In this document: positions 1-64,000 of the stretch, one piece after another | Numbering within the stretch: position 1 is the first letter of the stretch | How the letters are laid out: every line of letters starts with the position of its first letter | Origin: an uncultured Sulfurovum sp. | GTDB taxonomy: Bacteria > Campylobacterota > Campylobacteria > Campylobacterales > Sulfurovaceae | Direction of reading: 5' to 3' | NCBI GenBank assembly: GCA_902727935.1 | Contig: CACVAX010000059.1 | Coordinates: 62,001-126,000 of the forward strand | Length of the DNA stretch: 64,000 nucleotides | Translations under genes and position numbers: made by a program | Notes under the pieces: model-generated | The model's input: only the letters and a program-made list of their open reading frames with translations | The model's database searches: none | What the model was told of the DNA's origin: nothing

Positions 1-3000
1 TTGTTGGCTTAGGTTACCTGTATCAAACTCTTCATCGGCATCAAGCACCCAGTTACTACCTGAAGGGGTTGCATGGAGAACCCAACCTCGACTCTCATGC
101 CCTCCTGTTAGGGTAGAACAAGAAGCATCAGGTGCATAGTTATTAGTTGCAAATCTAAATCCATTGATTCCCATAACACCAATAACCATGTTGTTATTTT
201 CGTCAAGTTCCATGTTTGTAATAATAGGGGTATAAGTATTCATTTTTGGTTTGTCATTACAACTTCTACTTGGATCAACGTAGGGGTCACTACTCCAATA
301 GTCAGACCATCGATAGCCTTTAGCACTGTCAACAACCGTTTGAAAACTATTTCCCACTAGCTTCATAACATAAGTATCTACTTGTCGATAATTACTATTG
401 GTTTCACCTGAACAAGTTACCCCAATATAGACATTGCCTTTTAAGTAATCCACACCAAATGGTCGAACATCTCCAGCTCCACCAGCACAACCAGGATTTG
501 TGATAGGGTATCTATTGGTCACACTTTTTGATGTTGTATCTATGGCTAAAAGTTGACGGTTAGTTAAATCCATAGCATACATGGTTCTAAAATCATCAGA
601 AAGGTCAAGCCCAGCAAGACCTTGTTTACCCACACGGTTATAAGCCCAAACATCATGACTTGGTGCAAAAGGAGAGCTTAATCCTCTATTGGCTGCTGTC
701 TCATAAGGAAACAGTGTGGCAGAAGAACCTAAATGTGTTTTGGAGTTAAGGTTCATCCAGAGTGTAGGTGTTTTTGTATTGATATCTATTTCATAAATTG
801 CACCCAGCCCATCAGGTGATAAATCGGCATGTCTTCTAAGGAAAGCAGAGGTATAAAGTTTTTTGGTAGATCCATTATAAGCTTTACCCCATACTGTACC
901 TACTTCTTTAGCAGAAGCTAACTCCACTGGTTCAGGGAGGTCATTTGTTGTTCCTCTTTCACTGTAGTCAAAGGCAACAACAGACGCACCATTCCCTGCA
1001 TTGTATCTGTCTCCAGATGGCATAATGGAAGTGGCTACCAGTCCACATGTTTGTGGACTCGGAGGCATTGTAAATTTAATAAAACCAAAATCTTGATTTC
1101 GTAAGATTTCATTTTCAGCAACCGTTACATTTGTTAAGGGATTGCTTGTTCCAACAGTGTCGTAATCATTTGGTAAATCGCTGTCGCTATTATCTACTTT
1201 TATATTATAGCTTAGACTACTATTTACATTGTCAAATCGGTAAGAACCATCGGTATCAGTAGTTGTACTGTTTATTAGTGTATTCGCATTATAAAGTGAA
1301 ACCGTTATTGAGCCAATACCATCTTCAACACCTAAATCATAACTGCTATTGTTATTTGCATCTATGTAAACAGTTCCTTTGATAGTTCCTGTAGCTTGTT
1401 GTGGGGTTAAAATAGAAAAGTCACAACTTGCCATATCGTAGAATGAATCACTACCTACTTTAGTGGTGTCCCATGTAGAGGTATTGATGTAATGCGTTCC
1501 ATCAGGAGTGTTGGCATCTGAACCATAAAGACGAATGGTTCCTGCATCATTAATCCATTGTGGATCAGAGATACTGCTCATACCACTTAATTTCCCTTGA
1601 TATACTACGGTTGGGTTACTATTAACATTGAGAACTTTCCAAACATAATGACCATCTGCATCGGTAATTAACGCATCACCATTACTCTCAAAGGTTATAT
1701 CATAAAAAAGTGTGTAGTTTGAAGGAATATTAACAGACAGCTCACCAAAGTTTTCTCCTCCTAGAGCTTGAACACTGGTAGTCGGCCAAGTTGACCAAAC
1801 AGTACTTACGGTAGAAGTTTTTAAATCAACTTTTACTAAATACGAACCATCTTTAAGCATAAAATAAAGATGACCATCAGGATCTAATCCTCCACTAATC
1901 CACCATAGGTTTTTACCAGGATAAGGTAATGAAATACCTGTATTGATCGCCTGTACTGAAGGGTTTGATGGATCATAAACATAAATAGGTGTTCGATTCC
2001 CAGCAGATACAGTGTCACTAGAAACGGTATAGAGTTTATTGTCTAAGGCTTTGGTTAACGAGATAGATTTAAAAGGGAAGGCATCTTCTTTAAGATGGGT
2101 TGTTGTCATGCTACCATTACTTGTGCCTACATTGGTTATTTCATAAATGGCACTGTAGTTTTTGTTTGACTTGTAGTTAATACCATAGGAGCGTCCATCA
2201 CAGATAGAACTTTCTTGGTCATCATTAATAATAGTACCTATAGCAGACTCATTGTCTATATCTGCTCCTTCTATGTTTGAAAGAACAAGGCTAAAGGTCT
2301 CATTGTCTTCAGCTTCTGTGTCTCCTTTAACTGGAACAGAAATAGTATAGCTTGTACTATTTGCACTGATAGTCGCAGAGGTTACAGAACTACTACTTGT
2401 ATAATCACTTGGTGCTATTGCATTTTTTGTTATATCACTACCGTTTCCATCAACTATTTGGTAGTCGAAAGTAATGTCTGTGCTAGAGGACTTATCTAAA
2501 ATGATTGTAAATTCTAAATCAGTTGTTCCTGAATCTCCTTCTGTTATGGATTGATTACTAACAGACATGGTAGGAGCATCAGGATGAACTACGGCTGCAC
2601 CTGAACATCTTGCACCATCTCCATGGTTACTATTCCCAATGGTTGAGAAATAAGTCATATTAATAGCACCACCTAAGTGTGGTGTAGCTATTTTATGAAT
2701 GTCTCCATTTTTCGAGTGGTGGGCATAAAGGTTACCATTTTTGTCAAAAAAGACAGAAGCGACATTACCCTGATTAGGTAGACTTAAACTTTTGAGGGTT
2801 GTAACTGTTCCTGTATTTTGGTCGATTTTAATCAGATTATTATAGAAGTCTACAGCATAAAGCAAGTTATCAATAGGTGAAAAAGCAAAATCTGATATGT
2901 ACATGTCTTGCGAAACATTGATACTTGGAAGGGCTTTTAAATAGTTTGCAGATAAAGGATTGACATCAACACGGTAGATGGTTTTTGGGTCAGAAATGGT

Positions 3001-3549
3001 GGCTAAGTGTAAGATGCCTCCTTGTGAGACATCCCCAACATGATAAGTTGGATGATTTCCATCGTCAGCAGGAGAAAAACTAGGTAATCCATTAATATCA
3101 TAAGAAGTTATTTCATAGTTACTTCCTACTTTTACCACTTTATAATTTTTTCTGTCATAACCCCAAATAAAGTTATCGGTAATATTGTAACCAATGGCAT
3201 TAATGTTACCAGTGTTTATGTTGAGTTGTGTGCTAGTCTTTGTTCCTGTACTTAGATCAAATCCATGAGAATCAGTTTGTGCATTATAGGCTGAACTACT
3301 AAAAACATAAGCATTTGTAGAACAGTTAAAGGGGGTAGGCTCTGTTACCACAGGTACACTTGTTGACCGTGCAGATAAAGAATTTGAAGAGAACTCTAGG
3401 TCAAGTGAATCATTTTTTACAGAATCTAAGGAAGATGAACTGTTTATTGAAGAGGATGAAAAGCTAATCACCCTTCCATCTGATGTAGTATAGCCCAACA
3501 AAACAAGTGTGGAAAGAAAGATAAATAATAAAATTCTTATTAATGCCAT
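1..3549 (-). CDS. Giant secreted repeat protein, 3' end outside window (Calx-beta, SdrD-B-like, propeller-like)
   Basis: This open frame runs without a stop from an ATG at 3549 to the left edge, so the C-terminus is missing after 1183 residues. A hydrophobic signal peptide (about residues 1-20) is followed by a Ser-rich linker. A DUF6923-like region rich in 'YRVD' and 'IKIDQNTG' phrases (about 60-310) suggests a beta-propeller. A Calx-beta domain with 'ITEGDSGTTDLEF' and terminal 'INDD' spans about 321-441. A second propeller-like region follows, then an SdrD-B-like domain (718-823; 'GTVYIDANNN', 'TDTDGSYRF') and a third propeller-like stretch. An AGGA ribosome site lies about 8 bases before the ATG. 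The protein is probably exported and surface-bound, with Calx-beta and Sdr folds usually binding calcium. It shares its module types with the next gene, so the two look like tandem relatives. The exact role is unknown. Confidence 0.85.
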   Translation of the reverse strand, partial: MALIRILLFIFLSTLVLLGYTTSDGRVISFSSSSINSSSSLDSVKNDSLDLEFSSNSLSARSTSVPVVTEPTPFNCSTNAYVFSSSAYNAQTDSHGFDLSTGTKTSTQLNINTGNINAIGYNITDNFIWGYDRKNYKVVKVGSNYEITSYDINGLPSFSPADDGNHPTYHVGDVSQGGILHLATISDPKTIYRVDVNPLSANYLKALPSINVSQDMYISDFAFSPIDNLLYAVDFYNNLIKIDQNTGTVTTLKSLSLPNQGNVASVFFDKNGNLYAHHSKNGDIHKIATPHLGGAINMTYFSTIGNSNHGDGARCSGAAVVHPDAPTMSVSNQSITEGDSGTTDLEFTIILDKSSSTDITFDYQIVDGNGSDITKNAIAPSDYTSSSSVTSATISANSTSYTISVPVKGDTEAEDNETFSLVLSNIEGADIDNESAIGTIINDDQESSICDGRSYGINYKSNKNYSAIYEITNVGTSNGSMTTTHLKEDAFPFKSISLTKALDNKLYTVSSDTVSAGNRTPIYVYDPSNPSVQAINTGISLPYPGKNLWWISGGLDPDGHLYFMLKDGSYLVKVDLKTSTVSTVWSTWPTTSVQALGGENFGELSVNIPSNYTLFYDITFESNGDALITDADGHYVWKVLNVNSNPTVVYQGKLSGMSSISDPQWINDAGTIRLYGSDANTPDGTHYINTSTWDTTKVGSDSFYDMASCDFSILTPQQATGTIKGTVYIDANNNSSYDLGVEDGIGSITVSLYNANTLINSTTTDTDGSYRFDNVNSSLSYNIKVDNSDSDLPNDYDTVGTSNPLTNVTVAENEILRNQDFGFIKFTMPPSPQTCGLVATSIMPSGDRYNAGNGASVVAFDYSERGTTNDLPEPVELASAKEVGTVWGKAYNGSTKKLYTSAFLRRHADLSPDGLGAIYEIDINTKTPTLWMNLNSKTHLGSSATLFPYETAANRGLSSPFAPSHDVWAYNRVGKQGLAGLDLSDDFRTMYAMDLTNRQLLAIDTTSKSVTNRYPITNPGCAGGAGDVRPFGVDYLKGNVYIGVTCSGETNSNYRQVDTYVMKLVGNSFQTVVDSAKGYRWSDYWSSDPYVDPSRSCNDKPKMNTYTPIITNMELDENNNMVIGVMGINGFRFATNNYAPDASCSTLTGGHESRGWVLHATPSGSNWVLDADEEFDTGNLSQQ

Positions 3550-3670
3550 AATTAAATCCTAGTTTTAAATTATAATTAATAATAGGATATTCAATAAAAA
3601 CTTAATTTAAATTTAAATTATAAATATAACTTTTTATTTTAATTAATATTTTAATATATTTTAATAATTT

Positions 3671-3703
3671 TAAATAACTAAGCATAAATTGCTTAGTTAT
3701 TTA
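3671..3703 (-). terminator. Perfect 14-bp hairpin right after the 1688-aa gene
   Basis: Arms 3671-3684 and 3690-3703 are perfectly complementary around a 5-base loop, and the hairpin begins two bases past the stop codon at 3705-3707. On the minus strand it is followed by an A/T-only stretch rather than a clean U-run. It is probably the transcription terminator of the minus-strand gene, separating it from the next giant gene. Confidence 0.55.
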
Positions 3704-3704
3704 C

Positions 3705-6700
3705 TTACCAATCTATTTTAGAGTTTTTTTCTCCATTAGCTTGATTGTCAATAATGTTTCCTGTTTTTCCAATACCTGAGAGCTGTGAAGCATCTTGATT
3801 ACTACAGCTAACAGTGTATTTTGGGTAGCCCATGTTTGCAGGATTGTCATCATAAAGTAAAGAAGTATCAGGGCTAATTAATACAGAAACTTTTTGATTG
3901 ACACTAGCACAGCTATTAAAAGTTCCTTGAACCGATTGATTTCGACCAGATACAAAGCTAATATTGTTATCTGGTGAAACGCTAAGAATTGTTGGATTAC
4001 TGGATGTTAATGTCTGTACCATACCATCGGTATTGGTATTATGGCTTGTGGAGATATACCAACCATCTGTTACTCTTGAAATACCTGTTGTATCGGTATG
4101 TTTTGTTAGATTGCTCTCTTCACAATATGCAATTTTTGCATTACAAAAAATATCAATATTTAGAGGTGTACTGATGATTGGATTGCTGTTAAAATAGACT
4201 TTTGGATAGTTCAGTTTATCAGGAGAGACCCTTGTAAAATAAAAGTTTCTTAGCGTATTGTCTAAGTCTTGGCTTCCCACTGGAAAAAAGTTTGGAGCGA
4301 TTTTTCCCTCTGCTGTAGAGTTTGAAGCGATGGAATTGACTTCTAAGCTATCGAAGTTTATTTGCACAGGATTAATGGCTAACGATAAGTGCTTTTGTAT
4401 GTTGTAGCGTAATTCTAAAAAGCTTGTTCCATTATTTTCATTGAGAAATCTACTCGCCGTAATATTTAAAGGTGAAGCAATATCCTCTATGGTATCAAAG
4501 AGACTAGAATTTAACTCTTCATGGTTAAAATTAGCCATACGAATGATAGGTACATCAACACGATTACGGGTTGGATGTTGGGCTGTCTTAATGGGAATGA
4601 GTCCATCATCGGTAAGCATACTTGCATTTGGAATAAAGACCAAATCTTCAGCCATACAACTTTTGGTAAAATTATTGGTTGTGCCATTGTTTTCATTTTT
4701 AGCTGTGATTGACCCCATAAATTGTAATGAGACATTATGCTCATTTTTTGTAACATCAGACATGTAAATAAAATCATTATGCCCACTGTTTGGTAGGTTA
4801 TTCATGCTAAAGTCAAGCTCAAATGCATAAGGATAAAAAGACAAATTGATATCGCTTATGGATTCAATATTACAACCAGAAGAGCTGTTGGGATGCGTTG
4901 AAATATCAGAGCTGTTCATGTCACATTGCTGTTTATTTCTATCGACGCTTGTCCAAGTACTGTCTTTAAAGTGCAATCGATATTTACCCACATTATCGTG
5001 ATGAAAGTTTAAGTTATTAAATGTACCTTCTACAAAATTAGTGTTAATACTCACATTGGCATCATCAGCACATGCCATAGAAGAAGCAAAGGTTAATGCA
5101 CCTGTAAAGTTTGCATTATAGCCTTTAGAAGCCGTCTGATTATGATTAGGATATTGTGTTGCAATGACACTTAGATTATAATCATACCCAGCTGCAAGGC
5201 GTAAAGGGTTGGGTAGGGCATTGGTATTTTCCTTTCGAATAGCATTTCCATCGGCAATACTGACATAAAAACTTTTAGGACGAATGGCAAAATTATCGTG
5301 AGCATCATCTAAACGGCTGTGGCTACAAGCACTGGGTAGATTAAGACAATCAGCTTGAATAATATTACCAGCCACATCAACACCATAGCTTACTCTAAAC
5401 CTTGCATCTTTGGTAGCAGGAAGCGTTGCTAGGTCATTGATGGGTTGGGTAATGTCAATACGAGAAGTGGAAACCGTGTCTAAAATATGAAAACTGTAGT
5501 TATAAATAGAGCTATTATTCTCCATGTCCATTAAATCAATTTTGACAGTGACATTACTCACATTTTGTTCAGCTGAAAAATCTTCTTGATAAAAAACCAA
5601 AGAGTAATTAAAGTCACGACCAACAACTTGGGTATACCAAGCATTACGCTCATCTGACATAATAGCGAAGCCTCCACTATTGGTACGCTCAATGTTAAAT
5701 TTTCCTCTTAGTGCATCTGAACCAAACTGAACCATGTAGTCTTCTACCTCTCCATCATTAGCATCTTGGGTGGCAGTTAGATTGGCTGTTGAACTGTATC
5801 TAAAACGTAAATAGGTATCAGTATTACTTGTTAGACCATTGGGTACATTAATTGAAATGGTATGTATTCCAGCTGTTAATGCCATGGCTGTTACTATTTT
5901 TTCACCCACATCTTCAAAGTCACCATCGATATTGTAGTCAATCCAAACATTTAGATAGCCCGTTTTAGAGACTTTAACGTTGAGGTTATGGATGCTATTA
6001 AGGGCTAAATATGTTCCATTTAAGTCACTTCCATCGGCTAAAGTTACCCCATCTTCATCATCCACCCCATCAAGGTCATCTCCATCGGCATTGGTAGTAT
6101 TGAAAGTATAAACATCATGGTCAATGTTATCTCCCATAAAAATGTCATTGGCGATGTTATGTTTGGCTGTTCCATAAGTGGCAGGAGCATCCCCATAATC
6201 ATTGAAAACCAAAGCAGCATTGACACAGTTTGCACCATCATTAAAGGTGGCAGATTGTGAATTAGAAACCAAGTTTTTATCGCCTGTGGCTACATTAAAT
6301 TCAAAAAAGCCATTACCCTTACTGTCATTGGCAAAAAAACGACCATTTTTATCAGAAAAAGAGGAGTCAAATTGGTAGCCATTATGGTCTGAACCTATTT
6401 GGGTAACAGTTCCATCTCTTACGTCTATTTTCGTTAGTTTTCCATTGCTATCGACACCGTATAAAAAAGTATTATCAGCAATAGCATCATTCACATTTTT
6501 GTAAAATGAAAAGTCTTGAATTGAAACTTTTTGGGAAAGTGTTATTTCGCTTACAGATTTATCCGAAAGCTTTATTTTATAAAGCTCTTTTTGTTTGCTT
6601 TTTCGTCCTGTCACATAATAATAGCCACCTCCAATAGCCCCAGCATAGAGCTGTTTACTGTTAAAGCGACTAGGTAAGCCATGGATTGTTCCTAAATGCG

Positions 6701-8771
6701 TAACTTCTGCTCCTCGACTAAGTTGCACCAGTTCTTTATGATAGAGTCCATAAATGTAATTGTCATCAGGATTATAGGCTGTGGCATTGTAAAGTTCCGT
6801 TGCTCCTAATGTCTCCACGACTTCAAAATTAAAAGGATTTTGGGTGGTATCTATTTTATGTAACCACATTTTGCCATTTGCTCCTGTGTTTCGGTTGGTA
6901 CTACTTGAAATGTACATGCTATTATCACAAGTAAATGGGTCACTATCCACATAACACCCACAATCTCTGCTTGTCCCATCTATGTTTTTGTCATTGCTTG
7001 TATTTTGGTAAAGATTAGCAACTTGAATCGCACTCATTTGACCTTCAAAAATATAAAACTCATCATAATAGCCAGAGAGTGTGGTCATACTGAAGTCATT
7101 ATGAATGGCTTTAATTCCTCCTGTATATGCATGTGAACCTTTTTCAATGCCATTGATGTATAGTTTCATTCCTTGTGTTCCAAAAGTAAGGGCAACATGT
7201 ACCCATTGGGTATCTAAATCCCCTCCATCACTGTTAGTAAAAAAAACCTCTTGGGTATCAATAACATTGCCATCCAAATAAACTTTGAGGCTTCCTTGAT
7301 GTGCGTCGCCACCCACACGAATAACTTCTACTTTAAATGCTCCTTTTTGAAACATCCATGAGTTTGAAGACCATATATTATGATGGTCGTAAAGTAGCAT
7401 TGAAATTGTTCCATTGTTAAGTTCATAAGCTGTATTATGAGGGATAGTAACGGTACCTGTATAGCCATTTAATGAAGAACACATATATGACTTTCCATCA
7501 TTTTGTATGACCGTTGGACTGGCACTTAAGGCATGGTTTTTAAGCTGAGAATGGTCAATTTTCCATTCATCATTACCACAGTCATCAAATCTAAACTCTC
7601 CTACATTTTTAATGCTTGAAGGATTCGTATCATCATTTAAAATAATACCTTTTGAGCTGATGCTACTCGCACTTAGTTTTAAGTTACTAGAAGGATTAAA
7701 AATCACAAGCTTAAACGCTTCATCGGCTTCTACTTTTGTATCACCTTCTATGCCAACAGCTAAGGTTAAGGTGCGTTCTCCTCCTGTAAAAGTATGCGTT
7801 TTTGTATTAATTGTTGTATAGTCATTATCAGAACTTAAGGCTGAATCATCTTGAGTTTTATATTTAAATGATGCACCAGCGATGGCTGCTTGGTCAAGTT
7901 GCAAGCTAAAGTTTAAATCTTTTTGTCCAGCATCACCTTCAACTATGGAATAAGAGGTTAAATCAAAACTTAATTGAGGGTAGCTTCCATCATCATTAAT
8001 AATTTTAGCTTCAGAATCAAAATCAATAATATAGGGACTACCGGAAATAACCATTTTAATTTTTTCATCAGGTTCGAGAACATCATCAGCAATAATAGGC
8101 ACAGATATAATTTTTTCTCTATCTCCTTGATTAAAAGTGACCGAACCCATGGTTGAAACATAGTCTAAACCAGCTGTGGCTGAAGGGTTTGAACCATCTT
8201 GGGTTGTGTAATTAATGCTCAATGGTATAGTCGAGAGGTAATCTTCCGATAAAAAGATTTTAAATTCCATATTGTTATTATCACCAATATCTCCTTCTTG
8301 AACATTAGAGCCTGTAATATCAATTTTAATGCCATCATCATCACTAATATAGACATAAGCACTGCCATCACTCACTTCATAACCAACCTTAGTGTTGCTA
8401 ATATTAACAAAAAAGTACTCTGAAGTTTCAAAATTGGCATCATCTACAATGGGAATTGAAAGGGTTTGACTCATAGCAGAGGCCGTTCGGCTAGGAGCGT
8501 CACATTCTCCATAAAAAGTTAGACTAGAGCTTTTATTGCTATAATCACTTCCTACATGTGCAGAGCCATCTGCTGTGCTGTAGTTCACAATCACTTCATC
8601 ACACCATTCAGCTTCTTCGCTAATATGAATGGTAAATAAGGCTGTTCCAGCATCTTCTTGCACAGTTTGAGCATTTGCGATGCTAATTTGTATGTTTGAG
8701 CCATCAGCATACAAGCATGTTGAAAAGAAGAATAACGATAAAAAGAGGAAGTATCTAAAAATTAAATGCAT
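3705..8771 (-). CDS. Giant secreted multidomain protein (Calx-beta x3, LamG-like, propeller, GEVED, MshQ-like tail)
   Basis: A 1688-residue exported protein with a signal peptide (residues 1-22, ending 'LYADG'). Three Calx-beta domains occupy about 25-382, each with 'EGD' or 'VQED' starts and 'NDDG'-type ends. A concanavalin/LamG-like domain lies at about 395-590 ('TQWVHVALTFGTQGMKLYING'), then a propeller-like region (about 600-865) resembling that of the neighbouring giant gene. A GEVED domain (about 870-1010) contains 'GDFEDVGEK' and 'DANDGEVEDYMVQFG'. The last 670 residues include 'FAIRPKSFYVS', which recalls the DUF6701 tail of MshQ-type proteins. The architecture suggests a calcium-binding, carbohydrate- or surface-binding adhesin or pilus-associated protein, but no enzymatic motif is visible. 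The start is supported by AAGG upstream. A hairpin follows the stop. Confidence 0.85.
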   Translation of the reverse strand: MHLIFRYFLFLSLFFFSTCLYADGSNIQISIANAQTVQEDAGTALFTIHISEEAEWCDEVIVNYSTADGSAHVGSDYSNKSSSLTFYGECDAPSRTASAMSQTLSIPIVDDANFETSEYFFVNISNTKVGYEVSDGSAYVYISDDDGIKIDITGSNVQEGDIGDNNNMEFKIFLSEDYLSTIPLSINYTTQDGSNPSATAGLDYVSTMGSVTFNQGDREKIISVPIIADDVLEPDEKIKMVISGSPYIIDFDSEAKIINDDGSYPQLSFDLTSYSIVEGDAGQKDLNFSLQLDQAAIAGASFKYKTQDDSALSSDNDYTTINTKTHTFTGGERTLTLAVGIEGDTKVEADEAFKLVIFNPSSNLKLSASSISSKGIILNDDTNPSSIKNVGEFRFDDCGNDEWKIDHSQLKNHALSASPTVIQNDGKSYMCSSLNGYTGTVTIPHNTAYELNNGTISMLLYDHHNIWSSNSWMFQKGAFKVEVIRVGGDAHQGSLKVYLDGNVIDTQEVFFTNSDGGDLDTQWVHVALTFGTQGMKLYINGIEKGSHAYTGGIKAIHNDFSMTTLSGYYDEFYIFEGQMSAIQVANLYQNTSNDKNIDGTSRDCGCYVDSDPFTCDNSMYISSSTNRNTGANGKMWLHKIDTTQNPFNFEVVETLGATELYNATAYNPDDNYIYGLYHKELVQLSRGAEVTHLGTIHGLPSRFNSKQLYAGAIGGGYYYVTGRKSKQKELYKIKLSDKSVSEITLSQKVSIQDFSFYKNVNDAIADNTFLYGVDSNGKLTKIDVRDGTVTQIGSDHNGYQFDSSFSDKNGRFFANDSKGNGFFEFNVATGDKNLVSNSQSATFNDGANCVNAALVFNDYGDAPATYGTAKHNIANDIFMGDNIDHDVYTFNTTNADGDDLDGVDDEDGVTLADGSDLNGTYLALNSIHNLNVKVSKTGYLNVWIDYNIDGDFEDVGEKIVTAMALTAGIHTISINVPNGLTSNTDTYLRFRYSSTANLTATQDANDGEVEDYMVQFGSDALRGKFNIERTNSGGFAIMSDERNAWYTQVVGRDFNYSLVFYQEDFSAEQNVSNVTVKIDLMDMENNSSIYNYSFHILDTVSTSRIDITQPINDLATLPATKDARFRVSYGVDVAGNIIQADCLNLPSACSHSRLDDAHDNFAIRPKSFYVSIADGNAIRKENTNALPNPLRLAAGYDYNLSVIATQYPNHNQTASKGYNANFTGALTFASSMACADDANVSINTNFVEGTFNNLNFHHDNVGKYRLHFKDSTWTSVDRNKQQCDMNSSDISTHPNSSSGCNIESISDINLSFYPYAFELDFSMNNLPNSGHNDFIYMSDVTKNEHNVSLQFMGSITAKNENNGTTNNFTKSCMAEDLVFIPNASMLTDDGLIPIKTAQHPTRNRVDVPIIRMANFNHEELNSSLFDTIEDIASPLNITASRFLNENNGTSFLELRYNIQKHLSLAINPVQINFDSLEVNSIASNSTAEGKIAPNFFPVGSQDLDNTLRNFYFTRVSPDKLNYPKVYFNSNPIISTPLNIDIFCNAKIAYCEESNLTKHTDTTGISRVTDGWYISTSHNTNTDGMVQTLTSSNPTILSVSPDNNISFVSGRNQSVQGTFNSCASVNQKVSVLISPDTSLLYDDNPANMGYPKYTVSCSNQDASQLSGIGKTGNIIDNQANGEKNSKIDW

Positions 8772-8931
8772 GTTTAAGCCTTATAATAAATGTGATTTTA
8801 GATATTATATTAATAATTTCTTAATATATATTATATATTGTATATTTAATTTTATATTAACTTGTCTCTAATAGATTTTATTTATTATTTGGCGTAAAAT
8901 TTAAAGAATATTCCTCTAAAACATAGTAGAG

Positions 8932-8937
8932 TATAAT
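8932..8937 (+). promoter_or_regulatory. -10 box upstream of bamD
   Basis: A perfect TATAAT lies 47 bases before the bamD ATG in an A/T-only intergenic region. No -35 box is evident, as is usual for sigma-70 promoters in Campylobacterota. The same 213-base gap must also hold the promoter of the divergent giant gene. Confidence 0.45.
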
Positions 8938-8984
8938 ACATTTTGAGATATTATATTTCTTTTAATTAATAGATAAGGTTTAAA

Positions 8985-9641
8985 ATGAGAATAAAGATAG
9001 ATATAAAAAAGCTCTTTGCATTAATGGCAGTTGTGGTTTTTTTGGGTGCTTGTAGTGACAAAGATGCTGTAAATGAATATGATAAACCAGCACTTCATTG
9101 GTATCAAAATATTGTAAAAGAGCTAGCAAGTATGAATCTGGACAAAGCAGATAATTTATATATTTCTTTAAAAAGTGAACACTCACGCTCACCACTTCTT
9201 CCAACAGCCACTATGTTGTTAGCCAATGCTCACATGGAAGACCAAGCGTATATTATGGCAGATTATTATTTGGATGAGTATTTAAAAAAGTACGCAGCAG
9301 GTTCGCGTGTGGAACAAGCCAAGTTTTTAAAAATAAAAGCAGCATTTTTAGGCATTAAAGATGTTAATAAAGAGCAAAAGCTAATGCTTGATACCCTAAT
9401 TGAAGTCGATAAATTTGTAAAAGCTTATCCAAACTCTATCTATTTACCTGTGGTATCAACGGTTAGAGTACGTTTACATATGAGTCAATATTTGTTAAAT
9501 GAAAATGTTGCTTCTCTTTATGATAGACTAGGAAAAGATAAAGCAGCAGAGATTTATGAAAATAAAAATGCACACTCCCCACTCAATATGGCTGACATCA
9601 AAGCACCTGAAATTGGCTTTGTCGATTCTATATTAAAATAA
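8985..9641 (+). CDS. bamD: Outer membrane assembly lipoprotein BamD-like
   Basis: A 218-residue lipoprotein with a lipobox 'LGAC' (Cys23). Helical TPR-like repeats follow ('ALHWYQNIVKELASMNLDKA', 'YLDEYLKKYAAGSRVEQAKF', 'VDKFVKAYPNSIYLP'), matching the BamD/ComL pattern of repeated 'A...Y..F...YP.S.Y'. BamD docks on BamA and helps insert beta-barrel proteins into the outer membrane. Length is slightly shorter than the E. coli protein (about 245). lon follows after only 15 bases, so the two are probably co-transcribed; bamD-lon adjacency is, from memory, common in Campylobacterota. The ATG at 8985 is preceded by AAGG. Confidence 0.88.
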   Translation: MRIKIDIKKLFALMAVVVFLGACSDKDAVNEYDKPALHWYQNIVKELASMNLDKADNLYISLKSEHSRSPLLPTATMLLANAHMEDQAYIMADYYLDEYLKKYAAGSRVEQAKFLKIKAAFLGIKDVNKEQKLMLDTLIEVDKFVKAYPNSIYLPVVSTVRVRLHMSQYLLNENVASLYDRLGKDKAAEIYENKNAHSPLNMADIKAPEIGFVDSILK

Positions 9642-9656
9642 AGCAGAAAGAGACAA

Positions 9657-12092
9657 ATGCAGTTAAGTAACTACGAACCATTCCCTACGCAAGTACCTAT
9701 TGTGATAGAAGACAACCTTTTTCTCTATCCTTTTATGATTTCGCCCATTTTTTTAACCAAAAAAGAAGACATTGAGGCAGCGACCTATGCCATGGAGAAA
9801 AATTCACTTATATTATTAATTACGACGAAAGAGGGTTTTGAAGGTTCAAGAGAAGAAGAGGAAGTACATAAGATAGGGGTTATTGGTTCTATCATGCGTA
9901 AAGTAAATATTCCTGATGGACGTGTCAAAATTTTGTTTCAAGGTATGGCACGAGGTGAACTTATAGGCACTTTAGACACGGTCAATGTAGATGAAGTCTC
10001 TTTTCAAAGTGCAATGGTACATTTACTTGAAAACAAAAATTTTGACCAGTTAAAAGTTTCTGCGTTAATTGGTGTGTTAAATGAAAAAATTAAATTGCTT
10101 TCAAAAGTTAACAATAGTATTCCCGTTGATTTACTCAAAACAATTTCTGAAACAGATGACCCTTATCGTATTGTTGATTTGGTCTCTTCTTTATTAAAGT
10201 TATCAAAAACTGAAGCTTATGAAGTCTATGCCAATGCTGATATTGAAAAACGTCTTTTACAGGTGATAGATATTATTGCTTCAGAGATGGAGTCAGCCAG
10301 AGTAGAAAAAGAGATTCGTTCAAAAGTACATACGAAAATTGAACAAACCAATAAAGAGTATTTTTTAAAAGAACAAATTAAAGAAATCAATAAAGAGCTA
10401 GGAGTAGATGCTCAAAGAGAAGAAGAACTTGAAGAGTTTAGGACAAAACTTGAACATATTAAATCTCATGTTGAAGAAGAGACCTTTAAAGAGATAGAAA
10501 AACAGGTCGAACGTTTTGCACGTATGCATCCAGACTCTGCTGATGCTGCACAAATTCAGACTTACTTGGAATGGGTTTTTGAACTTCCTTTTGGAGCATT
10601 AACCTCAAAATCGCTTCAAGTCACTGAGGTTCAAGAAGCATTGGATGCTGACCATTTTTCTTTAGAAAAGCCAAAAGAACGTATTGTAGAGTTTTTTTCG
10701 GTACGTCAACTGGCTCAAAAAAGAGAGATAGAACTCGATGGAAGTGCAGGCACCATTCTTTGTTTTTCGGGTCCTCCGGGGGTAGGTAAAACTTCTTTGG
10801 CTAACTCTATTGCTAAAGCGTTGAATCGTCCCTTAGTTCGGATTGCCTTGGGTGGTTTGGAAGATGTTACTGAACTTAGAGGACATAGACGAACTTATGT
10901 AGGCGCAATGCCAGGTCGTTTGGTTCAAGGACTAATTACAGCAAAAAGTATGGATCCTGTGATTGTTTTAGATGAAATAGACAAAGTGGGCAGAACCCAT
11001 CGTGGTGATCCAACAGCTGTACTATTAGAGATTTTAGATCCTGAACAAAACAGAGAGTACCGTGACCATTATTTAAATTTTGACATTGATTTAAGTAAAG
11101 CGATTTTTATTGCTACAGCCAATGATGTGGGGCAAATTCCAGTAGCACTGCGTGATCGTATGGAGTTTATTGAAGTAAGCTCTTATACCCCTAATGAAAA
11201 ACTAGAAATTGCCAAGCAGTATCTTATTCCTCAAGAGTTAAAAAAACATGCTCTGAATAAAGAAGAGTTTGAGATTACGGATAAGGCTTTAAAGTTATTG
11301 ATTGATGAATATACACGAGAACCTGGGGTACGTGGATTGCGTCGTAAAGTAGCAGGAGTGATGCGAAAAGTAGCAACCAAACTGCTACTTAATGAAGATG
11401 AGGAAAGAATTAGAATTAAAATTAAAGATTTATCAGCTTTTGCTGACAAAAAAGTATTTGAAATTTCAGCAATTGATACCAAGCCTCTTTTGGGGGTAGT
11501 CAATGGTTTAGCTTGGACAGCTGTGGGTGGCGATGTTTTAAAGATAGAGGTTATCAAACTACGTGGAAAAGGAGCTATTAAGCTTACAGGTAGTCTTGGT
11601 GAAGTGATGAAGGAGTCAGCACATATTGCATTTTCAGTGGTCAAAATATTAGTTGATTCTGGGATGTTAGCCATTAATAAAGAACTCATTCCTTTAAATA
11701 CTACAGAGAATGAAAAGCGTCAAGATATTGATGTGAGCCAAATTTATAAACGTTTTGATTTACACATTCATGTTCCTGAAGGAGCAACACCCAAAGATGG
11801 CCCATCAGCAGGGATTACCATGGCTGTTGCCATTGCTTCTATTTTATCAGGAAAAAAAGTAGACAATAAAGTAGCCATGACAGGTGAGTTGACATTGACA
11901 GGTAAAGTTTTGCCTATTGGGGGTTTAAAAGAAAAACTTATTGCAGCTTATAAGGCTGGGGTAACGAAAGCTTTAATTCCAGATAAAAATTATGAACGTG
12001 ATTTAGATGAAATTCCAGATGAAGTTAAAAATAATATGAAAATTATAGGAGTTTCTGTTATTGATGAGGTTTTAGCTGAAGCATTAATTTAA
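9657..12092 (+). CDS. lon: ATP-dependent protease Lon
   Basis: An 811-residue, full-length LonA protease. The N-terminal substrate-binding domain starts at '[24 protein letters not shown]'. The AAA+ module has Walker A 'GPPGVGKT' at 372-379 and Walker B 'VIVLDEIDK'. The C-terminal protease domain has the Ser-Lys dyad: Ser717 in 'DGPSAG' and Lys760 in 'GGLKEK', 43 residues apart as in the family. Lon is a cytoplasmic ATP-driven protease that removes misfolded and regulatory proteins. It sits 15 bases behind bamD and ends at a hairpin shared with the convergent neighbour. Nothing looks degenerate. Confidence 0.97.
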
Positions 12093-12097
12093 GGTCT

Positions 12098-12122
12098 AAG
12101 TTCGGTTTAGCTCACCGAACTT
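12098..12122. terminator. Hairpin between convergent lon and thioredoxin-like gene
   Basis: Nine-base arms AAGTTCGGT (12098-12106) and ACCGAACTT (12114-12122) pair perfectly around a 7-base loop. It lies 6 bases after the lon stop and 11 bases from the end of the opposite-strand gene, so it could end transcription from both sides. The U-runs on either side are short. Confidence 0.5.
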
Positions 12123-12132
12123 TGGCTGAAAT

Positions 12133-12747
12133 TTAAAGTAAACCACGAATGGCTTCTTCAAACTCTTGATGGTCAGATTCACCAGAGAATGAGTACTCTG
12201 TTACCCCATTTTTTACAATTAAAGTATAAGGTAGAACCCCATTCCATCCATAGGAACTACTAATAAAAAGTAGTAGGTTACTGGCCTCTCTTCTATCAAT
12301 AATGGGATGGTTAAGGTTAAATCTTTGGATGATACTTTGTGCTACGGAAGGGGTCATTTGTTTTTGAGCTTGAAGTGAAATTATATTGACTTTTTCACCA
12401 TATTTTCTAGCGAGTCCCTGAATAAAAGGCATCTCTTCAAAACAGTATTCACACTCTTTTCCAAAAATTTGTAACAGCACGATTTTATCTTGATATTGAG
12501 GAAAAATAAAACCATTACTTGTTTCTTGAATAGATATTATAGGTCCTTGAACGGTTTTGAGTTGATGTGTTTCGCCCAATGTCGAAGAGGGAGGGGTGCT
12601 TGTGGGATGGTTTATTGGTTCTGGTGTAACCGTTATGGGCTGTTCATAAGCCTGAGGAGAACTTGGTAAATTCATGTCATTCTTGACACAAGCATTATGG
12701 CTTAATCCTATAAGTAGTAAAGACGAGACGAGGAGTGTCTTTTTCAT
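12133..12747 (-). CDS. Periplasmic thioredoxin-like (TlpA/ResA-type) lipoprotein
   Basis: The start is placed at the ATG at 12747 (204 aa) rather than an ATG 11 codons upstream, because AAGGAA stands right before it and the protein then begins with a normal signal peptide 'MKKTLLVSSLLLIGL'. Cys20 in 'SHNAC' may be a lipidation site, although the lipobox is not canonical. After a Pro/Thr-rich spacer (about 25-65) comes a TlpA-like thioredoxin fold with the redox pair in 'KECEYCFEEMPF' and the cis-Pro region 'GWNGVLPYTLIVKNG'. Such proteins reduce or exchange disulfides in the periplasm, for example in cytochrome c maturation. It is convergent with lon and stands alone. Confidence 0.8.
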   Translation of the reverse strand: MKKTLLVSSLLLIGLSHNACVKNDMNLPSSPQAYEQPITVTPEPINHPTSTPPSSTLGETHQLKTVQGPIISIQETSNGFIFPQYQDKIVLLQIFGKECEYCFEEMPFIQGLARKYGEKVNIISLQAQKQMTPSVAQSIIQRFNLNHPIIDRREASNLLLFISSSYGWNGVLPYTLIVKNGVTEYSFSGESDHQEFEEAIRGLL

Positions 12748-12843
12748 AAAATTTCCTTTTTTAAAATTATTCAAAAACAATTATAGCTTCTGATAATAAA
12801 TAGTAAGGTAAATAGAGAAGTCTCAATTTTAATTTTTTAAAGG

Positions 12844-12849
12844 TATAAT
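12844..12849 (+). promoter_or_regulatory. -10 box upstream of aroG
   Basis: A perfect TATAAT 66 bases before the start codon, within the 168-base divergent gap. No -35 box is clear. Confidence 0.4.
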
Positions 12850-12915
12850 CTTCGAACTAATTTTCAAACTGACATTTGTAGATAGTTATAAATGTAGACA
12901 TATAAGGATAAGAGA

Positions 12916-14259
12916 ATGAACTGGACACCAAGTTCTTGGAGAGCATTTCCAATTAAGCAACAACCAACCTACCTAGACCAAGAAGCACTTAAAGGTGTTG
13001 AAGAAGAGCTTAGTTCGTATCCTCCACTTATTTTTGCTGGAGAAGCCAGAACGCTTAAAGCACAGTTGGCAAAAGTTGGAAGAGGAGAAGCATTTTTACT
13101 GCAAGGTGGAGATTGTGCTGAAAGTTTTTCTGATTTTAATACCCCTAATATTAAAAACCTTTTTAAACTTATTTTGCAAATGAACATGGTAATGATGTAT
13201 TCAACAGGTAAGCCCGTGGTTAAAGTGGGAAGAATTGCTGGACAGTTTGCCAAACCAAGATCTTCAGATTTTGAAGAGATAGAGGGTGTAAAGCTTCCTT
13301 CTTACCGTGGTGATATTATTAACGGTATTGAATTTACCGAGGAAGCTAGAATTCCCAATCCTCATAATATGGTACGTGCTTATAACCAGTCAGCAGCAAC
13401 ACAAAATCTTTTAAGGGCGTTTGCCCGAGGTGGATTGGCAGATTTAAACAAAGTACACCAATGGAATTTAGATTTTATTAAAGACAATGAATTAGGTCAA
13501 AAATATGAAGAGCTTAGTAAAAAAATTGATCGAGCTGTAAAATTTATGGCTGCCTGTGGTCTCTCTTCTGATGTTGTGCCTCAATTACATCAAACAACAA
13601 TTTTTAGTTCTCATGAAGCATTGTTATTAAATTATGAAGAAGCTTTAACTAAAAAAGATTCTGAAGTAGATAATAAATATTATGATTGTTCTGCACACAT
13701 GTTATGGATTGGTGATAGAACCAGAGATTTATCCGATGCACATATTGAATATTTTAGAGGCATTGCCAATCCTATTGGTTGTAAAGTAGGACCTACTATG
13801 GGTGAAGATGAGTTGATTGAACTGATTGATGCGTTAAACCCTGAAAATGAAGAGGGAAGATTAAACCTTATTGTTCGTATGGGTGCTGATAAAATTCAGG
13901 AATTTTTCCCTAAACTACTTAAGAGAGTTAGAGATGAAGGCAGACATGTTGTTTGGTCTTGTGACCCAATGCATGGTAATGTTGAGAAGAGTTCAACGGG
14001 TTATAAAACCAGAGATTTTGAAAATATTTTATCAGAAGTAGAGCAGTTCTTTAACATTCATAAAGAGATGGGAACAATTGCAGGTGGAATTCATTTAGAG
14101 ATGACAGGAAATGATGTGACAGAGTGTACAGGTTCAGCCTCTTGTGCGATTACTGCTGAAGATTTAAGTAACCGTTACCATACCCAATGTGACCCAAGAC
14201 TCAATGCCAGTCAAGCATTAGAGCTTTCCTTTATGATAGGTGAAATGCTAAACGACTAA
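12916..14259 (+). CDS. aroG: Class II 3-deoxy-7-phosphoheptulonate (DAHP) synthase
   Basis: A 447-residue plant/actinobacterial-type (class II) DAHP synthase. It condenses phosphoenolpyruvate with erythrose-4-phosphate in the first step of the shikimate pathway. Recognisable signatures are the start 'NWTPSSWR', '[11 protein letters not shown]', '[15 protein letters not shown]', '[11 protein letters not shown]', '[33 protein letters not shown]', '[11 protein letters not shown]' and the C-terminal '[15 protein letters not shown]', which carry the metal and substrate ligands. Length is typical. It is monocistronic, with AAGGATAAGAG before the ATG. trpD further along (28738) uses its pathway product. 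Confidence 0.96.
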
Positions 14260-14272
14260 ATCGTTAACTTTT

Positions 14273-14299
14273 TGAAACATTTAAACTTTAAATGTTTCA
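14273..14299. repeat. Perfect inverted repeat between convergent aroG and nth
   Basis: TGAAACATTTAAA (14273-14285) is mirrored exactly at 14287-14299, giving a stem of 11-12 bp. It overlaps the stop codon of nth. It may act as a two-way terminator, but neither side carries a U-run after the stem. Confidence 0.4.
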
Positions 14300-14937
14300 G
14301 AGGTTCGACAATGCTTTTCCATAAAGCATCCTTCACATTCTGGTTTGACAGCTTTACATCGATAGCGTCCAAAAAGTACCATGGCTTGGTGTAATAAATG
14401 TAAATCAGTTTTGAACTTTTTAGTTAAGGTTGCTTCTGTTTTTGTGGCTGTTGTATCAGCACTTAAGCCTAAACGATGAGCCACTCTAAAGACATGGGTA
14501 TCTACAGCCATTAAATTAGCTCCAAAGTATTCTATCATAACAACATTGGCTGTTTTTTGTCCTACGCCTGCAAGTTTAATTAATTCATCTCTTTTATTTG
14601 GAATTTCACCATTATAATTTTCTATAACAGCTTGTGCCATTTTAATTAAATTTTTAGCTTTATTATTAAAAAAAGAACAGCTATTAATATAAGATTTAAC
14701 TTCATCTAAATCAGCATTGGCAAGGCTTATAGGATTTGGATAGGCTTCAAAAAGTGCAGGAGAAATAATGTTGACACGTTTATCAGTACACTGTGCAGAG
14801 AGCATCACAGCGATCAGTAGCTCGTAAATATTATTATAATTTAGTTCGGTTAAAGATTCAGGGTAATGTTGAAGAAATAAAGACTTTATCGCTTCAATCT
14901 CTTTTTTAGTTGCAGGTTTAATTTTTTTTGTTGCCAT
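14281..14937 (-). CDS. nth: Endonuclease III
   Basis: A 218-residue DNA glycosylase/AP lyase of base excision repair acting on oxidised pyrimidines. The helix-hairpin-helix 'LAGVGQKTANVVM' carries the catalytic Lys128, and Asp146 in 'VDTHVFR' is the second catalytic residue. The C-terminal cysteines 'C-x6-C-x2-C-x5-C' (from 'RCKAVKPECEGCFMEKHC') form the [4Fe-4S] site, complete here. The length matches E. coli Nth (211). It is convergent with aroG and its stop codon lies within an inverted repeat. Confidence 0.96.
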   Translation of the reverse strand: MATKKIKPATKKEIEAIKSLFLQHYPESLTELNYNNIYELLIAVMLSAQCTDKRVNIISPALFEAYPNPISLANADLDEVKSYINSCSFFNNKAKNLIKMAQAVIENYNGEIPNKRDELIKLAGVGQKTANVVMIEYFGANLMAVDTHVFRVAHRLGLSADTTATKTEATLTKKFKTDLHLLHQAMVLFGRYRCKAVKPECEGCFMEKHCRTSETFKV

Positions 14938-15022
14938 AATTTATCATCTTTTATCTAACATTTTTAGCATTATACTTAATAAATTATTAGGGATGATTTA
15001 CCAATCGTTTACCAATTAATGT

Positions 15023-15039
15023 TATAATATATCTATAAT
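15023..15039 (+). promoter_or_regulatory. Two overlapping -10 candidates before the foldase gene
   Basis: TATAAT occurs at 15023-15028 and again at 15034-15039, 20-31 bases before the TTG start of the PpiC-type gene. One of them is probably used as the -10 box. Confidence 0.4.
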
Positions 15040-15058
15040 ATATTCATAAGGTATAGAT

Positions 15059-15874
15059 TTGAAAAAAATATTTAACTTATTTTTACTAATTTACACATTC
15101 ACCCTCACACCTTTATTTTCAGATGAAGTTTTAGCCAGAGTTGATGGTGAAAGTATTAGTAAAAAAGATGTCAATGAGTTTGTCGTTAAAAGTATTCCTG
15201 GTGCAACTTTTAACGCTTTAACCAGTGTCCAAAAAAAAGCTGTTCTTAATCAGATGATTGATCGTAAACTTTTTTTAGAAGATGCTAAAAGAAGTAATAT
15301 AGAAAAAAATACTGAATATCAACAAGCATTAAAAAAAATGCAAGAAAATCTCATGCTTGATTATTGGATGAAGGCAAAAGTTGAAGAGATTGTTATCTCT
15401 GAAGATGAAGCAAAAAAATATTACTTTAAAAATTCAGAGAAGTTTTCAAAACCGGCCTCTGTTAAAGTAAGACATATTTTACTGCCAAGTAATGGTGAAG
15501 CACTGAAGTTAATAGCCCAGTTGTCAAAAAGTTCCCAATTAAAAAATAAGTTTATTGAACTGGCACACGCTAAGTCCACAGGACCTAGTGCTGTGAATGG
15601 TGGTGAATTGGATTGGTTTGTTTATGAGCAAATGGTGCCTGAATTCTCAGAAGCTGCTTTTGCATTGAAAGTAGGAAGCATTACGAAAAAAGCTGTTAAA
15701 ACACAGTTTGGTTATCATATTATTTATCTTGAAGATAAAAAAGAACAAGGTTCGATGGCCTATGAAATGGTAAAAGAGGATATCGTAAAGGTTTTACGTC
15801 TTTCTAAGTTTAAAATGAAATTAGCTAAGTTAAGCAAAAAATTGAAAAAAACAGCCAATATTATTGTAGAATAA
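15059..15874 (+). CDS. Periplasmic peptidyl-prolyl isomerase / chaperone (SurA/PEB4-like)
   Basis: A 271-residue exported protein starting at TTG 15059 behind AAGG, with signal peptide 'KIFNLFLLIYTFTLTPLFS'. The N-terminal helical domain (about 25-125: 'VLARVDGESISKKDVNEFV', 'NQMIDRKLFLEDAKR') matches SurA_N-type chaperone domains. A parvulin PPIase domain follows (about 135-225: 'SVKVRHILLP', 'GGELDWFVYEQMVPEFSEAAFAL', 'TQFGYHIIYL'). It most resembles Campylobacter PEB4/Cbf2, which helps fold outer membrane proteins. fba follows after 25 bases, the same order as PEB4 and fba in Campylobacter jejuni (from memory), so the two are likely co-transcribed. Confidence 0.9.
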   Translation: MKKIFNLFLLIYTFTLTPLFSDEVLARVDGESISKKDVNEFVVKSIPGATFNALTSVQKKAVLNQMIDRKLFLEDAKRSNIEKNTEYQQALKKMQENLMLDYWMKAKVEEIVISEDEAKKYYFKNSEKFSKPASVKVRHILLPSNGEALKLIAQLSKSSQLKNKFIELAHAKSTGPSAVNGGELDWFVYEQMVPEFSEAAFALKVGSITKKAVKTQFGYHIIYLEDKKEQGSMAYEMVKEDIVKVLRLSKFKMKLAKLSKKLKKTANIIVE

Positions 15875-15899
15875 TCAAAAAATTTGAAGGTAAAAGAAA

Positions 15900-16973
15900 A
15901 TGAGTAAAAAAGTGTTAGATAGCCTACCTTGTGGTGTTTTAAGTGGAAATCAAGTTCAAGAACTTTTTGCAATAGCCAAAAAAGAAGGCTTTGCTATTCC
16001 TGCTGTGAATGTGGTGGGAACATCCTCCGTTAATGCTGTATTGGAAGCTGCATCAAACGTTAATTCACCTGTTATTATTCAATTTTCCAATGGAGGAGGC
16101 GAGTTTTATGCTGGAAAAGGGATGCCCTCTGATAAAAAAGCAGTGCTTGGAACGATAGCTGGAGCAGAACATGTACACACCGTGGCAGAAGCTTATGGGG
16201 TACCTGTTATCTTACATACAGATCATGCTGCTCGTAAGCTTTTACCATGGATTGATGGTCTTCTAGAAGCCAGTGAAAAACATTTTGAAGTTTTTGGTAA
16301 ACCTCTTTTCTCATCCCATATGATTGATCTTTCAGAAGAGCCAATTGAAGAAAACATCGGAACCTGTAAAACTTATTTAGAACGTATGGCTAAAATTGGG
16401 ATTACGCTTGAAATTGAACTTGGAGTTACAGGGGGAGAAGAAGATGGTGTGGATAATACGGAAATTGATAATGCACTTTTGTACACGCAACCAGAAGAGG
16501 TAGCTTATGCCTATGAAGAGCTGTTAAAAGTTTCATCTATGTTTACCATTGCAGCATCATTTGGAAATGTTCATGGTGTCTATAAACCTGGGAATGTGGT
16601 ACTTACGCCAAGTATTTTAGATAATTCTCAAAAGTACATTCAAGAGAAATTTAACACAGCTGAAAAGCCCGTAGACTTTGTTTTTCATGGTGGTTCAGGC
16701 TCGACGCTTGAAGAGATACGTGAAGGTATTGCTTATGGTGTTATTAAAATGAACATTGATACCGATACACAATGGGCATATTGGGATGGAGTACGTGCTT
16801 ATGTAGAGCAATATCATGCCTATTTACAAGGTCAGATTGGTAACCCAGAAGGTGATGATAAACCAAATAAAAAGTTTTATGACCCAAGAAAATGGTTACG
16901 AGAAGGTGAACTTTCAATTGTTAAACGTTTAGAACAAGCATTTTCTGATTTGAATTGTTTGGATAGAAATTAA
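15900..16973 (+). CDS. fba: Fructose-bisphosphate aldolase, class II
   Basis: A 357-residue zinc-dependent class IIa aldolase like E. coli FbaA (359). It interconverts fructose 1,6-bisphosphate with dihydroxyacetone phosphate and glyceraldehyde 3-phosphate; in this lineage it mostly serves gluconeogenesis. Visible signatures include 'VILHTDHAARKLLPW' (zinc His and catalytic Asp), 'LEIELGVTGGEEDGVDN', 'ASFGNVHGVYKPGNV' and 'DFVFHGGSGS'. The gene follows the PEB4-like foldase and precedes a strong hairpin, so it is probably the last gene of a two-gene operon. Confidence 0.96.
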   Translation: MSKKVLDSLPCGVLSGNQVQELFAIAKKEGFAIPAVNVVGTSSVNAVLEAASNVNSPVIIQFSNGGGEFYAGKGMPSDKKAVLGTIAGAEHVHTVAEAYGVPVILHTDHAARKLLPWIDGLLEASEKHFEVFGKPLFSSHMIDLSEEPIEENIGTCKTYLERMAKIGITLEIELGVTGGEEDGVDNTEIDNALLYTQPEEVAYAYEELLKVSSMFTIAASFGNVHGVYKPGNVVLTPSILDNSQKYIQEKFNTAEKPVDFVFHGGSGSTLEEIREGIAYGVIKMNIDTDTQWAYWDGVRAYVEQYHAYLQGQIGNPEGDDKPNKKFYDPRKWLREGELSIVKRLEQAFSDLNCLDRN

Positions 16974-17004
16974 GATTTCGTTTTTATTTTTACACCTTCT
17001 TCTA

Positions 17005-17029
17005 TTAATTCCCTTTTCTTGGGAATTAA
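17005..17029 (+). terminator. Hairpin after fba
   Basis: Perfect arms TTAATTCCC (17005-17013) and GGGAATTAA (17021-17029) with a 7-base loop, 32 bases after the fba stop, followed by a T-rich stretch (TTCTTCATTT). It is a good candidate intrinsic terminator separating fba from the next gene. Confidence 0.6.
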
Positions 17030-17078
17030 GTTCTTCATTTAAACACTTTTCAGCTTATTTAATATTTAGGAGTTAATC

Positions 17079-18926
17079 ATGGATTTTGTTATACTAGGAG
17101 TATTTATATTACTGATTGTAATTATCATGAAAATTTCTTCACTCTCTACACGCTTAAAAGTAATGGAGAAGCTCTTAGAAAAAGCACTTTTTGAGAAGAG
17201 TGAAAAGCAAATTAATACGGTTAGAAAAGCACTTGAATCCAAAAAAAATATTAAAAAAGAAACGATTAAAAAAGAAAGCATTCAAAATCCTAAAAAACTT
17301 TCTCTTTTAGAAATCGATGAAGTAAAGGAAGAATTAAAGCAAAATCAATCCCAAAGTGTAACTCTTTTTGATAAGTACAAAGAGAAGTTTCAAGAGAACT
17401 CTTTTGAAGAATTATTATTTGGCAATATTTTATTGAAGATTGGGATTATTGCTTTTATTTTGGGTGTTGGTTTCTTTTTAAAATACTCCATAGATAAAGA
17501 TTGGATTCCTATTTGGGGACGTGTATTCATTGGTATACTACTTGGTATTTCAATGTTAATAACAGGTATTAAAATGGTTCAGAATAGACATAAACTTTTT
17601 TCTGAAACTCTTTTTGGTGGAGGAATAGCCATTCTTTATCTCTCTGTTTTTGCAGCTTTTGCCTTGGAAGGTTTTAACTTTATATCTGTGTATCCTGCTT
17701 TTATTGCCATGATTATTATTACAATTTTAGCTGGTATTATTTCTGTGCAATTTAATGCAAAATCAACAGCTATTTTTGGTCTTATAGGTGGGTTTGCAAC
17801 ACCTTTTTTATTGAATACAGGTTTGGATAATTATGTGGGGCTTCTAACATATATGCTCATGTTAAATTTTGGTATTTTATTTATTTCTATTTATAAAAAA
17901 TGGTCATTACTTTCATGGATGGCATTTATAATCACCTCCCTTACGGTTCTATTGAGTGTGTGGGAGACAAATAATAATTTTTTAATTTTAGTTTTTTTAT
18001 ATACAGCGTTTTTTCTTATTTATTCTATTGTTCCTTTTGTCAATGAGATTCGAGAAAAAGAGCAAAGCTTAAATGTTTCCTTTGTTTTTTTATTTTGGAT
18101 GAACTTTATAGTCACCATGGCGAGTTATTCAGGACTTTTTATTCATTATAAAATAGATAGCTTGTACTATGCAGTAATTACTATTTTATTGGCTGCTTAT
18201 TTATTACTTTATGCTTTTACTTTAACAAAAAAAAATGTGTTGTTAAAAAATCTTTTTTACATTGTTTTAGCACAGGCATTGGCATTACTTTTAATCACTC
18301 CTGTCTTTATATTTGAAGGAAACTATTTAACTCTTTTTTGGGCAATAGAGTCGTTAATGTTGATTTGGATAGCAACAAAAAGTAAAGAGGGAACTTATGG
18401 TATTTTTGCATTTTTTGGGTTTGCTATTACTGTATTTAGATATCTTGTATTTGATGTTTTTTATTATCTCGAAACTTTAGTGTTTACTTCATTTTTTGTT
18501 ATTGGGGCTTTTTTTATGGCTTATAAATTACTTGAAAACAGTAATTTAGATTTTAAATATGTTCAAAATCAAGTGATTAAATCTATTATTTTGGTTACTG
18601 GAGTGGGTTTATTGTTTCTTTTCTTAAATGTTGAGCTTTATCATCTTATTAAACTCTCCCATCCCTTAGCAATAAAATTTGCCCTTACCCTATTATGGAT
18701 TACTTTTGGTATTGTTCTTTTTGTTTATGGAATTATTAAAGATATTGAAGTGGTTAAATTAGTAGGTACGGGACTCATTATTTTAGCTATTTTGAAAGCT
18801 TTTTTTGTTGATTTAGCTAACTTGAATTCACTTTATAGAATTGTGCTTTTCTTAATCTTAGGAATTATTCTTTTTGGACTCTCTTATTTTTATGAAAATA
18901 AAACTACAAAAGAGAGAAATAAATGA
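17079..18926 (+). CDS. DUF2339 polytopic membrane protein
   Basis: A 615-residue membrane protein with one N-terminal helix (residues 1-18), a Lys/Glu-rich cytoplasmic segment (about 25-110, probably coiled) and then a long run of hydrophobic helices to the end. Phrases such as 'LLFGNILLKIGIIAFILGVGFFLKYSID', 'FGGGIAILYLSVFAAF' and 'FGLIGGFATPFLL' are characteristic of the DUF2339 family. The function is unknown; family members are predicted inner-membrane proteins. AGGAG precedes the start. The next gene starts 10 bases after its stop and is probably co-transcribed. Confidence 0.85.
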   Translation: MDFVILGVFILLIVIIMKISSLSTRLKVMEKLLEKALFEKSEKQINTVRKALESKKNIKKETIKKESIQNPKKLSLLEIDEVKEELKQNQSQSVTLFDKYKEKFQENSFEELLFGNILLKIGIIAFILGVGFFLKYSIDKDWIPIWGRVFIGILLGISMLITGIKMVQNRHKLFSETLFGGGIAILYLSVFAAFALEGFNFISVYPAFIAMIIITILAGIISVQFNAKSTAIFGLIGGFATPFLLNTGLDNYVGLLTYMLMLNFGILFISIYKKWSLLSWMAFIITSLTVLLSVWETNNNFLILVFLYTAFFLIYSIVPFVNEIREKEQSLNVSFVFLFWMNFIVTMASYSGLFIHYKIDSLYYAVITILLAAYLLLYAFTLTKKNVLLKNLFYIVLAQALALLLITPVFIFEGNYLTLFWAIESLMLIWIATKSKEGTYGIFAFFGFAITVFRYLVFDVFYYLETLVFTSFFVIGAFFMAYKLLENSNLDFKYVQNQVIKSIILVTGVGLLFLFLNVELYHLIKLSHPLAIKFALTLLWITFGIVLFVYGIIKDIEVVKLVGTGLIILAILKAFFVDLANLNSLYRIVLFLILGIILFGLSYFYENKTTKERNK

Positions 18927-18936
18927 AAAAAGCTTC

Positions 18937-19809
18937 ATGAAATTTTTAAATTCTCCCATCGAAAAAGTATTTTTTCAAAATCAAACTATTTACATAAAAA
19001 GAGATGATTTACTTTCAAAAAATTTTTCTGGTAATAAAGCACGTAAGTTTGCTTATTTTTTAGACTATGATTTTACTGATGTTCAAAAAGTAGTCTCTTA
19101 TGGTTCAAACCAATCAAATGCGATGTATTCTCTTTCGGTTTTGGCTAAATTAAAAGGGTGGGAGTTTGACTATTATGTAACACATATTCCCAACTATTTA
19201 GAGCAGAATCCTCAGGGTAACTTTAAATATGCCCTTGAAAATGGTATGAGGTTAATCGTAAAAGAAAATAAACCTTTAAGAGATAAGATTGAAAATCAAG
19301 AGACGCTGTTTATAGAAGAGGGTGGTCGTGAAATCTATGCTGAATACGGTTTGAAGATACTAGCCCAAGAGATAGAAACATGGAAAAAAGCACAGGGTTT
19401 TGAAAACATTAATATTTTTTTACCAGCAGGAACGGGTACAACAGCACTATATTTACAAAAAAATTCCAAGGACAGTGTTTATACCGTTCCTTGTGTGGGT
19501 GATGAGTATTATTTAAAAGAGCAATTTAAGATGCTAGAAGAGAATGAAAATTTTTATCCAAATATTATGCACACTTCTAAAAAAAGGCACTTTGGTAAGT
19601 TGTACAGAGAGTCTTATAATATTTGGTTAAAATTACAAGATAAAATGGGCATAGAGTTTGACTTGCTTTATGACCCTCATGGATGGCTAACTTTGTTAGA
19701 AAATCCACAGATTTTTGATAAGCCCATACTTTATATTCATCAAGGTGGCTTGATAGGTAATGAGAGTATGTTAGCAAGATATAAAAGGAAATATGATGAA
19801 AATATTTAG
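18937..19809 (+). CDS. PLP-dependent ACC deaminase / D-cysteine desulfhydrase family enzyme
   Basis: The start is placed at the ATG at 18937 (290 aa), since the family begins near 'SPIEKVFFQNQTIYIKRDDLLS'. The pyridoxal-phosphate lysine is Lys34 in 'FSGNKARKF', and 'SYGSNQSNAM' supplies the substrate-binding Ser and Asn residues. The phosphate loop 'LPAGTGTTAL' is also present. Family members release ammonia and a keto acid from D-cysteine or aminocyclopropane carboxylate, but the substrate cannot be told here. Length is a little below the usual 325-340. A five-codon mini-frame (18923-18940) ends in ATGA over this start, suggesting translational coupling. It overlaps hisD by 17 bases. Confidence 0.8.
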   Translation: MKFLNSPIEKVFFQNQTIYIKRDDLLSKNFSGNKARKFAYFLDYDFTDVQKVVSYGSNQSNAMYSLSVLAKLKGWEFDYYVTHIPNYLEQNPQGNFKYALENGMRLIVKENKPLRDKIENQETLFIEEGGREIYAEYGLKILAQEIETWKKAQGFENINIFLPAGTGTTALYLQKNSKDSVYTVPCVGDEYYLKEQFKMLEENENFYPNIMHTSKKRHFGKLYRESYNIWLKLQDKMGIEFDLLYDPHGWLTLLENPQIFDKPILYIHQGGLIGNESMLARYKRKYDENI

Positions 19810-21085
19810 TATAAAAGATGAAAGTTTTCAAGATGAATTTGATGAGTTGTTAAAGCGTGGAGCAATGGACATAGATGGCGTAACGCATATTGTCAAAGGT
19901 CTTCTTGATGAGATTAAAAATGAAGGAAACGCTGCATTAAGAGGACATATTACTAAGTTTGATAGATGGGAACCAAAGTCTGATGAAGCGTTGGCTGTTT
20001 CGGTGGAGTCGATGGAAAAGGCGTATCATAATATTGATGCCCAACTTAGAGATGCATTACATTTAGCCTATGATAGAATAGAAAACTATCATCAAAAACT
20101 CATGCCTAAATCGTGGTTTGACTATGAAAGAAATGGCACGATGTTAGGGCAGAAAGTTACGGCTGTGGATTCTGCTGGATTGTATATTCCTGGAGGAAAA
20201 GCTGCTTACCCTTCTTCATTATTGATGAATGCCATACCTGCTATTGTGGCTGGGGTAGAGGAGATAGTGGTTTGTACTCCTGCACCTGATGATGAACTCA
20301 ATGAACTTCTTTTAGCAGCTTGTCACTTATGTAAAGTTACTAAGGTATTTAAAGTAGGTGGGGCATCGGCTATTGGTGCGATGGCTTATGGTACAGAGAC
20401 TATTCCTAAAGTAGATGTGATTACGGGGCCGGGAAATATTTTTGTGGCAACGGCTAAAAAGTTGGTTTATGGAGAAGTAAATATTGATATGATTGCAGGC
20501 CCTAGCGAAATTGGTATTTTAGCTGATGAAACAGCCAGAGAAGATTTTATAGCCATGGATTTACTCTCCCAAGCAGAACATGATGAGATGGCATCGTCTA
20601 TTTTAATTACAACAGATGCTTCTTTAGCGTCTAAAGTGTCCGATAAAGTAGAAGAGTTTTTAGGAACATTATCTCGTGAAAAAATTGCACGTCAATCGAT
20701 TGAAGAACGTGGTGCAATTATTGTAACGAATACCATGGAAGAAGCCATTGATTTAATGAATCAAATCGCACCAGAACACTTAGAAGTACTTACAGCCAAT
20801 CCTATGGATTTGTTAGGTCAGATTAAACATGCTGGGGCTATTTTCTTAGGAGAGTATACGCCAGAGCCTATTGGTGATTATGTGGCTGGCCCAAACCATA
20901 CTTTACCTACAGGAGGGACAGCTAAGTTTTATTCACCTCTTTCAGTAGAACATTTCTTAAAGAAGTCATCCATTATCTCTATGACAAAAAAAGGCTTAAA
21001 TGAGATTGGTGATGCCTGTGCTTTAATGGCAAATACTGAAGGCTTGACTGCACATGAAGAGTCAGTTAGAATGAGATTAAAGTAA
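19793..21085 (+). CDS. hisD: Histidinol dehydrogenase
   Basis: A 430-residue zinc enzyme that oxidises L-histidinol to L-histidine in two NAD-dependent steps, the last of histidine biosynthesis. Signatures are 'SAGLYIPGGKAAYPSSLLMNAIPA', 'GGASAIGAMAYGTE', 'ITGPGNIFVATAKKLVYGEV', 'DLLSQAEHDE' (zinc Gln/His), 'APEHLEVL' and 'GPNHTLPTGGTAKF'. Length is typical. It begins with ATGATG behind AAAAGGAAAT, inside the end of the PLP enzyme gene, so it is translated with it. A hairpin lies between its stop and the convergent regulator. Confidence 0.96.
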   Translation: MMKIFSIKDESFQDEFDELLKRGAMDIDGVTHIVKGLLDEIKNEGNAALRGHITKFDRWEPKSDEALAVSVESMEKAYHNIDAQLRDALHLAYDRIENYHQKLMPKSWFDYERNGTMLGQKVTAVDSAGLYIPGGKAAYPSSLLMNAIPAIVAGVEEIVVCTPAPDDELNELLLAACHLCKVTKVFKVGGASAIGAMAYGTETIPKVDVITGPGNIFVATAKKLVYGEVNIDMIAGPSEIGILADETAREDFIAMDLLSQAEHDEMASSILITTDASLASKVSDKVEEFLGTLSREKIARQSIEERGAIIVTNTMEEAIDLMNQIAPEHLEVLTANPMDLLGQIKHAGAIFLGEYTPEPIGDYVAGPNHTLPTGGTAKFYSPLSVEHFLKKSSIISMTKKGLNEIGDACALMANTEGLTAHEESVRMRLK

Positions 21086-21102
21086 GATAAGTTTTGAAAG
21101 TG

Positions 21103-21128
21103 AGAGTTAAGCCTGAACACTTAACTCT
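21103..21128. terminator. Hairpin between convergent hisD and the regulator gene
   Basis: Arms AGAGTTAAG (21103-21111) and CTTAACTCT (21120-21128) pair perfectly around 8 bases, followed by TATGTTTT on the plus strand. It fills the 55-base gap between two converging genes and probably ends transcription from one or both. Confidence 0.5.
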
Positions 21129-21140
21129 TATGTTTTAATC

Positions 21141-21686
21141 TTAGAGGTTGTAAAAGTGTTTTAAAGCTCTAATAATCATGGCATTTTTAGAAATACTCTC
21201 ACCTTTTGCATCTTGATCAACTTGCTCATAAAGGTCAAGAGGTAGTGTAATAGAGAAGATTTTTGTTCTGTTTTTCTTTTGCTTTTTGATGTCAGCAACG
21301 ATGTCTTTAAGTACGTCAATCATTTTATCAGTATCAATTGGTTTTCTAATAAAGTTATTAACACCAATTTTAACAGCCTCTGAAATATTTCCCATATCGT
21401 TACTAGCTGAAACAATTACAATAATTTGTTTAGGGTTGATTTCTCTAATTTCTTTGGCAACTTCAAGTCCACTTTTTCCTGGTAAAATAATATCAATGAA
21501 GATAATGTCTGGGCTGTGTTGTTCAAAAAGTTGCATGGCAGAAGCTGCATCTGTCGCAGAGTGAACTTCTGAGAAAAAGTTTTTAAGAGTGGTACACATC
21601 AACTCATTTGTTTCTGGTTCATCCTCTAATACCAACGTTTTGAGTTTTTTTGTCTCTTCTACAATTTTCATTAAGTCATTATTCAT
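21141..21686 (-). CDS. Response regulator: receiver domain fused to a ribbon-helix-helix DNA-binding domain
   Basis: The start is taken at ATG 21686 (181 aa), preceded by GGAAAGAAC, rather than 14 codons upstream. Residues 16-130 form a CheY-like receiver with the acidic pair Glu21/Asp22, phosphoacceptor Asp65 in 'IIFIDIILPGKSG', Ser93/Ser95 in 'IVSAS' and Lys115 in 'IRKP', so it can be phosphorylated. Residues 141-181 ('TKIFSITLPLDLYEQVDQDA' then 'SISKNAMIIRALKHFYNL') look like a CopG/Arc-type ribbon-helix-helix motif, where the strand 'IFSITLP' would contact DNA. Most response regulators use winged-helix or HTH outputs, so this pairing is uncommon. No kinase gene is adjacent. Palindromes upstream (21723-21732, 21767-21776) could be its own operators. 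Confidence 0.8.
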   Translation of the reverse strand: MNNDLMKIVEETKKLKTLVLEDEPETNELMCTTLKNFFSEVHSATDAASAMQLFEQHSPDIIFIDIILPGKSGLEVAKEIREINPKQIIVIVSASNDMGNISEAVKIGVNNFIRKPIDTDKMIDVLKDIVADIKKQKKNRTKIFSITLPLDLYEQVDQDAKGESISKNAMIIRALKHFYNL

Positions 21687-21722
21687 GTTCTTTCCTATTC
21701 CTTTTTTTATTTTAATAGATTG

Positions 21723-21776
21723 TAACATGTTAACTATTAAGTTAGATTAAAACCTAATAAAATAGGTTACATGTTA
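21723..21776. promoter_or_regulatory. Paired ACATGTTA motifs upstream of the receiver-RHH gene
   Basis: A perfect 10-bp palindrome TAACATGTTA lies at 21723-21732, and a near copy TTACATGTTA at 21767-21776, 44 bases centre to centre (about four helical turns). Both lie 37-90 bases before the regulator's start codon. Short palindromes in phased pairs fit ribbon-helix-helix operators; this is inferred from pattern only. Confidence 0.35.
21751..21768 (-). terminator. Small hairpin after the metX-xseB-nitrilase operon
   Basis: Six-base arms AACCTA/TAGGTT with a 6-base loop. Read on the minus strand, the stem follows the nitrilase-like gene by 50 bases and is followed by TTAATCT. It is a weak candidate terminator and overlaps the second ACATGTTA motif. 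Confidence 0.35.
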
Positions 21777-21817
21777 TTCATTTTTAGAATTATTTACAAA
21801 AATAAACATAAATAATA

Positions 21818-22633
21818 CTAAAGGGAATTTCGAAGTTCTAATTCCTCTTCAAATCCCCAGTTTTCTTTGTGTTCTTCAATGACACCTTTAGAAATGGTTT
21901 CGATTAACATGGACTCTTTATCTTCGAGCATCATGTATATTTCTCCTGTGGGTTCTACCAACATACTGTCGCCATAGAATTTCCATTTTACTTCCTTTTC
22001 TTTGAATTCTCCTAGACGATTTGCACGTAAAATATAACAACCATGAAGAAAAGCCTTGGTACGTATGATTTCACGCCAACGATTATGTGATTCAAATGTA
22101 GAGGCTGTTGGAAGTAGGACTAAGTCAATTTTATTTTTAGTGACTTCTTCCCAAAAAGGGTCAAAATGTAATTCAAATCCAGCCATGACCATAACATTGA
22201 ATTCATCAATTTTAAAATGAAGAGGAGCTTTTAATTTAGCAATAGGATTACTAAACATTTCTTTTTCATTCCAATGTTTATAGGGCATTAAAATCTGTTG
22301 TTCATAATAAACAACGGATTTAGCTGTAATTTTTACTATGGTTTTAATATATTGGTTATCTTTAATAATAATAATTGGAGCTACGAAAAACATTTGGTAT
22401 TTAATGGCAAATTTTTTAAGCAGCTCAATGTGTTTATCACTTTGTTCTTGAACCATATTGATGGGCATATCTGGAAGTTCTTTAAAGAAGTGATTAAGAA
22501 CATATTCTCCTAAAAGTACCAGCTTGACCCCTCGACTATAAGCATTTCTAAGATAGAACTCTAGTTTGGTTGCTTGCATACCCAAAGTAGGAAGCTGTAA
22601 AGCTGCAATGGTTAAGGTTTTACTATTTGGCAT
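21818..22633 (-). CDS. Nitrilase-fold (carbon-nitrogen hydrolase) protein lacking the catalytic cysteine
   Basis: A 271-residue protein with the nitrilase superfamily layout. Glu43 ('LLGEYV') and Lys119 ('LMPYKHWNEKEMF') match the first two members of the Glu-Lys-Cys triad. Where active members read 'ICYD' or 'ICWD', this one reads 'AGFELHF', so the nucleophilic Cys is replaced by Gly152; no other Cys is near. The fold around it is intact ('VLLPTASTFESHNRWREIIRTKAFLHGCYILRANR' corresponds to the usual tail). It is therefore likely non-catalytic or has a different chemistry. It overlaps the stop of xseB (TAATG), forming an operon with metX and xseB. The function is unknown. Confidence 0.82.
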   Translation of the reverse strand: MPNSKTLTIAALQLPTLGMQATKLEFYLRNAYSRGVKLVLLGEYVLNHFFKELPDMPINMVQEQSDKHIELLKKFAIKYQMFFVAPIIIIKDNQYIKTIVKITAKSVVYYEQQILMPYKHWNEKEMFSNPIAKLKAPLHFKIDEFNVMVMAGFELHFDPFWEEVTKNKIDLVLLPTASTFESHNRWREIIRTKAFLHGCYILRANRLGEFKEKEVKWKFYGDSMLVEPTGEIYMMLEDKESMLIETISKGVIEEHKENWGFEEELELRNSL

Positions 22634-22833
22634 TACTCTTGCTTAGTATTGTTTTTTTCAATGGTCTCAATTTTTATTTTAGCCTCTTCAATCATTTTTT
22701 GAGCCTCTTTAATTTGAGTGAGACCATCTTCATAAAGCTTTAAGCTCTCTTCTAAAGTAATCTCTGGATTGAGTAATTCATTAAGTATCTTTTTTGACGC
22801 TTCTAGTTTTTGTTCAAATGTTTGGGTGGGCAT
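22633..22833 (-). CDS. xseB: Exodeoxyribonuclease VII small subunit
   Basis: A 66-residue, highly helical acidic/basic protein with the XseB pattern: 'TFEQKLEASKKILNELLNPEITLEESLKLYEDGL' then 'IKEAQKMIEEAKIKIETIE'. XseB helices decorate the large subunit XseA, and together they degrade single-stranded DNA in mismatch repair and recombination. No xseA lies in the window. The gene lies 15 bases after metX and overlaps the next start by one base, so it is translated within the same operon. Confidence 0.9.
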   Translation of the reverse strand: MPTQTFEQKLEASKKILNELLNPEITLEESLKLYEDGLTQIKEAQKMIEEAKIKIETIEKNNTKQE

Positions 22834-22848
22834 AGTTTAACCTTTGTC

Positions 22849-23949
22849 TTAATTTTTTGCTAATTCATCTCTGATAATTGTATCAAACTTGTCTATTTCG
22901 ACAAGAAAAGCATCATGACCATAATTACTGTCTATTTCATGATAGGAAGATTGTTGTGCATTTCTTTGTAACATGACATGTACATGTTCCATCTCTTTTG
23001 GAAAAAATAGATAATCACCTTTAAAAGATATTAGCGTGACATCAGCTTTAATCCTAGAAATCGCTTCATGCAAAGAGTCATAGCCTCTACTTAAGCTATA
23101 AGTATTAATGGCTTTGACAATGTAGAGGTAAGAGAGTGGGTCAAAAATCCTTGAAAAGTTATTGGTGTTGTACTCCATGTAACGTTCTACTTCATAGCGT
23201 CCAAAAAGTTCAAAAAGTCCATCATTATTGACATAGTTTCTACCAAATTTATTATTCATGGAATCGGGAGATAGATAGGAGATATGACCTGCTATTCGTC
23301 CAATGGCCAAGCCATCTAAACCATCTTCTATAAAGGCATCTTTTTCATAGTTTCCATTGTCAAATCTTGGGTCTCTGCGAATGGCTTCCATAGCAACTTT
23401 ATTAAACCCCATTGTCCAAGGTTGTGTGGCATAAGTAGCAGCCAATGAGATGATTTTATCTGAAAAGTTTGGATAGTCAACAGCGAACTGTAAGGCTTGC
23501 ATACCTCCCATAGACCCTCCAACAATGGCATAGAGATGATGTATGCCCAGTTGTGAGAGGAGTTGTTTTTGGGCTTTAATCATGTCTTTAATGGTTAAAA
23601 CAGGAAATTTTAGGCGAAAAGGTCGTTGTTTGGGATAGTCATTGTCCATGGGAGAAGTACTTCCAAAACATGAGCCTAATACATTGGTAGAGATAACAAA
23701 GTACTTATTTGTATCTATGGCTTTTCCATCACCAATCAGTCTGTCCCACCAACCAGCTTTACTTTCATTTTCATGTTTTCCTGCTGCATGTGCTGAACCA
23801 CTTAGGGCATGACAAATTAAGATAACATTGGAAGCATCAGGATTAAGTTCTCCATAGGTCTCATAGGCAATTTTGTAGGGTTCTAAGATTCTTCCACTTT
23901 CCAGATAGAGAGGACTGGTAAAATGGGCAACGTGGGTTTCTAATTTCAT
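22849..23949 (-). CDS. metX: Homoserine O-acetyltransferase
   Basis: The start at ATG 23949 (366 aa) fits the family; the frame stays open 15 codons further upstream to 23994, and no good ribosome site decides. It is an alpha/beta hydrolase-fold enzyme that acetylates L-homoserine with acetyl-CoA, committing it to methionine. 'HALSGSAHAAG', 'GWWDRLIG', 'VLGSCFGSTSP' and the nucleophile elbow 'GGSMGG' (Ser146) are diagnostic. The Asp and His of the triad are in 'SFKGDYLFFP' and 'YGHDAFLVE'. The product is used by MetY, encoded 1 kb away on the same strand. It heads the metX-xseB-nitrilase operon. Confidence 0.94.
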   Translation of the reverse strand: MKLETHVAHFTSPLYLESGRILEPYKIAYETYGELNPDASNVILICHALSGSAHAAGKHENESKAGWWDRLIGDGKAIDTNKYFVISTNVLGSCFGSTSPMDNDYPKQRPFRLKFPVLTIKDMIKAQKQLLSQLGIHHLYAIVGGSMGGMQALQFAVDYPNFSDKIISLAATYATQPWTMGFNKVAMEAIRRDPRFDNGNYEKDAFIEDGLDGLAIGRIAGHISYLSPDSMNNKFGRNYVNNDGLFELFGRYEVERYMEYNTNNFSRIFDPLSYLYIVKAINTYSLSRGYDSLHEAISRIKADVTLISFKGDYLFFPKEMEHVHVMLQRNAQQSSYHEIDSNYGHDAFLVEIDKFDTIIRDELAKN

Positions 23950-24110
23950 TAGTAGAATTTTATCTAATTTGTACTTTATAATCATATTTGTCATTTAAAA
24001 AATAAGTATTTTAAAATATTTAATATTTTCTTATCAACAAATCATATGATTTATAGTTTTATTTAGTGCTAGTATGCTAGAATAGTTTTTAATTCAAAGG
24101 AGCTATAATT

Positions 24111-24941
24111 ATGAAAATTAAGATTTTGTTATTAATGATATTGGCAACAGCCCAACTTTTAGCTGTGAGTCAAAAAAGTATAGAATTTTATGTGAAACAG
24201 TATATGGAAAAAAAGATGAACTCTTCAGTGCAAAGTATAGAGACTTTATCGAGCTACCCCATAGACGGAACAAATGGTTGGAAAGTTTATTTTTTAGCCT
24301 TAGATTTAGATATTAATATGGGTGGTAAAATCGTAGCTCAAAAATTAAATCAAGTGGTTTTTAATAAAGGAGGCAAGATAGCTTTTTCTTTAAAAGATAA
24401 ACAAGGAAAAGATTATGCCAAAATTTTAAAGCCAAAAGTACCTGCAAGTGCGTATGATGATAAACATTTACTCGCTGGTAACGCCGATGCGAGACATAAG
24501 ATTTTACTCATGTCTGACCCTTTTTGCCCATTTTGTCAAGAGATTGTGCCAACATTAATTGAAACGGTTCAGAAAAATCCTAAACTTTTTGCTTTGTACT
24601 ATTATCATTTACCTCTTTTACGTATTCATCCAGCTTCGGACATAACCACCAAAGCAATGCATGTTTTTCAGGAAAAAGGGCAGACCAGAAGGTTAAAGCA
24701 ATGTTATCATCTATTAGTGAGTGAGAAAGAGACGAACCCACAAGTTATTTTAAAAGCAATTGCTAATAAAACAGGGGTTTATTTTACAGAACAAGAGTTA
24801 AATACCCAAGAGATTCAACGTGCCTTAGCCTTTGATAAGGCAATGAAAAAGCGTTTAATGGTTACAGGAACACCTACTATATTTATAGATGGTATTTGGG
24901 ATCCAACACGTTTTAAATACAAAGAGTATTTATTACATTAA
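24111..24941 (+). CDS. Periplasmic DsbC/DsbG-like thiol-disulfide protein
   Basis: A 276-residue exported protein (signal peptide 'KIKILLLMILATAQLLA'). The N-terminal 25-110 region resembles a dimerisation domain. The thioredoxin fold carries the redox pair Cys139/Cys142 in 'DPFCPFCQEIVP' and the cis-Pro loop 'GTPTIFIDG'. DsbC-like proteins isomerise or reduce disulfides in the periplasm. The CPFC active site differs from the CGYC of E. coli DsbC, so an oxidoreductase role other than isomerase is possible. It stands alone between convergent met genes, with AAAGGAG before its start. Confidence 0.85.
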   Translation: MKIKILLLMILATAQLLAVSQKSIEFYVKQYMEKKMNSSVQSIETLSSYPIDGTNGWKVYFLALDLDINMGGKIVAQKLNQVVFNKGGKIAFSLKDKQGKDYAKILKPKVPASAYDDKHLLAGNADARHKILLMSDPFCPFCQEIVPTLIETVQKNPKLFALYYYHLPLLRIHPASDITTKAMHVFQEKGQTRRLKQCYHLLVSEKETNPQVILKAIANKTGVYFTEQELNTQEIQRALAFDKAMKKRLMVTGTPTIFIDGIWDPTRFKYKEYLLH

Positions 24942-24948
24942 TTTTATG

Positions 24949-24973
24949 GGAGCAGAATTTAGATGTCTGCTCC
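24949..24973. terminator. Hairpin between convergent dsbC-like and metY genes
   Basis: GC-rich arms GGAGCAGA (24949-24956) and TCTGCTCC (24966-24973) pair perfectly around a 9-base loop in the 52-base gap between the two stops. It is probably a shared terminator, though neither side has a clear U-run. Confidence 0.5.
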
Positions 24974-24993
24974 TACCAGCATTTTGAGACTTC

Positions 24994-26253
24994 TTATGAA
25001 AGTGCTTGTTCTAAATCTGCAATTAAGTCTTCACTATCTTCTAAACCTACGGATAAGCGAATTAATCCACCAGCAATACCACAATCTACAAGTTCTTGTG
25101 CTGATAACTGCTGATGGGTAGTACTCGCAGGATGGGTAATAATTGATTTAGAATCTCCAATATTGACCACCACTTTAAATATCTCTGTTTTGTCAGCAAT
25201 GCCTTGTGCTATCTCTTTTGATTCTACTTCAAATGAAAGTAGACCAGAAGCCCCTTTAGTGAAATATTTGTTAGCCAAAGCATGATTGGCATTTGATTTT
25301 AAACCAGGATAATTAACCGATTTTACTTTTGGATGGGTTTCTAAATATTGGGCTATTTCTAAAGCAGAGTTTGAATGCTGTTGCATACGTAAAGGCAGGG
25401 TTTCTATCCCTTGAATATAGAGCCATGAGTTAAATGGACTAGGCGTAGCACCAAGATCACGAAGGAGGGCTAAACGTACTCTAAGCGTAAATGGAGGTAA
25501 TGGTAAATCTGAATAAACCAAACCATGGTAAGAAGCATCTGGTTCATTAAAGTGAGCATAACGAGGGTTGTCTTTAATTAAATCGACTAAACCTTCTCTT
25601 TCTACAATAATGCCACCAATAGCCAAACCTTGACCAGTGGTGTATTTACTAGCACTATGCACCACTATGTCACAACCAAGAGTAAGAGGTTTACATAAAA
25701 TAGGCGTGGCTACCGTATTGTCAACACAGGTCATAATGTTATGTTTTTTGGCAATGGCGACAATGGCTTCAAAATCGGCTACATCAATGCTTGGGTTGGT
25801 GATGCTTTCAAAAAGAATTATTTTTGTTTTTGCATCAATTAGGGCTTCGATTTCAGATGGATTATTAACATTAAAATAACGGGTTTCAATTCCAAATCTT
25901 TTAATGGTATGACCTGTTAGGGTGGTTGTTCCACCATATACTTGTGAGGCTACCACTATATTGTCTCCAGCTTCAGCTACATTGGCAATGGCATAAAAAA
26001 TTGCAGCCATTCCAGAAGCTGTACCAACAGCTCCACCACCTTGTTCAAGTGCATTAAAACGTTTTTCAAATACATCCGTGGTAGGATTCATAAGACGTGT
26101 ATAAATGTTACCTAACTCTTTTAGGGCAAAAAGATTGGCAGCGTGTTCAGTGTTTCTAAATTCATAAGCTGTTGTTTGGTAAATTGGTACAGCCATTGTT
26201 CCTTGGGCATCTTTTTCATACCCAGCATGAATGGCTAGTGTTTGTTCGTTCAT
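24994..26253 (-). CDS. metY: O-acetylhomoserine sulfhydrylase
   Basis: A 419-residue PLP enzyme of the Cys/Met metabolism family. It makes homocysteine from O-acetylhomoserine and sulfide, so it assimilates sulfide directly into methionine. 'TLAIHAGYEKD', 'NIYTRLMNPTTDVFEKR', 'TASGMAAIFYA', the PLP lysine Lys203 in 'VVHSASKYTTGQG' and 'RLSVGLEDSEDLIADL' are diagnostic. The length, about 420-430, separates it from the shorter cystathionine synthases (about 380). AAGGA precedes the start. It lies close to metX, which makes its substrate, but is a separate transcription unit. Confidence 0.95.
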   Translation of the reverse strand: MNEQTLAIHAGYEKDAQGTMAVPIYQTTAYEFRNTEHAANLFALKELGNIYTRLMNPTTDVFEKRFNALEQGGGAVGTASGMAAIFYAIANVAEAGDNIVVASQVYGGTTTLTGHTIKRFGIETRYFNVNNPSEIEALIDAKTKIILFESITNPSIDVADFEAIVAIAKKHNIMTCVDNTVATPILCKPLTLGCDIVVHSASKYTTGQGLAIGGIIVEREGLVDLIKDNPRYAHFNEPDASYHGLVYSDLPLPPFTLRVRLALLRDLGATPSPFNSWLYIQGIETLPLRMQQHSNSALEIAQYLETHPKVKSVNYPGLKSNANHALANKYFTKGASGLLSFEVESKEIAQGIADKTEIFKVVVNIGDSKSIITHPASTTHQQLSAQELVDCGIAGGLIRLSVGLEDSEDLIADLEQALS

Positions 26254-26298
26254 TATTAAAATCCTTGTCTATTATTTGAGAAGATTATAACTAAAGAT

Positions 26299-26892
26299 TT
26301 ATTTATATTCTATGTTATCAATATCTAATTTTCGATTTTCAAAGGGTTCTATAACAGTTGAGATTTCATTGAGCCTATAAGTGAGTGGGAAACCAATAGT
26401 TGAATTTTTTGCTGTACTTTCCAAGATATAATAAGGCTTATTATTGAGATAAAGGGCTTTTTTAGATTTTATCTTGTCTAAAGCAACAATCACAAAAATA
26501 TGTTGAGGTACTAAAACAAAATAACTTTCAATATTTAAAGTATGCAATAGCGAAATGAGTAAATTACTTTTATCATCACAGTCTCCAAAATTTTTTTGAA
26601 TGGTCTCTTGTGGGGAGTGGGCTGTGTAGTTATTAATAACATAAGGAATATTGGTAATATAGTCTAAGATGTTTTGAACACGACAGATATCATTTAGGCA
26701 ATTTTGTGTAAGTTGATGGGCTAATGCGTCCAGTTTGGCATTTGTGGTGGTACTGTTAACATAAGTACCTTCATTTGTTCCTGTATGTCTTCGGTTGACA
26801 ACATCGATAGCTTGGCTAAAAAGGTAGAGAAAATAAAGGGCTAAAACTCCCAACACTATTTTGGAAAGTGTGTGGGAAAGTTTTACAGACAT
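26299..26892 (-). CDS. Membrane-anchored transglutaminase-like protein
   Basis: A 197-residue protein with one N-terminal membrane helix (residues 10-28, 'VLGVLALYFLYLFSQAID'). A transglutaminase-like cysteine-protease fold follows: Cys in 'NFGDCDDKSNLLISLL', His in 'LVPQHIFVIVAL', and a later Asp or Asn such as in 'YYILESTA'. Such proteins cleave or crosslink peptides at the membrane, but many are uncharacterised. It overlaps the RidA stop by one base (TAATG), so it is translationally coupled to ridA. No role for the pairing is known to me. Confidence 0.75.
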   Translation of the reverse strand: MSVKLSHTLSKIVLGVLALYFLYLFSQAIDVVNRRHTGTNEGTYVNSTTTNAKLDALAHQLTQNCLNDICRVQNILDYITNIPYVINNYTAHSPQETIQKNFGDCDDKSNLLISLLHTLNIESYFVLVPQHIFVIVALDKIKSKKALYLNNKPYYILESTAKNSTIGFPLTYRLNEISTVIEPFENRKLDIDNIEYK

Positions 26893-27281
26893 TACATATG
26901 ATATTCTGTATTAGCCAAGGCGATACATTCAATTTCAATCAGTACATTTTTAGGCAATGTTTTAACAGCAACCGTACTTCTTGCAGGTTGATGATGACCA
27001 AAATGATGTGCATAAACTTCATTGACAGCTGCAAAATCATCCATATCGGCTAAGAAAATAGTGGTTTTAATGACATCATTAAAATGAGCACCAGCAGCCT
27101 CTAGCACATAATAAAGGTTTTTGATAACTTGATGGGTTTGATTAACCACATCATCAGCAACCACGACACCTGTTTCATCCATTGCAATTTGCCCTGAAGT
27201 ATAAATCATACCATTTGCCACCACAGCTTGTGAATATGGACCAATAGCAGCAGGTGCTTTGTCTGTTGAGATGAATTTCAT
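26892..27281 (-). CDS. ridA: RidA family reactive intermediate deaminase
   Basis: The start is at ATG 27281 (129 aa); an in-frame extension to 27410 is spurious, because AGGAAAAAA stands before 27281 and the family begins 'MKFISTDKAPAAIGPYSQAV'. RidA hydrolyses reactive enamine/imine intermediates from PLP enzymes such as those encoded nearby. The signature 'ARSTVAVKTLPKNVLIEIECIAL' carries the Arg and Glu that bind the substrate carboxylate. It is the first gene of a pair with the transglutaminase-like protein and follows the small lipoprotein gene by 13 bases. Confidence 0.93.
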   Translation of the reverse strand: MKFISTDKAPAAIGPYSQAVVANGMIYTSGQIAMDETGVVVADDVVNQTHQVIKNLYYVLEAAGAHFNDVIKTTIFLADMDDFAAVNEVYAHHFGHHQPARSTVAVKTLPKNVLIEIECIALANTEYHM

Positions 27282-27294
27282 TTTTTTCCTTAAA

Positions 27295-27630
27295 TTAGTT
27301 GTTTTCGTAAAAGATATAAGAAGTTGAGTAATCTGAAAACTCAAAATAAACTTTGTTCTCCCCAGCATCTTTTTTGTTGTTAAAGTTTTTATCATTGTAG
27401 CCATAACCAAATCGGTATGGACGCTCTACATTCACACCCGTTCCTGTAGCTGTTGAAAGTTTATCAATTTTAATAAATCTTTTAACCAGTTTATCACCAG
27501 CATACACATCAAGTGTTCCATCAGTTCCTGTCCAGTTTTGAATAGAACGGCTTAATTTATTTTGGGTCTCTTGGGTACATCCATTGAATAGTAGTAGAAA
27601 AATAGTAATAAGTGCCAGTTTTAATTTCAT
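27295..27630 (-). CDS. Small conserved lipoprotein of unknown function
   Basis: A 111-residue protein with a signal peptide and lipobox-like 'FNGC' (Cys18). The mature part starts 'TQETQNKLSRSIQNWTGTDG', followed by beta-strand-rich sequence ('LDVYAGDKLVKRFIKIDKLST', 'YRFGYGYNDKN', 'KVYFEFSDYSTSYIFYE'). It is probably anchored in the outer or inner membrane and faces the periplasm. AAGGA stands right before the start. It lies 13 bases upstream of ridA on the same strand and may be co-transcribed. I do not recognise a family. Confidence 0.75.
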   Translation of the reverse strand: MKLKLALITIFLLLFNGCTQETQNKLSRSIQNWTGTDGTLDVYAGDKLVKRFIKIDKLSTATGTGVNVERPYRFGYGYNDKNFNNKKDAGENKVYFEFSDYSTSYIFYENN

Positions 27631-27680
27631 TTTTTTTCCTTTGAAAAGTAATTGTAGTATTTTAACACAAGAGTATTAAC

Positions 27681-28358
27681 CTAGTTTTTAGGCATGGAAA
27701 ACTTTTGTGTAATCAATTCACCTTCATTGTTAAAATAAAGGTAGTAAAGTTTGTCCTTTACGACAGTAAGACCAGCCAAGTATCTTAAGGCGATATTGGC
27801 TTGAAGGGAGGCAATATGCATCACAATAGGGGCTGTAATTCCTCCTGGTTTATGGTCAGAAGTATTGAAAACTTGAAAAGAGGCTTCATCAAAAAAACAA
27901 ACTTGTCCATTAAACTCTTCTACAGAAGCATATATCCAGGGGGTATCTATTTTTCGTGCATAAGCATCGATTTCTTGGCGTGTTCCAAGGTTATCCGTGG
28001 CATCTAAAATCAAATCATAAGTGTTTGTCATTTTGCTAAATGCTTCAAAAGTCATGGTATAAGCATTGCTCAAAAGAAAAGGGTTTTTAGATTTCATTAA
28101 AGCGACCACTACTTCTGCTTTTAGTTTTTCTTCATCTTTTAAAGTAAAAGCAATTTGTCTATGGATATTATGAAGGCTAACCGTATCAAAGTCCACCATA
28201 TCTATTTGCCCAATCCCTGAAGTACCAAGTGCTAAGGCTAGACTCGAACCCAAGCCACCAGCCCCAATAATGGCAATTTTTTTGTTTTCCAGTGAAAGTT
28301 GAGTTTCTTCACCCCATAGTTGTATTTGTCTGTTAAAATAATCTTCTGTTTTTATCAT
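27681..28358 (-). CDS. ThiF/MoeB/HesA-family adenylyltransferase
   Basis: A 225-residue E1-like enzyme with the nucleotide loop 'IIGAGGLGSSLALALGTSGIG', the acidic 'DMVDFDTV', the Arg of 'LHNIHRQIAF' and 'DLILDATDN'. Such proteins adenylate the C-terminus of ubiquitin-like sulfur carriers (ThiS, MoaD) or other substrates. The CxxC zinc pairs usual in MoeB/ThiF are missing and no obvious catalytic Cys is present, so it may be nearer to HesA/TcdA-like proteins. Its ATG is one base from the start of the open frame on the opposite strand. No sulfur carrier is encoded next to it, so its partner is unknown. Confidence 0.82.
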   Translation of the reverse strand: MIKTEDYFNRQIQLWGEETQLSLENKKIAIIGAGGLGSSLALALGTSGIGQIDMVDFDTVSLHNIHRQIAFTLKDEEKLKAEVVVALMKSKNPFLLSNAYTMTFEAFSKMTNTYDLILDATDNLGTRQEIDAYARKIDTPWIYASVEEFNGQVCFFDEASFQVFNTSDHKPGGITAPIVMHIASLQANIALRYLAGLTVVKDKLYYLYFNNEGELITQKFSMPKN

Positions 28359-28452
28359 CTTGCTAGTTTATCGAATAATAAATTTAAAAGCAAACTCACC
28401 AACAAAAACTGATAAAATCCTAAATAAAAAAGTAAAATATGAAAGTGATAAT

Positions 28453-28698
28453 ATGCGAGTAGATAAATGGTTAGCAGCCGTAAATGTAGTAAAACGACGT
28501 ACAGTTGCTTCTGATATGGTGAAATCGGGGGTTGTTTTTATTAATAATATGAAAGCAAAAGCTTCTAAAAATGTTGTGATTGGTGATAAGGTAAGCATTG
28601 AGTATCTTAAAGGGGCAAAAAACTATGAAGTTCTACAAATACCAACGACAAAAACCATTCCCAAAAGTAAAAAAGATGAATACGTCAAAGAGCTGTAG
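28453..28698 (+). CDS. S4-domain RNA-binding protein (HslR/RqcP-like)
   Basis: The start is placed at ATG 28453 (81 aa) because the S4 domain begins there: 'MRVDKWLAAVNVVKRRTVASDMVKSGVVFINN', followed by 'SKNVVIGDKVSIEY'. A longer upstream frame (from 28360) has no family support. S4 proteins of this size (HslR/RqcP) bind rRNA or stalled 50S subunits in heat-shock or ribosome quality control. The TAG stop is part of a palindromic repeat (28695-28716), and trpD follows 39 bases later, so the two may be co-transcribed. Confidence 0.85.
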   Translation: MRVDKWLAAVNVVKRRTVASDMVKSGVVFINNMKAKASKNVVIGDKVSIEYLKGAKNYEVLQIPTTKTIPKSKKDEYVKEL

Positions 28699-28716
28699 GT
28701 TCGATTTTATCGAACA
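28695..28716. repeat. Dispersed palindrome, copy 1 (after the S4-domain gene)
   Basis: Core GTTCGAT-TTT-ATCGAAC forms a 7-bp stem with a 3-base loop. The flanking TAG is the stop codon of the S4-domain gene. The same core with the same flanks (GTAG before, A after) recurs at 29718-29739, 36612-36633 and 36669-36690. It could act as an RNA hairpin after the stop codon. Confidence 0.75.
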
Positions 28717-28737
28717 AAATATTAAAGAGTAAAAAAG

Positions 28738-29721
28738 ATGAATAAAACAAAAGAAAAATTTGAAAAATTATTTAATAATGAATTAAGCACCAAAGATGCA
28801 AGAGCCTTTTTAATTGAGCTTTATGAAAAAGGTGAAACAGCCCAAGAGATTGCTATTGCAGCGTCTGTAATGCGTGAACACTCCATTAAACTTCCTATGA
28901 CAGATGAATTAAGAGAAAAAGCCATAGATGTTGTTGGAACAGGTGGGGACAAAAGTGGAAGTTTTAACATTTCAACAACGGTAGCTCTTTTATTAGCAGC
29001 GATGGGTAAAACAGTTGCTAAACATGGAAATAGAAGCATTACTTCGAATTCTGGTTCAGCTGATTTACTTGAAGCCTTAAATATTAATCTTAATTTAACG
29101 CCAGAACAACAAGTGGATATGTTAGAGAAGACAGGCTTTTGTTTTATTTTTGCTGTTAATCACCATCCTGCTATGAAACATATTATGCCTATTCGTCACT
29201 CTATTGAGCATAGAACCATTTTTAATCTTTTAGGACCTTTGACCAATCCTGCTGGAGCGAAGAAGTATTTATTGGGTGTGTTTCACCCTGAGTACATTGA
29301 ACGGATGGCAAATGCTCTATTAGAATTGGACATTACTCGTGCTTTTGTGGTCAGTTCAAATGACGGTATGGATGAGATCGCTTTAGCGACCACAACGCCT
29401 TTTGCATATGTTGAAGAGGGACAGATTTCGACAGGTTTGGTTAAACCTACAGACTTTGGTTTTCGTATGGCAAGTAAGGGTGAAATTATGGGTGGAACAG
29501 CCCAACATAATGCCATGATTACTCGTGAAATTTTTGCTGGTATTGAAAAAGATGCAAAGCTAGACATTGTTTTACTTAACACAGCATTTGCACTTTTTAT
29601 AGATGGTGCTGTAAAAGATATGAAAGAAGCTCTAGCTATGACAAGAGAATGTATTGAGTCAGGACAAGCAACAAAACATTTAGAGTATATTGCTGAAGTT
29701 TCAAACAGTTTTAACGCGTAG
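28738..29721 (+). CDS. trpD: Anthranilate phosphoribosyltransferase
   Basis: A 327-residue enzyme joining anthranilate and PRPP in tryptophan biosynthesis. Signatures include 'DVVGTGGDKSGSFNISTTVALLLAAMGKTVAKHGNRSITSNSGSADLLEAL' (PRPP and anthranilate site), 'HHPAMKHIMPIRHSIEHRTIFNLLGPLTNPA' and 'VVSSNDGMDEIAL' (metal-binding Asp-Glu). Length is typical. No other trp gene is nearby, so trp genes are scattered in this genome. The coding region ends in TAG inside a copy of the dispersed palindrome, and tsaE follows after 34 bases. Confidence 0.96.
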   Translation: MNKTKEKFEKLFNNELSTKDARAFLIELYEKGETAQEIAIAASVMREHSIKLPMTDELREKAIDVVGTGGDKSGSFNISTTVALLLAAMGKTVAKHGNRSITSNSGSADLLEALNINLNLTPEQQVDMLEKTGFCFIFAVNHHPAMKHIMPIRHSIEHRTIFNLLGPLTNPAGAKKYLLGVFHPEYIERMANALLELDITRAFVVSSNDGMDEIALATTTPFAYVEEGQISTGLVKPTDFGFRMASKGEIMGGTAQHNAMITREIFAGIEKDAKLDIVLLNTAFALFIDGAVKDMKEALAMTRECIESGQATKHLEYIAEVSNSFNA

Positions 29722-29739
29722 GTTCGATTTTATCGAACA
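29718..29739. repeat. Dispersed palindrome, copy 2 (after trpD)
   Basis: Identical to copy 1 over the 22-base unit, including the TAG that forms the trpD stop codon. Two successive genes thus end inside the same repeat. Stem 29722-29728 with 29732-29738, loop 3 bases. Confidence 0.75.
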
Positions 29740-29755
29740 CTAAGTAGGATTTTAA

Positions 29756-30169
29756 ATGAAAGAAATTATTGCAGCCGAAGATGAATTAAATGGCATTGTT
29801 GAGTATCTAAATGAGATACTGCCAAGTTCTGCCATTGTCTTTTTAACAGGCAATCTTGCAGCTGGAAAAACAACCTTGACTAAAAATATTGTGCAGTCAA
29901 AAGGGATTCAAGGGGAAGTCACTTCTCCTACTTTTTCTTTACAGCAATGTTACGAGGATACTATTTTTCATTACGATTTGTATCGCATAGAAAATGAAGA
30001 GTTTATGGAACTTGGACTTTTTGAAGAGTTTGATAAAGAGGGTTGGCATTTTGTAGAGTGGGGTGATGAAGCACTTAAGCATTTTTTGCTCAATGCAGGA
30101 TATGATGTGTTTAGCGTTACAATAACACCTTATAAAGAAAAAAGAAAATATAGCATAGAGAAGAATTAA
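29756..30169 (+). CDS. tsaE: tRNA threonylcarbamoyladenosine biosynthesis ATPase TsaE
   Basis: A 137-residue P-loop protein with Walker A 'GNLAAGKTTL', the conserved 'VTSPTFSL' (Thr and Ser contacts), 'FHYDLYRIENEEFMELGLFEEF' and 'WHFVEWGDE', all typical of the YjeE family. TsaE works with TsaB and TsaD to make t6A37 on tRNAs that read ANN codons. The family is small and this length is usual. Its stop codon directly abuts the lptB start, so the two are translationally linked. Confidence 0.95.
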   Translation: MKEIIAAEDELNGIVEYLNEILPSSAIVFLTGNLAAGKTTLTKNIVQSKGIQGEVTSPTFSLQQCYEDTIFHYDLYRIENEEFMELGLFEEFDKEGWHFVEWGDEALKHFLLNAGYDVFSVTITPYKEKRKYSIEKN

Positions 30170-30901
30170 ATGAATAAGATACATACCCTTGAAGCCAAAA
30201 ATCTTTCTAAAACCATTAAAAAAACAACCATTGTTCATGATGTTTCAGTCAAGATTTCATCACGTGAAATTGTGGGACTTTTGGGTCCGAATGGTGCAGG
30301 TAAAACCACTTCTTTTTACATGATATGTGGACTCACAGAAGCAACCAAAGGTTCAGTATTTATTGATGCTGATGAGGTGACTAAAATGCCGTTGAGTAAA
30401 CGGGCTAAACTGGGTATTGGTTATTTACCTCAAGAGTCGAGTATTTTTAAAGACCTCTCGGTAGAAGATAACCTTTGGATGGCAGCAGAAGCGATGAAAG
30501 TAGATGAAAAAGTAGCCCAAAAGCGTATTGAGAATCTTTTGAACTTATTTAACATTCAACCCATTCGTAAACGTTTTGGTATTCAACTATCAGGAGGCGA
30601 ACGCAGACGTGTGGAGATTGCACGAGCTTTGGTCGCTGAACCAAAATTTCTTTTATTAGATGAACCTTTTGCAGGGGTTGACCCTATTGCTGTAGAAGAC
30701 ATACAAGGGATTATACGTGAACTTATCAAGCTCAATATGGGCGTTCTCATTACTGACCATAATGTTCGTGAAACCTTGGGTATTTGTGACCGAGCCTATG
30801 TAATGAAGTCGGGTGAGATGTTGGCTTATGGTACAAGTGAAGAGATTAAAAATGATCCAAATGTTATTAAATATTATCTTGGTGAAAATTTTCATTTTTA
30901 A
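30170..30901 (+). CDS. lptB: Lipopolysaccharide export ABC transporter ATPase
   Basis: A 243-residue ATPase with Walker A 'GPNGAGKTT', Q-loop 'GYLPQESSIF', ABC signature 'LSGGERRRVEIARAL', Walker B 'FLLLDEPFAGVDP' and H-loop 'LITDHNVRETL'. 'ISSREIVGLLGPNGAGKTTSFYMICGL' and 'DEPFAGVDPIAV' are characteristic of LptB, which drives extraction of LPS from the inner membrane with LptFG. lptF and lptG are not in the window. It starts directly after tsaE and precedes the separately promoted atpB. Confidence 0.95.
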   Translation: MNKIHTLEAKNLSKTIKKTTIVHDVSVKISSREIVGLLGPNGAGKTTSFYMICGLTEATKGSVFIDADEVTKMPLSKRAKLGIGYLPQESSIFKDLSVEDNLWMAAEAMKVDEKVAQKRIENLLNLFNIQPIRKRFGIQLSGGERRRVEIARALVAEPKFLLLDEPFAGVDPIAVEDIQGIIRELIKLNMGVLITDHNVRETLGICDRAYVMKSGEMLAYGTSEEIKNDPNVIKYYLGENFHF

Positions 30902-30946
30902 TCCAAAATTATAATTAAGATAACGAAAAACTAAGCCTTTCTAAGC

Positions 30947-30952
30947 TATAAT
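30947..30952 (+). promoter_or_regulatory. -10 box upstream of atpB
   Basis: Perfect TATAAT 35 bases before the atpB start in the 86-base gap after lptB. It supports atpB having its own promoter. Confidence 0.5.
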
Positions 30953-30987
30953 CCGACCAAAATTATTTTCTAACAGAGGATGGATAA

Positions 30988-31665
30988 ATGGAAGCACCAT
31001 GGACTTTTATAGGCGTTTTTACTGGGCATGGACCAGCATTAATGGCCGTACACTTACTTTTAGTGGCAATTATTATTTTACTTATAGCTAAAGCAGCTGT
31101 TTCAGCAATGAAAGCAGTACCAACAGGAGCACAAAATGCTCTGGAAGCATTTATTCAAGGAACAATTGCTATGGGTAACGACACGATTGGTGAAGATAGA
31201 GCTAGAAAATACTTACCACTTATTTTAACGCTTGGTCTTGTAGTATTGGTTTCTAACTTAATTGGTATTATTCCAGGATTTGAGTCGCCAACATCAAACA
31301 TTAACATTACACTTCCTTTAGCACTAGTTGTTTTTATCTACTATAACTATGAAGGTATTAGAGAAAAAGGTGCTAAAAACTATTTTGCACATTTCATGGG
31401 GCCTGTACCTCTTCTTGCACCATTAATGTTCCCAATTGAAATTTTATCGCACTTATCAAGAATTGTTTCTCTTTCATTCAGACTTTTTGGTAATATTAAA
31501 GGAGATGACCTTTTCTTAGCTGTATTACTTATGTTAGTTCCATTCTTTGCACCATTACCTGCGTATGCATTATTAACATTCTTTGCAGTATTACAAACAT
31601 TCATTTTCATGATTCTTACCTATGTTTATCTTGCAGGTGCTGTATTAGTAGATGAAGATCACTAA
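30988..31665 (+). CDS. atpB: ATP synthase F0 subunit a
   Basis: A 225-residue polytopic inner-membrane protein forming the proton half-channels next to the c-ring. The essential Arg lies in 'EILSHLSRIVSLSFRLFGNIKGDDL', and the C-terminal helix 'LPAYALLTFFAVLQTFIFMILTYVYLAGA' is typical. In Campylobacterota atpB is encoded apart from the main atp operon (from memory), as here. AGAGGATGG precedes the start. The following genes (small membrane protein, thiE) are close enough to be co-transcribed. Confidence 0.96.
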   Translation: MEAPWTFIGVFTGHGPALMAVHLLLVAIIILLIAKAAVSAMKAVPTGAQNALEAFIQGTIAMGNDTIGEDRARKYLPLILTLGLVVLVSNLIGIIPGFESPTSNINITLPLALVVFIYYNYEGIREKGAKNYFAHFMGPVPLLAPLMFPIEILSHLSRIVSLSFRLFGNIKGDDLFLAVLLMLVPFFAPLPAYALLTFFAVLQTFIFMILTYVYLAGAVLVDEDH

Positions 31666-31693
31666 ATCATTTTAAGACAAAAGTAGAAAGCAG

Positions 31694-31960
31694 ATGAAAC
31701 TTTCCTCTCCTCTTTTGTCTTTCCTAGTAAACTTTTTACTGGGTGCATCTTGGGCTTTTGCCTTTGCAGGTGCAACTATTTTCTTTTATATTTTTTTAGA
31801 AATTGCTATTTTTTATGCAATCTTTGGAGCACTATTGGGTGCATTGCCTGGACTTTTTTTTGTTTTACTCATTGAGTATTTTTTAATAAAGCATGAGCAG
31901 TTAACAGAACTTAGAAAACAAACCAAACTTCTTGAAGAACTTGTGACTAAATCATTATGA
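31694..31960 (+). CDS. Small membrane protein of unknown function downstream of atpB
   Basis: An 88-residue protein with two or three hydrophobic segments (about 5-65) rich in Ala, Gly and Phe, then a charged C-terminal helix ('KHEQLTELRKQTKLLEELV') that could form a short coiled coil in the cytoplasm. It lies 28 bases after atpB and overlaps thiE by four bases (ATGA), so it is translationally coupled to thiE. No family is recognised. It may be an accessory of the ATP synthase a-subunit, judging only from its position. Confidence 0.7.
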   Translation: MKLSSPLLSFLVNFLLGASWAFAFAGATIFFYIFLEIAIFYAIFGALLGALPGLFFVLLIEYFLIKHEQLTELRKQTKLLEELVTKSL

Positions 31961-32526
31961 TTGCGTATGCAATTACTGATCCTTCAACTTTAAACTTTCA
32001 AACTTTAACAACTGATATACAGTGTTTCTCTACTAAGGCAGACATGCTTGTGTATAGAGATAAGTCTACCCATAACTATGCTAAAAATGCAAAGAGATTT
32101 ATAGCAGAATCAAAAAAGCATAACTTTCAAAAAATTCTTCTACATACAGACTATATTTTAGCCCATGAACTAAAAGCCGATGGGGTGCATCTAAAGTCGA
32201 CACAGTTTTCTGACATTGCAAATGCAAAGGCTTTAGGTTTATTTGTGGTTATCAGTACACATACACAAGAAGAAGCACAAAAAGCAGAAGCATTAGGGGC
32301 AGACATGCTAACCTTTAGCTCTATTTTTGTTTCACCCAACAAAGGAGAACCTAAAGGAGTAGAGGAGCTTAAAAAGCTTATTTCTATGCTCTCTATACCT
32401 GTTATTGCCTTAGGTGGCATTTTGACAGAAGAACAAATAGTGTTATGTCAAAAGAGTGGGGCTTTTGGTTTTGCTTCTATTCGGTATTTTTCTTTAGGCT
32501 CTGCGACCATTAATACTTCATTATAA
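31957..32526 (+). CDS. thiE: Thiamine phosphate synthase-like protein
   Basis: A 189-residue TIM-barrel protein of the ThiE/TenI family. ThiE joins the pyrimidine and thiazole halves of thiamine. 'YAITDPS', 'LVYRDKSTHNY', 'ILLHTDYILAHELKADGVHL', 'GADMLTFSSIFVSPNKGEPKGVEELKKL' and 'VIALGGI' fit the family; the barrel ends with 'SGAFGFASIRYF'. It is slightly short, and some phosphate-loop residues differ from E. coli ThiE, so a TenI-like or degenerate role cannot be excluded. Its last 79 bases overlap the opposite-strand end of the broken hsdR, marking the left edge of the restriction island. Confidence 0.82.
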   Translation: MIAYAITDPSTLNFQTLTTDIQCFSTKADMLVYRDKSTHNYAKNAKRFIAESKKHNFQKILLHTDYILAHELKADGVHLKSTQFSDIANAKALGLFVVISTHTQEEAQKAEALGADMLTFSSIFVSPNKGEPKGVEELKKLISMLSIPVIALGGILTEEQIVLCQKSGAFGFASIRYFSLGSATINTSL

Positions 32527-32966
32527 TCATCTCGGTTAGCTACCCCAACCCCATCCATAAATTTTTCAACATAATCTAAAATCTTAGTCGTCACATGTGG
32601 GATAACTTTACGCCGTTCAAGTAATTTAGGTTTGCTCTCTAAAGTTTGTACAATGGTCGCAGACAAAGGCTTTCGCTCATCGTATAAATAGCTATCGACT
32701 ACTTTTTGTACTTCATCACATTTTAGTTTCTCTTCACTACAAAGTGTTTTAAACCCTTTTTCACGTTCCTCTTCCCAAAAATTTTCAAATTCATCTGCTA
32801 TATTTTCATTTTTTTCAATATGAGGTAAATTCTTGTTAATAAACTTTTCTATGAGTTCCCGTTTGCTTCGTAGCCTAGCGTCTCCATTGATTATGTTGAG
32901 AATTTGCTCTTTTTGTGCCTTTTTATCTTCTTCTTTGGCATCATTATATTTTCCTAAAAGTGTCAA
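32448..32966 (-). pseudogene. hsdR: Type I restriction subunit HsdR, C-terminal fragment
   Basis: This frame (172 aa) holds the C-terminal helical domain of EcoR124I-type HsdR: 'INGDARLRSKRELIEKFINKNLPHI', 'DEFENFWEEEREKGFKTL', 'LLERRKVIPHVTTKILDYVEKFMDGV'. It is out of frame with the 702-residue part upstream. Joining 'FVQAFRA' to 'ILTLLGKYNDAKEE' leaves out roughly 80-100 residues that intact relatives carry between these points (estimate from memory of the family). It could only be translated separately from TTG 32966, which overlaps the upstream stop. The last residues overlap thiE and may be read-through past the original end. Confidence 0.82.
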
Positions 32967-35071
32967 AATAACGCTCTAAAGGCTTGAACAAAGGCTAATT
33001 CATCTTCTTCATCATTCAGTTCATCAACACTCTCTACGCTTGGAGCAATGGCTAAAAGTTTCTCTTTATAGGCTTCATTAAACTCTGTTAGGTACTCTTC
33101 ATAAGGTTGCATCAAAATAATCTCTTTGGCATCCACATTTGAAAAGAGCGCTATGGCATCGTCTGTATTCTTTTTTAGGTTTCTAAAACAGACAATGTTT
33201 CCTTGTGACTTTTGTTCATTCAGGATTCGGTTGGTTCGTGAAAAGGCTTGTATGAGTCCGTGGTATTTTAAGTTTTTGTCCACATAAAGGGTATTGAGTG
33301 ACTTGGCATCGAAGCCTGTTAAGAACATGTTGACCACCAGTAAAATGTCTATCTCTCTATTTTTAACCCGTTTGCTTAGTTCATTGTAATAGTTGTAAAA
33401 ACTTTTAGCATCTTTTGTATTGTATTTCGTTCCAAACATCATATTATAATCACCAATGTACTCATCTAACTTATCACGGCTATGCAAATTTTGAGGAGAT
33501 AAAAGTTCTTTTTTGCTCGGATTCGATGGCTTTAGCCTCGTATTGTTCGGGAGTGAACTCTCCGATTCCGAAAAGTCTATGATGCCATTAGCATCTTTGT
33601 CTTCTTCATTGGCTGTGTAAGAGATGTAGTCTACTATTTTGTTCACTCTCTCTTGACTTTCGAGTAGCTCTTTGCTATCTATCTCTTCAACGTCTATGTC
33701 GATGTTTGTTTTGGAATCTTCTTTGGCTTTATAACGACCCACGTATTCCACTGAAAATTTTAAAACATTATCATCAGCAATGGCATCGGTAATGACGTAT
33801 TTATGTAAAGCATCATCAAACAGTTCTTTAGTGGTACGTTTCCCAAGTTTATTACCCACGGCATTTTGGGCAAAGATGGGTGTGCCTGTAAAGCCTATCA
33901 TTTGGTTTTGAGTAAAAAAGTTGTTAATGGCTAAATGCGTCTCCCCAAATTGAGAACGATGACACTCATCAAATATAAAAACAATGGATTCATCACGTAA
34001 CTTCTCCATTTGGTTTAAGTATTGCTTTTTACTAATGGCTGTGTTTAGTTTTTGTATTGTGGTAACAATGAGCTTGGTATCGTCGCTAAACTGTGCAACC
34101 AATGCCTTGGTGTTATCCGTTCCATCAACCGAACCATCGGAAAAACTGTTAAACTCTTTGGTGGTCTGAAAGTCCAAATCTTTTCGGTCAACCACAAACA
34201 CCACTTTATGCACCTGAGGCAGTTTCATAAGTATTTGAGCTGTTTTAAAAGAGGTCAGTGTTTTTCCTGAACCTGTGGTATGCCAAATGTACCCATTTTT
34301 ATCGCTGTTCTCCACACGGTCGATAATGGCTTCAGTCGCATGAAATTGATAAGGACGCAAGACCATAAGTATTTTGGGTACTTCGGCTAAAACGGTGTAT
34401 TTGGTTATCATCTTGGCAATATGACAACGTTCTAAAAAAGCATCGGTAAATTGCTCTAGGTTCGTAATATTTTTGTTCTCTTTGTCTGCCCAAAAAAAGG
34501 TCTGTTTAAAACTTTGCTTTTTGTTGTTGGCGTAGTATTTAGTATTAACTCCGTTACTGATGACAAAAATTTGCACGTAATTAAACAAGGCAGAGTTTGA
34601 ACCATAAGAGTGACGTTGATAACGGTTAATCTGATTAAACGCCTCTTTTAGTTCCAGTCCACGCCGTTTGAGTTCTATCTGCACTAAAGGCAAACCGTTT
34701 ATGAGTAGGGTTACGTCGTATCGGTTTTTATACGTTCCTTCTATGGTGACTTGGCTGGTCACTTGAAAAAGGTTTTGACACCAGTGTTCAGAGTTTAAAA
34801 ATTCAATGTATTTGGTGCTTCCATCATCAGCAGTAAGTGAAAGTTTGTCTCTTAGTTGTTTGGCTTTTTCAAACACAGAGCCTTTGTTTAAGTGGTTGAG
34901 TACGCGTTTAAACTCTGTGTCGCTTAGTTGGGTGTTGTTGTGAATTTCAAGTTGGGTTTTTAGGTTGGCTTCGAGGGCTTTGTCATCTTTGATGGTGACT
35001 TGTTGGTACTTTAGATTTTCAAGTTGTGCTATGAGGTTTGCTTCAAGTGTGGCTTCGCTTTGTGTTCCCAT
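32963..35071 (-). pseudogene. hsdR: Type I restriction subunit HsdR, N-terminal and motor part (interrupted)
   Basis: This 702-residue part has the nuclease site (Asp119, 'QIELK' 131-135, PD-ExK type), the translocase Walker A 'TTGSGKT' 265-271, 'DECH' 368-371 and 'GFTGTPIF', and the RecA-2 motifs ending 'VNMFLTGFDAKSLNTLYVDKNLKYHGLIQAFSRTNRI'. It therefore looks catalytically complete up to a premature TGA after 'FVQAFRALF', where the family continues for another 250 or more residues. The C-terminal fragment lies in another frame immediately downstream. Type I HsdR needs its C-terminal helical domain to assemble with HsdM2S, so restriction is probably lost. It follows the RelB-like gene in the hsd operon. 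Confidence 0.85.
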
Positions 35072-35128
35072 TTTATCTCCCCCTAGATGTTTTAAAGATT
35101 ATAGCATATCACATAAATATCTATCTTC

Positions 35129-35416
35129 TCATAGCTCATTTAAAAAGTCTCGTGCTTTTGTTGCTTTTTTTTCACCACGTTCTAGCCGTGCTACATCTTC
35201 TAAAGCAAGTTGCAACTTTTGAGTTAAGTCATCCACCTCATTGTTCGGTAATTTAACCTCAAAAGGTAAACCTTTATGACTGACAATCATCTTGGTAAAA
35301 ATATTAACAGCTTCTGAAAAATTCATACCCATTTGGTCTAAAATTTTTTTTGCATCGTGCAGCGACTCTTTGTCTATGCGTAAAGAAGTTTGAATTTTAG
35401 GCTCTTTTATTTGCAT
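35129..35416 (-). CDS. RelB/DinJ-family antitoxin without a visible toxin
   Basis: The start is set at ATG 35416 (95 aa) behind AAAAGGA. The N-terminus 'IQTSLRIDKESLHDAKKILDQMGMNFSEAVNIFTKMIV' matches the DinJ/RelB ribbon-helix-helix pattern ('R.d..l...a..il..lGl....a...f...i'). The C-terminal half is acidic and helical ('DDLTQKLQLALEDVARLERGEKK'), as in toxin-binding tails. No RelE/YafQ-type frame lies on either side; hsdS and hsdR flank it directly. It could be a degenerate TA remnant, or a regulator of the hsd operon. DNA-binding and autoregulation are family properties, not shown here. Confidence 0.75.
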   Translation of the reverse strand: MQIKEPKIQTSLRIDKESLHDAKKILDQMGMNFSEAVNIFTKMIVSHKGLPFEVKLPNNEVDDLTQKLQLALEDVARLERGEKKATKARDFLNEL

Positions 35417-35484
35417 ACTTGATCCTTTTGTATTTACTAATGACGAGTATATCATTTTTTCATTGTATATACATTGAAAACCTT

Positions 35485-36600
35485 TTACACAAACATCTGC
35501 TGTAACAACCCTTTTTTAAACGCTTTACTTGCTTCTATTTGTTTTGAGGCTTGTTCTATTTTTTGGTCGATGGAAGAGAGGAAATTGGCTATTTTTATTT
35601 GTTCTTCTAGGGATGGTAAATTTATTTTAATACTTTCAATAGTACTTTTTGAAAGACTTGGTACACCAGAAGCTTCATTATATTTTTTCCAATTAATTCT
35701 TTGAAAAATTAAATATACAAATTTTGGAATAGATTGATTAAATGAATGAGTATAAAAAAGTGTATCTACTGTCCAAAACTTACCAACAATATATCTTGGT
35801 TTATCAATAGTACCTTTTCTCCCTATACACACACTTTCACCATCATATAAATATTCATTTACCGAAGTCATATATCCACCTGTTCCATATACAGGTATGT
35901 TACCACTAGACAAATGTTTATAATCTTTACCACTACCTATTTTAAAAATTTCTTCTAATTTCTTCTCAACCCAATCCTCATACTCCCCACCATCATCACC
36001 CTTAAACCGAATCTCCTGAGAAAAAATCTTTTGCATCACTCCTTTTTTATAAGCTTCTAGCAGGGTTTTCTTTTTTGTTTGTTGTTCTATTTTTTTGTCT
36101 ACTGCTGTTAGGAAGGTGGCTATTTTTTGTTGTTCGAGTTTTTGAGGTATAAAAAATGGAATTTCAGACATATATTTCCAATCAGCTCTTGGCATTTTAG
36201 AACCACTTGAAATATTAGCTATTTGATTAAATTTATATGTTTGTACTAGTTGAAATAAATAATTGTTTACAACTTTTTTACCATCTAAAACCCAAATTTC
36301 ACTAGAACAAACTCCATCAAAATTAACTAAAGAATACTTTTTTAAATAAGGTCTTAATTTTCCAAATAACACTTGATTTTTTTTGAATATATTTTTTGTA
36401 CTTTCTTGCTTATTTGAATATGTAAATCCTAATAATTCACCTGTGCCTTGAGAGATATGTTCTAATTCAATACATTTCATATTTTCATTATTAGTTTTTG
36501 GATTAAACTTTTTTGATGATATTTCAATTAAATTGTTTAATTCACTATTTTCCCACTCCCCACTAAACTCCCCAAACCTCAATTTCGGTACATTAAGCAT
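35485..36600 (-). CDS. hsdS: Type I restriction-modification specificity subunit
   Basis: The start is ATG 36600 (371 aa), where CGGAGG stands 6-7 bases upstream; an ATG nine codons earlier lies inside a palindromic repeat and is less likely. Two target-recognition domains are separated by a conserved helix ('LEQQKIATFLTAVDKKIEQQTKKKTLLEAYKKGVMQKIF'), and the protein ends with a matching helix ('LEEQIKIANFLSSIDQKIEQ' onwards). HsdS chooses the bipartite DNA site read by the HsdM2S methylase. Both helices are intact, so the methylase should be functional. The DNA has an A8 run in the first TRD (36377-36384), too short to assert phase variation. Confidence 0.93.
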   Translation of the reverse strand: MLNVPKLRFGEFSGEWENSELNNLIEISSKKFNPKTNNENMKCIELEHISQGTGELLGFTYSNKQESTKNIFKKNQVLFGKLRPYLKKYSLVNFDGVCSSEIWVLDGKKVVNNYLFQLVQTYKFNQIANISSGSKMPRADWKYMSEIPFFIPQKLEQQKIATFLTAVDKKIEQQTKKKTLLEAYKKGVMQKIFSQEIRFKGDDGGEYEDWVEKKLEEIFKIGSGKDYKHLSSGNIPVYGTGGYMTSVNEYLYDGESVCIGRKGTIDKPRYIVGKFWTVDTLFYTHSFNQSIPKFVYLIFQRINWKKYNEASGVPSLSKSTIESIKINLPSLEEQIKIANFLSSIDQKIEQASKQIEASKAFKKGLLQQMFV

Positions 36601-36611
36601 AAAGAGCCTCC

Positions 36612-36633
36612 GTAGGTTCGATTTCATCGAACA
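36612..36633. repeat. Dispersed palindrome, copy 3 (hsdS leader)
   Basis: Core GTTCGAT-TTC-ATCGAAC with the same GTAG/A flanks as copies 1 and 2, differing only in the loop. Its CCTACGGAGG end on the minus strand supplies the Shine-Dalgarno region of hsdS. It forms a 23-bp near-perfect inverted pair with copy 4. Confidence 0.75.
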
Positions 36634-36668
36634 CTTGAATCTTACTTTTTTGTGTTTGTATCATATTT

Positions 36669-36690
36669 TGTTCGATTTCATCGAACCTAC
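36669..36690. repeat. Dispersed palindrome, copy 4 (inverted, hsdM-hsdS gap)
   Basis: Same unit in opposite orientation to copy 3, 35 bases away. With copy 3 it can form either two small hairpins or one long hairpin whose 23-bp arms mismatch only in the central three bases. It lies 13 bases past the hsdM stop. Confidence 0.75.
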
Positions 36691-36702
36691 GGTTGCCATT
36701 CA

Positions 36703-38265
36703 TCAAAACGGAGCCTTTATACCCAGCTCATCACAAAAACCAGCGATGACTTTATTGGTTTCTTTCATCTCTTTTTCCAAAGCTTTCAACTCAGCCGAAA
36801 CAGCATTCAAATCCACAGCTTCTTCCTCTTCAAAAGTATCCACATAACGTGGGATGTTTAGGTTATAGTCATTTTCAGCTATCTCTTTAAGTGTGGCTAA
36901 ATGAGCGTACTTATCTTCAGCTTTTCGTTCTTGGTAGGTGCTAATTATTTTCTCTATGTCTTTAGCACGTAGATGATTTTGATTTTTAACCTTTTCAAAA
37001 TGAGCCGATGCATCCACAAACAACACCGAATCACTTTCTTCTCGGCATTTTTTAAAAACCAAGATACACGTAGGAATGCTCGTACCGTAAAAGATGTTCG
37101 CAGGTAAACCAATAACAGCGTCCAAGTAGTTTCTGTCTTCGATGAGATAACGGCGAATATGCCCTTCGGATGCACCACGAAACAACACACCATGAGGTAA
37201 GACAATCGCCATGGTTCCATTGTCGTCTAAATGGTGAATCATATGTTGCACAAATGCAAAGTCAGCTTTACTTTTTGGGGCGAGTTTACCGTACTGAGAA
37301 AATCGGTCATCGCTTAGGTGTAGCGTGTTCGCCGACCAATGAGCCGAAAAAGGAGGGTTAGCCACAATGGCTTCAAAACGTTCTTCAATGTGTTGAGGAT
37401 GTTCTAAAGTGTCTTCTTGTTTTATGTCAAACTTTCGGTAATGAACGTCATGCATTATCATGTTCATTCGGGCAAGGTTGTAGGTGGTTCGGTTGAGTTC
37501 TTGACCGTAAAAAGTGCTTACCTCTTCAACTTCTTTGGAAACACGTAAAAGTAATGAGCCTGAACCACACGTTGGATCGTAGACCGATTTGAGTTTAGAT
37601 TTATTGGTCGTGACAATTTTGGCTAAAATCTTAGAAACTTCCTGAGGGGTGTAAAACTCCCCAGCTTTCTTTCCTGCACCTGCTGCAAACTGACCGATGA
37701 GGTATTCGTACGCATCCCCCAAAACATCACGGTCATGGTTTTTAAGTTCAAAGTTTATTTGGTCTAAATGAGCGAGTACTTTAGAGATCAGCGTGTTCTT
37801 AGCTTCTTCGGTTCGTCCAAGTTTGGTACTTGTTAAATCAAGGTCTTCAAAAAGGTGTTCAAAATCATCTTCACTTTCATGACCCATGGTACTTTGCTCA
37901 ATGCTGTTGAGTATTTCTGTTAGGTCTTCTAGTATGAAGTTGTCTGTATCACCATTACCACGTTCTGCCACGGCTGAGAAGAGTTCAGAAGGTTTTAGAA
38001 AATACCCAAGCTGTTCAATAGAGTCTTCCTTAATGGCTTGAAGATACTCTTGACCCTCTTCGCTTTTTTCATCAATGTCATGGTAAACAAGCTTGTCTTC
38101 TTCTAGTAAGTCATTGGCGTAGTCTTGCATTTTTTCTGAAAGGTATTTGTAGAAAATAAACCCTAAGATGTAGTCGCGAAACTCATCAGCATCCATTTTT
38201 CCCCTAAGTGTGTTGGCAATGTTCCACAGTTGTTGTTCTAGTATTTTCTTTTGTTCTTCACCCAT
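36703..38265 (-). CDS. hsdM: Type I restriction-modification DNA methylase subunit
   Basis: A 520-residue N6-adenine methyltransferase of the EcoR124I-like group. The SAM-binding motif I is 'DPTCGSGS' (230-237) and the catalytic motif IV is 'NPPF' (303-306). The N-terminal helical region ('LWNIANTLRGKMDADEFRDYILGFIFYKYLSEK') and the C-terminal acidic segment are complete. HsdM pairs with HsdS to methylate the recognition site. It is the first gene of the island; the order hsdM-hsdS-antitoxin-hsdR is normal apart from the antitoxin. It should remain active although hsdR is broken. Confidence 0.95.
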   Translation of the reverse strand: MGEEQKKILEQQLWNIANTLRGKMDADEFRDYILGFIFYKYLSEKMQDYANDLLEEDKLVYHDIDEKSEEGQEYLQAIKEDSIEQLGYFLKPSELFSAVAERGNGDTDNFILEDLTEILNSIEQSTMGHESEDDFEHLFEDLDLTSTKLGRTEEAKNTLISKVLAHLDQINFELKNHDRDVLGDAYEYLIGQFAAGAGKKAGEFYTPQEVSKILAKIVTTNKSKLKSVYDPTCGSGSLLLRVSKEVEEVSTFYGQELNRTTYNLARMNMIMHDVHYRKFDIKQEDTLEHPQHIEERFEAIVANPPFSAHWSANTLHLSDDRFSQYGKLAPKSKADFAFVQHMIHHLDDNGTMAIVLPHGVLFRGASEGHIRRYLIEDRNYLDAVIGLPANIFYGTSIPTCILVFKKCREESDSVLFVDASAHFEKVKNQNHLRAKDIEKIISTYQERKAEDKYAHLATLKEIAENDYNLNIPRYVDTFEEEEAVDLNAVSAELKALEKEMKETNKVIAGFCDELGIKAPF

Positions 38266-38370
38266 AGCGACCCCAAATATAGTTTTTTGAAAATGGTACT
38301 CTGTTGAACTTAATTAATCCCTATTGATTTTTTCTTCTAAATAATGCTATGATGATTTTTAGGATTTAAA

Positions 38371-39297
38371 ATGCACAAAAAATTTTCTTACTTATTTTGG
38401 CTTATTTTTTTACTTTTTACAGCGTGTTCTCAAAAAATACCTGTGACTTGGCAAGAACGCATTGTGAAACAGAAACAAAACAATTTATCTTTAGTGTATA
38501 CAGAATATGGTAACCCCAAAAATGACACTTTACTTTTTTTACATGGGTTTGCTGAAAGTAAAGAGACTTGGCGTTTTTTAATTCCTAAGTTATCTAAAAA
38601 ATACCATTTAGTATTGTTAGATTTAAAAGGTTTTGGAGCATCACCAAAACCAGAAGATGGAGCGTATTCTGTGTATGATCAAGCACATTTTGTGGCTAAA
38701 TTTATGAAAGAAAAAAGTTTAAAAAATGTCACGTTGGTGGGGCGTTCTTTTGGGGGAGGGGTTGCTTTGGTTTTAGCCTTGATGCAAAGAGATAGGCTCA
38801 TAGAGAAAAAGATTAGTAATTTAATTTTGATTAATTCAATGGCATACAAACAAAACTTACCTTCTATGTTGCGAACTTTAAATCAACCTCTTATTGGTTA
38901 TGTTGCCATACACACCATTCCGAATGATTGGATGGCAGAAGAGGGTTATAAGTATGCTTTTTATAATAATGCGTTAATTCCTAAAAAGAGTTTAGATTAT
39001 TCTTCTTCAAATCTCTCCTTAGACAATGCAAAGTATGTCTATTTGCAGAGTGTAGAACAGCTTATTCCTGATGACATAGAAAAGATGCAAAAACGCTATA
39101 AAGAAATAGACTTACCCACGCTTATTTTGTGGGGAAAAGAAGATGTGTCTATTCGGGTACGAACAGCCTATAAGCTACATCGTGATTTAAAAAATAGTAA
39201 ACTGAAAGTCTTTCTTAAAGTGGGACACATGCCCAATGAAGAAGCTCCCAAAAAGGTTATTATAGAGATTTTAAAGTTTATGGAAGCGTTGCCGTAA
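38371..39297 (+). CDS. Alpha/beta hydrolase lipoprotein
   Basis: A 308-residue lipoprotein (lipobox 'FTAC', Cys19) with an alpha/beta hydrolase fold: oxyanion 'LFLHGFAESKETW', nucleophile elbow 'GRSFGGG', acid in 'LWGKEDVSIRV' and base His in 'GHMPNEEAPKK'. It would hydrolyse an ester or related bond at the membrane surface; the substrate is not evident from sequence. AGGATTTAAA precedes the start, and TATGAT lies 18 bases upstream of the start. It is convergent with the DUF2459 gene, with a 20-base overlap of the ends. Confidence 0.85.
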   Translation: MHKKFSYLFWLIFLLFTACSQKIPVTWQERIVKQKQNNLSLVYTEYGNPKNDTLLFLHGFAESKETWRFLIPKLSKKYHLVLLDLKGFGASPKPEDGAYSVYDQAHFVAKFMKEKSLKNVTLVGRSFGGGVALVLALMQRDRLIEKKISNLILINSMAYKQNLPSMLRTLNQPLIGYVAIHTIPNDWMAEEGYKYAFYNNALIPKKSLDYSSSNLSLDNAKYVYLQSVEQLIPDDIEKMQKRYKEIDLPTLILWGKEDVSIRVRTAYKLHRDLKNSKLKVFLKVGHMPNEEAPKKVIIEILKFMEALP

Positions 39298-39913
39298 CAT
39301 TGGCACTTAAAGGCGTCCAATAACTCATGCTAATATTCACTTCTCGTAGTTGGTCTCCTGTCCATGTGTTACAAGTATTAATTAGGTTGTAGCTTCCTTT
39401 GGCTGTGTAGAAAAAATCTTCTTTTCCATAACCTTGATAACGTTTTTTATTAAAATCAAAACTTTTCAAAATGGATGTTTGTAGATGTTTTTTTTCTACT
39501 TTTGAGAGCTGAATGGTTTTAAGATTAGGAAAGCGTTGAAGATTTGAAATATAACTAACATGCATGAGTGTTGGGGTATTGCTAAACAGTGCTTTTATAC
39601 TGGTGCTAATGCTTAGGTCATTCCATGTAGGGGTATTGAGATAGCTCTCTTTATCTCCCCAGCCAAAAGCCAAATAACCTTTGTGTTTGTTTGAAAATTC
39701 TGGAAATAAAGAACGGTTTAGCTCTTGAATGTTCAAAATAATCTCGCTGTGCATGTCATCGTAAAGCAGATAAATGGTTTGATTTTTAGCTACTTCATTT
39801 TTAGGTACTTTTTTGGGAAATAGAGAAAAAGTATAAACTGTTAGAAAATAAATAATAACAGTTAATAACATTAAAAAGAGTAAGTAAAAAAGAGATTTGA
39901 ATAATTTTTTCAT
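39278..39913 (-). CDS. DUF2459-like protein
   Basis: The start is placed at ATG 39913 (211 aa), because the longer frame to 40105 runs through the trxC promoter and lacks a signal; the protein then begins with 'MKKLFKSLFYLLFLMLLTVIIYFLTVYTFSLF', an N-terminal membrane anchor. 'IYLLYDDMHSEIILNI', 'YLAFGWGDKESYLNTPTW' and 'NTCNTWTGDQLR' are typical of DUF2459 (TIGR02117). The conserved Cys, His and Asp in these phrases resemble a papain-like fold, but no activity is established. Its 3' end overlaps the hydrolase gene by 20 bases. Confidence 0.8.
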   Translation of the reverse strand: MKKLFKSLFYLLFLMLLTVIIYFLTVYTFSLFPKKVPKNEVAKNQTIYLLYDDMHSEIILNIQELNRSLFPEFSNKHKGYLAFGWGDKESYLNTPTWNDLSISTSIKALFSNTPTLMHVSYISNLQRFPNLKTIQLSKVEKKHLQTSILKSFDFNKKRYQGYGKEDFFYTAKGSYNLINTCNTWTGDQLREVNISMSYWTPLSANVTATLP

Positions 39914-39981
39914 AGAAGAATGGTAATATAAAGTTGTTAAAATTATCACACTCCATTGACAATTCATTAATCTAAATGGGA

Positions 39982-39987
39982 TATAAT
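39982..39987 (+). promoter_or_regulatory. -10 box upstream of trxC
   Basis: TATAAT preceded by GGGA, 31 bases before the trxC start. It likely drives the trxC-regulator-kinase-cytochrome group. Confidence 0.5.
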
Positions 39988-40018
39988 AGTGCTTGATTAT
40001 GTAATTAAGGAAGCTTAT

Positions 40019-40447
40019 ATGAATGTAAAAGTGGTTTGCCCACATTGTGGAAAAGTAAATAATATACCTCAAAAAGACAGTTACACTAAAGCCAATTGTG
40101 GACATTGTAAAGAATCTATGTTAAATCAAAAACCCATAGACGTTACGAGACAAGAGATGTTACATGTATTAGTCAACAGTGAAATACCAGTCCTTGTTGA
40201 TTTTTGGGCACCTTGGTGTGGTCCTTGTCTTCAAATGGCACCAGCTTTTGAAGAAGTCAGTAGAGAACTCTCTTTAAAAGTACAATGTTTAAAGGTAAAC
40301 ACAGAAGATAATCAAGGATTGGGTGCTTTGTATGGGATTGAAAGTATTCCAACATTACTGATGTTTAAAGATGGTGAAGAGATAGGAACAAATACAGGTG
40401 CTTTGTCTAAAGAAGAGCTTATTCGATGGGCAAAACGGTTTACTTAA
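40019..40447 (+). CDS. trxC: Thioredoxin 2
   Basis: The start is ATG 40019 (142 aa) behind AAGGAAGC. A zinc-binding N-terminal extension carries Cys7/Cys10 ('CPHC') and Cys27/Cys30 ('CGHC'), followed by a thioredoxin fold with the active site 'WCGPC' (Cys67, Cys70) and cis-Pro in 'ESIPTLLMF'. TrxC is a cytoplasmic disulfide reductase often linked to oxidative stress. The next gene, a response regulator, starts 10 bases later, suggesting an operon with a two-component system. Confidence 0.94.
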   Translation: MNVKVVCPHCGKVNNIPQKDSYTKANCGHCKESMLNQKPIDVTRQEMLHVLVNSEIPVLVDFWAPWCGPCLQMAPAFEEVSRELSLKVQCLKVNTEDNQGLGALYGIESIPTLLMFKDGEEIGTNTGALSKEELIRWAKRFT

Positions 40448-40457
40448 GGAGTAGCGT

Positions 40458-41135
40458 ATGGCAAGTGCAAAAATATTACTGCTTGAAGATGATGCAAATC
40501 TCAATGAAACAGTAAGTGAGTTCCTTGAAGAAGAGGGCTATGATGTGATTTCTACTTATGATGGTTATGAAGCACAAGATGCACTGTATGAATCGAAGTT
40601 TGATTTATTGCTTTTGGATGTAAATACTCCCGGTATTGATGGGTTTACCCTGTTGAGTGAAGCCAGAGATAATGGGGTGGTTGCACCTTCTATTTTTATT
40701 ACCTCTTTAAATGGCGTGGATGATTTAGAAAAAGGTTTTCAGTCGGGCTGTGATGATTATATTCGAAAACCTTTTGTACTTAAAGAGTTGGGTATTCGTG
40801 TGGAAACTTTATTGCGTAGAGGTTTTTTTCATGAAGCAAAAGAGATGATTAAGCTTGGTGATAACATCGAATACAATACCAAATCCAATGAACTGGTGGT
40901 AGATGGCAAAGCTGAAACACTGGGGAATAAAGAGTCAGCACTCTTTAAACTCTTTATGAAACAACAAGATGAGGTGCTTTCACATGATAGAATCTACAAA
41001 GAGTTATGGGACTACGATGAAGACCCAAGTGACACAGCACTGCGTACCTACATTAAAAATATTCGTAAAATCATAGGTAAGGATAGAATTGTTAGTATTA
41101 AAAAACAAGGGTACAAGTTTACATCGCAGAAGTGA
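40458..41135 (+). CDS. OmpR-family response regulator
   Basis: A 225-residue regulator with a receiver (1-115) having 'LLLEDDANL', phosphoacceptor Asp in 'LLLLDVNTPGIDGF', Thr/Ser switch 'FITS' and Lys in 'IRKPF'. A C-terminal winged-helix DNA-binding domain follows ('LSHDRIYKELWDYDEDPSDTALRTYIKNIRKIIG', then 'IVSIKKQGYKF'). The kinase gene starts inside its 3' end (47-base overlap), so they form one pair. Targets are unknown; neighbours trxC and a cytochrome c suggest a redox signal. Confidence 0.93.
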   Translation: MASAKILLLEDDANLNETVSEFLEEEGYDVISTYDGYEAQDALYESKFDLLLLDVNTPGIDGFTLLSEARDNGVVAPSIFITSLNGVDDLEKGFQSGCDDYIRKPFVLKELGIRVETLLRRGFFHEAKEMIKLGDNIEYNTKSNELVVDGKAETLGNKESALFKLFMKQQDEVLSHDRIYKELWDYDEDPSDTALRTYIKNIRKIIGKDRIVSIKKQGYKFTSQK

Positions 41136-42306
41136 ACGCAGTTCTCTTGTCCGATTTTTAGCGCTTTATATTACACTCGTAATGCTTTTGCTATTGCTCT
41201 TAGGAATGTTACACTATAAAAGCCAAGAGGAGTTAATGTTTTCTAATCAACGAACCCTTTTAGCCAGTTATGCCAATGACCAATACAAAGCCATTCAAGA
41301 ACTGCATAAAGAATATTATCCCGAAGAACGTACCTATCCAAGAAGTAGTCATTTTCGTTCAGCCATCCATGATCTTTCTGGTATAGAAGTTTTCTCTCTT
41401 ATGAAACATAAACCTCGACATTTTGGTAGAGATATTTACCGTATTGAAGACTCCATTCATTTTTTAAAATCTTTGGATGAAAACTACTATTTAGGAGCTA
41501 AATATCTTTTTATAGAAGTAGATGAAGATTTTACTTGGAAAGATAATGTCATTCAAGATATTATGATTTATGGAACATTAACCCTTTTGGTTTTGGCGAT
41601 TTTTGGCTTCTTTTTTTTAAGTATCTTTTTACGTCCCATGAGAGATTCCATTACTTTATTAGATGATTTCATTAAAGACACAACCCATGAACTCAATACC
41701 CCTATTTCAGCCATTTTAGCCAATGTTGAAATGATGGATAAAAGTGTGATGGGTCAAAAAAATCAAAGAAAACTCGCACGTATCAACATTGCAGCCAAAA
41801 CAGTTTCGCATCTTTATCAAGATTTAACTTATTTGACCTTAAGTCATCATAGAAAATCAAAAGATGAATGGATAGATTTAAAACAATTAATTCAAGATCG
41901 AGTGGAGTATTTTAATATTTTAGCAGGGTCTAAAAAAATTACTTTCGAATTGGATTTAAAAGAGTCAGCACTCTTTATTGATGCTGTTAAAATTGCTCGA
42001 GTTTTAGACAATTTAATTTCCAATGCGATTAAGTATAATAAACGTCATGGTACTATTTATATTGTGCTACGAAAACAGTATCTTTTGGTTCGTGACACAG
42101 GCATAGGCATTGAGTCCAAACAAGTTAATGAGATTTTTGAACGTTACACCCGTTTCAATGCTTCAGAAGGTGGTTTTGGGATTGGTTTAAATATCGTTAA
42201 AAGTATCATTATTGAGTATGATTTAAAAATTAATGTGGAATCAATCTTAGACCAAGGAACAACCATTAGAGTTGATTTTTTAAAAGGAACATTAGATGGA
42301 GAATAG
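41089..42306 (+). CDS. Sensor histidine kinase
   Basis: A 405-residue kinase with two membrane helices (about 21-45 and 160-185) enclosing a periplasmic sensing segment of about 115 residues. The H-box is 'DTTHELNTPISAI', with N-box 'LDNLISNAIKYNK' and G-boxes 'RDTGIGIES' and 'GGFGIGLNIVKS'. The frame opens with TTG 41089 inside the regulator gene; there is no in-frame ATG before the first membrane helix, so the exact start is uncertain. It probably phosphorylates the overlapping regulator. The periplasmic part has no family I can name. Confidence 0.9.
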   Translation: MLVLKNKGTSLHRRSERSSLVRFLALYITLVMLLLLLLGMLHYKSQEELMFSNQRTLLASYANDQYKAIQELHKEYYPEERTYPRSSHFRSAIHDLSGIEVFSLMKHKPRHFGRDIYRIEDSIHFLKSLDENYYLGAKYLFIEVDEDFTWKDNVIQDIMIYGTLTLLVLAIFGFFFLSIFLRPMRDSITLLDDFIKDTTHELNTPISAILANVEMMDKSVMGQKNQRKLARINIAAKTVSHLYQDLTYLTLSHHRKSKDEWIDLKQLIQDRVEYFNILAGSKKITFELDLKESALFIDAVKIARVLDNLISNAIKYNKRHGTIYIVLRKQYLLVRDTGIGIESKQVNEIFERYTRFNASEGGFGIGLNIVKSIIIEYDLKINVESILDQGTTIRVDFLKGTLDGE

Positions 42307-42307
42307 T

Positions 42308-42661
42308 ATGCTAATGCATAAAATAGTATTCGTGAAAATATATCTATTGGTTTTATTGACTTTGGGTGTGGAAGCCAAAGCAAATGTTTATAAAGACGTT
42401 TGTATAGAGTGTCATCAATATCAACCAGCCACACTTGAAAAGATGTTTATGCTCTACTTAAAAACACACAGTGTTAAACTAAGTTTTAAGGTTTCTCTTA
42501 AAGAGTTTTTAAAAAATCCTACAGAAGAAAAATCTTTAATCGGCAATACTTTTATTAAAAATTTTTCAGTTAAGAACCCAACAAAACTAAGCGATAGCCA
42601 ATTAGATGAAGCCATTGATACTTATTGGGACTTATATAATCCTAAGGATAATTTGAAGTAG
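42308..42661 (+). CDS. Small monoheme cytochrome c-type protein
   Basis: The start is ATG 42308, one base after the kinase stop, with GGAG six bases upstream (117 aa). A signal peptide ('IVFVKIYLLVLLTLGVEAKA') is followed by one heme-binding motif 'CIECH' (32-36). The rest is helical with Met in 'EKMFMLYLK', a possible axial ligand. It would carry electrons in the periplasm. Its place right behind a sensor kinase suggests either a reporter or a partner of the signal. No closer family is recognisable. Confidence 0.8.
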   Translation: MLMHKIVFVKIYLLVLLTLGVEAKANVYKDVCIECHQYQPATLEKMFMLYLKTHSVKLSFKVSLKEFLKNPTEEKSLIGNTFIKNFSVKNPTKLSDSQLDEAIDTYWDLYNPKDNLK

Positions 42662-42742
42662 TCTCTTTGGATTATTCTCATAAAAGTAGAATTTAGCTAG
42701 AATACTGAAAAATAAACTCATTTGTTTAAGGAAATACTACTT

Positions 42743-44734
42743 ATGTCTTGTCACAAATCCTATATTACTACTCCCATTTATTATGTTAATGATGTTGCCC
42801 ATATTGGTCATGCTTATACTACCATTATTGCTGATACTTTAGCACGTTATGCCCGTCTTATTGGCGAAGATACTTTTTTCTTAACAGGAACAGATGAGCA
42901 TGGTCAGAAAATTGAAGAGGCTGCTAAAAAAAGAGGCAAAGAGACCCAAGCCTATGCAGATGAAATTTCAAAAACATTCAGAGACCTTTGGGATGACTTT
43001 GATATCTCTTACGATAAGTTCATTCGTACCACGGATGCAGACCATAAATTAGGGGTTCAAAAAGCATTCACTACCATGCATAAAAATGGTGATATCTATA
43101 AAGATACCTATTCAGGGCATTATTGTATTCCTTGTGAAACTTTTTTTCCTGAGAGTCAATTGGTAGATGATGAATTTTGTCCAGATTGTGGAAAAAGTAC
43201 TTCCATTGTTGAAGAGGAGAGTTATTTTTTTAAACTTTCTGCTTATGAAGACAAGCTTCTTGCTTGGTATGAAAATAATCCAGACTGTATTTTACCTAAA
43301 AGCAAAAGAAATGAAGTAATTCGTTTTGTAGAAGGGGGGCTAAATGACCTCTCTATTACACGAACTTCTTTTGACTGGGGTGTCAAGCTTCCAGCAGAGT
43401 TCAATGACCCAAAACATGTGATGTATGTGTGGTTGGATGCCCTTATGAACTACGTAACGGCATTGGGTTATGGCACAGATGATGCCAATATGGAAAACTG
43501 GCCAGCACGTGTACATTTAATTGGTAAAGATATTTTACGTTTTCATGCCATTTACTGGCCAGCCTTTTTGATGAGTTTGGAGTTGCCTCTGCCTAGACAC
43601 ATTGGGGCGCATGGTTGGTGGACGCGTAATGGTGAAAAGATGTCAAAGTCCAAAGGAAATGTGGTCAATCCTAAAGAGGTGGCTGATGCTTATGGCTTAG
43701 AAAATTTCCGTTATTTTATGCTTCGTGAAGTACCTTTTGGTGGTGATGGTGATTTTTCTCAAAGAGCATTAATTGACCGAATTAACTCTGACCTTGGTAA
43801 TGACCTTGGAAACTTGCTGAACCGTTTAATTGGTATGAGTGGTAAATATTTTGAAGGCAGAGTGGAATGTGACTTGGTTTCCAAATACTACCAAGCAGAG
43901 TTGGATGAAATGGAAGCTTCGTTGGTGAAATTAGAGCCTATGTTGTTTGAATTGCAACTGCACCGTTTCTTAGAAGAGCTTTGGAGACCGTTAACCGTAG
44001 CCAATCGTGCTATTGACAAGTATCAACCGTGGACGATGATAAAAGAGGGAAAAACAGAAGAGACCATGGCACTTAACGGGCTTATTACGACCATTTTGGC
44101 TAAGGTTTCACTGATGCTACATGCTGTTATGCCTCAAACGACTACCATTATTTGTAATGCCTTAGGTTTTGAGATTACGCCTCAAAGTTTTGAAAATATT
44201 ATTAGAAATGGTGGCATTTTAGAGCCATTTACCACAGCAAAACGTGAACCACTTTTCCCAAGAATAGAAGAAGAGCTTTTAGTAGATGAGAGATTAGAAG
44301 CTTTAAAAAAAGAGCAAGAAGAGGAAGAGGCTAAAAAAGAGGCTGAGAAAAAAGCTAAGAAAGCCAATAAAAATAATACCCCAAATAGTGAAGCCACTGA
44401 GGGCATAGCACTTATTGGAATTGACCAGTTTTTTGCAACTTCTCTTAAAGTAGGAACGGTGGTGAAAGCTGAAGAAGTTCCAAAAAGTAAAAAGCTTCTT
44501 TTACTACAAGTTGATGTGGGTGAAGCAGAGACCCGACAAGTGGTTGCAGGAATAAAAGAGTGGTATTCAGCAGAGGAGATGCTCAACACACAAGTTTGTG
44601 TGGTTGCGAACTTAAAACCTGCAAAATTAATGGGAATGCTTAGTCAAGGTATGCTGTTAGCAGCAAAAGATGAAAATGGTTTATGTATGGTACGTCCAGA
44701 AAAACCAAAAACTAATGGTACGCCAATAGGTTAG
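42743..44734 (+). CDS. metG: Methionyl-tRNA synthetase
   Basis: The start is ATG 42743 (663 aa) behind AAGGAAATA, seven codons inside a longer frame that opens with TTG. The class I signatures are 'HIGH' (20-23) and 'KMSKS' (299-303), with a zinc knuckle 'CIPC' and 'CPDC'. After a Lys/Glu-rich linker ('EEEEAKKEAEKKAKKANK'), a C-terminal tRNA-binding EMAP-like domain follows ('SLKVGTVVKAEEVPKSKKLL'). It charges methionine onto tRNA-Met. Methionine genes metX and metY are elsewhere. It is co-transcribed with the conserved gene behind it. Confidence 0.96.
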   Translation: MSCHKSYITTPIYYVNDVAHIGHAYTTIIADTLARYARLIGEDTFFLTGTDEHGQKIEEAAKKRGKETQAYADEISKTFRDLWDDFDISYDKFIRTTDADHKLGVQKAFTTMHKNGDIYKDTYSGHYCIPCETFFPESQLVDDEFCPDCGKSTSIVEEESYFFKLSAYEDKLLAWYENNPDCILPKSKRNEVIRFVEGGLNDLSITRTSFDWGVKLPAEFNDPKHVMYVWLDALMNYVTALGYGTDDANMENWPARVHLIGKDILRFHAIYWPAFLMSLELPLPRHIGAHGWWTRNGEKMSKSKGNVVNPKEVADAYGLENFRYFMLREVPFGGDGDFSQRALIDRINSDLGNDLGNLLNRLIGMSGKYFEGRVECDLVSKYYQAELDEMEASLVKLEPMLFELQLHRFLEELWRPLTVANRAIDKYQPWTMIKEGKTEETMALNGLITTILAKVSLMLHAVMPQTTTIICNALGFEITPQSFENIIRNGGILEPFTTAKREPLFPRIEEELLVDERLEALKKEQEEEEAKKEAEKKAKKANKNNTPNSEATEGIALIGIDQFFATSLKVGTVVKAEEVPKSKKLLLLQVDVGEAETRQVVAGIKEWYSAEEMLNTQVCVVANLKPAKLMGMLSQGMLLAAKDENGLCMVRPEKPKTNGTPIG

Positions 44735-44746
44735 GACTTGGTCAAA

Positions 44747-45730
44747 ATGAAAATAGAAGATTTATTAAATTTAACAGGGGGTGAGGTGGTTTCAGAACCA
44801 ACCATTACAGCCATTAACTCTGTGACGGTTTATCCCTCAAAAGTTGAGCAAGGTGACTTGTTTATTTCTAATGATGCAGAAGAGATTTCTAAAGCAATTC
44901 AAAATGGTGCTTATGCCATTATTTTTTCGGATACCGTATTAGATATTACCGATGCAGAAGTAGCATGGATTCAAGTTAAAGACATTGAAAAAGCAGCTTT
45001 TAAATTGATAAGATATGTTCTTATTTCAAGAGAATCGAGCTTCTATCTTTTTACTGAACATGAACTCTCCTTTATGAAAATGATTGTTACGCAAAAATCA
45101 AACATCGAAGTATTACCAAATGATTGGCGTAAAATGTTTGAAAAAATTCTTAATTCAGATGCCAAGATGTTTATCTGTACAGATGAAAAATTGATGAAAA
45201 CAATTAAGCCAGATGTGAGTATTTTGAATAAAGAAGCGAGTTGTGAGATTATCACAGATACACTGTTTAAGACAACCTTTAAAATCAATGCCTATATTTA
45301 TCAAGAAAAAGATATTGCTCCTTTTCATGTGGACATTTTGCAACGTGTGGTTGAGTTTTGTGATTTACACCACTTGCCATATGAGTTGGACAGAGTGAAG
45401 TACACAAAACATTTTGTACCTGTATTTATTGATGGATTTTTAAATATTATGGTACCTAGTAAAAGTGACAAAGTAGCCATTTTTGTAGATAATCTGCAAG
45501 ATGTGTATAAAGCACGTGAATATGTACGTTATAACGGTGCATGGGTTAAGACCATTGTGCTTACCCCACCCAAAACAAAAGTAGATGGGGTAGACCGTCC
45601 CAATTGGTATGTCGACATTGACGAGGCACGAGATATTTTGAAGAATGCCTATTTTAATTATGCGTTTGTGTATGCACTTGACCGAACCATGCTCCCTAAA
45701 ATTAAAGAAGAATACTCTTTATTTGACTAA
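44747..45730 (+). CDS. Conserved MurF-N-like protein downstream of metG
   Basis: The start at ATG 44747 (327 aa) is behind AGGAC. The first 70 residues follow the MurF N-terminal pattern ('IEDLLNLTGGEVV', 'AINSVTVYPSKVEQGDLFIS', 'AIQNGAYAIIF'), but the ATP loop 'GTxGKT' of Mur ligases is absent. The C-terminal half ends in a possible Rossmann-like part ('NYAFVYALDRTML'). It lies 12 bases after metG. From memory, a similar gene follows metG in Helicobacter pylori (HP0418) and Campylobacter jejuni (Cj0837c), so it is a lineage-wide protein of unknown function. Confidence 0.75.
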   Translation: MKIEDLLNLTGGEVVSEPTITAINSVTVYPSKVEQGDLFISNDAEEISKAIQNGAYAIIFSDTVLDITDAEVAWIQVKDIEKAAFKLIRYVLISRESSFYLFTEHELSFMKMIVTQKSNIEVLPNDWRKMFEKILNSDAKMFICTDEKLMKTIKPDVSILNKEASCEIITDTLFKTTFKINAYIYQEKDIAPFHVDILQRVVEFCDLHHLPYELDRVKYTKHFVPVFIDGFLNIMVPSKSDKVAIFVDNLQDVYKAREYVRYNGAWVKTIVLTPPKTKVDGVDRPNWYVDIDEARDILKNAYFNYAFVYALDRTMLPKIKEEYSLFD

Positions 45731-45745
45731 ATAAAAAGGATGTTT

Positions 45746-46063
45746 ATGACTTTGGAAGAACTAGAATTAACCATTCAATCAGAACTAGGTGTGCTACTCT
45801 ATTTTTCAGGTGAACACTGTAATGTTTGTCATGCTCTACGTCCAAAGTTTAAAACACTGTTTGATACTAAGTTCCCAGAGATAAAACAAATTTTTCTTGA
45901 TGCACAAGCGTATGCTAGTATCGCCGTTGAGTATCAAGTTTTTTCTTTACCGACCATTTTAGTTTTCTTAGATGGTAAAGAATTTGTTCGTGAAAATCGT
46001 ACGATAAACATGCATCAGCTTGAAGAGCAGCTATCTCGCCCTTATGGAATGATGGTTGATTGA
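45746..46063 (+). CDS. Thioredoxin-like protein
   Basis: The second ATG (45746, 105 aa) fits the AAAAGG ribosome site better than the first (45740). A compact thioredoxin fold has the redox pair in 'SGEHCNVCHALRPKF' and the cis-Pro loop 'VFSLPTILVFLDGKE'. No signal peptide is present, so it is cytoplasmic. It follows the MurF-N-like gene by 15 bases and may share its transcript. It is one of five thioredoxin-fold proteins in the window, which points to strong redox housekeeping in this organism. Confidence 0.83.
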   Translation: MTLEELELTIQSELGVLLYFSGEHCNVCHALRPKFKTLFDTKFPEIKQIFLDAQAYASIAVEYQVFSLPTILVFLDGKEFVRENRTINMHQLEEQLSRPYGMMVD

Positions 46064-46123
46064 CTTTTCTAAGCATTTTCTTAATTAAAAAGAGTAATAA
46101 TAGCCCTACTCAAAGGATTTAAA

Positions 46124-46501
46124 ATGGAAAAGAAGGCTATAAATTTTTTAGCTATTTGTTTAGCAGTACTACTTTTGTTTCATGGTGTAGACAAGATTGT
46201 GAATGGTGTAGGAAATATTGTGAACATGTTGAATAAAATGGATGTTCCCTATGCACAGTATGTAGCTTATGCTGTTTATGTTGGTGAAGTTTTTGCACCT
46301 CTTCTTATTATTTTTAATCATTATTTACGCATTGCCTTAATATTAATAGCGATTAATATGGTCGTTGCCATTGTGTTAGCACATGGCACAAGTATTATGA
46401 CACTCAATGACCATGGTGCATGGAGCATCGAAACCCCAATGCTCTATTTGGTAGTGGCGATAACACTTTTTTTTCTGAATACTCCTCCTAAGTTGAAATA
46501 G
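46124..46501 (+). CDS. DoxX-like membrane protein A
   Basis: A 125-residue four-helix membrane protein with the DoxX pattern: 'NFLAICLAVLLLFHGVDKIVNG', then 'YVAYAVYVGEVFAPLLIIFNHYLRIALILIAINMVV' and 'TPMLYLVVAITLFFL'. DoxX family proteins occur as partners of thiosulfate:quinone oxidoreductases and in stress complexes. It starts behind AAAGGATTTAAA. The next gene is a longer paralogue 14 bases downstream, and a dodecaheme cytochrome follows, so the three may form one redox unit. Confidence 0.8.
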   Translation: MEKKAINFLAICLAVLLLFHGVDKIVNGVGNIVNMLNKMDVPYAQYVAYAVYVGEVFAPLLIIFNHYLRIALILIAINMVVAIVLAHGTSIMTLNDHGAWSIETPMLYLVVAITLFFLNTPPKLK

Positions 46502-46515
46502 TTTAGGAAAGTATT

Positions 46516-47103
46516 GTGGACAGTAAAGGAATACGCTTTTTAGCATTTTCTTTGGGGGTGTTATTGTTGTTTCATGGACTTCATAAAATGGTCTATGGTA
46601 CTGGACATATAGAAAAATTAATTTTAGACATGTATGTTCCTCCTGTTGAGAAACAAGTGCCTTTTGGTATGTGGTTTGCTCCTTTTATGCCAGGAACAAT
46701 GTTTATGGGCAAAATGTTTGTGGGTAAAGAGTTTGTTACCTATTTACAATACATCAAATTTTTAAGTTATGGGGTTTATTTACCAGAAGTAATTGCTCCG
46801 ATTTTTTTGATATTTGGTAGATATGTTCGTATTACAGCATTTATTATAGTTTTATACATGGTGGTTTTAAGTTTTTTGGCTTATCGAACTTCTTTAGAAA
46901 TATTAATGGCTTTTGGTGGATGGACAGTGGAGGTTGTATTACTCTATTTTATTGCTTCTATGATATTGGTATTTTATAAAATAAGTGACTGTAACTTTAG
47001 ACCTAATAAATTTTCACATAAAAGTTTTATGAAAGTTTTAGCCAAAAAAACTCCAAAAAAGCCCATCAAAAAAAAACAAGCAAAAAATAAACAAAAAAGA
47101 TGA
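46516..47103 (+). CDS. DoxX-like membrane protein B (paralogue)
   Basis: A 195-residue paralogue of the preceding gene, starting with GTG behind AGGAAAG. It repeats 'RFLAFSLGVLLLFHGLHKMVYGTGHIEKL' and 'YGVYLPEVIAPIFLIFGRYVRITAF' but has an insert of about 40 residues after the first helix ('VEKQVPFGMWFAPFMPGTMFMGKMFVGK') and a Lys-rich tail of about 30 residues. A tandem duplication is clear from the shared start and end phrases. The insert and basic tail may bind a partner. Co-transcription with the cytochrome gene 31 bases away is likely. Confidence 0.8.
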   Translation: MDSKGIRFLAFSLGVLLLFHGLHKMVYGTGHIEKLILDMYVPPVEKQVPFGMWFAPFMPGTMFMGKMFVGKEFVTYLQYIKFLSYGVYLPEVIAPIFLIFGRYVRITAFIIVLYMVVLSFLAYRTSLEILMAFGGWTVEVVLLYFIASMILVFYKISDCNFRPNKFSHKSFMKVLAKKTPKKPIKKKQAKNKQKR

Positions 47104-47134
47104 GCATTTAACTCTTACGTTCTTTAGATAAAAT

Positions 47135-49516
47135 ATGCTTAAAGGATGTCTTATTAAAAAACTACTTTACTTCTTATTATTTTTTTCTACTTTAGTCTTG
47201 GCTAAAAATTCTTGTATAGCGTGTCATGATGGCATAGAACATATTCGCGACCACTCCTCAAAAATGATGCAAGAGATTTTAGAGGTGGCTGACAAAGCAG
47301 GGGCTAAAGGGAATGATTGTGTGGTATGTCATGGAGGTAACCCCAATACCAATGATAAAAATGCATCGCATTCGGGAACGCTAAAATATTTTTTAGAGAA
47401 CCAAGGGCCTAAAGCGTTTTATCCTAGTCCAACGAGTCAATGGATAAACATTAACACTTGTGGTATGTGTCATCCTGAACAAGTAAAATCTCAATGGAAC
47501 TCTCTAATGAACACCGAAGCAGGAAAGATTCATGGGGCATTGTGGTCATTTGGAAAAGCAGATGGCTATAACCATACCGAGTCAAATTATGATGCGAATA
47601 ATACTCACGAACGCTTGGGAACAAAAACTTATCAAGAATACATGGAACAGCTCTCTAAGCTAGAACCACAAGCTTTTCCAAAAGAATCAAAAAAAATTCC
47701 CAAAGCCCCAACAGCCCAAGAGATTGAAAAAGACCCTTTACTCTCCGTTTATACTTATTTAAGACAAGAGTGTCTACGTTGTCACACAGGAGGAAAAGGG
47801 CGTCAACGTCGTGGTGATTTTAGAGGAATGGGCTGTGCCTCTTGTCATATTCCTTACTCAAATGAAGGGTTTTATGAAGGAAATGATAAAAGTATTTCTA
47901 AAGATAAAGCTGGACACATGCTGACGCATCAGATTCAATCTTCACGTAAAGTTCATGTGAGCGTACATGATATTAATTATTCAGGTGTTCCCGTTGAGAC
48001 TTGTACCACGTGTCATAACCGTGGAAAGCGTATAGGGGTTTCGTACCAAGGATTAATGGAGACAGAATATCAAGGGACGTTTGACCATGAGGGCAATGGT
48101 CAGCCTAAGCTTCATACTAAGCGTTATCTGCACCTCACCGAAGACATTCACTATTCAAAAGGAATGCTTTGTCAAGATTGTCATACTTCCAATGACATGC
48201 ATGGAGATGGGTTTATGACGGGGGCAAACCTTGGGGCTGTGGAAATTGAGTGTCAAGATTGTCATGGTACAACCAAAAAATACCCTTGGGAGTTACCCCT
48301 TGGTTATTCAGATGAGTTTGCGTTAAGTCCTAAAACAGGTAGTCCCAGAGGAACAACCCATACTTTGGCTGAATATTTAAAAAAAGGGGCTATTCCTAAA
48401 AATCAAGGAGAAGGTTTTTTACTTTCAGCCCGTGGAAATCCTCTGACCAAAGCCGTACGACATGGCAACAAAGTAATGATGCATTTGGCTTCTGGAAAAG
48501 AGATAGAACTTAAACCTCTAAAGTATTTAAAAGAGCAAGATAAGCTTTCTAAAAAAGCATTGGTAGCCATGGATAAGATAGAGGCTCATACCGATAAACT
48601 GGAGTGTTATACTTGTCATGCCACATGGGCACCTCAATGTTATGGATGTCATGTGAAGATAGATTATTCAAAAGGAAAACAAAACCCTGATTATTTGGCT
48701 GCGTCACATGCTCATGACATTCATGGAAATTCAGGAGAAGATACCTTAAAAGACTTTTTAGTAGATGGGAAAGTAACCGAGACCCGAAGTTACTTACGTT
48801 GGGAAGACCCAGCACTTTCAGTGAACGGCGAAGGGCGTGTTTCTCCAACCATTCCTGGATGTCAAACAACCATTACGGTCATAGGTCAAGAAGGAAATAC
48901 GTTACTTCAAAACCACATTGTTACAATACCCAATGTCGAAGGGGCTGGTGCAGAGGGGCAAAATAGCATTACCATGGCACAAGTAAACCCCCATACCATT
49001 AGCAAAGAAGCACGGAGTTGTGAGTCTTGTCATACTTCTAAAAAAGCTTTGGGTATGGGCATAGAGGGGGGAAAGTATTTTGCTGACCAGAGTAAAAGTA
49101 CTATTGTTGACCTGATGACGGCTGAGGGTAAAGTGCTTCCTAAAAGAGTTGATGAGCAGATTCCAGCCATTCCAAATCTAAAGCATGACTACTCGGTGAT
49201 GGTGGATGAAAATGGAACACAAGTTCAAACGGTAGATAATCATTGGACGTTAGCAAATCCTCTTTCTGCTGAACAACGGGCTAAACTTGACCGTCAAGGG
49301 GCTTGTTTGGCTTGTCATCAGAGTATTCCAAAGGGTGACTTGGCGATTTCAGCCATGAATCATATGGCAAACATGGCAGGAGTTGAGATAGACAGAGAGA
49401 AACATAATGAAATTTTAAATAAAAGCATAAAAATATCAGCTTGGGTACAAATTGGCACTCTTATTTTGCTTTTATTTGGTTTGGTGTTTTGGTTTGTTTA
49501 TAGACGAAAAAAGTAG
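47135..49516 (+). CDS. Dodecaheme cytochrome c, membrane-anchored
   Basis: A 793-residue protein with a signal peptide (1-23) and twelve CxxCH heme motifs by direct count: CIACH (27-31), CVVCH, CGMCH, CLRCH, CASCH, CTTCH, CQDCH twice, CYTCH, CYGCH, CESCH and CLACH. A single helix near the C-terminus ('ISAWVQIGTLILLLFGLVFWFVYRRKK') would anchor it to the inner membrane with the hemes in the periplasm. It is not NrfA (no CxxCK), nor the octaheme hydroxylamine oxidase in number. A His-rich stretch between motifs 6 and 7 could supply distal ligands. Likely an electron carrier or multiheme reductase; substrate unknown. A 2-helix protein follows nine bases later. Confidence 0.85.
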   Translation: MLKGCLIKKLLYFLLFFSTLVLAKNSCIACHDGIEHIRDHSSKMMQEILEVADKAGAKGNDCVVCHGGNPNTNDKNASHSGTLKYFLENQGPKAFYPSPTSQWININTCGMCHPEQVKSQWNSLMNTEAGKIHGALWSFGKADGYNHTESNYDANNTHERLGTKTYQEYMEQLSKLEPQAFPKESKKIPKAPTAQEIEKDPLLSVYTYLRQECLRCHTGGKGRQRRGDFRGMGCASCHIPYSNEGFYEGNDKSISKDKAGHMLTHQIQSSRKVHVSVHDINYSGVPVETCTTCHNRGKRIGVSYQGLMETEYQGTFDHEGNGQPKLHTKRYLHLTEDIHYSKGMLCQDCHTSNDMHGDGFMTGANLGAVEIECQDCHGTTKKYPWELPLGYSDEFALSPKTGSPRGTTHTLAEYLKKGAIPKNQGEGFLLSARGNPLTKAVRHGNKVMMHLASGKEIELKPLKYLKEQDKLSKKALVAMDKIEAHTDKLECYTCHATWAPQCYGCHVKIDYSKGKQNPDYLAASHAHDIHGNSGEDTLKDFLVDGKVTETRSYLRWEDPALSVNGEGRVSPTIPGCQTTITVIGQEGNTLLQNHIVTIPNVEGAGAEGQNSITMAQVNPHTISKEARSCESCHTSKKALGMGIEGGKYFADQSKSTIVDLMTAEGKVLPKRVDEQIPAIPNLKHDYSVMVDENGTQVQTVDNHWTLANPLSAEQRAKLDRQGACLACHQSIPKGDLAISAMNHMANMAGVEIDREKHNEILNKSIKISAWVQIGTLILLLFGLVFWFVYRRKK

Positions 49517-49525
49517 AGGATATTT

Positions 49526-49879
49526 ATGACCACTGTATTAATGATATTGATGCTTCCTATGGGGCTTTATGTCTATTTTTGGGTAGAGAAAAAAGACCAA
49601 ATAGCGTATCAAAAAGTTTTTGATGACTATCAACAAAAAATAGTGAACAATCAAAATTTAACCGATGCTCAAAAGATTGTAAAATTTGAACAAATGTTAG
49701 AGCAAAATGGATATGAAGTGACAGAAGTTACCTTGAAAAGGGTTGTTGCCAAAAGAAAGATACTCTCAATGGGATTGATAATGATAGGTTTAGGGCTTTA
49801 TATTGTGGGTTTGTTTGTTTATCTTTTTTACTTTTATGTTTTACAAAAACCCCATACGGTTGTGTTTGAACTTAATTGA
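49526..49879 (+). CDS. Two-helix membrane protein downstream of the 12-heme cytochrome
   Basis: A 117-residue protein with helices at about 4-19 and 80-105, joined by a charged segment ('QKVFDDYQQKIVNNQNLTDAQKIVKFEQMLEQNGYEV'). AGAGGATATTT precedes the start. It follows the dodecaheme gene by nine bases, so it is probably an accessory subunit, for example an anchor or assembly factor. No family is recognised. Confidence 0.7.
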   Translation: MTTVLMILMLPMGLYVYFWVEKKDQIAYQKVFDDYQQKIVNNQNLTDAQKIVKFEQMLEQNGYEVTEVTLKRVVAKRKILSMGLIMIGLGLYIVGLFVYLFYFYVLQKPHTVVFELN

Positions 49880-49966
49880 AGCATTGGTCTAAGTTCATTG
49901 TTTTTAATTTTTTAATAAAAATGAGATAGAATTAGTAAAATTTAATTAAAGGTACTTTTCTTTTTA

Positions 49967-50752
49967 ATGAAAAAAACATTTGATACTCAAAACCCCCTTA
50001 TTAAAATAGAGCATTTACAAAAAGTATTTGGAACAAAAGAAGTACTAAAAGATGTAAACCTTATTTTTCCAAAAGGCTCTACTACCGTCATATTAGGTCT
50101 ATCAGGAGGAGGGAAGTCAACGATTATTAAACATATTGTAGGGCTGATGAAGCCAACATCTGGCAAAATAATGGTGGATGGGGTAGAGGTATCGAGTTGT
50201 TCGGAAAAAACCTTACGTGAGGTACGTCAAAATATTGGCTATCTTTTTCAAGATGGAGCAATGTTTGATAGTATGAATATTTTTGATAATGTGGCATTTC
50301 CTTTGCGAGAGCATTTTAAACTTTCAAAAGATGAAATCCATGATAAAGTCATGAAAATGTTACATATGACAGGACTCGATGCTAAACGTGTGGCAGAACT
50401 TTTTCCCAATGAGTTAAGTGGAGGAATGCGTAAACGGGCTGGTTTGGCAAGGGCTATTATTATGGAACCTACCATTATTTTGTATGATGAACCTACTTCT
50501 GGGCTTGATCCGATTACCTCGGATTTGATTACACAACTTATTTTAAAACTACAAAAAGAGCTAGGCGTAACTTCGGTGTTGATTACCCATGATATGAAAG
50601 AGAGTTTTAAATCAGCAGACTATTTAGCTTTTCTTTTTGAGGGAGAAATTATTGAATGGGCTGAAAATGAAGATTTTAAAAATACAACAAATCCTTATGT
50701 AAAACAATTACTTAATGGTAGTGGTGAAGGGCCTATTCAATTTAATGACTAG
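49967..50752 (+). CDS. mlaF: MlaF-like phospholipid transport ABC ATPase
   Basis: A 261-residue ABC ATPase with Walker A 'GLSGGGKST', Q-loop 'GYLFQDGAMFDSMNIFDNVAFPLREH', signature 'ELSGGMRKRAGLARAI' and Walker B 'IILYDEPTSGLDP'. The 'SGGMRKRAGLARA' and 'LFQDGALFDS' type phrases mark the Mla/Ttg2 group, which moves phospholipids between inner and outer membranes. MlaE, MlaD and MlaB genes are not adjacent. The DNA glycosylase gene overlaps its end by eight bases. Confidence 0.9.
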   Translation: MKKTFDTQNPLIKIEHLQKVFGTKEVLKDVNLIFPKGSTTVILGLSGGGKSTIIKHIVGLMKPTSGKIMVDGVEVSSCSEKTLREVRQNIGYLFQDGAMFDSMNIFDNVAFPLREHFKLSKDEIHDKVMKMLHMTGLDAKRVAELFPNELSGGMRKRAGLARAIIMEPTIILYDEPTSGLDPITSDLITQLILKLQKELGVTSVLITHDMKESFKSADYLAFLFEGEIIEWAENEDFKNTTNPYVKQLLNGSGEGPIQFND

Positions 50753-51227
50753 AGAAGAAGAGAGTTTTCAGCCCATTATATTTAAGAATTCTGAAATTTT
50801 AATTTTAGGTTCTTTCCCTTCTTTGGAGTCTTTTGAGAAATCATTTTATTATGCACATCCACGAAATCAGTTTTGGAAATTGCTTTCAGCATTGACGGCA
50901 TCTCCTATTAATAATAGAGACCAAAAAATATGGTTATTAAAAGAGTCTAAAATAGCCCTTTGGGATATGGTTAAAAGTTGTACACGAGAAAACTCTTTAG
51001 ATAGTTCATTAGAAGAGATAGAGGTGAATGATTTGGCTTCATTTTTAGAAGAACATCCAAGCATTAAAAAAGTAGCATTTACAGGAAGATTATCTGAAAA
51101 ACTCTTTAAAATGCATTTTGGATATTTAGAGATAGAAACCGTTTATCTTCCTTCTCCATCAGCAGCTTATGCAAAGATGAGTTTTGAGATAAAACTGGAA
51201 AATTATAAAAGGTTATTGGTAGTTTAA
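50745..51227 (+). CDS. DNA-deoxyinosine glycosylase (UDG family 6-like)
   Basis: The start at ATG 50745 (160 aa) overlaps the end of the ABC gene and fits the family start. The motif 'ILGSFPSLESFEKSFYYAHPRNQFWKLL' is the signature of the HDG family of uracil-DNA glycosylase relatives, which remove deaminated adenine (hypoxanthine). The second motif 'VYLPSPSAAYAKM' matches the UDG-type C-terminal loop. It works in base excision repair. Translation is likely coupled to apaH, whose start overlaps its stop by one base. Confidence 0.88.
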   Translation: MTREEESFQPIIFKNSEILILGSFPSLESFEKSFYYAHPRNQFWKLLSALTASPINNRDQKIWLLKESKIALWDMVKSCTRENSLDSSLEEIEVNDLASFLEEHPSIKKVAFTGRLSEKLFKMHFGYLEIETVYLPSPSAAYAKMSFEIKLENYKRLLVV

Positions 51228-52057
51228 TGGCAGTTTGGGCAGTAGGAGACATACAAGGATGCTTTGATTCTTTACAAGCATTACTAAAAAAGATTGACTT
51301 TAATCCTAAAGAGGATGAGTTATGGGTGGCTGGAGATTTGGTGAATAGGGGTAGTAAGTCTTTAGAGACGCTCAATTATTTGTATTCTATTAAAGATTCC
51401 GTACAAATTGTTTTAGGCAATCATGACATCGCACTTATCGCAGCCTATGCAGAAGTGAAAAAATCGAATGAAACCATTCAGCCTATTTTAGATGCACCTA
51501 ACGCTGATATACTTATTCATTGGTTACGGCATCAACCTTTTTTTCATTGGAATTTTAAATTGGGTTATTGTATGGCTCATGCAGGGATTTCTCCCGAATT
51601 TGATTTTGGGATGGCAACAACTTATGCCTTACGCATAGAAAAAAAGCTTCAAGGTCAAAATTATAAAGCTTGGTTAAAACACATGTTTAGAATCAATGCA
51701 AATAAATTTTCGGCTAAAGCTTCTTCTATGGACATCGATAAATATATTTTGAGTTCTTTTACAGCCATGCGTTTTTGTGAAGATGATGGACGTTTAGATT
51801 TTAAGCAAAAAGGGACACCTACAGAATATAAAGTATTAGGAAAAGGTCTCAAACCTTGGTTTGCTTGTCCTACACGACGTTCGACTACTTTAAAAGTGGT
51901 CTTTGGTCATTGGTCAACATTAGGGTATTATCAAGATTCTAATGTCTTAGCTTTAGATACAGGATGTTTATGGGGAGGAGCATTAACGGTAGCTAGATTA
52001 GATACCCAAGAGCCAATTATTGTACAAATTCCTTGTAAAGCAGAGCAAAACCCTTAA
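51227..52057 (+). CDS. apaH: Symmetrical diadenosine tetraphosphatase
   Basis: A 276-residue metallophosphatase that splits Ap4A to ADP. Metal motifs are 'GDIQGCFDSL', 'AGDLVNRGSKSLETL' and 'LGNHDIALIA', with the later His residues 'MAHAGISPEF' and 'FGHWSTLGYY' and the ApaH-specific 'ALDTGCLWGG'. Length is typical (E. coli 280). It is the third gene of the mlaF-glycosylase-apaH run. A small hairpin follows at 52093. Confidence 0.95.
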   Translation: MAVWAVGDIQGCFDSLQALLKKIDFNPKEDELWVAGDLVNRGSKSLETLNYLYSIKDSVQIVLGNHDIALIAAYAEVKKSNETIQPILDAPNADILIHWLRHQPFFHWNFKLGYCMAHAGISPEFDFGMATTYALRIEKKLQGQNYKAWLKHMFRINANKFSAKASSMDIDKYILSSFTAMRFCEDDGRLDFKQKGTPTEYKVLGKGLKPWFACPTRRSTTLKVVFGHWSTLGYYQDSNVLALDTGCLWGGALTVARLDTQEPIIVQIPCKAEQNP

Positions 52058-52092
52058 ATTATTTTATAATATTTTTATTTAATAATAAGTGT

Positions 52093-52111
52093 TTATGCTT
52101 TTATAGCATAA
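52093..52111 (+). terminator. Small hairpin after apaH
   Basis: TTATGCT/AGCATAA with a 5-base loop, 35 bases past the apaH stop, followed by AT-rich sequence. It is a weak terminator candidate. Confidence 0.3.
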
Positions 52112-52177
52112 TAAAAACTAATTGTTACCTTTTGTATAAAATAATAAAAAAGTAGAATAAGAGTCGATATTTATTTA

Positions 52178-52187
52178 TTTTTTTTTT
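52178..52187 (+). promoter_or_regulatory. Ten-base T tract in the sulfide dehydrogenase leader
   Basis: An uninterrupted T10 run lies 48 bases before the sulfide dehydrogenase ATG, in a 178-base A/T-rich gap with no other obvious element. Runs this long can vary in length by slippage; whether it affects promoter spacing is not known. Confidence 0.3.
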
Positions 52188-52235
52188 AAAGCTAAGTTAC
52201 CATTAAGTATCTTAAAATTATCAAAGGAAGAAATT

Positions 52236-53597
52236 ATGAGTATGGAAAGAAGAGATTTATTTAAGTTAGCAGGTGTGGCAGCAGCTGTAGCCGTAGTACC
52301 ATCAGTGACAGGTTGTGCTTCAAATTCAGCAGCAGCACCAGCATCGTTTGTTAAAAAAGCATCTGGTAAATCAGTGGTTATCATTGGTGGTGGTTGGGGT
52401 GGACTGACCATGGCAAAAGAGCTTAGAAAACAAGACAAAAGTATTGATGTAACAGTGGTTGAGAAAAAAGATATTTTTATGTCTTGTCCTGTATCTAACC
52501 TTTACCTTGGTGGTTTAGAGAGCATGAGTCTTGCTCAACTTACACATGATTTCTATGCCCCAGCTAAAGCACATGGTTATACCTTTATACAAGGTGAAGT
52601 CACAGAGATTAATAGAGCCTCAAAATATATCAACACAACCTCTGGAGCATTATCTTATGATATTTTGGTACTCTCTCCAGGTATTGCTTATGATTATGAA
52701 AAGCAGTTTCCAACTTGGGATGCAGCTAAAATCTCACAAGTAGCACACGCTTGTCCAGCAGCGTTAATGCCAGGAAGTGAACACCTTGCACTTAAAAGAC
52801 AACTTGATAATATGGATGATGGTAACGTGATTATTGTGCCTCCTGCAACAGGAAAGTTTAGATGTCCTCCAGCACCTTATGAAAGAACGGCAATGGTAGC
52901 GAACTACATGAAAAAAGAAGGGATTCAAGGTAAAGTTATCGTGCTTGATACCAGACCAGGAAAGTTTGCAAAAGCAGCAGCTTTTAAAGAATCTTGGAAA
53001 GATGCCTTTGCAGATATTATTGATTATAGAGGTTCGAGTACAGTTACAGATGTTGATACCGTAGCCAAAACAATTACGTACACAGATGCTGAAGATAAAT
53101 CACATACAGAGTCTTATCAAGTATGTTCATTAATGCCAATCAATAAATGTTCTCCAATTACAACAATGGCTGGAATTAAAACAAATGCAGCAGGTTTTGC
53201 AGCAATGGAAGGATATACATTCCGTTCAGCATCTGACAAAAATGTTTATGTTATTGGTGATGCAGTAGGGCATGCAATTCCACCATCGGGTCAAACAGCT
53301 ATTTGGGGTGCTAAAAGAGCAGCAGGTCAAGTAGTTGCACAGCTTAATGGTAAGAAAAATGATCCAGTTGCAGGTCTTCCAGAAAAAGCAGCAAACGTAT
53401 GTTACTCAATGGTAAATGGTGCACCTGAAGAAGCAATTATGGTAACCCATGAGTTCCATGCTGATCCATCTGGAAAACTTAAAGGTAAAGGTGCTGTTCC
53501 AAAGCCTAAAGATGGAAATGGTAAATTTAGATCACAAGGTGTTGGTAAAGCACTTCACGAGTGGTATAATGGTTCAATCAGAGAAATGTTCTCTTAG
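52236..53597 (+). CDS. fccB: Flavocytochrome c sulfide dehydrogenase-type flavoprotein
   Basis: A 453-residue FAD protein of the FccB/SoxF group. The start carries twin arginines 'ERRDLFKLAGVAAAVAVVPSVTGC' (Arg5-Arg6) with Cys27 in a lipobox-like 'VTGC', so it may be Tat-exported and lipidated. The FAD loop 'IIGGGWGG' (49-56) follows. Cys84 in 'MSCPVSN' sits where FccB links FAD covalently; Cys210 ('FRCPPAPYER') and Cys305 ('NKCSPI') match the redox disulfide. It would oxidise sulfide to sulfur in the periplasm. The heme subunit gene is not adjacent, so its electron acceptor is elsewhere. AAGGAAG precedes the start. Confidence 0.9.
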   Translation: MSMERRDLFKLAGVAAAVAVVPSVTGCASNSAAAPASFVKKASGKSVVIIGGGWGGLTMAKELRKQDKSIDVTVVEKKDIFMSCPVSNLYLGGLESMSLAQLTHDFYAPAKAHGYTFIQGEVTEINRASKYINTTSGALSYDILVLSPGIAYDYEKQFPTWDAAKISQVAHACPAALMPGSEHLALKRQLDNMDDGNVIIVPPATGKFRCPPAPYERTAMVANYMKKEGIQGKVIVLDTRPGKFAKAAAFKESWKDAFADIIDYRGSSTVTDVDTVAKTITYTDAEDKSHTESYQVCSLMPINKCSPITTMAGIKTNAAGFAAMEGYTFRSASDKNVYVIGDAVGHAIPPSGQTAIWGAKRAAGQVVAQLNGKKNDPVAGLPEKAANVCYSMVNGAPEEAIMVTHEFHADPSGKLKGKGAVPKPKDGNGKFRSQGVGKALHEWYNGSIREMFS

Positions 53598-53620
53598 TCG
53601 TTGAATCTTCATTATGGTTT

Positions 53621-53647
53621 GCACTCATCTTTAAGTGATGGGTGCAG
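53621..53647 (+). terminator. Hairpin after the sulfide dehydrogenase gene
   Basis: Ten-base arms TGCACTCATC (53621-53630) and GATGGGTGCA (53638-53647) pair with one G-T wobble around a 7-base loop, 23 bases past the stop. No U-run follows, so it may be a 3' stabilising hairpin as much as a terminator. Confidence 0.45.
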
Positions 53648-53730
53648 TCACTTACTAACGTAAGCTCTTTTACCCAAACACTTAAATCTAAGTACAACTC
53701 ATAATAAATTTTCATCAACTAACTATTGAG

Positions 53731-54432
53731 TTAAATCTTTTTAAAAACTATTTTCCCATTTTCAACAATTCCAACTTTTTTATGACAAGCCAGTGATGGC
53801 AATGAAACATAGTTTTTATGTATTAAACCTTGATGAAAGTGTCCTTCAATGATGAGGGAGTCTTGAGGGTAATGATTTCTAATGGCATCAAAACGTTTTG
53901 CATAGCCTTTAAAGTCTCCACATATTTTTTTTGTTTTTAATTTTTTCATTCGATGGTTAATAATTTGTTTTTCAAAAGGTTTTAGAAGGTTTAGGGTTAT
54001 TTTATTTCTAAGAATTTTAGAATAGAAGTCATAGCCAAAATTGGTTGCGTATTTGTCGCCATGACTCAGGTAAATATTTTTCTGACCCAGTTGGTAGTGC
54101 AGGGGTTGTGTTTCTCTTGTGTAGACTTTGATATGTGGAAAAATTTCTTTTAAACAAAAGTCATGATTCCCTTCTAGGTAGATAATTTCTAGTGTTCTTG
54201 ATAGTTCTTGTAATAATATTATGGCATCTTTAGAGAAAGTTTGAATGTAGTTGTTGTAGCCAAAGAGTAAATCAAATATATCACCCATGAGAAAGAGTTG
54301 AGAAGTTTTTAGGGTTTGATTTTGGATTTTTTGAAGCAGGACTAAAAATTCCTCACCATGGTGAGGGTAATGAGCATCGGCGATAAAGAGTGCATTTTCT
54401 TTAATTTGGGGAATTATGCCCTCTATTGGCAT
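53731..54432 (-). CDS. lpxH: LpxH-like UDP-2,3-diacylglucosamine hydrolase
   Basis: A 233-residue calcineurin-like phosphoesterase. Metal ligands are in 'FIADAHYPHHG', 'LMGDIFDLLFG', 'YLEGNHDF', 'YLSHGDKYATN' and 'IIEGHFHQG'. LpxH cleaves UDP-diacylglucosamine in lipid A synthesis, and Campylobacterota carry such proteins. The fold also suits other phosphoesterases, so the exact substrate is inferred. Its start overlaps the perR stop region by ten bases, so the two are co-transcribed. Confidence 0.8.
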   Translation of the reverse strand: MPIEGIIPQIKENALFIADAHYPHHGEEFLVLLQKIQNQTLKTSQLFLMGDIFDLLFGYNNYIQTFSKDAIILLQELSRTLEIIYLEGNHDFCLKEIFPHIKVYTRETQPLHYQLGQKNIYLSHGDKYATNFGYDFYSKILRNKITLNLLKPFEKQIINHRMKKLKTKKICGDFKGYAKRFDAIRNHYPQDSLIIEGHFHQGLIHKNYVSLPSLACHKKVGIVENGKIVFKKI

Positions 54433-54818
54433 TTTTGGCAGAGTCCAAAGAGGTTAATTTGAGAAGATTGTAGTTGAAAATTTTCAATAATAAGTGTTTC
54501 TTTTGTCTTAGAGGTAATTTCTGTGTCCATAATATAACCACAGTTTTCACAAATAAGATGCATGTGTTCCTCTTTTTTGAGTTCATACTTTGATTTCTCA
54601 CCATTCATTGGTACTTCTACAATAACATTATTCTCTTGCATTACAATAATATTTTTGTAAATGGTTGCCAAAGATAATGTGGGGTATTGTTTTTTGACAT
54701 CTTCATAAATATCATCAACATTTATATGACCAGCTTTATCTATGGATTGTAAGATTGATGTTCGTTGTATGGTGGCCTTTAAATCATTGTCTTTAAGTAA
54801 GGTGATGTAGTTTGTCAT
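54423..54818 (-). CDS. perR: Fur-family regulator, PerR-like
   Basis: A 131-residue metal-dependent repressor. The helix-turn-helix 'DIYEDVKKQYPTLSLATIYKNIIVM' is typical, and structural zinc cysteines are Cys90/Cys93 ('CENC') and Cys127/Cys130 ('CQKC'). The His cluster 'KKEEHMHLIC' fits the regulatory metal site. Its position next to ahpC, a standard PerR target, argues for a peroxide sensor rather than an iron sensor. It probably also controls its own AT-rich leader. Confidence 0.86.
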   Translation of the reverse strand: MTNYITLLKDNDLKATIQRTSILQSIDKAGHINVDDIYEDVKKQYPTLSLATIYKNIIVMQENNVIVEVPMNGEKSKYELKKEEHMHLICENCGYIMDTEITSKTKETLIIENFQLQSSQINLFGLCQKCQ

Positions 54819-54865
54819 GATTTTACCTTATATTATTTTATTTCTTTATAAATACTTATGTAAAT

Positions 54866-54871
54866 ATTATA
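54866..54871 (-). promoter_or_regulatory. -10 box upstream of perR
   Basis: TATAAT read on the minus strand, 47 bases before the perR start, inside the 119-base gap after ahpC. Confidence 0.4.
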
Positions 54872-54937
54872 GTAAAGAATACTTAAATATGTATTTGTAT
54901 AACATGGGTAAAAATACCCACATTATAGATTGGTTTA

Positions 54938-55534
54938 CTACAGCTCTTCAGCGTGTTTACCAAGATAATCTGCAACACCAGCTGTGTCTGCTTTCATACC
55001 TTCATCACCTTGAACCCAACCAGCAGGACAAACTTCACCAAACTCGTTAGTGTAAAGCATGGTGTCTACCATTCTTAGCATTTCATCAATGTTTCTTCCT
55101 AATGGAAGGTCATTAACTACTGCATGTCTTACTGTACCATCAGCATCAATAAGGAAAGAACCTCTAAGTGCAACAGCATCGTTAAGAAGAACATCGTAAT
55201 CTCTCGCAATTTGCTTAGAAAGGTCAGCTACTAAAGGCATATCAACTCTACCAATACCACCATTTTCAACAGCTGTTTCTCTCCATGCAAAGTGTGAAAA
55301 TTGGCTATCTACAGATACACCAATAACATTAACACCTTTTTCTCTAAAAGCAGCTGCTCTGTGAGAAAATGCAATAATTTCTGAAGGACATACAAAAGTA
55401 AAGTCTAGTGGATAGAAGAAAAGAACAGCACCTTTTTCACCTAAGTTTTCCATTAGGTTGAAATCCTCAACGATTTGTCCGTCTGCTAATACGGCTGCTG
55501 CTGTGAAGTCTGGTGCTTTATTTGTTACGATCAT
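54938..55534 (-). CDS. ahpC: 2-Cys peroxiredoxin
   Basis: A 198-residue AhpC/Tsa peroxiredoxin that reduces hydrogen peroxide and organic peroxides. The peroxidatic Cys49 is in 'PLDFTFVCPSE' and the resolving Cys169 in 'GEVCPAGW'. The active-site Arg lies in 'DAVALRGSFLID'. It acts in the cytoplasm, recycled by thioredoxin (trxC is in this window). GGAATTACC precedes the start. The perR gene lies immediately downstream, consistent with peroxide-responsive control. Base composition is higher in GC than its neighbours, as in highly expressed genes. Confidence 0.95.
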   Translation of the reverse strand: MIVTNKAPDFTAAAVLADGQIVEDFNLMENLGEKGAVLFFYPLDFTFVCPSEIIAFSHRAAAFREKGVNVIGVSVDSQFSHFAWRETAVENGGIGRVDMPLVADLSKQIARDYDVLLNDAVALRGSFLIDADGTVRHAVVNDLPLGRNIDEMLRMVDTMLYTNEFGEVCPAGWVQGDEGMKADTAGVADYLGKHAEEL

Positions 55535-55543
55535 GGTAATTCC

Positions 55544-55564
55544 TTAAATAATAATTTTTATTAA
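55544..55564. promoter_or_regulatory. Possible PerR operator before ahpC
   Basis: An imperfect AT inverted repeat (outer TTAAATAA and TTTATTAA, six of eight pairs) sits just upstream of the ahpC ribosome site. It resembles loosely the TTATAATnATTATAA PerR box known in other bacteria. A/T richness makes chance likely. Confidence 0.2.
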
Positions 55565-55605
55565 CAATGAAATTCTATCAAATAGAAAATAAAAAGAAGT
55601 TTAGC

Positions 55606-56244
55606 TTACTTATTTTTTGTTTTTTCTTTTATGACTATCTGTATTGGTTCGCTTGTGTTTGTGCCTAAGTAAGGTTTAGCAGCATCAATAAGTAGAGGAA
55701 TAATCTTTTTTAAGTTCTTGGATTCACCAACACTTGAAACATCGACACGCCATAGTTCTTTGTTAAATTGGTCTTTAGCTAAGAGGGTTACATAACGGTT
55801 ATAGTAGTTACGTGTTTTACGGTAGGTGGTGTAGCCTCCTCCATAATAAGGATAAAAAAATGGCTGATAATATCTAGCATAAGGATAGCCTCCCCATCCC
55901 ACATGAAAGGATATATCGGGTTCTCTATAGGTTTCTGTTTGTTGGTCTACTTGGTCTAAGCCATAGTCAAAATAGATATGTTGTTTTACACTTTCACCTT
56001 GACTACTTCTTAAATAACCTTTTTGATGTAAAATTTGAGCAAGTTGTGTTGTGTGATGTTGAAAAAGTAAATCTCCACTGTTGAGTCTATTGTTCAATGG
56101 TTTTATGTCGTAAGTACTAGGGTTTAGAGAAATATTGGGTGCTGTAACAGCATCTATGCTTACTTGGTATTTTGGACTAATAGAACATCCTGTACTAAAG
56201 ATGAGTGCCAAGAATGTTAGTAACATAAGTAAAATACGATTCAT
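55606..56244 (-). CDS. DUF4136-like lipoprotein
   Basis: A 212-residue lipoprotein with lipobox 'FSTGC' (Cys20). The mature part has 'NRLNSGDLLFQHHTTQLAQILHQKGYLRSS' and a Gly/Tyr-rich stretch 'YYQPFFYPYYGGGYTTYRKTRNYYNRYVTLLAKDQ', matching DUF4136-type proteins of the outer membrane. The function is unknown. AGGAG stands about ten bases before the start. It is a single gene, divergent from the thioredoxin-like gene. Confidence 0.78.
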   Translation of the reverse strand: MNRILLMLLTFLALIFSTGCSISPKYQVSIDAVTAPNISLNPSTYDIKPLNNRLNSGDLLFQHHTTQLAQILHQKGYLRSSQGESVKQHIYFDYGLDQVDQQTETYREPDISFHVGWGGYPYARYYQPFFYPYYGGGYTTYRKTRNYYNRYVTLLAKDQFNKELWRVDVSSVGESKNLKKIIPLLIDAAKPYLGTNTSEPIQIVIKEKTKNK

Positions 56245-56390
56245 GAATTAAGTTCTCCTTTTGGGTTAATGACTATATTTTACTATAAGTTTTCTTGGTG
56301 TAGAAATAGTGTAAAGAGAAAAGTTATTTTTTAAAGAGTTAAGGTAGAATCCAAATTGAAACAACATTTTAAAATAAATGAGGAGTTTAG

Positions 56391-56738
56391 ATGAAAGAGA
56401 ATACACCTTTAGAAGTACAGCGTTATGCCGATGTACAAGAGCATATAGGTAATGGAAATCCTACGATTATTGCTTTTGGAATGAGTCATTGTTATTCTTG
56501 TTTGGCTATGTCAAAATTGTTTGCAGAAGTTTTAAAAGAACATCCTGAGTATCAAATATATTCGGTAGATGGTCAAAAAGAACGTTTAATATTACGAGAC
56601 AAATATAAGCTCAAACTCATGCCAGTGCAACTTTTTTTTGATGCAAAGGGAAATGAAGTTTTCAGACATGAAGGTGCTTATAAAAAGGCTGTTTTAGAGA
56701 TTATCCTAAAAAAATATGGCTTTGGAAATTACGCTTAG
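56391..56738 (+). CDS. Thioredoxin-like protein upstream of modA
   Basis: A 115-residue thioredoxin fold with 'AFGMSHCYSCLAMSKLF' (redox Cys pair CYSC) and cis-Pro in 'KLKLMPVQLFFDAKG'. There is no signal peptide. GAGGAG precedes the start strongly. It ends 21 bases before modA, so it may share a transcript with the molybdate operon, but a TATAAT in the gap suggests a separate start for modA. Confidence 0.82.
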   Translation: MKENTPLEVQRYADVQEHIGNGNPTIIAFGMSHCYSCLAMSKLFAEVLKEHPEYQIYSVDGQKERLILRDKYKLKLMPVQLFFDAKGNEVFRHEGAYKKAVLEIILKKYGFGNYA

Positions 56739-56748
56739 GGATATTTGG

Positions 56749-56754
56749 TATAAT
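56749..56754 (+). promoter_or_regulatory. -10 box almost touching the modA start
   Basis: TATAAT ends five bases before the modA ATG, and no ribosome site is visible. If used, the transcript would start at or next to the ATG, that is, be leaderless. It may instead be chance in AT-rich DNA. Confidence 0.35.
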
Positions 56755-56759
56755 TAGTC

Positions 56760-57518
56760 ATGAAATTTAAATTACTCCTTTTAACACTTCTTTCAAGTTT
56801 TATAATGGCTGAGACCATTACCGTGGCTGTGGCTGCCAATGTTTCGTATGCCATTAACGATTTAAAAAAAGAGTTCAATAAACTCTATCCGAACATAAAC
56901 GTACAAGTGATACTGGGTGGAACAGGTAAGCTTGTGGCACAAATAAAACACAAAGCACCTTACCATATACTCATGGCTGCCAATATGATGTATCCTAAAA
57001 AACTCTACGAAAGTGGAGATGCAGTAACCAGACCTTTGGTGTATGCACAAGGTTCGTTAGCGTATCTTTCAACTAAAAACCTAGACCTTTCAAAAGGTAT
57101 GGAACTTCTTTTAAGTGACAAAGTTAAAAAAATAGCCATTGCCAATCCTAAAACAGCACCTTATGGTGTGGCCAGTGTTAAAGCGTTAAAAAATGCCAAA
57201 GTATATGATGCCACAAAGTCTAAATTTGTCTATGGTGAGTCTATTTCTCAAACGGTTATTTATGCCACAAAAGCCACAGATATTGGACTAATAGCAAAGT
57301 CTGCACTTTACAGCCCTAAGATGGCTCATTTCAAAAAAGATGTTCATTGGAAAGAAGTAGATGCTAAATTTTATACACCTATTGACCAAGGGATTGTACT
57401 TTTGAAACATGGAGAAAAATCATTGGGAGCTTCTGCTTTTTATGCGTTTATTATGTCTAAGAGGGCTAAAGAGGTTTTTGAAGATTTTGGCTATAGTGTT
57501 CCTGCTCAATCTAATTAA
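56760..57518 (+). CDS. modA: Molybdate ABC transporter substrate-binding protein
   Basis: A 252-residue periplasmic binding protein with signal peptide 'KFKLLLLTLLSSFIMA'. 'VAVAANVSYAINDLKKEFNK', 'VILGGTGKLVAQIKHKAPYHILMAAN' and 'IANPKTAPYGVASVKALKN' are the standard ModA oxyanion-binding regions. It captures molybdate or tungstate for ModBC. modB lies 2.1 kb further on, beyond an inserted toxin-antitoxin pair and membrane gene, so the operon is interrupted. Molybdenum feeds formate dehydrogenases and related enzymes common in this lineage. Confidence 0.94.
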   Translation: MKFKLLLLTLLSSFIMAETITVAVAANVSYAINDLKKEFNKLYPNINVQVILGGTGKLVAQIKHKAPYHILMAANMMYPKKLYESGDAVTRPLVYAQGSLAYLSTKNLDLSKGMELLLSDKVKKIAIANPKTAPYGVASVKALKNAKVYDATKSKFVYGESISQTVIYATKATDIGLIAKSALYSPKMAHFKKDVHWKEVDAKFYTPIDQGIVLLKHGEKSLGASAFYAFIMSKRAKEVFEDFGYSVPAQSN

Positions 57519-57533
57519 ATAATAAAGATATGC

Positions 57534-57539
57534 TACAAT
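57534..57539 (+). promoter_or_regulatory. -10 candidate for the toxin-antitoxin pair
   Basis: TACAAT 25 bases before the antitoxin start, in the 46-base gap after modA. It would give the pair its own promoter within the mod operon. Confidence 0.3.
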
Positions 57540-57564
57540 TAATATAAAATATAAGGATTTCACT

Positions 57565-57810
57565 ATGAGAATTACACTTGATGTTCCAAATGAACAATTG
57601 TTTGAAAAAATATTGTGGTTTTTAAATCGTTTTAAAAATGATGGTGTTCAAATAATGACCATTCAAAGACAAAGTAAAAAGACTGATACAAATATTTCTA
57701 AATTAAAACAGTTTGAAAAACTTGTTAATGCTAAAAGTAAGAATACTGTTAAGATAAGTGAACAGACTATTTTGAATCCTCATGATGAGTTGAGTAATGA
57801 TATATCTTGA
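57565..57810 (+). CDS. Putative antitoxin of the PIN-toxin pair
   Basis: An 81-residue protein that starts 'MRITLDVPNEQLFEKILWFLNRF' and ends in a polar, disordered-looking tail ('SEQTILNPHDELSNDIS'). AAGGATTTC precedes the start. Its stop lies 14 bases inside the PIN-domain gene, the usual antitoxin-first arrangement. The N-terminal part may form a beta-helix DNA-binding region, but I cannot assign a family. Antitoxin role is inferred from position and size. Confidence 0.72.
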   Translation: MRITLDVPNEQLFEKILWFLNRFKNDGVQIMTIQRQSKKTDTNISKLKQFEKLVNAKSKNTVKISEQTILNPHDELSNDIS

Positions 57811-58207
57811 TACTAATGTTTTGATTTATGCAACACTGTCTAGTGTTGATACAGCAAGTCAACAAGAGAAAGCTATTGAGATATTAAAAGAGTTGATAGA
57901 TAATGATGAACTATTACTTTCAAATTTGAATTTATTAGAATACACTTTTGTTATGAACAAGGCTCAAGAAGATAGTAATAAAATTGAAAATGCTTTAGAA
58001 CTGTTCCAAACTTTTGTTCAGGATGAAACAAAAGGGTTTAATCTCGACTTGATGAAAATGTTAAATAATGATTATGCTTATAAGAACTCTTTTGATCTGT
58101 ATCATGTAGCATTTGCTAAACATAATCAATGTCAAAAAATTTTTACTTTTGATAAAGGGTTTAAGAAGTTTATTGATATCTGTGAGATAGAGATTGATAT
58201 TTTATAA
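57797..58207 (+). CDS. PIN-domain toxin (VapC-like)
   Basis: A 136-residue PIN nuclease with 'MIYLDTNVLIYAT' (Asp5), 'LLSNLNLLEYTFV' (Glu), 'NSFDLYHVAFAKH' (Asp) and 'IFTFDKGFKKF' (Asp), the four acidic residues that hold magnesium. Such toxins cut tRNA or rRNA and stop growth unless bound by the antitoxin, whose gene overlaps its start. It lies inside the mod operon between modA and modB, with low GC content. The pair appears intact. Confidence 0.85.
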   Translation: MIYLDTNVLIYATLSSVDTASQQEKAIEILKELIDNDELLLSNLNLLEYTFVMNKAQEDSNKIENALELFQTFVQDETKGFNLDLMKMLNNDYAYKNSFDLYHVAFAKHNQCQKIFTFDKGFKKFIDICEIEIDIL

Positions 58208-58235
58208 CTTGAAATTTTTAGGATATTAAACGTAA

Positions 58236-59585
58236 ATGGTTTTATTTTCTACATCTAGGTCATTAAAAAATGAGGAAATTTCACTCTTAGCTATTATTGA
58301 GGTTATTTTTGCAGTTGGAGTTTATTGGGGAATTGCTATTTATTATAATATATATTGGCATATTATATTAAGTATATCCATTGTTCCTTTTCTTTTATTA
58401 CAATCAAAACAATCAATTGAACTTTCATTAGATAAATTTCACAGTTATAGCCTCGCTTCTAATAAAACACTATTTTTTAGTTTATTTATACTTTTACCAT
58501 TATTCTCTTTAGGTAATATTTTTTATTTTAAATTAGACTATATATTATTATGGATTTTTTCAATTATTATTGTGTGTTTTTATATAATTTTAATTTTTGC
58601 TATATTAGTTTTTGGGCTATCAAATTTAAAAATAGAAAGTAGAATAGAACTTGCTTCGACGATGAGTAGTTTATATTATTCTTTTATTAAAATAATTCTA
58701 GATCTTCTTGATTCTATTAGAGCAAAAGTAGTAGGAACTATTTTAAACTTACGTTATGGATATATGAATATTACATCAAATTGGTTTAGACGGACATTTC
58801 TTATGGATATGGTTTCCGTACCAGAAATTATTACAGGTATAGAAAATGATACAAAATCTGAGAGTAGAACTTTTAAAGTATCTAAAACATGGCATTATAT
58901 AGTAGTAAAAAAAGAAGTGTACTATGAAAGTTTAAAAGAATATGATATTAAGATGATGTGGGCATTTAAAATTTCTTCTATTATTCAATTAATAGGAATT
59001 TATTTCATTACTTTAGTTTATCGCATAAGTATTAAGTCAACATTTTGGTTTTACTATCCATTAATTTTAGTTATTAAAAAGCCAAATTTAACAACCAGTC
59101 AAGATATAGGAGTGTTTTTATCACGACAATATGAAACTGTACTTGCAAAGATAGGACTATTAGTCTCAATAGGGTCTTTAAGTATGTTTATTTTTAAGAA
59201 TTTAAAGGTTTTTGAGTGGCTTCCTATTGAAAGTTCTCCTATTAAACCTTTTCTCTTATTATTTTATATTGATTATTCAGCACTTGAAAATTGGAAAATT
59301 ATTCATTTAGTGTTATCCCTTTTAATAGTGGTGTTGTATTTATATTCAGACTGGATTAAAAAGCCTTATACTTTAAATAATAAACCTCTTAAAAAAGATA
59401 TTAATGTAAAAACAATTATTTATCTTAATAACATAAAGAATTTGTTATTAAATTTATACCTTATATGTGCATTTATATATGTTAATAGTTTTTTTAAAAT
59501 TTTGGAATATAATTATGTACCAAGTTTTTTAAATGGTTTTTTTGTAAAATTATTGGAGCTAGTAAGATATGTACCATTTAATTAA
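58236..59585 (+). CDS. Polytopic membrane protein of unknown function, inserted in the mod operon
   Basis: A 449-residue protein, markedly more AT-rich than its neighbours. Several hydrophobic segments lie in the first 130 residues ('LAIIEVIFAVGVYWGIAIYY', 'TLFFSLFILLPLFSLGNIFYF', 'YILLWIFSIIIVCFYIILIFAILVFG'), then a polar central part with 'LRYGYMNITSNWFRRTFLMDMVSVPEIITGIEND', and further helices to the end. The 'NW-R...D....PEI--GIE' phrase recalls uncharacterised bacterial membrane proteins, but I cannot name a family. It follows the PIN toxin by 28 bases and precedes modB by 32 bases. It may be cargo carried with the toxin-antitoxin pair. Confidence 0.7.
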   Translation: MVLFSTSRSLKNEEISLLAIIEVIFAVGVYWGIAIYYNIYWHIILSISIVPFLLLQSKQSIELSLDKFHSYSLASNKTLFFSLFILLPLFSLGNIFYFKLDYILLWIFSIIIVCFYIILIFAILVFGLSNLKIESRIELASTMSSLYYSFIKIILDLLDSIRAKVVGTILNLRYGYMNITSNWFRRTFLMDMVSVPEIITGIENDTKSESRTFKVSKTWHYIVVKKEVYYESLKEYDIKMMWAFKISSIIQLIGIYFITLVYRISIKSTFWFYYPLILVIKKPNLTTSQDIGVFLSRQYETVLAKIGLLVSIGSLSMFIFKNLKVFEWLPIESSPIKPFLLLFYIDYSALENWKIIHLVLSLLIVVLYLYSDWIKKPYTLNNKPLKKDINVKTIIYLNNIKNLLLNLYLICAFIYVNSFFKILEYNYVPSFLNGFFVKLLELVRYVPFN

Positions 59586-59617
59586 TATTATTTTAGAGTT
59601 AGAGAAAGATAGATAAC

Positions 59618-60274
59618 ATGTTAGAAACCCTAAAAACCCTAGACCTAACTCCATTCTTACTATCTTTCAAACTAGCAGGAATAACAACTATCATCCTATT
59701 TCTTCTAAGTTTACCACTAGCATGGTACTTATCTCAAACAAAGTCAAAAGTAAAACCATTTATTGAAGCCATAACAGCTTTACCGATTGTGTTACCACCT
59801 TCTGTTTTAGGTTTTTATATATTAGTGGTTTTTGCAGAGGTAGATTTAAACTTTACATTTACAGGCTTGGTGATTGCTTCTTGTTTTTACTCTTTGCCTT
59901 TTATGGTACAGCCTTTACAAGGTGGGTTTGAGAGTTTGAATAAAAATATGTTGGAAGCTTCGTACATAGCAGGTAAAAGTAAAATAATCACACTTTTTAG
60001 AGTGGCTTTACCCAATAGTAAACCAGCATTACTTACGGCACTTATTATTACGTTTGCTCATACGGTAGGAGAGTTTGGGGTGATATTGATGATAGGTGGG
60101 AGTATCCCAAATGAAACAAAGGTAGCCTCTATTGCTATTTATGAAATGGTGGAGATTATGGACTATAGTACAGCACATATTTACTCAGCTATTATGCTAC
60201 TCATAAGTTTTGTGGTGCTTGTTTCTGTTTATTTTTTTAACCATACACAAAAACGTATAGGTGGGTTTAACTAA
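59618..60274 (+). CDS. modB: Molybdate ABC transporter permease
   Basis: A 218-residue inner-membrane permease with about five helices. The coupling loop 'EASYIAGKSKIITLFRVALPNSKPALLTA' holds the EAA motif that contacts ModC, and 'ALPIVLPPSVLGFYILVVF' is typical. ModB carries molybdate from ModA across the inner membrane. Its stop overlaps the modC start by one base (TAATG). It is separated from modA by the inserted module, so its transcription may depend on read-through or another promoter. Confidence 0.94.
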   Translation: MLETLKTLDLTPFLLSFKLAGITTIILFLLSLPLAWYLSQTKSKVKPFIEAITALPIVLPPSVLGFYILVVFAEVDLNFTFTGLVIASCFYSLPFMVQPLQGGFESLNKNMLEASYIAGKSKIITLFRVALPNSKPALLTALIITFAHTVGEFGVILMIGGSIPNETKVASIAIYEMVEIMDYSTAHIYSAIMLLISFVVLVSVYFFNHTQKRIGGFN

Positions 60275-61089
60275 TGCTACGTATTGACATAAAGAAACAA
60301 CTTCATGGTTCAAATGGGGTAATGAATTTAAATATTAATTGTTCTATTAAAGAAGGAGAGTTTGTAGCTATCTCTGGGAAAAGTGGTTCAGGGAAGACAA
60401 CTTTTTTACGCATATTAGCAGGGCTTGAAGAAGCAGAAGGAACTATGAATATTAGTGAAGAAGTTTGGTTGAAGGGTAAGAAAGCTTTAGCTCCACAAAA
60501 AAGAAACATAGGATTTGTTTTTCAAGACTATGCTTTGTTTGAAAACATGACGGTAGAAGAGAATTTACTATTTGTAAAAGAGGATAAAAAATTAGCAAAC
60601 TATCTTTTGGAGGTGACAGAGCTTAGTAAGTTAAAAACAAAATTACCAAAAAGCCTTTCTGGTGGTCAAAAACAACGTGTTGCACTTTGTAGAGCCATGA
60701 TGAATCGACCACAACTTTTATTGTTAGATGAACCCCTTTCAGCACTTGATTCTGCGATGCGTTATAAATTACAAGATGAGATATTGCAATTACATAAAGA
60801 GTTTGGAACAACCACAATTATGGTGAGTCATGATGCCAGTGAAATTTATCGTTTGGCTTCTCGTGTGCTAGTTCTTGAAAATGGAAAGATAGTTGATGAT
60901 GGAACAGCAAAAGAGGTGATGATGGGAAAAAAAAATCTTTTAGAAGGAGAACTTTTAGAATTGCGAGAGGATAATGTGGCTACTGTATTAGTAGGACAGC
61001 AACTCATAGAAGTAGCTTTTTCTAAAGAAGAAACAGAAAAACTACAAATTGGAGATTTTGTTAGTTTAGTAAGTCATAAAAATCTTTAG
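60274..61089 (+). CDS. modC: Molybdate ABC transporter ATPase
   Basis: A 271-residue ABC ATPase with Walker A 'GKSGSGKTT', Q-loop 'GFVFQDYALFENMTVEENLLF', signature 'SLSGGQKQRVALCRAM' and Walker B 'LLLLDEPLSALD'. The short C-terminal part (about 220-270) looks like one reduced TOBE-type domain, which makes the protein shorter than E. coli ModC (352). It powers molybdate import with ModB. Its last 29 bases overlap the convergent RluA-type gene. Confidence 0.93.
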   Translation: MLRIDIKKQLHGSNGVMNLNINCSIKEGEFVAISGKSGSGKTTFLRILAGLEEAEGTMNISEEVWLKGKKALAPQKRNIGFVFQDYALFENMTVEENLLFVKEDKKLANYLLEVTELSKLKTKLPKSLSGGQKQRVALCRAMMNRPQLLLLDEPLSALDSAMRYKLQDEILQLHKEFGTTTIMVSHDASEIYRLASRVLVLENGKIVDDGTAKEVMMGKKNLLEGELLELREDNVATVLVGQQLIEVAFSKEETEKLQIGDFVSLVSHKNL

Positions 61090-61921
61090 GAGCATCTACT
61101 TCAAACGTAATATTTTTTTTCTTTGTTGGGTGAAAAATGGTTAGTTTTGTGGCGTGTAATCCCATTCTGTCACCTTTTTTGTAATTTTTTCCATAACGTT
61201 CATCACCTAAAATATAGTTACCCATCCAGCTCATGTGGGCTCTAATTTGATGTTGTCTACCTGTTTCAATGTGAACTTCAAGTAATGATTTATTATTTTT
61301 AGACTCTTTTAGCTGATAGTGCGTGAGTGCAGGTTTTGCTTTTGGGTCTTTTCCCACATGCATTTTATATTCTTTGTCATCTAAGCGTAAAGGTTGATTG
61401 ATGCTTCCTTTTTCTTCTTTAGGTGTTCCCTTGACAATGGCTAGATAAATTTTTTCTGCATCACTCCATTTACCCATGGTACTTTCTCGAAGTTCTCGCG
61501 AGGTAGCAAAAAGTAAAATACCAGAAGTTTCACGGTCAAGACGATGTACGGGGATGAGGTCTGGACTTTTTCTGTTTTTAGTGAGTTGTTTTCGTAAAAT
61601 AGCCAAAGCATGTTCTTTATTTTCCTGTTTATTTCCAACAGAAAGCAGACCAGCTGGTTTGTTAATGGCTATGAGTTCATTGTCTTGATAGATGATTTCT
61701 AAACTATTGAGAGGTGCTAATGATTTTTTTTGAACCACACCCACTTCTACAATATCATTAATATTTAGAGGAAAATCAAACTTAGTGGTACTTTTACCAT
61801 TAACAGCGATAGAATTATTTTTAAGACGTTCTTTGACTTTCTTTTTTGACCAAGTATGAAGTACGGAAAATAAAAAATTTAGAAGTTTGTCATCTTTTTG
61901 TACGGTGAATCGTTCTATCAT
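61061..61921 (-). CDS. RluA-family pseudouridine synthase
   Basis: A 286-residue enzyme with an N-terminal S4 RNA-binding domain (1-60) and a catalytic domain with Asp129 in 'PVHRLDRETSGILLFA'. 'IYQDNELIAINKPAGLLSVG' and 'LLEVHIETGRQHQIRAHM' complete the RluA signature. It isomerises uridine in rRNA or tRNA; the RluA/RluC/RluD-type target cannot be told by eye. It is convergent with modC and overlaps its end by 29 bases. Confidence 0.93.
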   Translation of the reverse strand: MIERFTVQKDDKLLNFLFSVLHTWSKKKVKERLKNNSIAVNGKSTTKFDFPLNINDIVEVGVVQKKSLAPLNSLEIIYQDNELIAINKPAGLLSVGNKQENKEHALAILRKQLTKNRKSPDLIPVHRLDRETSGILLFATSRELRESTMGKWSDAEKIYLAIVKGTPKEEKGSINQPLRLDDKEYKMHVGKDPKAKPALTHYQLKESKNNKSLLEVHIETGRQHQIRAHMSWMGNYILGDERYGKNYKKGDRMGLHATKLTIFHPTKKKNITFEVDAPKDFYDLLN

Positions 61922-62080
61922 GGGTTACCTTTTGTAATTTATGGCGAATTATAGCACCTTTCTAAATAAGTTTATTAGAGGTATTGATTTGCAAAATAGT
62001 GACAATAGTAACCAATTTTTAACATAACTTACAATATACTTACGCATAAACTTTAATATATTATAGTAAAGGAAACTTAA

Positions 62081-62602
62081 ATGTATAAAAAAATATTCAT
62101 ACTGGCTTTTATGTCGATGTCCACACTTTATGCTGCAGAAGATTTTTCATCAGAAAGGTTACTTGGAATTGAAGTAGGTTACACAACTACCGTTACTAAT
62201 GGAGATGGTACACAAAGAACAGAACGTGACGCTGAAGTGGGTGTAAGAATTGGTGCACAAAATGATGATTGGAGAACAACCCTTTCAGCACGTTTTATGA
62301 AATCTGGTGGTAGAGACTATCAGAAGATTATGTTAGATTTTGACCATTTTGTATGGGAGAGTTTGTATGAAACGGATCAAGTTGTCTTTAAACCTTATTT
62401 AGGGGGACATGCTGGTTGGTTAAGGTATACAGATGATATCTCTTTAAGTGACAATGGTTTTGCTTATGGTGGTCAGGTGGGCTTGGCTCTAAATGTACTC
62501 AAAGAAGTAGATTTTGACTTAGCTTATAAATATACCGTGACAGATATGGAGATGGTAGATAATTTTGGCTCTTTTGTATTGGGTGTAAACTACATTTATT
62601 AA
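62081..62602 (+). CDS. Small outer-membrane beta-barrel protein
   Basis: A 173-residue exported protein (signal peptide ending 'STLYA') built of alternating beta strands such as 'LLGIEVGYTTTVTN', 'VGVRIGAQNDDWRTTLSARFMK', 'FKPYLGGHAGWLRYTD' and 'FAYGGQVGLALNVL', ending with 'FGSFVLGVNYIY', a terminal aromatic typical of barrels. It resembles OmpA/OMP_b-brl-type eight-stranded barrels. AAGGAAAC precedes the start. A strong terminator hairpin follows, so it is monocistronic. Confidence 0.82.
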   Translation: MYKKIFILAFMSMSTLYAAEDFSSERLLGIEVGYTTTVTNGDGTQRTERDAEVGVRIGAQNDDWRTTLSARFMKSGGRDYQKIMLDFDHFVWESLYETDQVVFKPYLGGHAGWLRYTDDISLSDNGFAYGGQVGLALNVLKEVDFDLAYKYTVTDMEMVDNFGSFVLGVNYIY

Positions 62603-62613
62603 ACATCTCTTTC

Positions 62614-62639
62614 TTAAAGAACATTTTTTTGTTCTTTAA
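62614..62639 (+). terminator. Terminator hairpin after the barrel gene
   Basis: Ten-base arms TTAAAGAACA and TGTTCTTTAA pair perfectly around a 6-T loop, 11 bases after the stop, followed by CCCTCTTTTTC. It is a convincing intrinsic terminator. Confidence 0.65.
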
Positions 62640-62705
62640 CCCTCTTTTTCTTAACTTTTCACTATACTTTTAGCAATAATTTTTACCATAAATAGGCCTA
62701 TACAG

Positions 62706-63956
62706 ATGATTGATTTAAAATATTTACAAAAAAACTTTGATGAAGCCAGTGCTAAATTCATTAAAAAAGGTGTTGACACAGAGACACTTAAAAACTTAAA
62801 AGAGCTTTTTGGAACATTGAAAGAGAAAAATGCCATCCTTGAAGAGGCTAAAGCAGAGCAAAATAAAATGTCTAAACTTTTTGGTGCGTACATGCGTGAA
62901 AAAAAAGATGTGACTGAGCTAAAGGCAAAAGTTGATGCTAAAAAAGATGAGATAGTAGGTTTACAAGAGAATGCAAGAGAAGCACAAATGGCTTTAGAAA
63001 ATGTTGCTTTAGCCATGCCTAACCTGCCTGATGATTCTGTTCCTGAAGGAGCTGATGAAGAAGACAATGTAGAACTCAAAAAAGTATTAGAACCTAAAAC
63101 TTTTACTTTCGAACCTAAAGAGCATTGGGCATTAGCTGAAATAAATGGTTGGATAGAGTTTGATCGAGGGGTAAAATTGGCTAAAAGTCGTTTTGCTGTA
63201 CTGCGTGGAGATGCAGCTCGAATGGAACGTGCTTTAATCAATTTCTTTTTAGATATGAATCGTCAAAAAGGTTTTGAAGAGGTTTATGTACCTTTTATTA
63301 ATAATGCTACCATGCTCGAAGGTACAGGACAGTTACCAAAGTTTGAAGATGATTTATTTAAGATAGAGGGTGAAGATTTATACTTAATTCCCACAGCAGA
63401 AGTACCTTTAACCAATCTTTATAATGATGAAATTTTAACAGTTAAAGAGTTACCTATTTTATTGACAGCTTATACGCCATGTTTTAGAAAAGAAGCTGGT
63501 TCAGCAGGGCGTGATACACGTGGAATGATACGTCAGCATCAGTTTGATAAAGTCGAGATGGTTGCCATTACCACACCAGAGCAAAGTGAAGAAATGTTTA
63601 AGATGATGGTAGACAATGCTTCAGACATTTTAACCCAACTTGAACTTCCACACAGAGTAGTTCAGCTTTGTGGTGGAGACCTTGGCTTTTCAGCTGCTAC
63701 AACCATTGATCTTGAAGTTTGGCTTCCAGGGCAAAATAAGTACAGAGAGATTTCATCTATTTCAAATACACGTGATTTTCAAGCCCGAAGAGCAAAGATT
63801 CGTTATAAAGAGGGAAAGAAAAATGTATTGGTAAATACGCTAAATGGTTCAGCATTGGCTGTGGGGCGTACATTGGTGGCAATTATGGAAAATTACCAAA
63901 ATGAAGATGGTACTATTGAGATTCCTGAAGTTTTAAAGCCTTATATGGGTAGGTAG
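62706..63956 (+). CDS. serS: Seryl-tRNA synthetase
   Basis: A 416-residue class II synthetase. The N-terminal coiled-coil arm (about 25-105, '[34 protein letters not shown]') contacts the long variable arm of tRNA-Ser. Motif 2 is '[26 protein letters not shown]', and motif 3 is '[22 protein letters not shown]'. '[14 protein letters not shown]' forms the substrate pocket. The length is typical. A start at ATG 62706 fits the family. It is the last complete gene in the window. Confidence 0.97.
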
Positions 63957-64000
63957 ATAGAGATATGTAGTATCTACCTTGTAAATGATGGAGTTATACG

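Follow-up and report, generated by a model that had tools for sequence, protein, structure and literature searches.

An antitoxin/PIN gene pair and an undescribed membrane protein gene between modA and modB of an uncultured Sulfurovum

Genes and features of the interrupted molybdate locus

The window, by which we mean the whole stretch of 64,000 nucleotides that was analysed, carries a molybdate transport locus in which modA is separated from modB and modC. The gene order from left to right is a thioredoxin-like gene (trx), modA, an 81-aa open reading frame (ORF), a PIN-domain gene, the gene of a 449-aa membrane protein (MP449), modB, modC and a convergent pseudouridine-synthase-like gene (rluD). 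The features of the locus are as follows.

56760-57518, + strand: modA, molybdate-binding protein, left flank of the cassette (NCBIfam TIGR01256, 2.6e-44)
57534-57539, + strand: hexamer of a putative extended -10 promoter of the cassette (TGCTACAAT), identified by eye
57565-57810, + strand: antitoxin-like ORF, 81 aa, overlapping the PIN start by 14 nt; its homologues lie before PIN homologues
57797-58207, + strand: PIN-domain (VapC-like) toxin, 136 aa (PF01850, 5.7e-14), with D5, E48, D100 and D119
58236-59585, + strand: MP449, 449-aa membrane protein of an undescribed family, with approximately eight hydrophobic segments by hydropathy and with homologues elsewhere
59618-60274, + strand: modB, permease, right flank of the cassette (NCBIfam TIGR02141, 3.5e-59, exceeding the cut-off)
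60274-61089, + strand: modC, ATPase (ABC_tran PF00005, 8.6e-34)

The first-pass annotation had described modA as split from modB and modC by an antitoxin/PIN pair and a 449-aa membrane protein, and the coordinates, the gaps and the shared strand were all confirmed. The spacing was 46 bp between modA and the antitoxin ORF, 28 bp between the PIN gene and MP449, and 32 bp between MP449 and modB. The three cassette ORFs were intact and co-directional with modA, modB and modC. No terminator-like site was found within 56250-61150, the Rfam search gave no match, and the promoter scan of the locus performed no better than shuffles; the candidate promoter at 57534-57539 is considered weak, as it was missing from the output of the consensus scan. 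The cassette thus has the orientation of the mod operon and is probably transcribed with it. A single modA was present in the window's genome (60 contigs).

The GC content of the cassette block was 24%, compared with 34-36% for modA, modB and modC. MP449, which had been called AT-rich, and the PIN gene had the two lowest values (23.3% and 26.5%, respectively) among the 60 window ORFs longer than 100 aa. The composition of the cassette is foreign. In agreement with the earlier reading, the window showed neither a transposase-like ORF nor a target duplication. It also showed no integrase gene, and no direct repeats flanked the cassette beyond low-complexity matches. The upstream trx-modA and downstream modC-rluD segments were syntenic in two relatives (G173 and G154) and a single long contig spans the window; the insertion is therefore real and not an assembly join.

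The PIN protein scored 53.2 bits against PF01850 (cut-off 23.6), and the alignment showed the four acidic active-site residues to be present. It is a predicted RNase, which would be neutralised by the product of the small ORF ahead of it. The 81-aa ORF had no significant match in Pfam or NCBIfam, including to known DNA-binding antitoxin domains, and so the label VapBC-like is safer than VapBC; its sole match in PADLOC was PDC-S18, at 15.9 bits. As in type II VapBC systems, a small upstream ORF overlaps a PIN gene with acidic catalytic residues, an arrangement typical of an antitoxin and its toxin. Unlike in those systems, the antitoxin lacks a recognised antitoxin domain and a third, membrane protein gene follows. 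No close solved structure was found for the pair. On these sequence features, the pair is likely to be an active toxin-antitoxin (TA) module.

Homologues of the 81-aa ORF (47-59% identity) preceded PIN homologues in G171, G172, G095 and G152. The copy in G152 (L102 2573-3077) is close, but frame-broken, with the PIN shortened to 92 aa, and has apparently decayed. Homologous pairs were also located at other co-directional junctions, before gatB in G171 and after a prmC-like gene in G093. A more distant pair in G148 (L105 2803-3448) lies between a periplasmic binding protein gene and ABC ATPase/permease genes, and splits another ABC transporter operon in the same way as modA and modB are split here. 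Insertion within operons therefore seems to be habitual for such pairs.

The modA-modB junction in related genomes

To place the insertion, 175 genomes of the family were compared, and the gap was measured in those with modA and modB on one contig and strand. Many of these genomes are incomplete MAGs, and contig ends truncate the loci of G142, G171 and G172. The comparison, which the first-pass annotation had proposed, gave three gap classes, namely 370-418 bp (48 genomes), 120 bp or less (47 genomes) and 1.3-6.3 kb (7 genomes). In the loci read, the gap of approximately 400 bp holds a gene of 128-137 aa, the G169 member of which is a TOBE-domain (PF03459), mop-like molybdate-binding gene. Such a gene of approximately 130 aa, or no gene at all, is the usual state of the junction. 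The TOBE/mop gene is the ancestral occupant of the gap and is absent from the window's genome, where no mop orthologue was found.

The long gap state was concentrated in the window's own clade, in which the junction is a hotspot. The slot was occupied in 7/9 informative genomes of the clade, compared with 2/95 elsewhere (Fisher p = 6e-8; 5e-6 when the count is restricted to fully linked contigs), although these values overstate the evidence because phylogeny was ignored and three of the slots contain homologous AlbA_2 genes. The two occupied slots outside the clade include that of G144, where a 451-aa gene between modA and modB was otherwise set aside, as it belongs to a different, diverged mod cluster. 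A tree of modB and modC implies five or more changes of cargo state. In all seven clade slots the cargo was co-directional with modBC, and in G142, G171 and G172 only a few bases separated the preceding stop codon from the start of modB. The modB-modC junction, examined as a control, was uninterrupted in the genus loci with both genes, with modC directly after modB. The cargo identified in the same slot of relatives was as follows.

G173: DUF4143 ATPase (PADLOC PDC-S01), Schlafen AlbA_2 gene, Zn-ribbon protein and a DUF1016_N remnant
G172: AlbA_2 gene and a PDC-S32 match
G169: mop, a ParE-like pair, AlbA_2 gene, AAA gene (part of it masked in the record) and an HNH gene matching PDC-M62B
G150: mop, PDC-S01, PDC-M62A and PDC-M62B
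G154: an antitoxin/PIN pair unrelated to that of the window, together with a 192-aa protein
G142: mop at the end of one contig; at the end of another, the C-terminus of a YhcG nuclease ahead of modB

The PIN protein of G154 shared 18% identity with that of the window. The AlbA_2 genes of G172, G173 and G169 were homologous (60-73% identity), and hence the cargo of these three slots is not wholly independent. As close relatives carry different TA or candidate defence genes in the gap, the gap is a recurrent landing site. The PADLOC candidates PDC-M62A/B and PDC-S01 share the insertion site with the window cassette, but their genes are unrelated to it, and the window cassette fitted no PADLOC system model.

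Short palindromic repeats (GGTGTAGTCAGGGGACTACACC and similar) were noted directly upstream of modB in G169, G173 and G150 (L059, L040 and L046). They were rejected as insertion marks, since the window has no such repeats. The relocated modA genes of G167, G155 and G163 adjoin fmt-like, parA/parB-like and ATP synthase genes (L063, L064, L066 and L069 correspond to G167, G155, G159 and G163).

Chromosomal hotspots without mobile elements have been described, with double recombination at the flanking core genes proposed (Oliveira et al. 2017, PMC5635113), and core defence hotspots have been reported in P. aeruginosa (PMC10250203). The modA-modB slot shares with these the fixed core flanks, the fast turnover of foreign or defence cargo and the lack of a visible integrase; as in a hotspot of horizontal transfer or defence, the core flanks stay the same while the cargo differs between related genomes, and occupancy in the clade exceeds that in the rest of the family and at the uninterrupted modB-modC junction. 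It differs in being small (1.3-6.3 kb) and inside a compact transport operon, and in that its cargo is uniformly co-directional and packed against modB. The only hint of recombination at the flanks comes from G150, where a divergent modA (37-38% identity) lies beside the cargo. The best fit is nevertheless entry by this route: new cassettes would probably come in, and replace older ones, through recombination in the conserved mod genes on both sides, and the window cassette would have displaced the ancestral TOBE/mop gene in this recurrent slot. Cassettes may persist when they are co-directional and terminator-free, so that modBC would still be transcribed by read-through. Our literature search found nothing on the modA-modB junction.

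The MP449 family and its gene neighbourhoods

MP449 had no match in Pfam, NCBIfam or PADLOC, and none among solved structures when searched with its profile. An AlphaFold model built from a six-sequence alignment was unusable (pLDDT 49). Homologues were identified within the family in G071, G171, G056 and G060, with a shorter one in G012, and within the order in G537, with a fragment in G544. One further homologue, on a Rhizobium etli conjugative plasmid, was confirmed by profile comparison (98.1%, E 1.4e-13). Scans of genome contigs returned Sulfurovaceae loci only, and no homologue was found in viral contigs, phages or most plasmid searches. The MP449 family is rare, being present in 6/175 family genomes and 2/397 genomes of a phylum sample. 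The homologues can be aligned over their full length with 23-36% identity, and MP449 is therefore a real gene. They share the N-terminal motif LAIVET...PFLLL...KS and a YRxSIKSTxWFYxPL segment, and have 6-10 hydrophobic segments by hydropathy.

The first-pass annotation had suggested a search for the protein beside TA or defence genes elsewhere. The neighbourhoods found were as follows.

Window (G000): antitoxin/PIN pair adjoins MP449
G071: Fic gene overlaps the homologue
G537: Gp49/HigB-like gene 81 nt downstream
G060: Unstab_antitox gene approximately 515 nt away, on the opposite strand
G012: Unstab_antitox gene 74 nt upstream; HEPN/MNT pair before, MazG after
G056: trypsin-like domain fused to the homologue; NB-ARC/TPR genes nearby
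G544: trypsin gene directly upstream of the fragment
R. etli plasmid: AAA and HNH genes approximately 2-3 kb upstream; lipid-desaturase-domain gene before the homologue
G171: homologue after a permease-like 298-aa gene; YafQ-like toxin approximately 2.7 kb away

A TA component was present within approximately 600 nt of the family gene in 5/9 loci, with a trypsin-like partner in two others. With 6-7 PIN genes in 2.4 Mb, in our judgement the rate of chance adjacency should be low, although this concerns nine loci only. In G537 (L080 5941-9102), the homologue and the Gp49/HigB-like gene directly follow rsmH and an ftsL-like gene.

Trypsin-linked conflict systems (PMC7159879) and nuclease-protease pairs (PMC12799240) have been described. 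MP449 relatives resemble these through fusion to a trypsin-like protease in G056, which also has NB-ARC/TPR neighbours, and through a position directly after such a protease gene in G544. They differ in the window, where there is no protease and the partner is a PIN toxin. The literature searched contained no description of a membrane effector from this family. A link of the cassette to phage defence may be drawn by analogy with the other slot occupants and with the trypsin-linked systems.

Origin and role of the cassette

The reading we prefer, with a probability of roughly 0.6, is that a horizontally acquired VapBC-like TA pair and a conflict-associated membrane protein occupy the modA-modB slot, expressed with the Mod system but standing outside it. 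This is close to the small defence or stabilisation island suggested from the window, a suggestion that gains indirect support from the candidate defence or antitoxin/PIN genes in the same slot of relatives, and from the toxins, antitoxins and trypsin-like proteases beside MP449 homologues; the defence part is not matched by any PADLOC system. MP449 would most likely act at the membrane, as partner or effector in a response that arrests growth or aborts infection. Judging from gene neighbourhoods alone, its relatives would serve in a modular fashion with different toxins or proteases elsewhere. More tentatively, and with the balance against it, MP449 may represent the first of a new family of membrane effectors in bacterial conflict systems, which would combine in a modular way with unrelated triggers (PIN, Fic, HigB/Gp49, addiction modules and trypsin-like proteases) and act at the membrane once the trigger has fired.

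The cassette could instead be a neutral passenger, in which a TA pair and an unrelated membrane gene share a relaxed operon junction and have no joint role. The operon of the same clade is indeed falling apart in other ways, with modA relocated away from modBC in seven genomes (G143, G174, G156, G155, G159, G163 and G167), and in G171 and G172 the homologous pairs occupy different junctions, where MP449 is missing. However, all three ORFs are intact, the homologues of MP449 recur beside toxin genes of other families, and the window PIN is undecayed even though the broken G152 copy indicates that decay is possible; we regard this explanation as rather doubtful. MP449 could also be a housekeeping transporter or membrane enzyme that lies beside TA genes by chance, for which its multi-pass topology, the permease-like gene in G171 and the lipid-desaturase-domain gene in R. 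etli could be cited. The very patchy distribution, the low GC in the window, the trypsin-like fusion in G056 and the failure to match any housekeeping family make this unlikely.

The proposal that the cassette ties molybdate uptake to growth control, with the toxin pair sensing or responding to molybdenum limitation through a shared operon, was not upheld. It draws on the co-directional, tightly packed genes and the absence of a terminator, but the cassette is missing from nearly all family genomes, the closest ones hold unrelated genes instead, and close homologues of the PIN pair lie at junctions outside the Mod system. We consider such coupling highly improbable. The two refuting outcomes named by the first-pass annotation, conservation of the block across relatives as a Mod component and assignment of the 449-aa protein to a housekeeping family, were looked for and not observed.

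None of TA pairs, PIN toxins or defence hotspots is new in itself; the novelty lies in a hotspot inside an operon, between modA and modB, and in a membrane protein family that lacks annotation and is consistently accompanied by conflict genes. In this Sulfurovaceae clade, the junction offers a fixed address between two conserved genes at which to look for and collect new cassettes of defence or TA genes, and it indicates that a transport operon tolerates repeated insertion when the cargo is co-directional. The link of the MP449 family to toxins and proteases can be tested.

Elsewhere in the window, type I restriction-modification genes were identified on the - strand at 32963-38265 (HsdR-like, 32966-35071; HsdS-like, 35488-36627; HsdM, 36706-38265), the HsdS-like specificity gene having a low GC content of 29%. 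The - strand also encodes, at 3705-8771, a surface-type protein of 1688 aa that contains Calx-beta, laminin-G-like, DUF6923 and GEVED domains.
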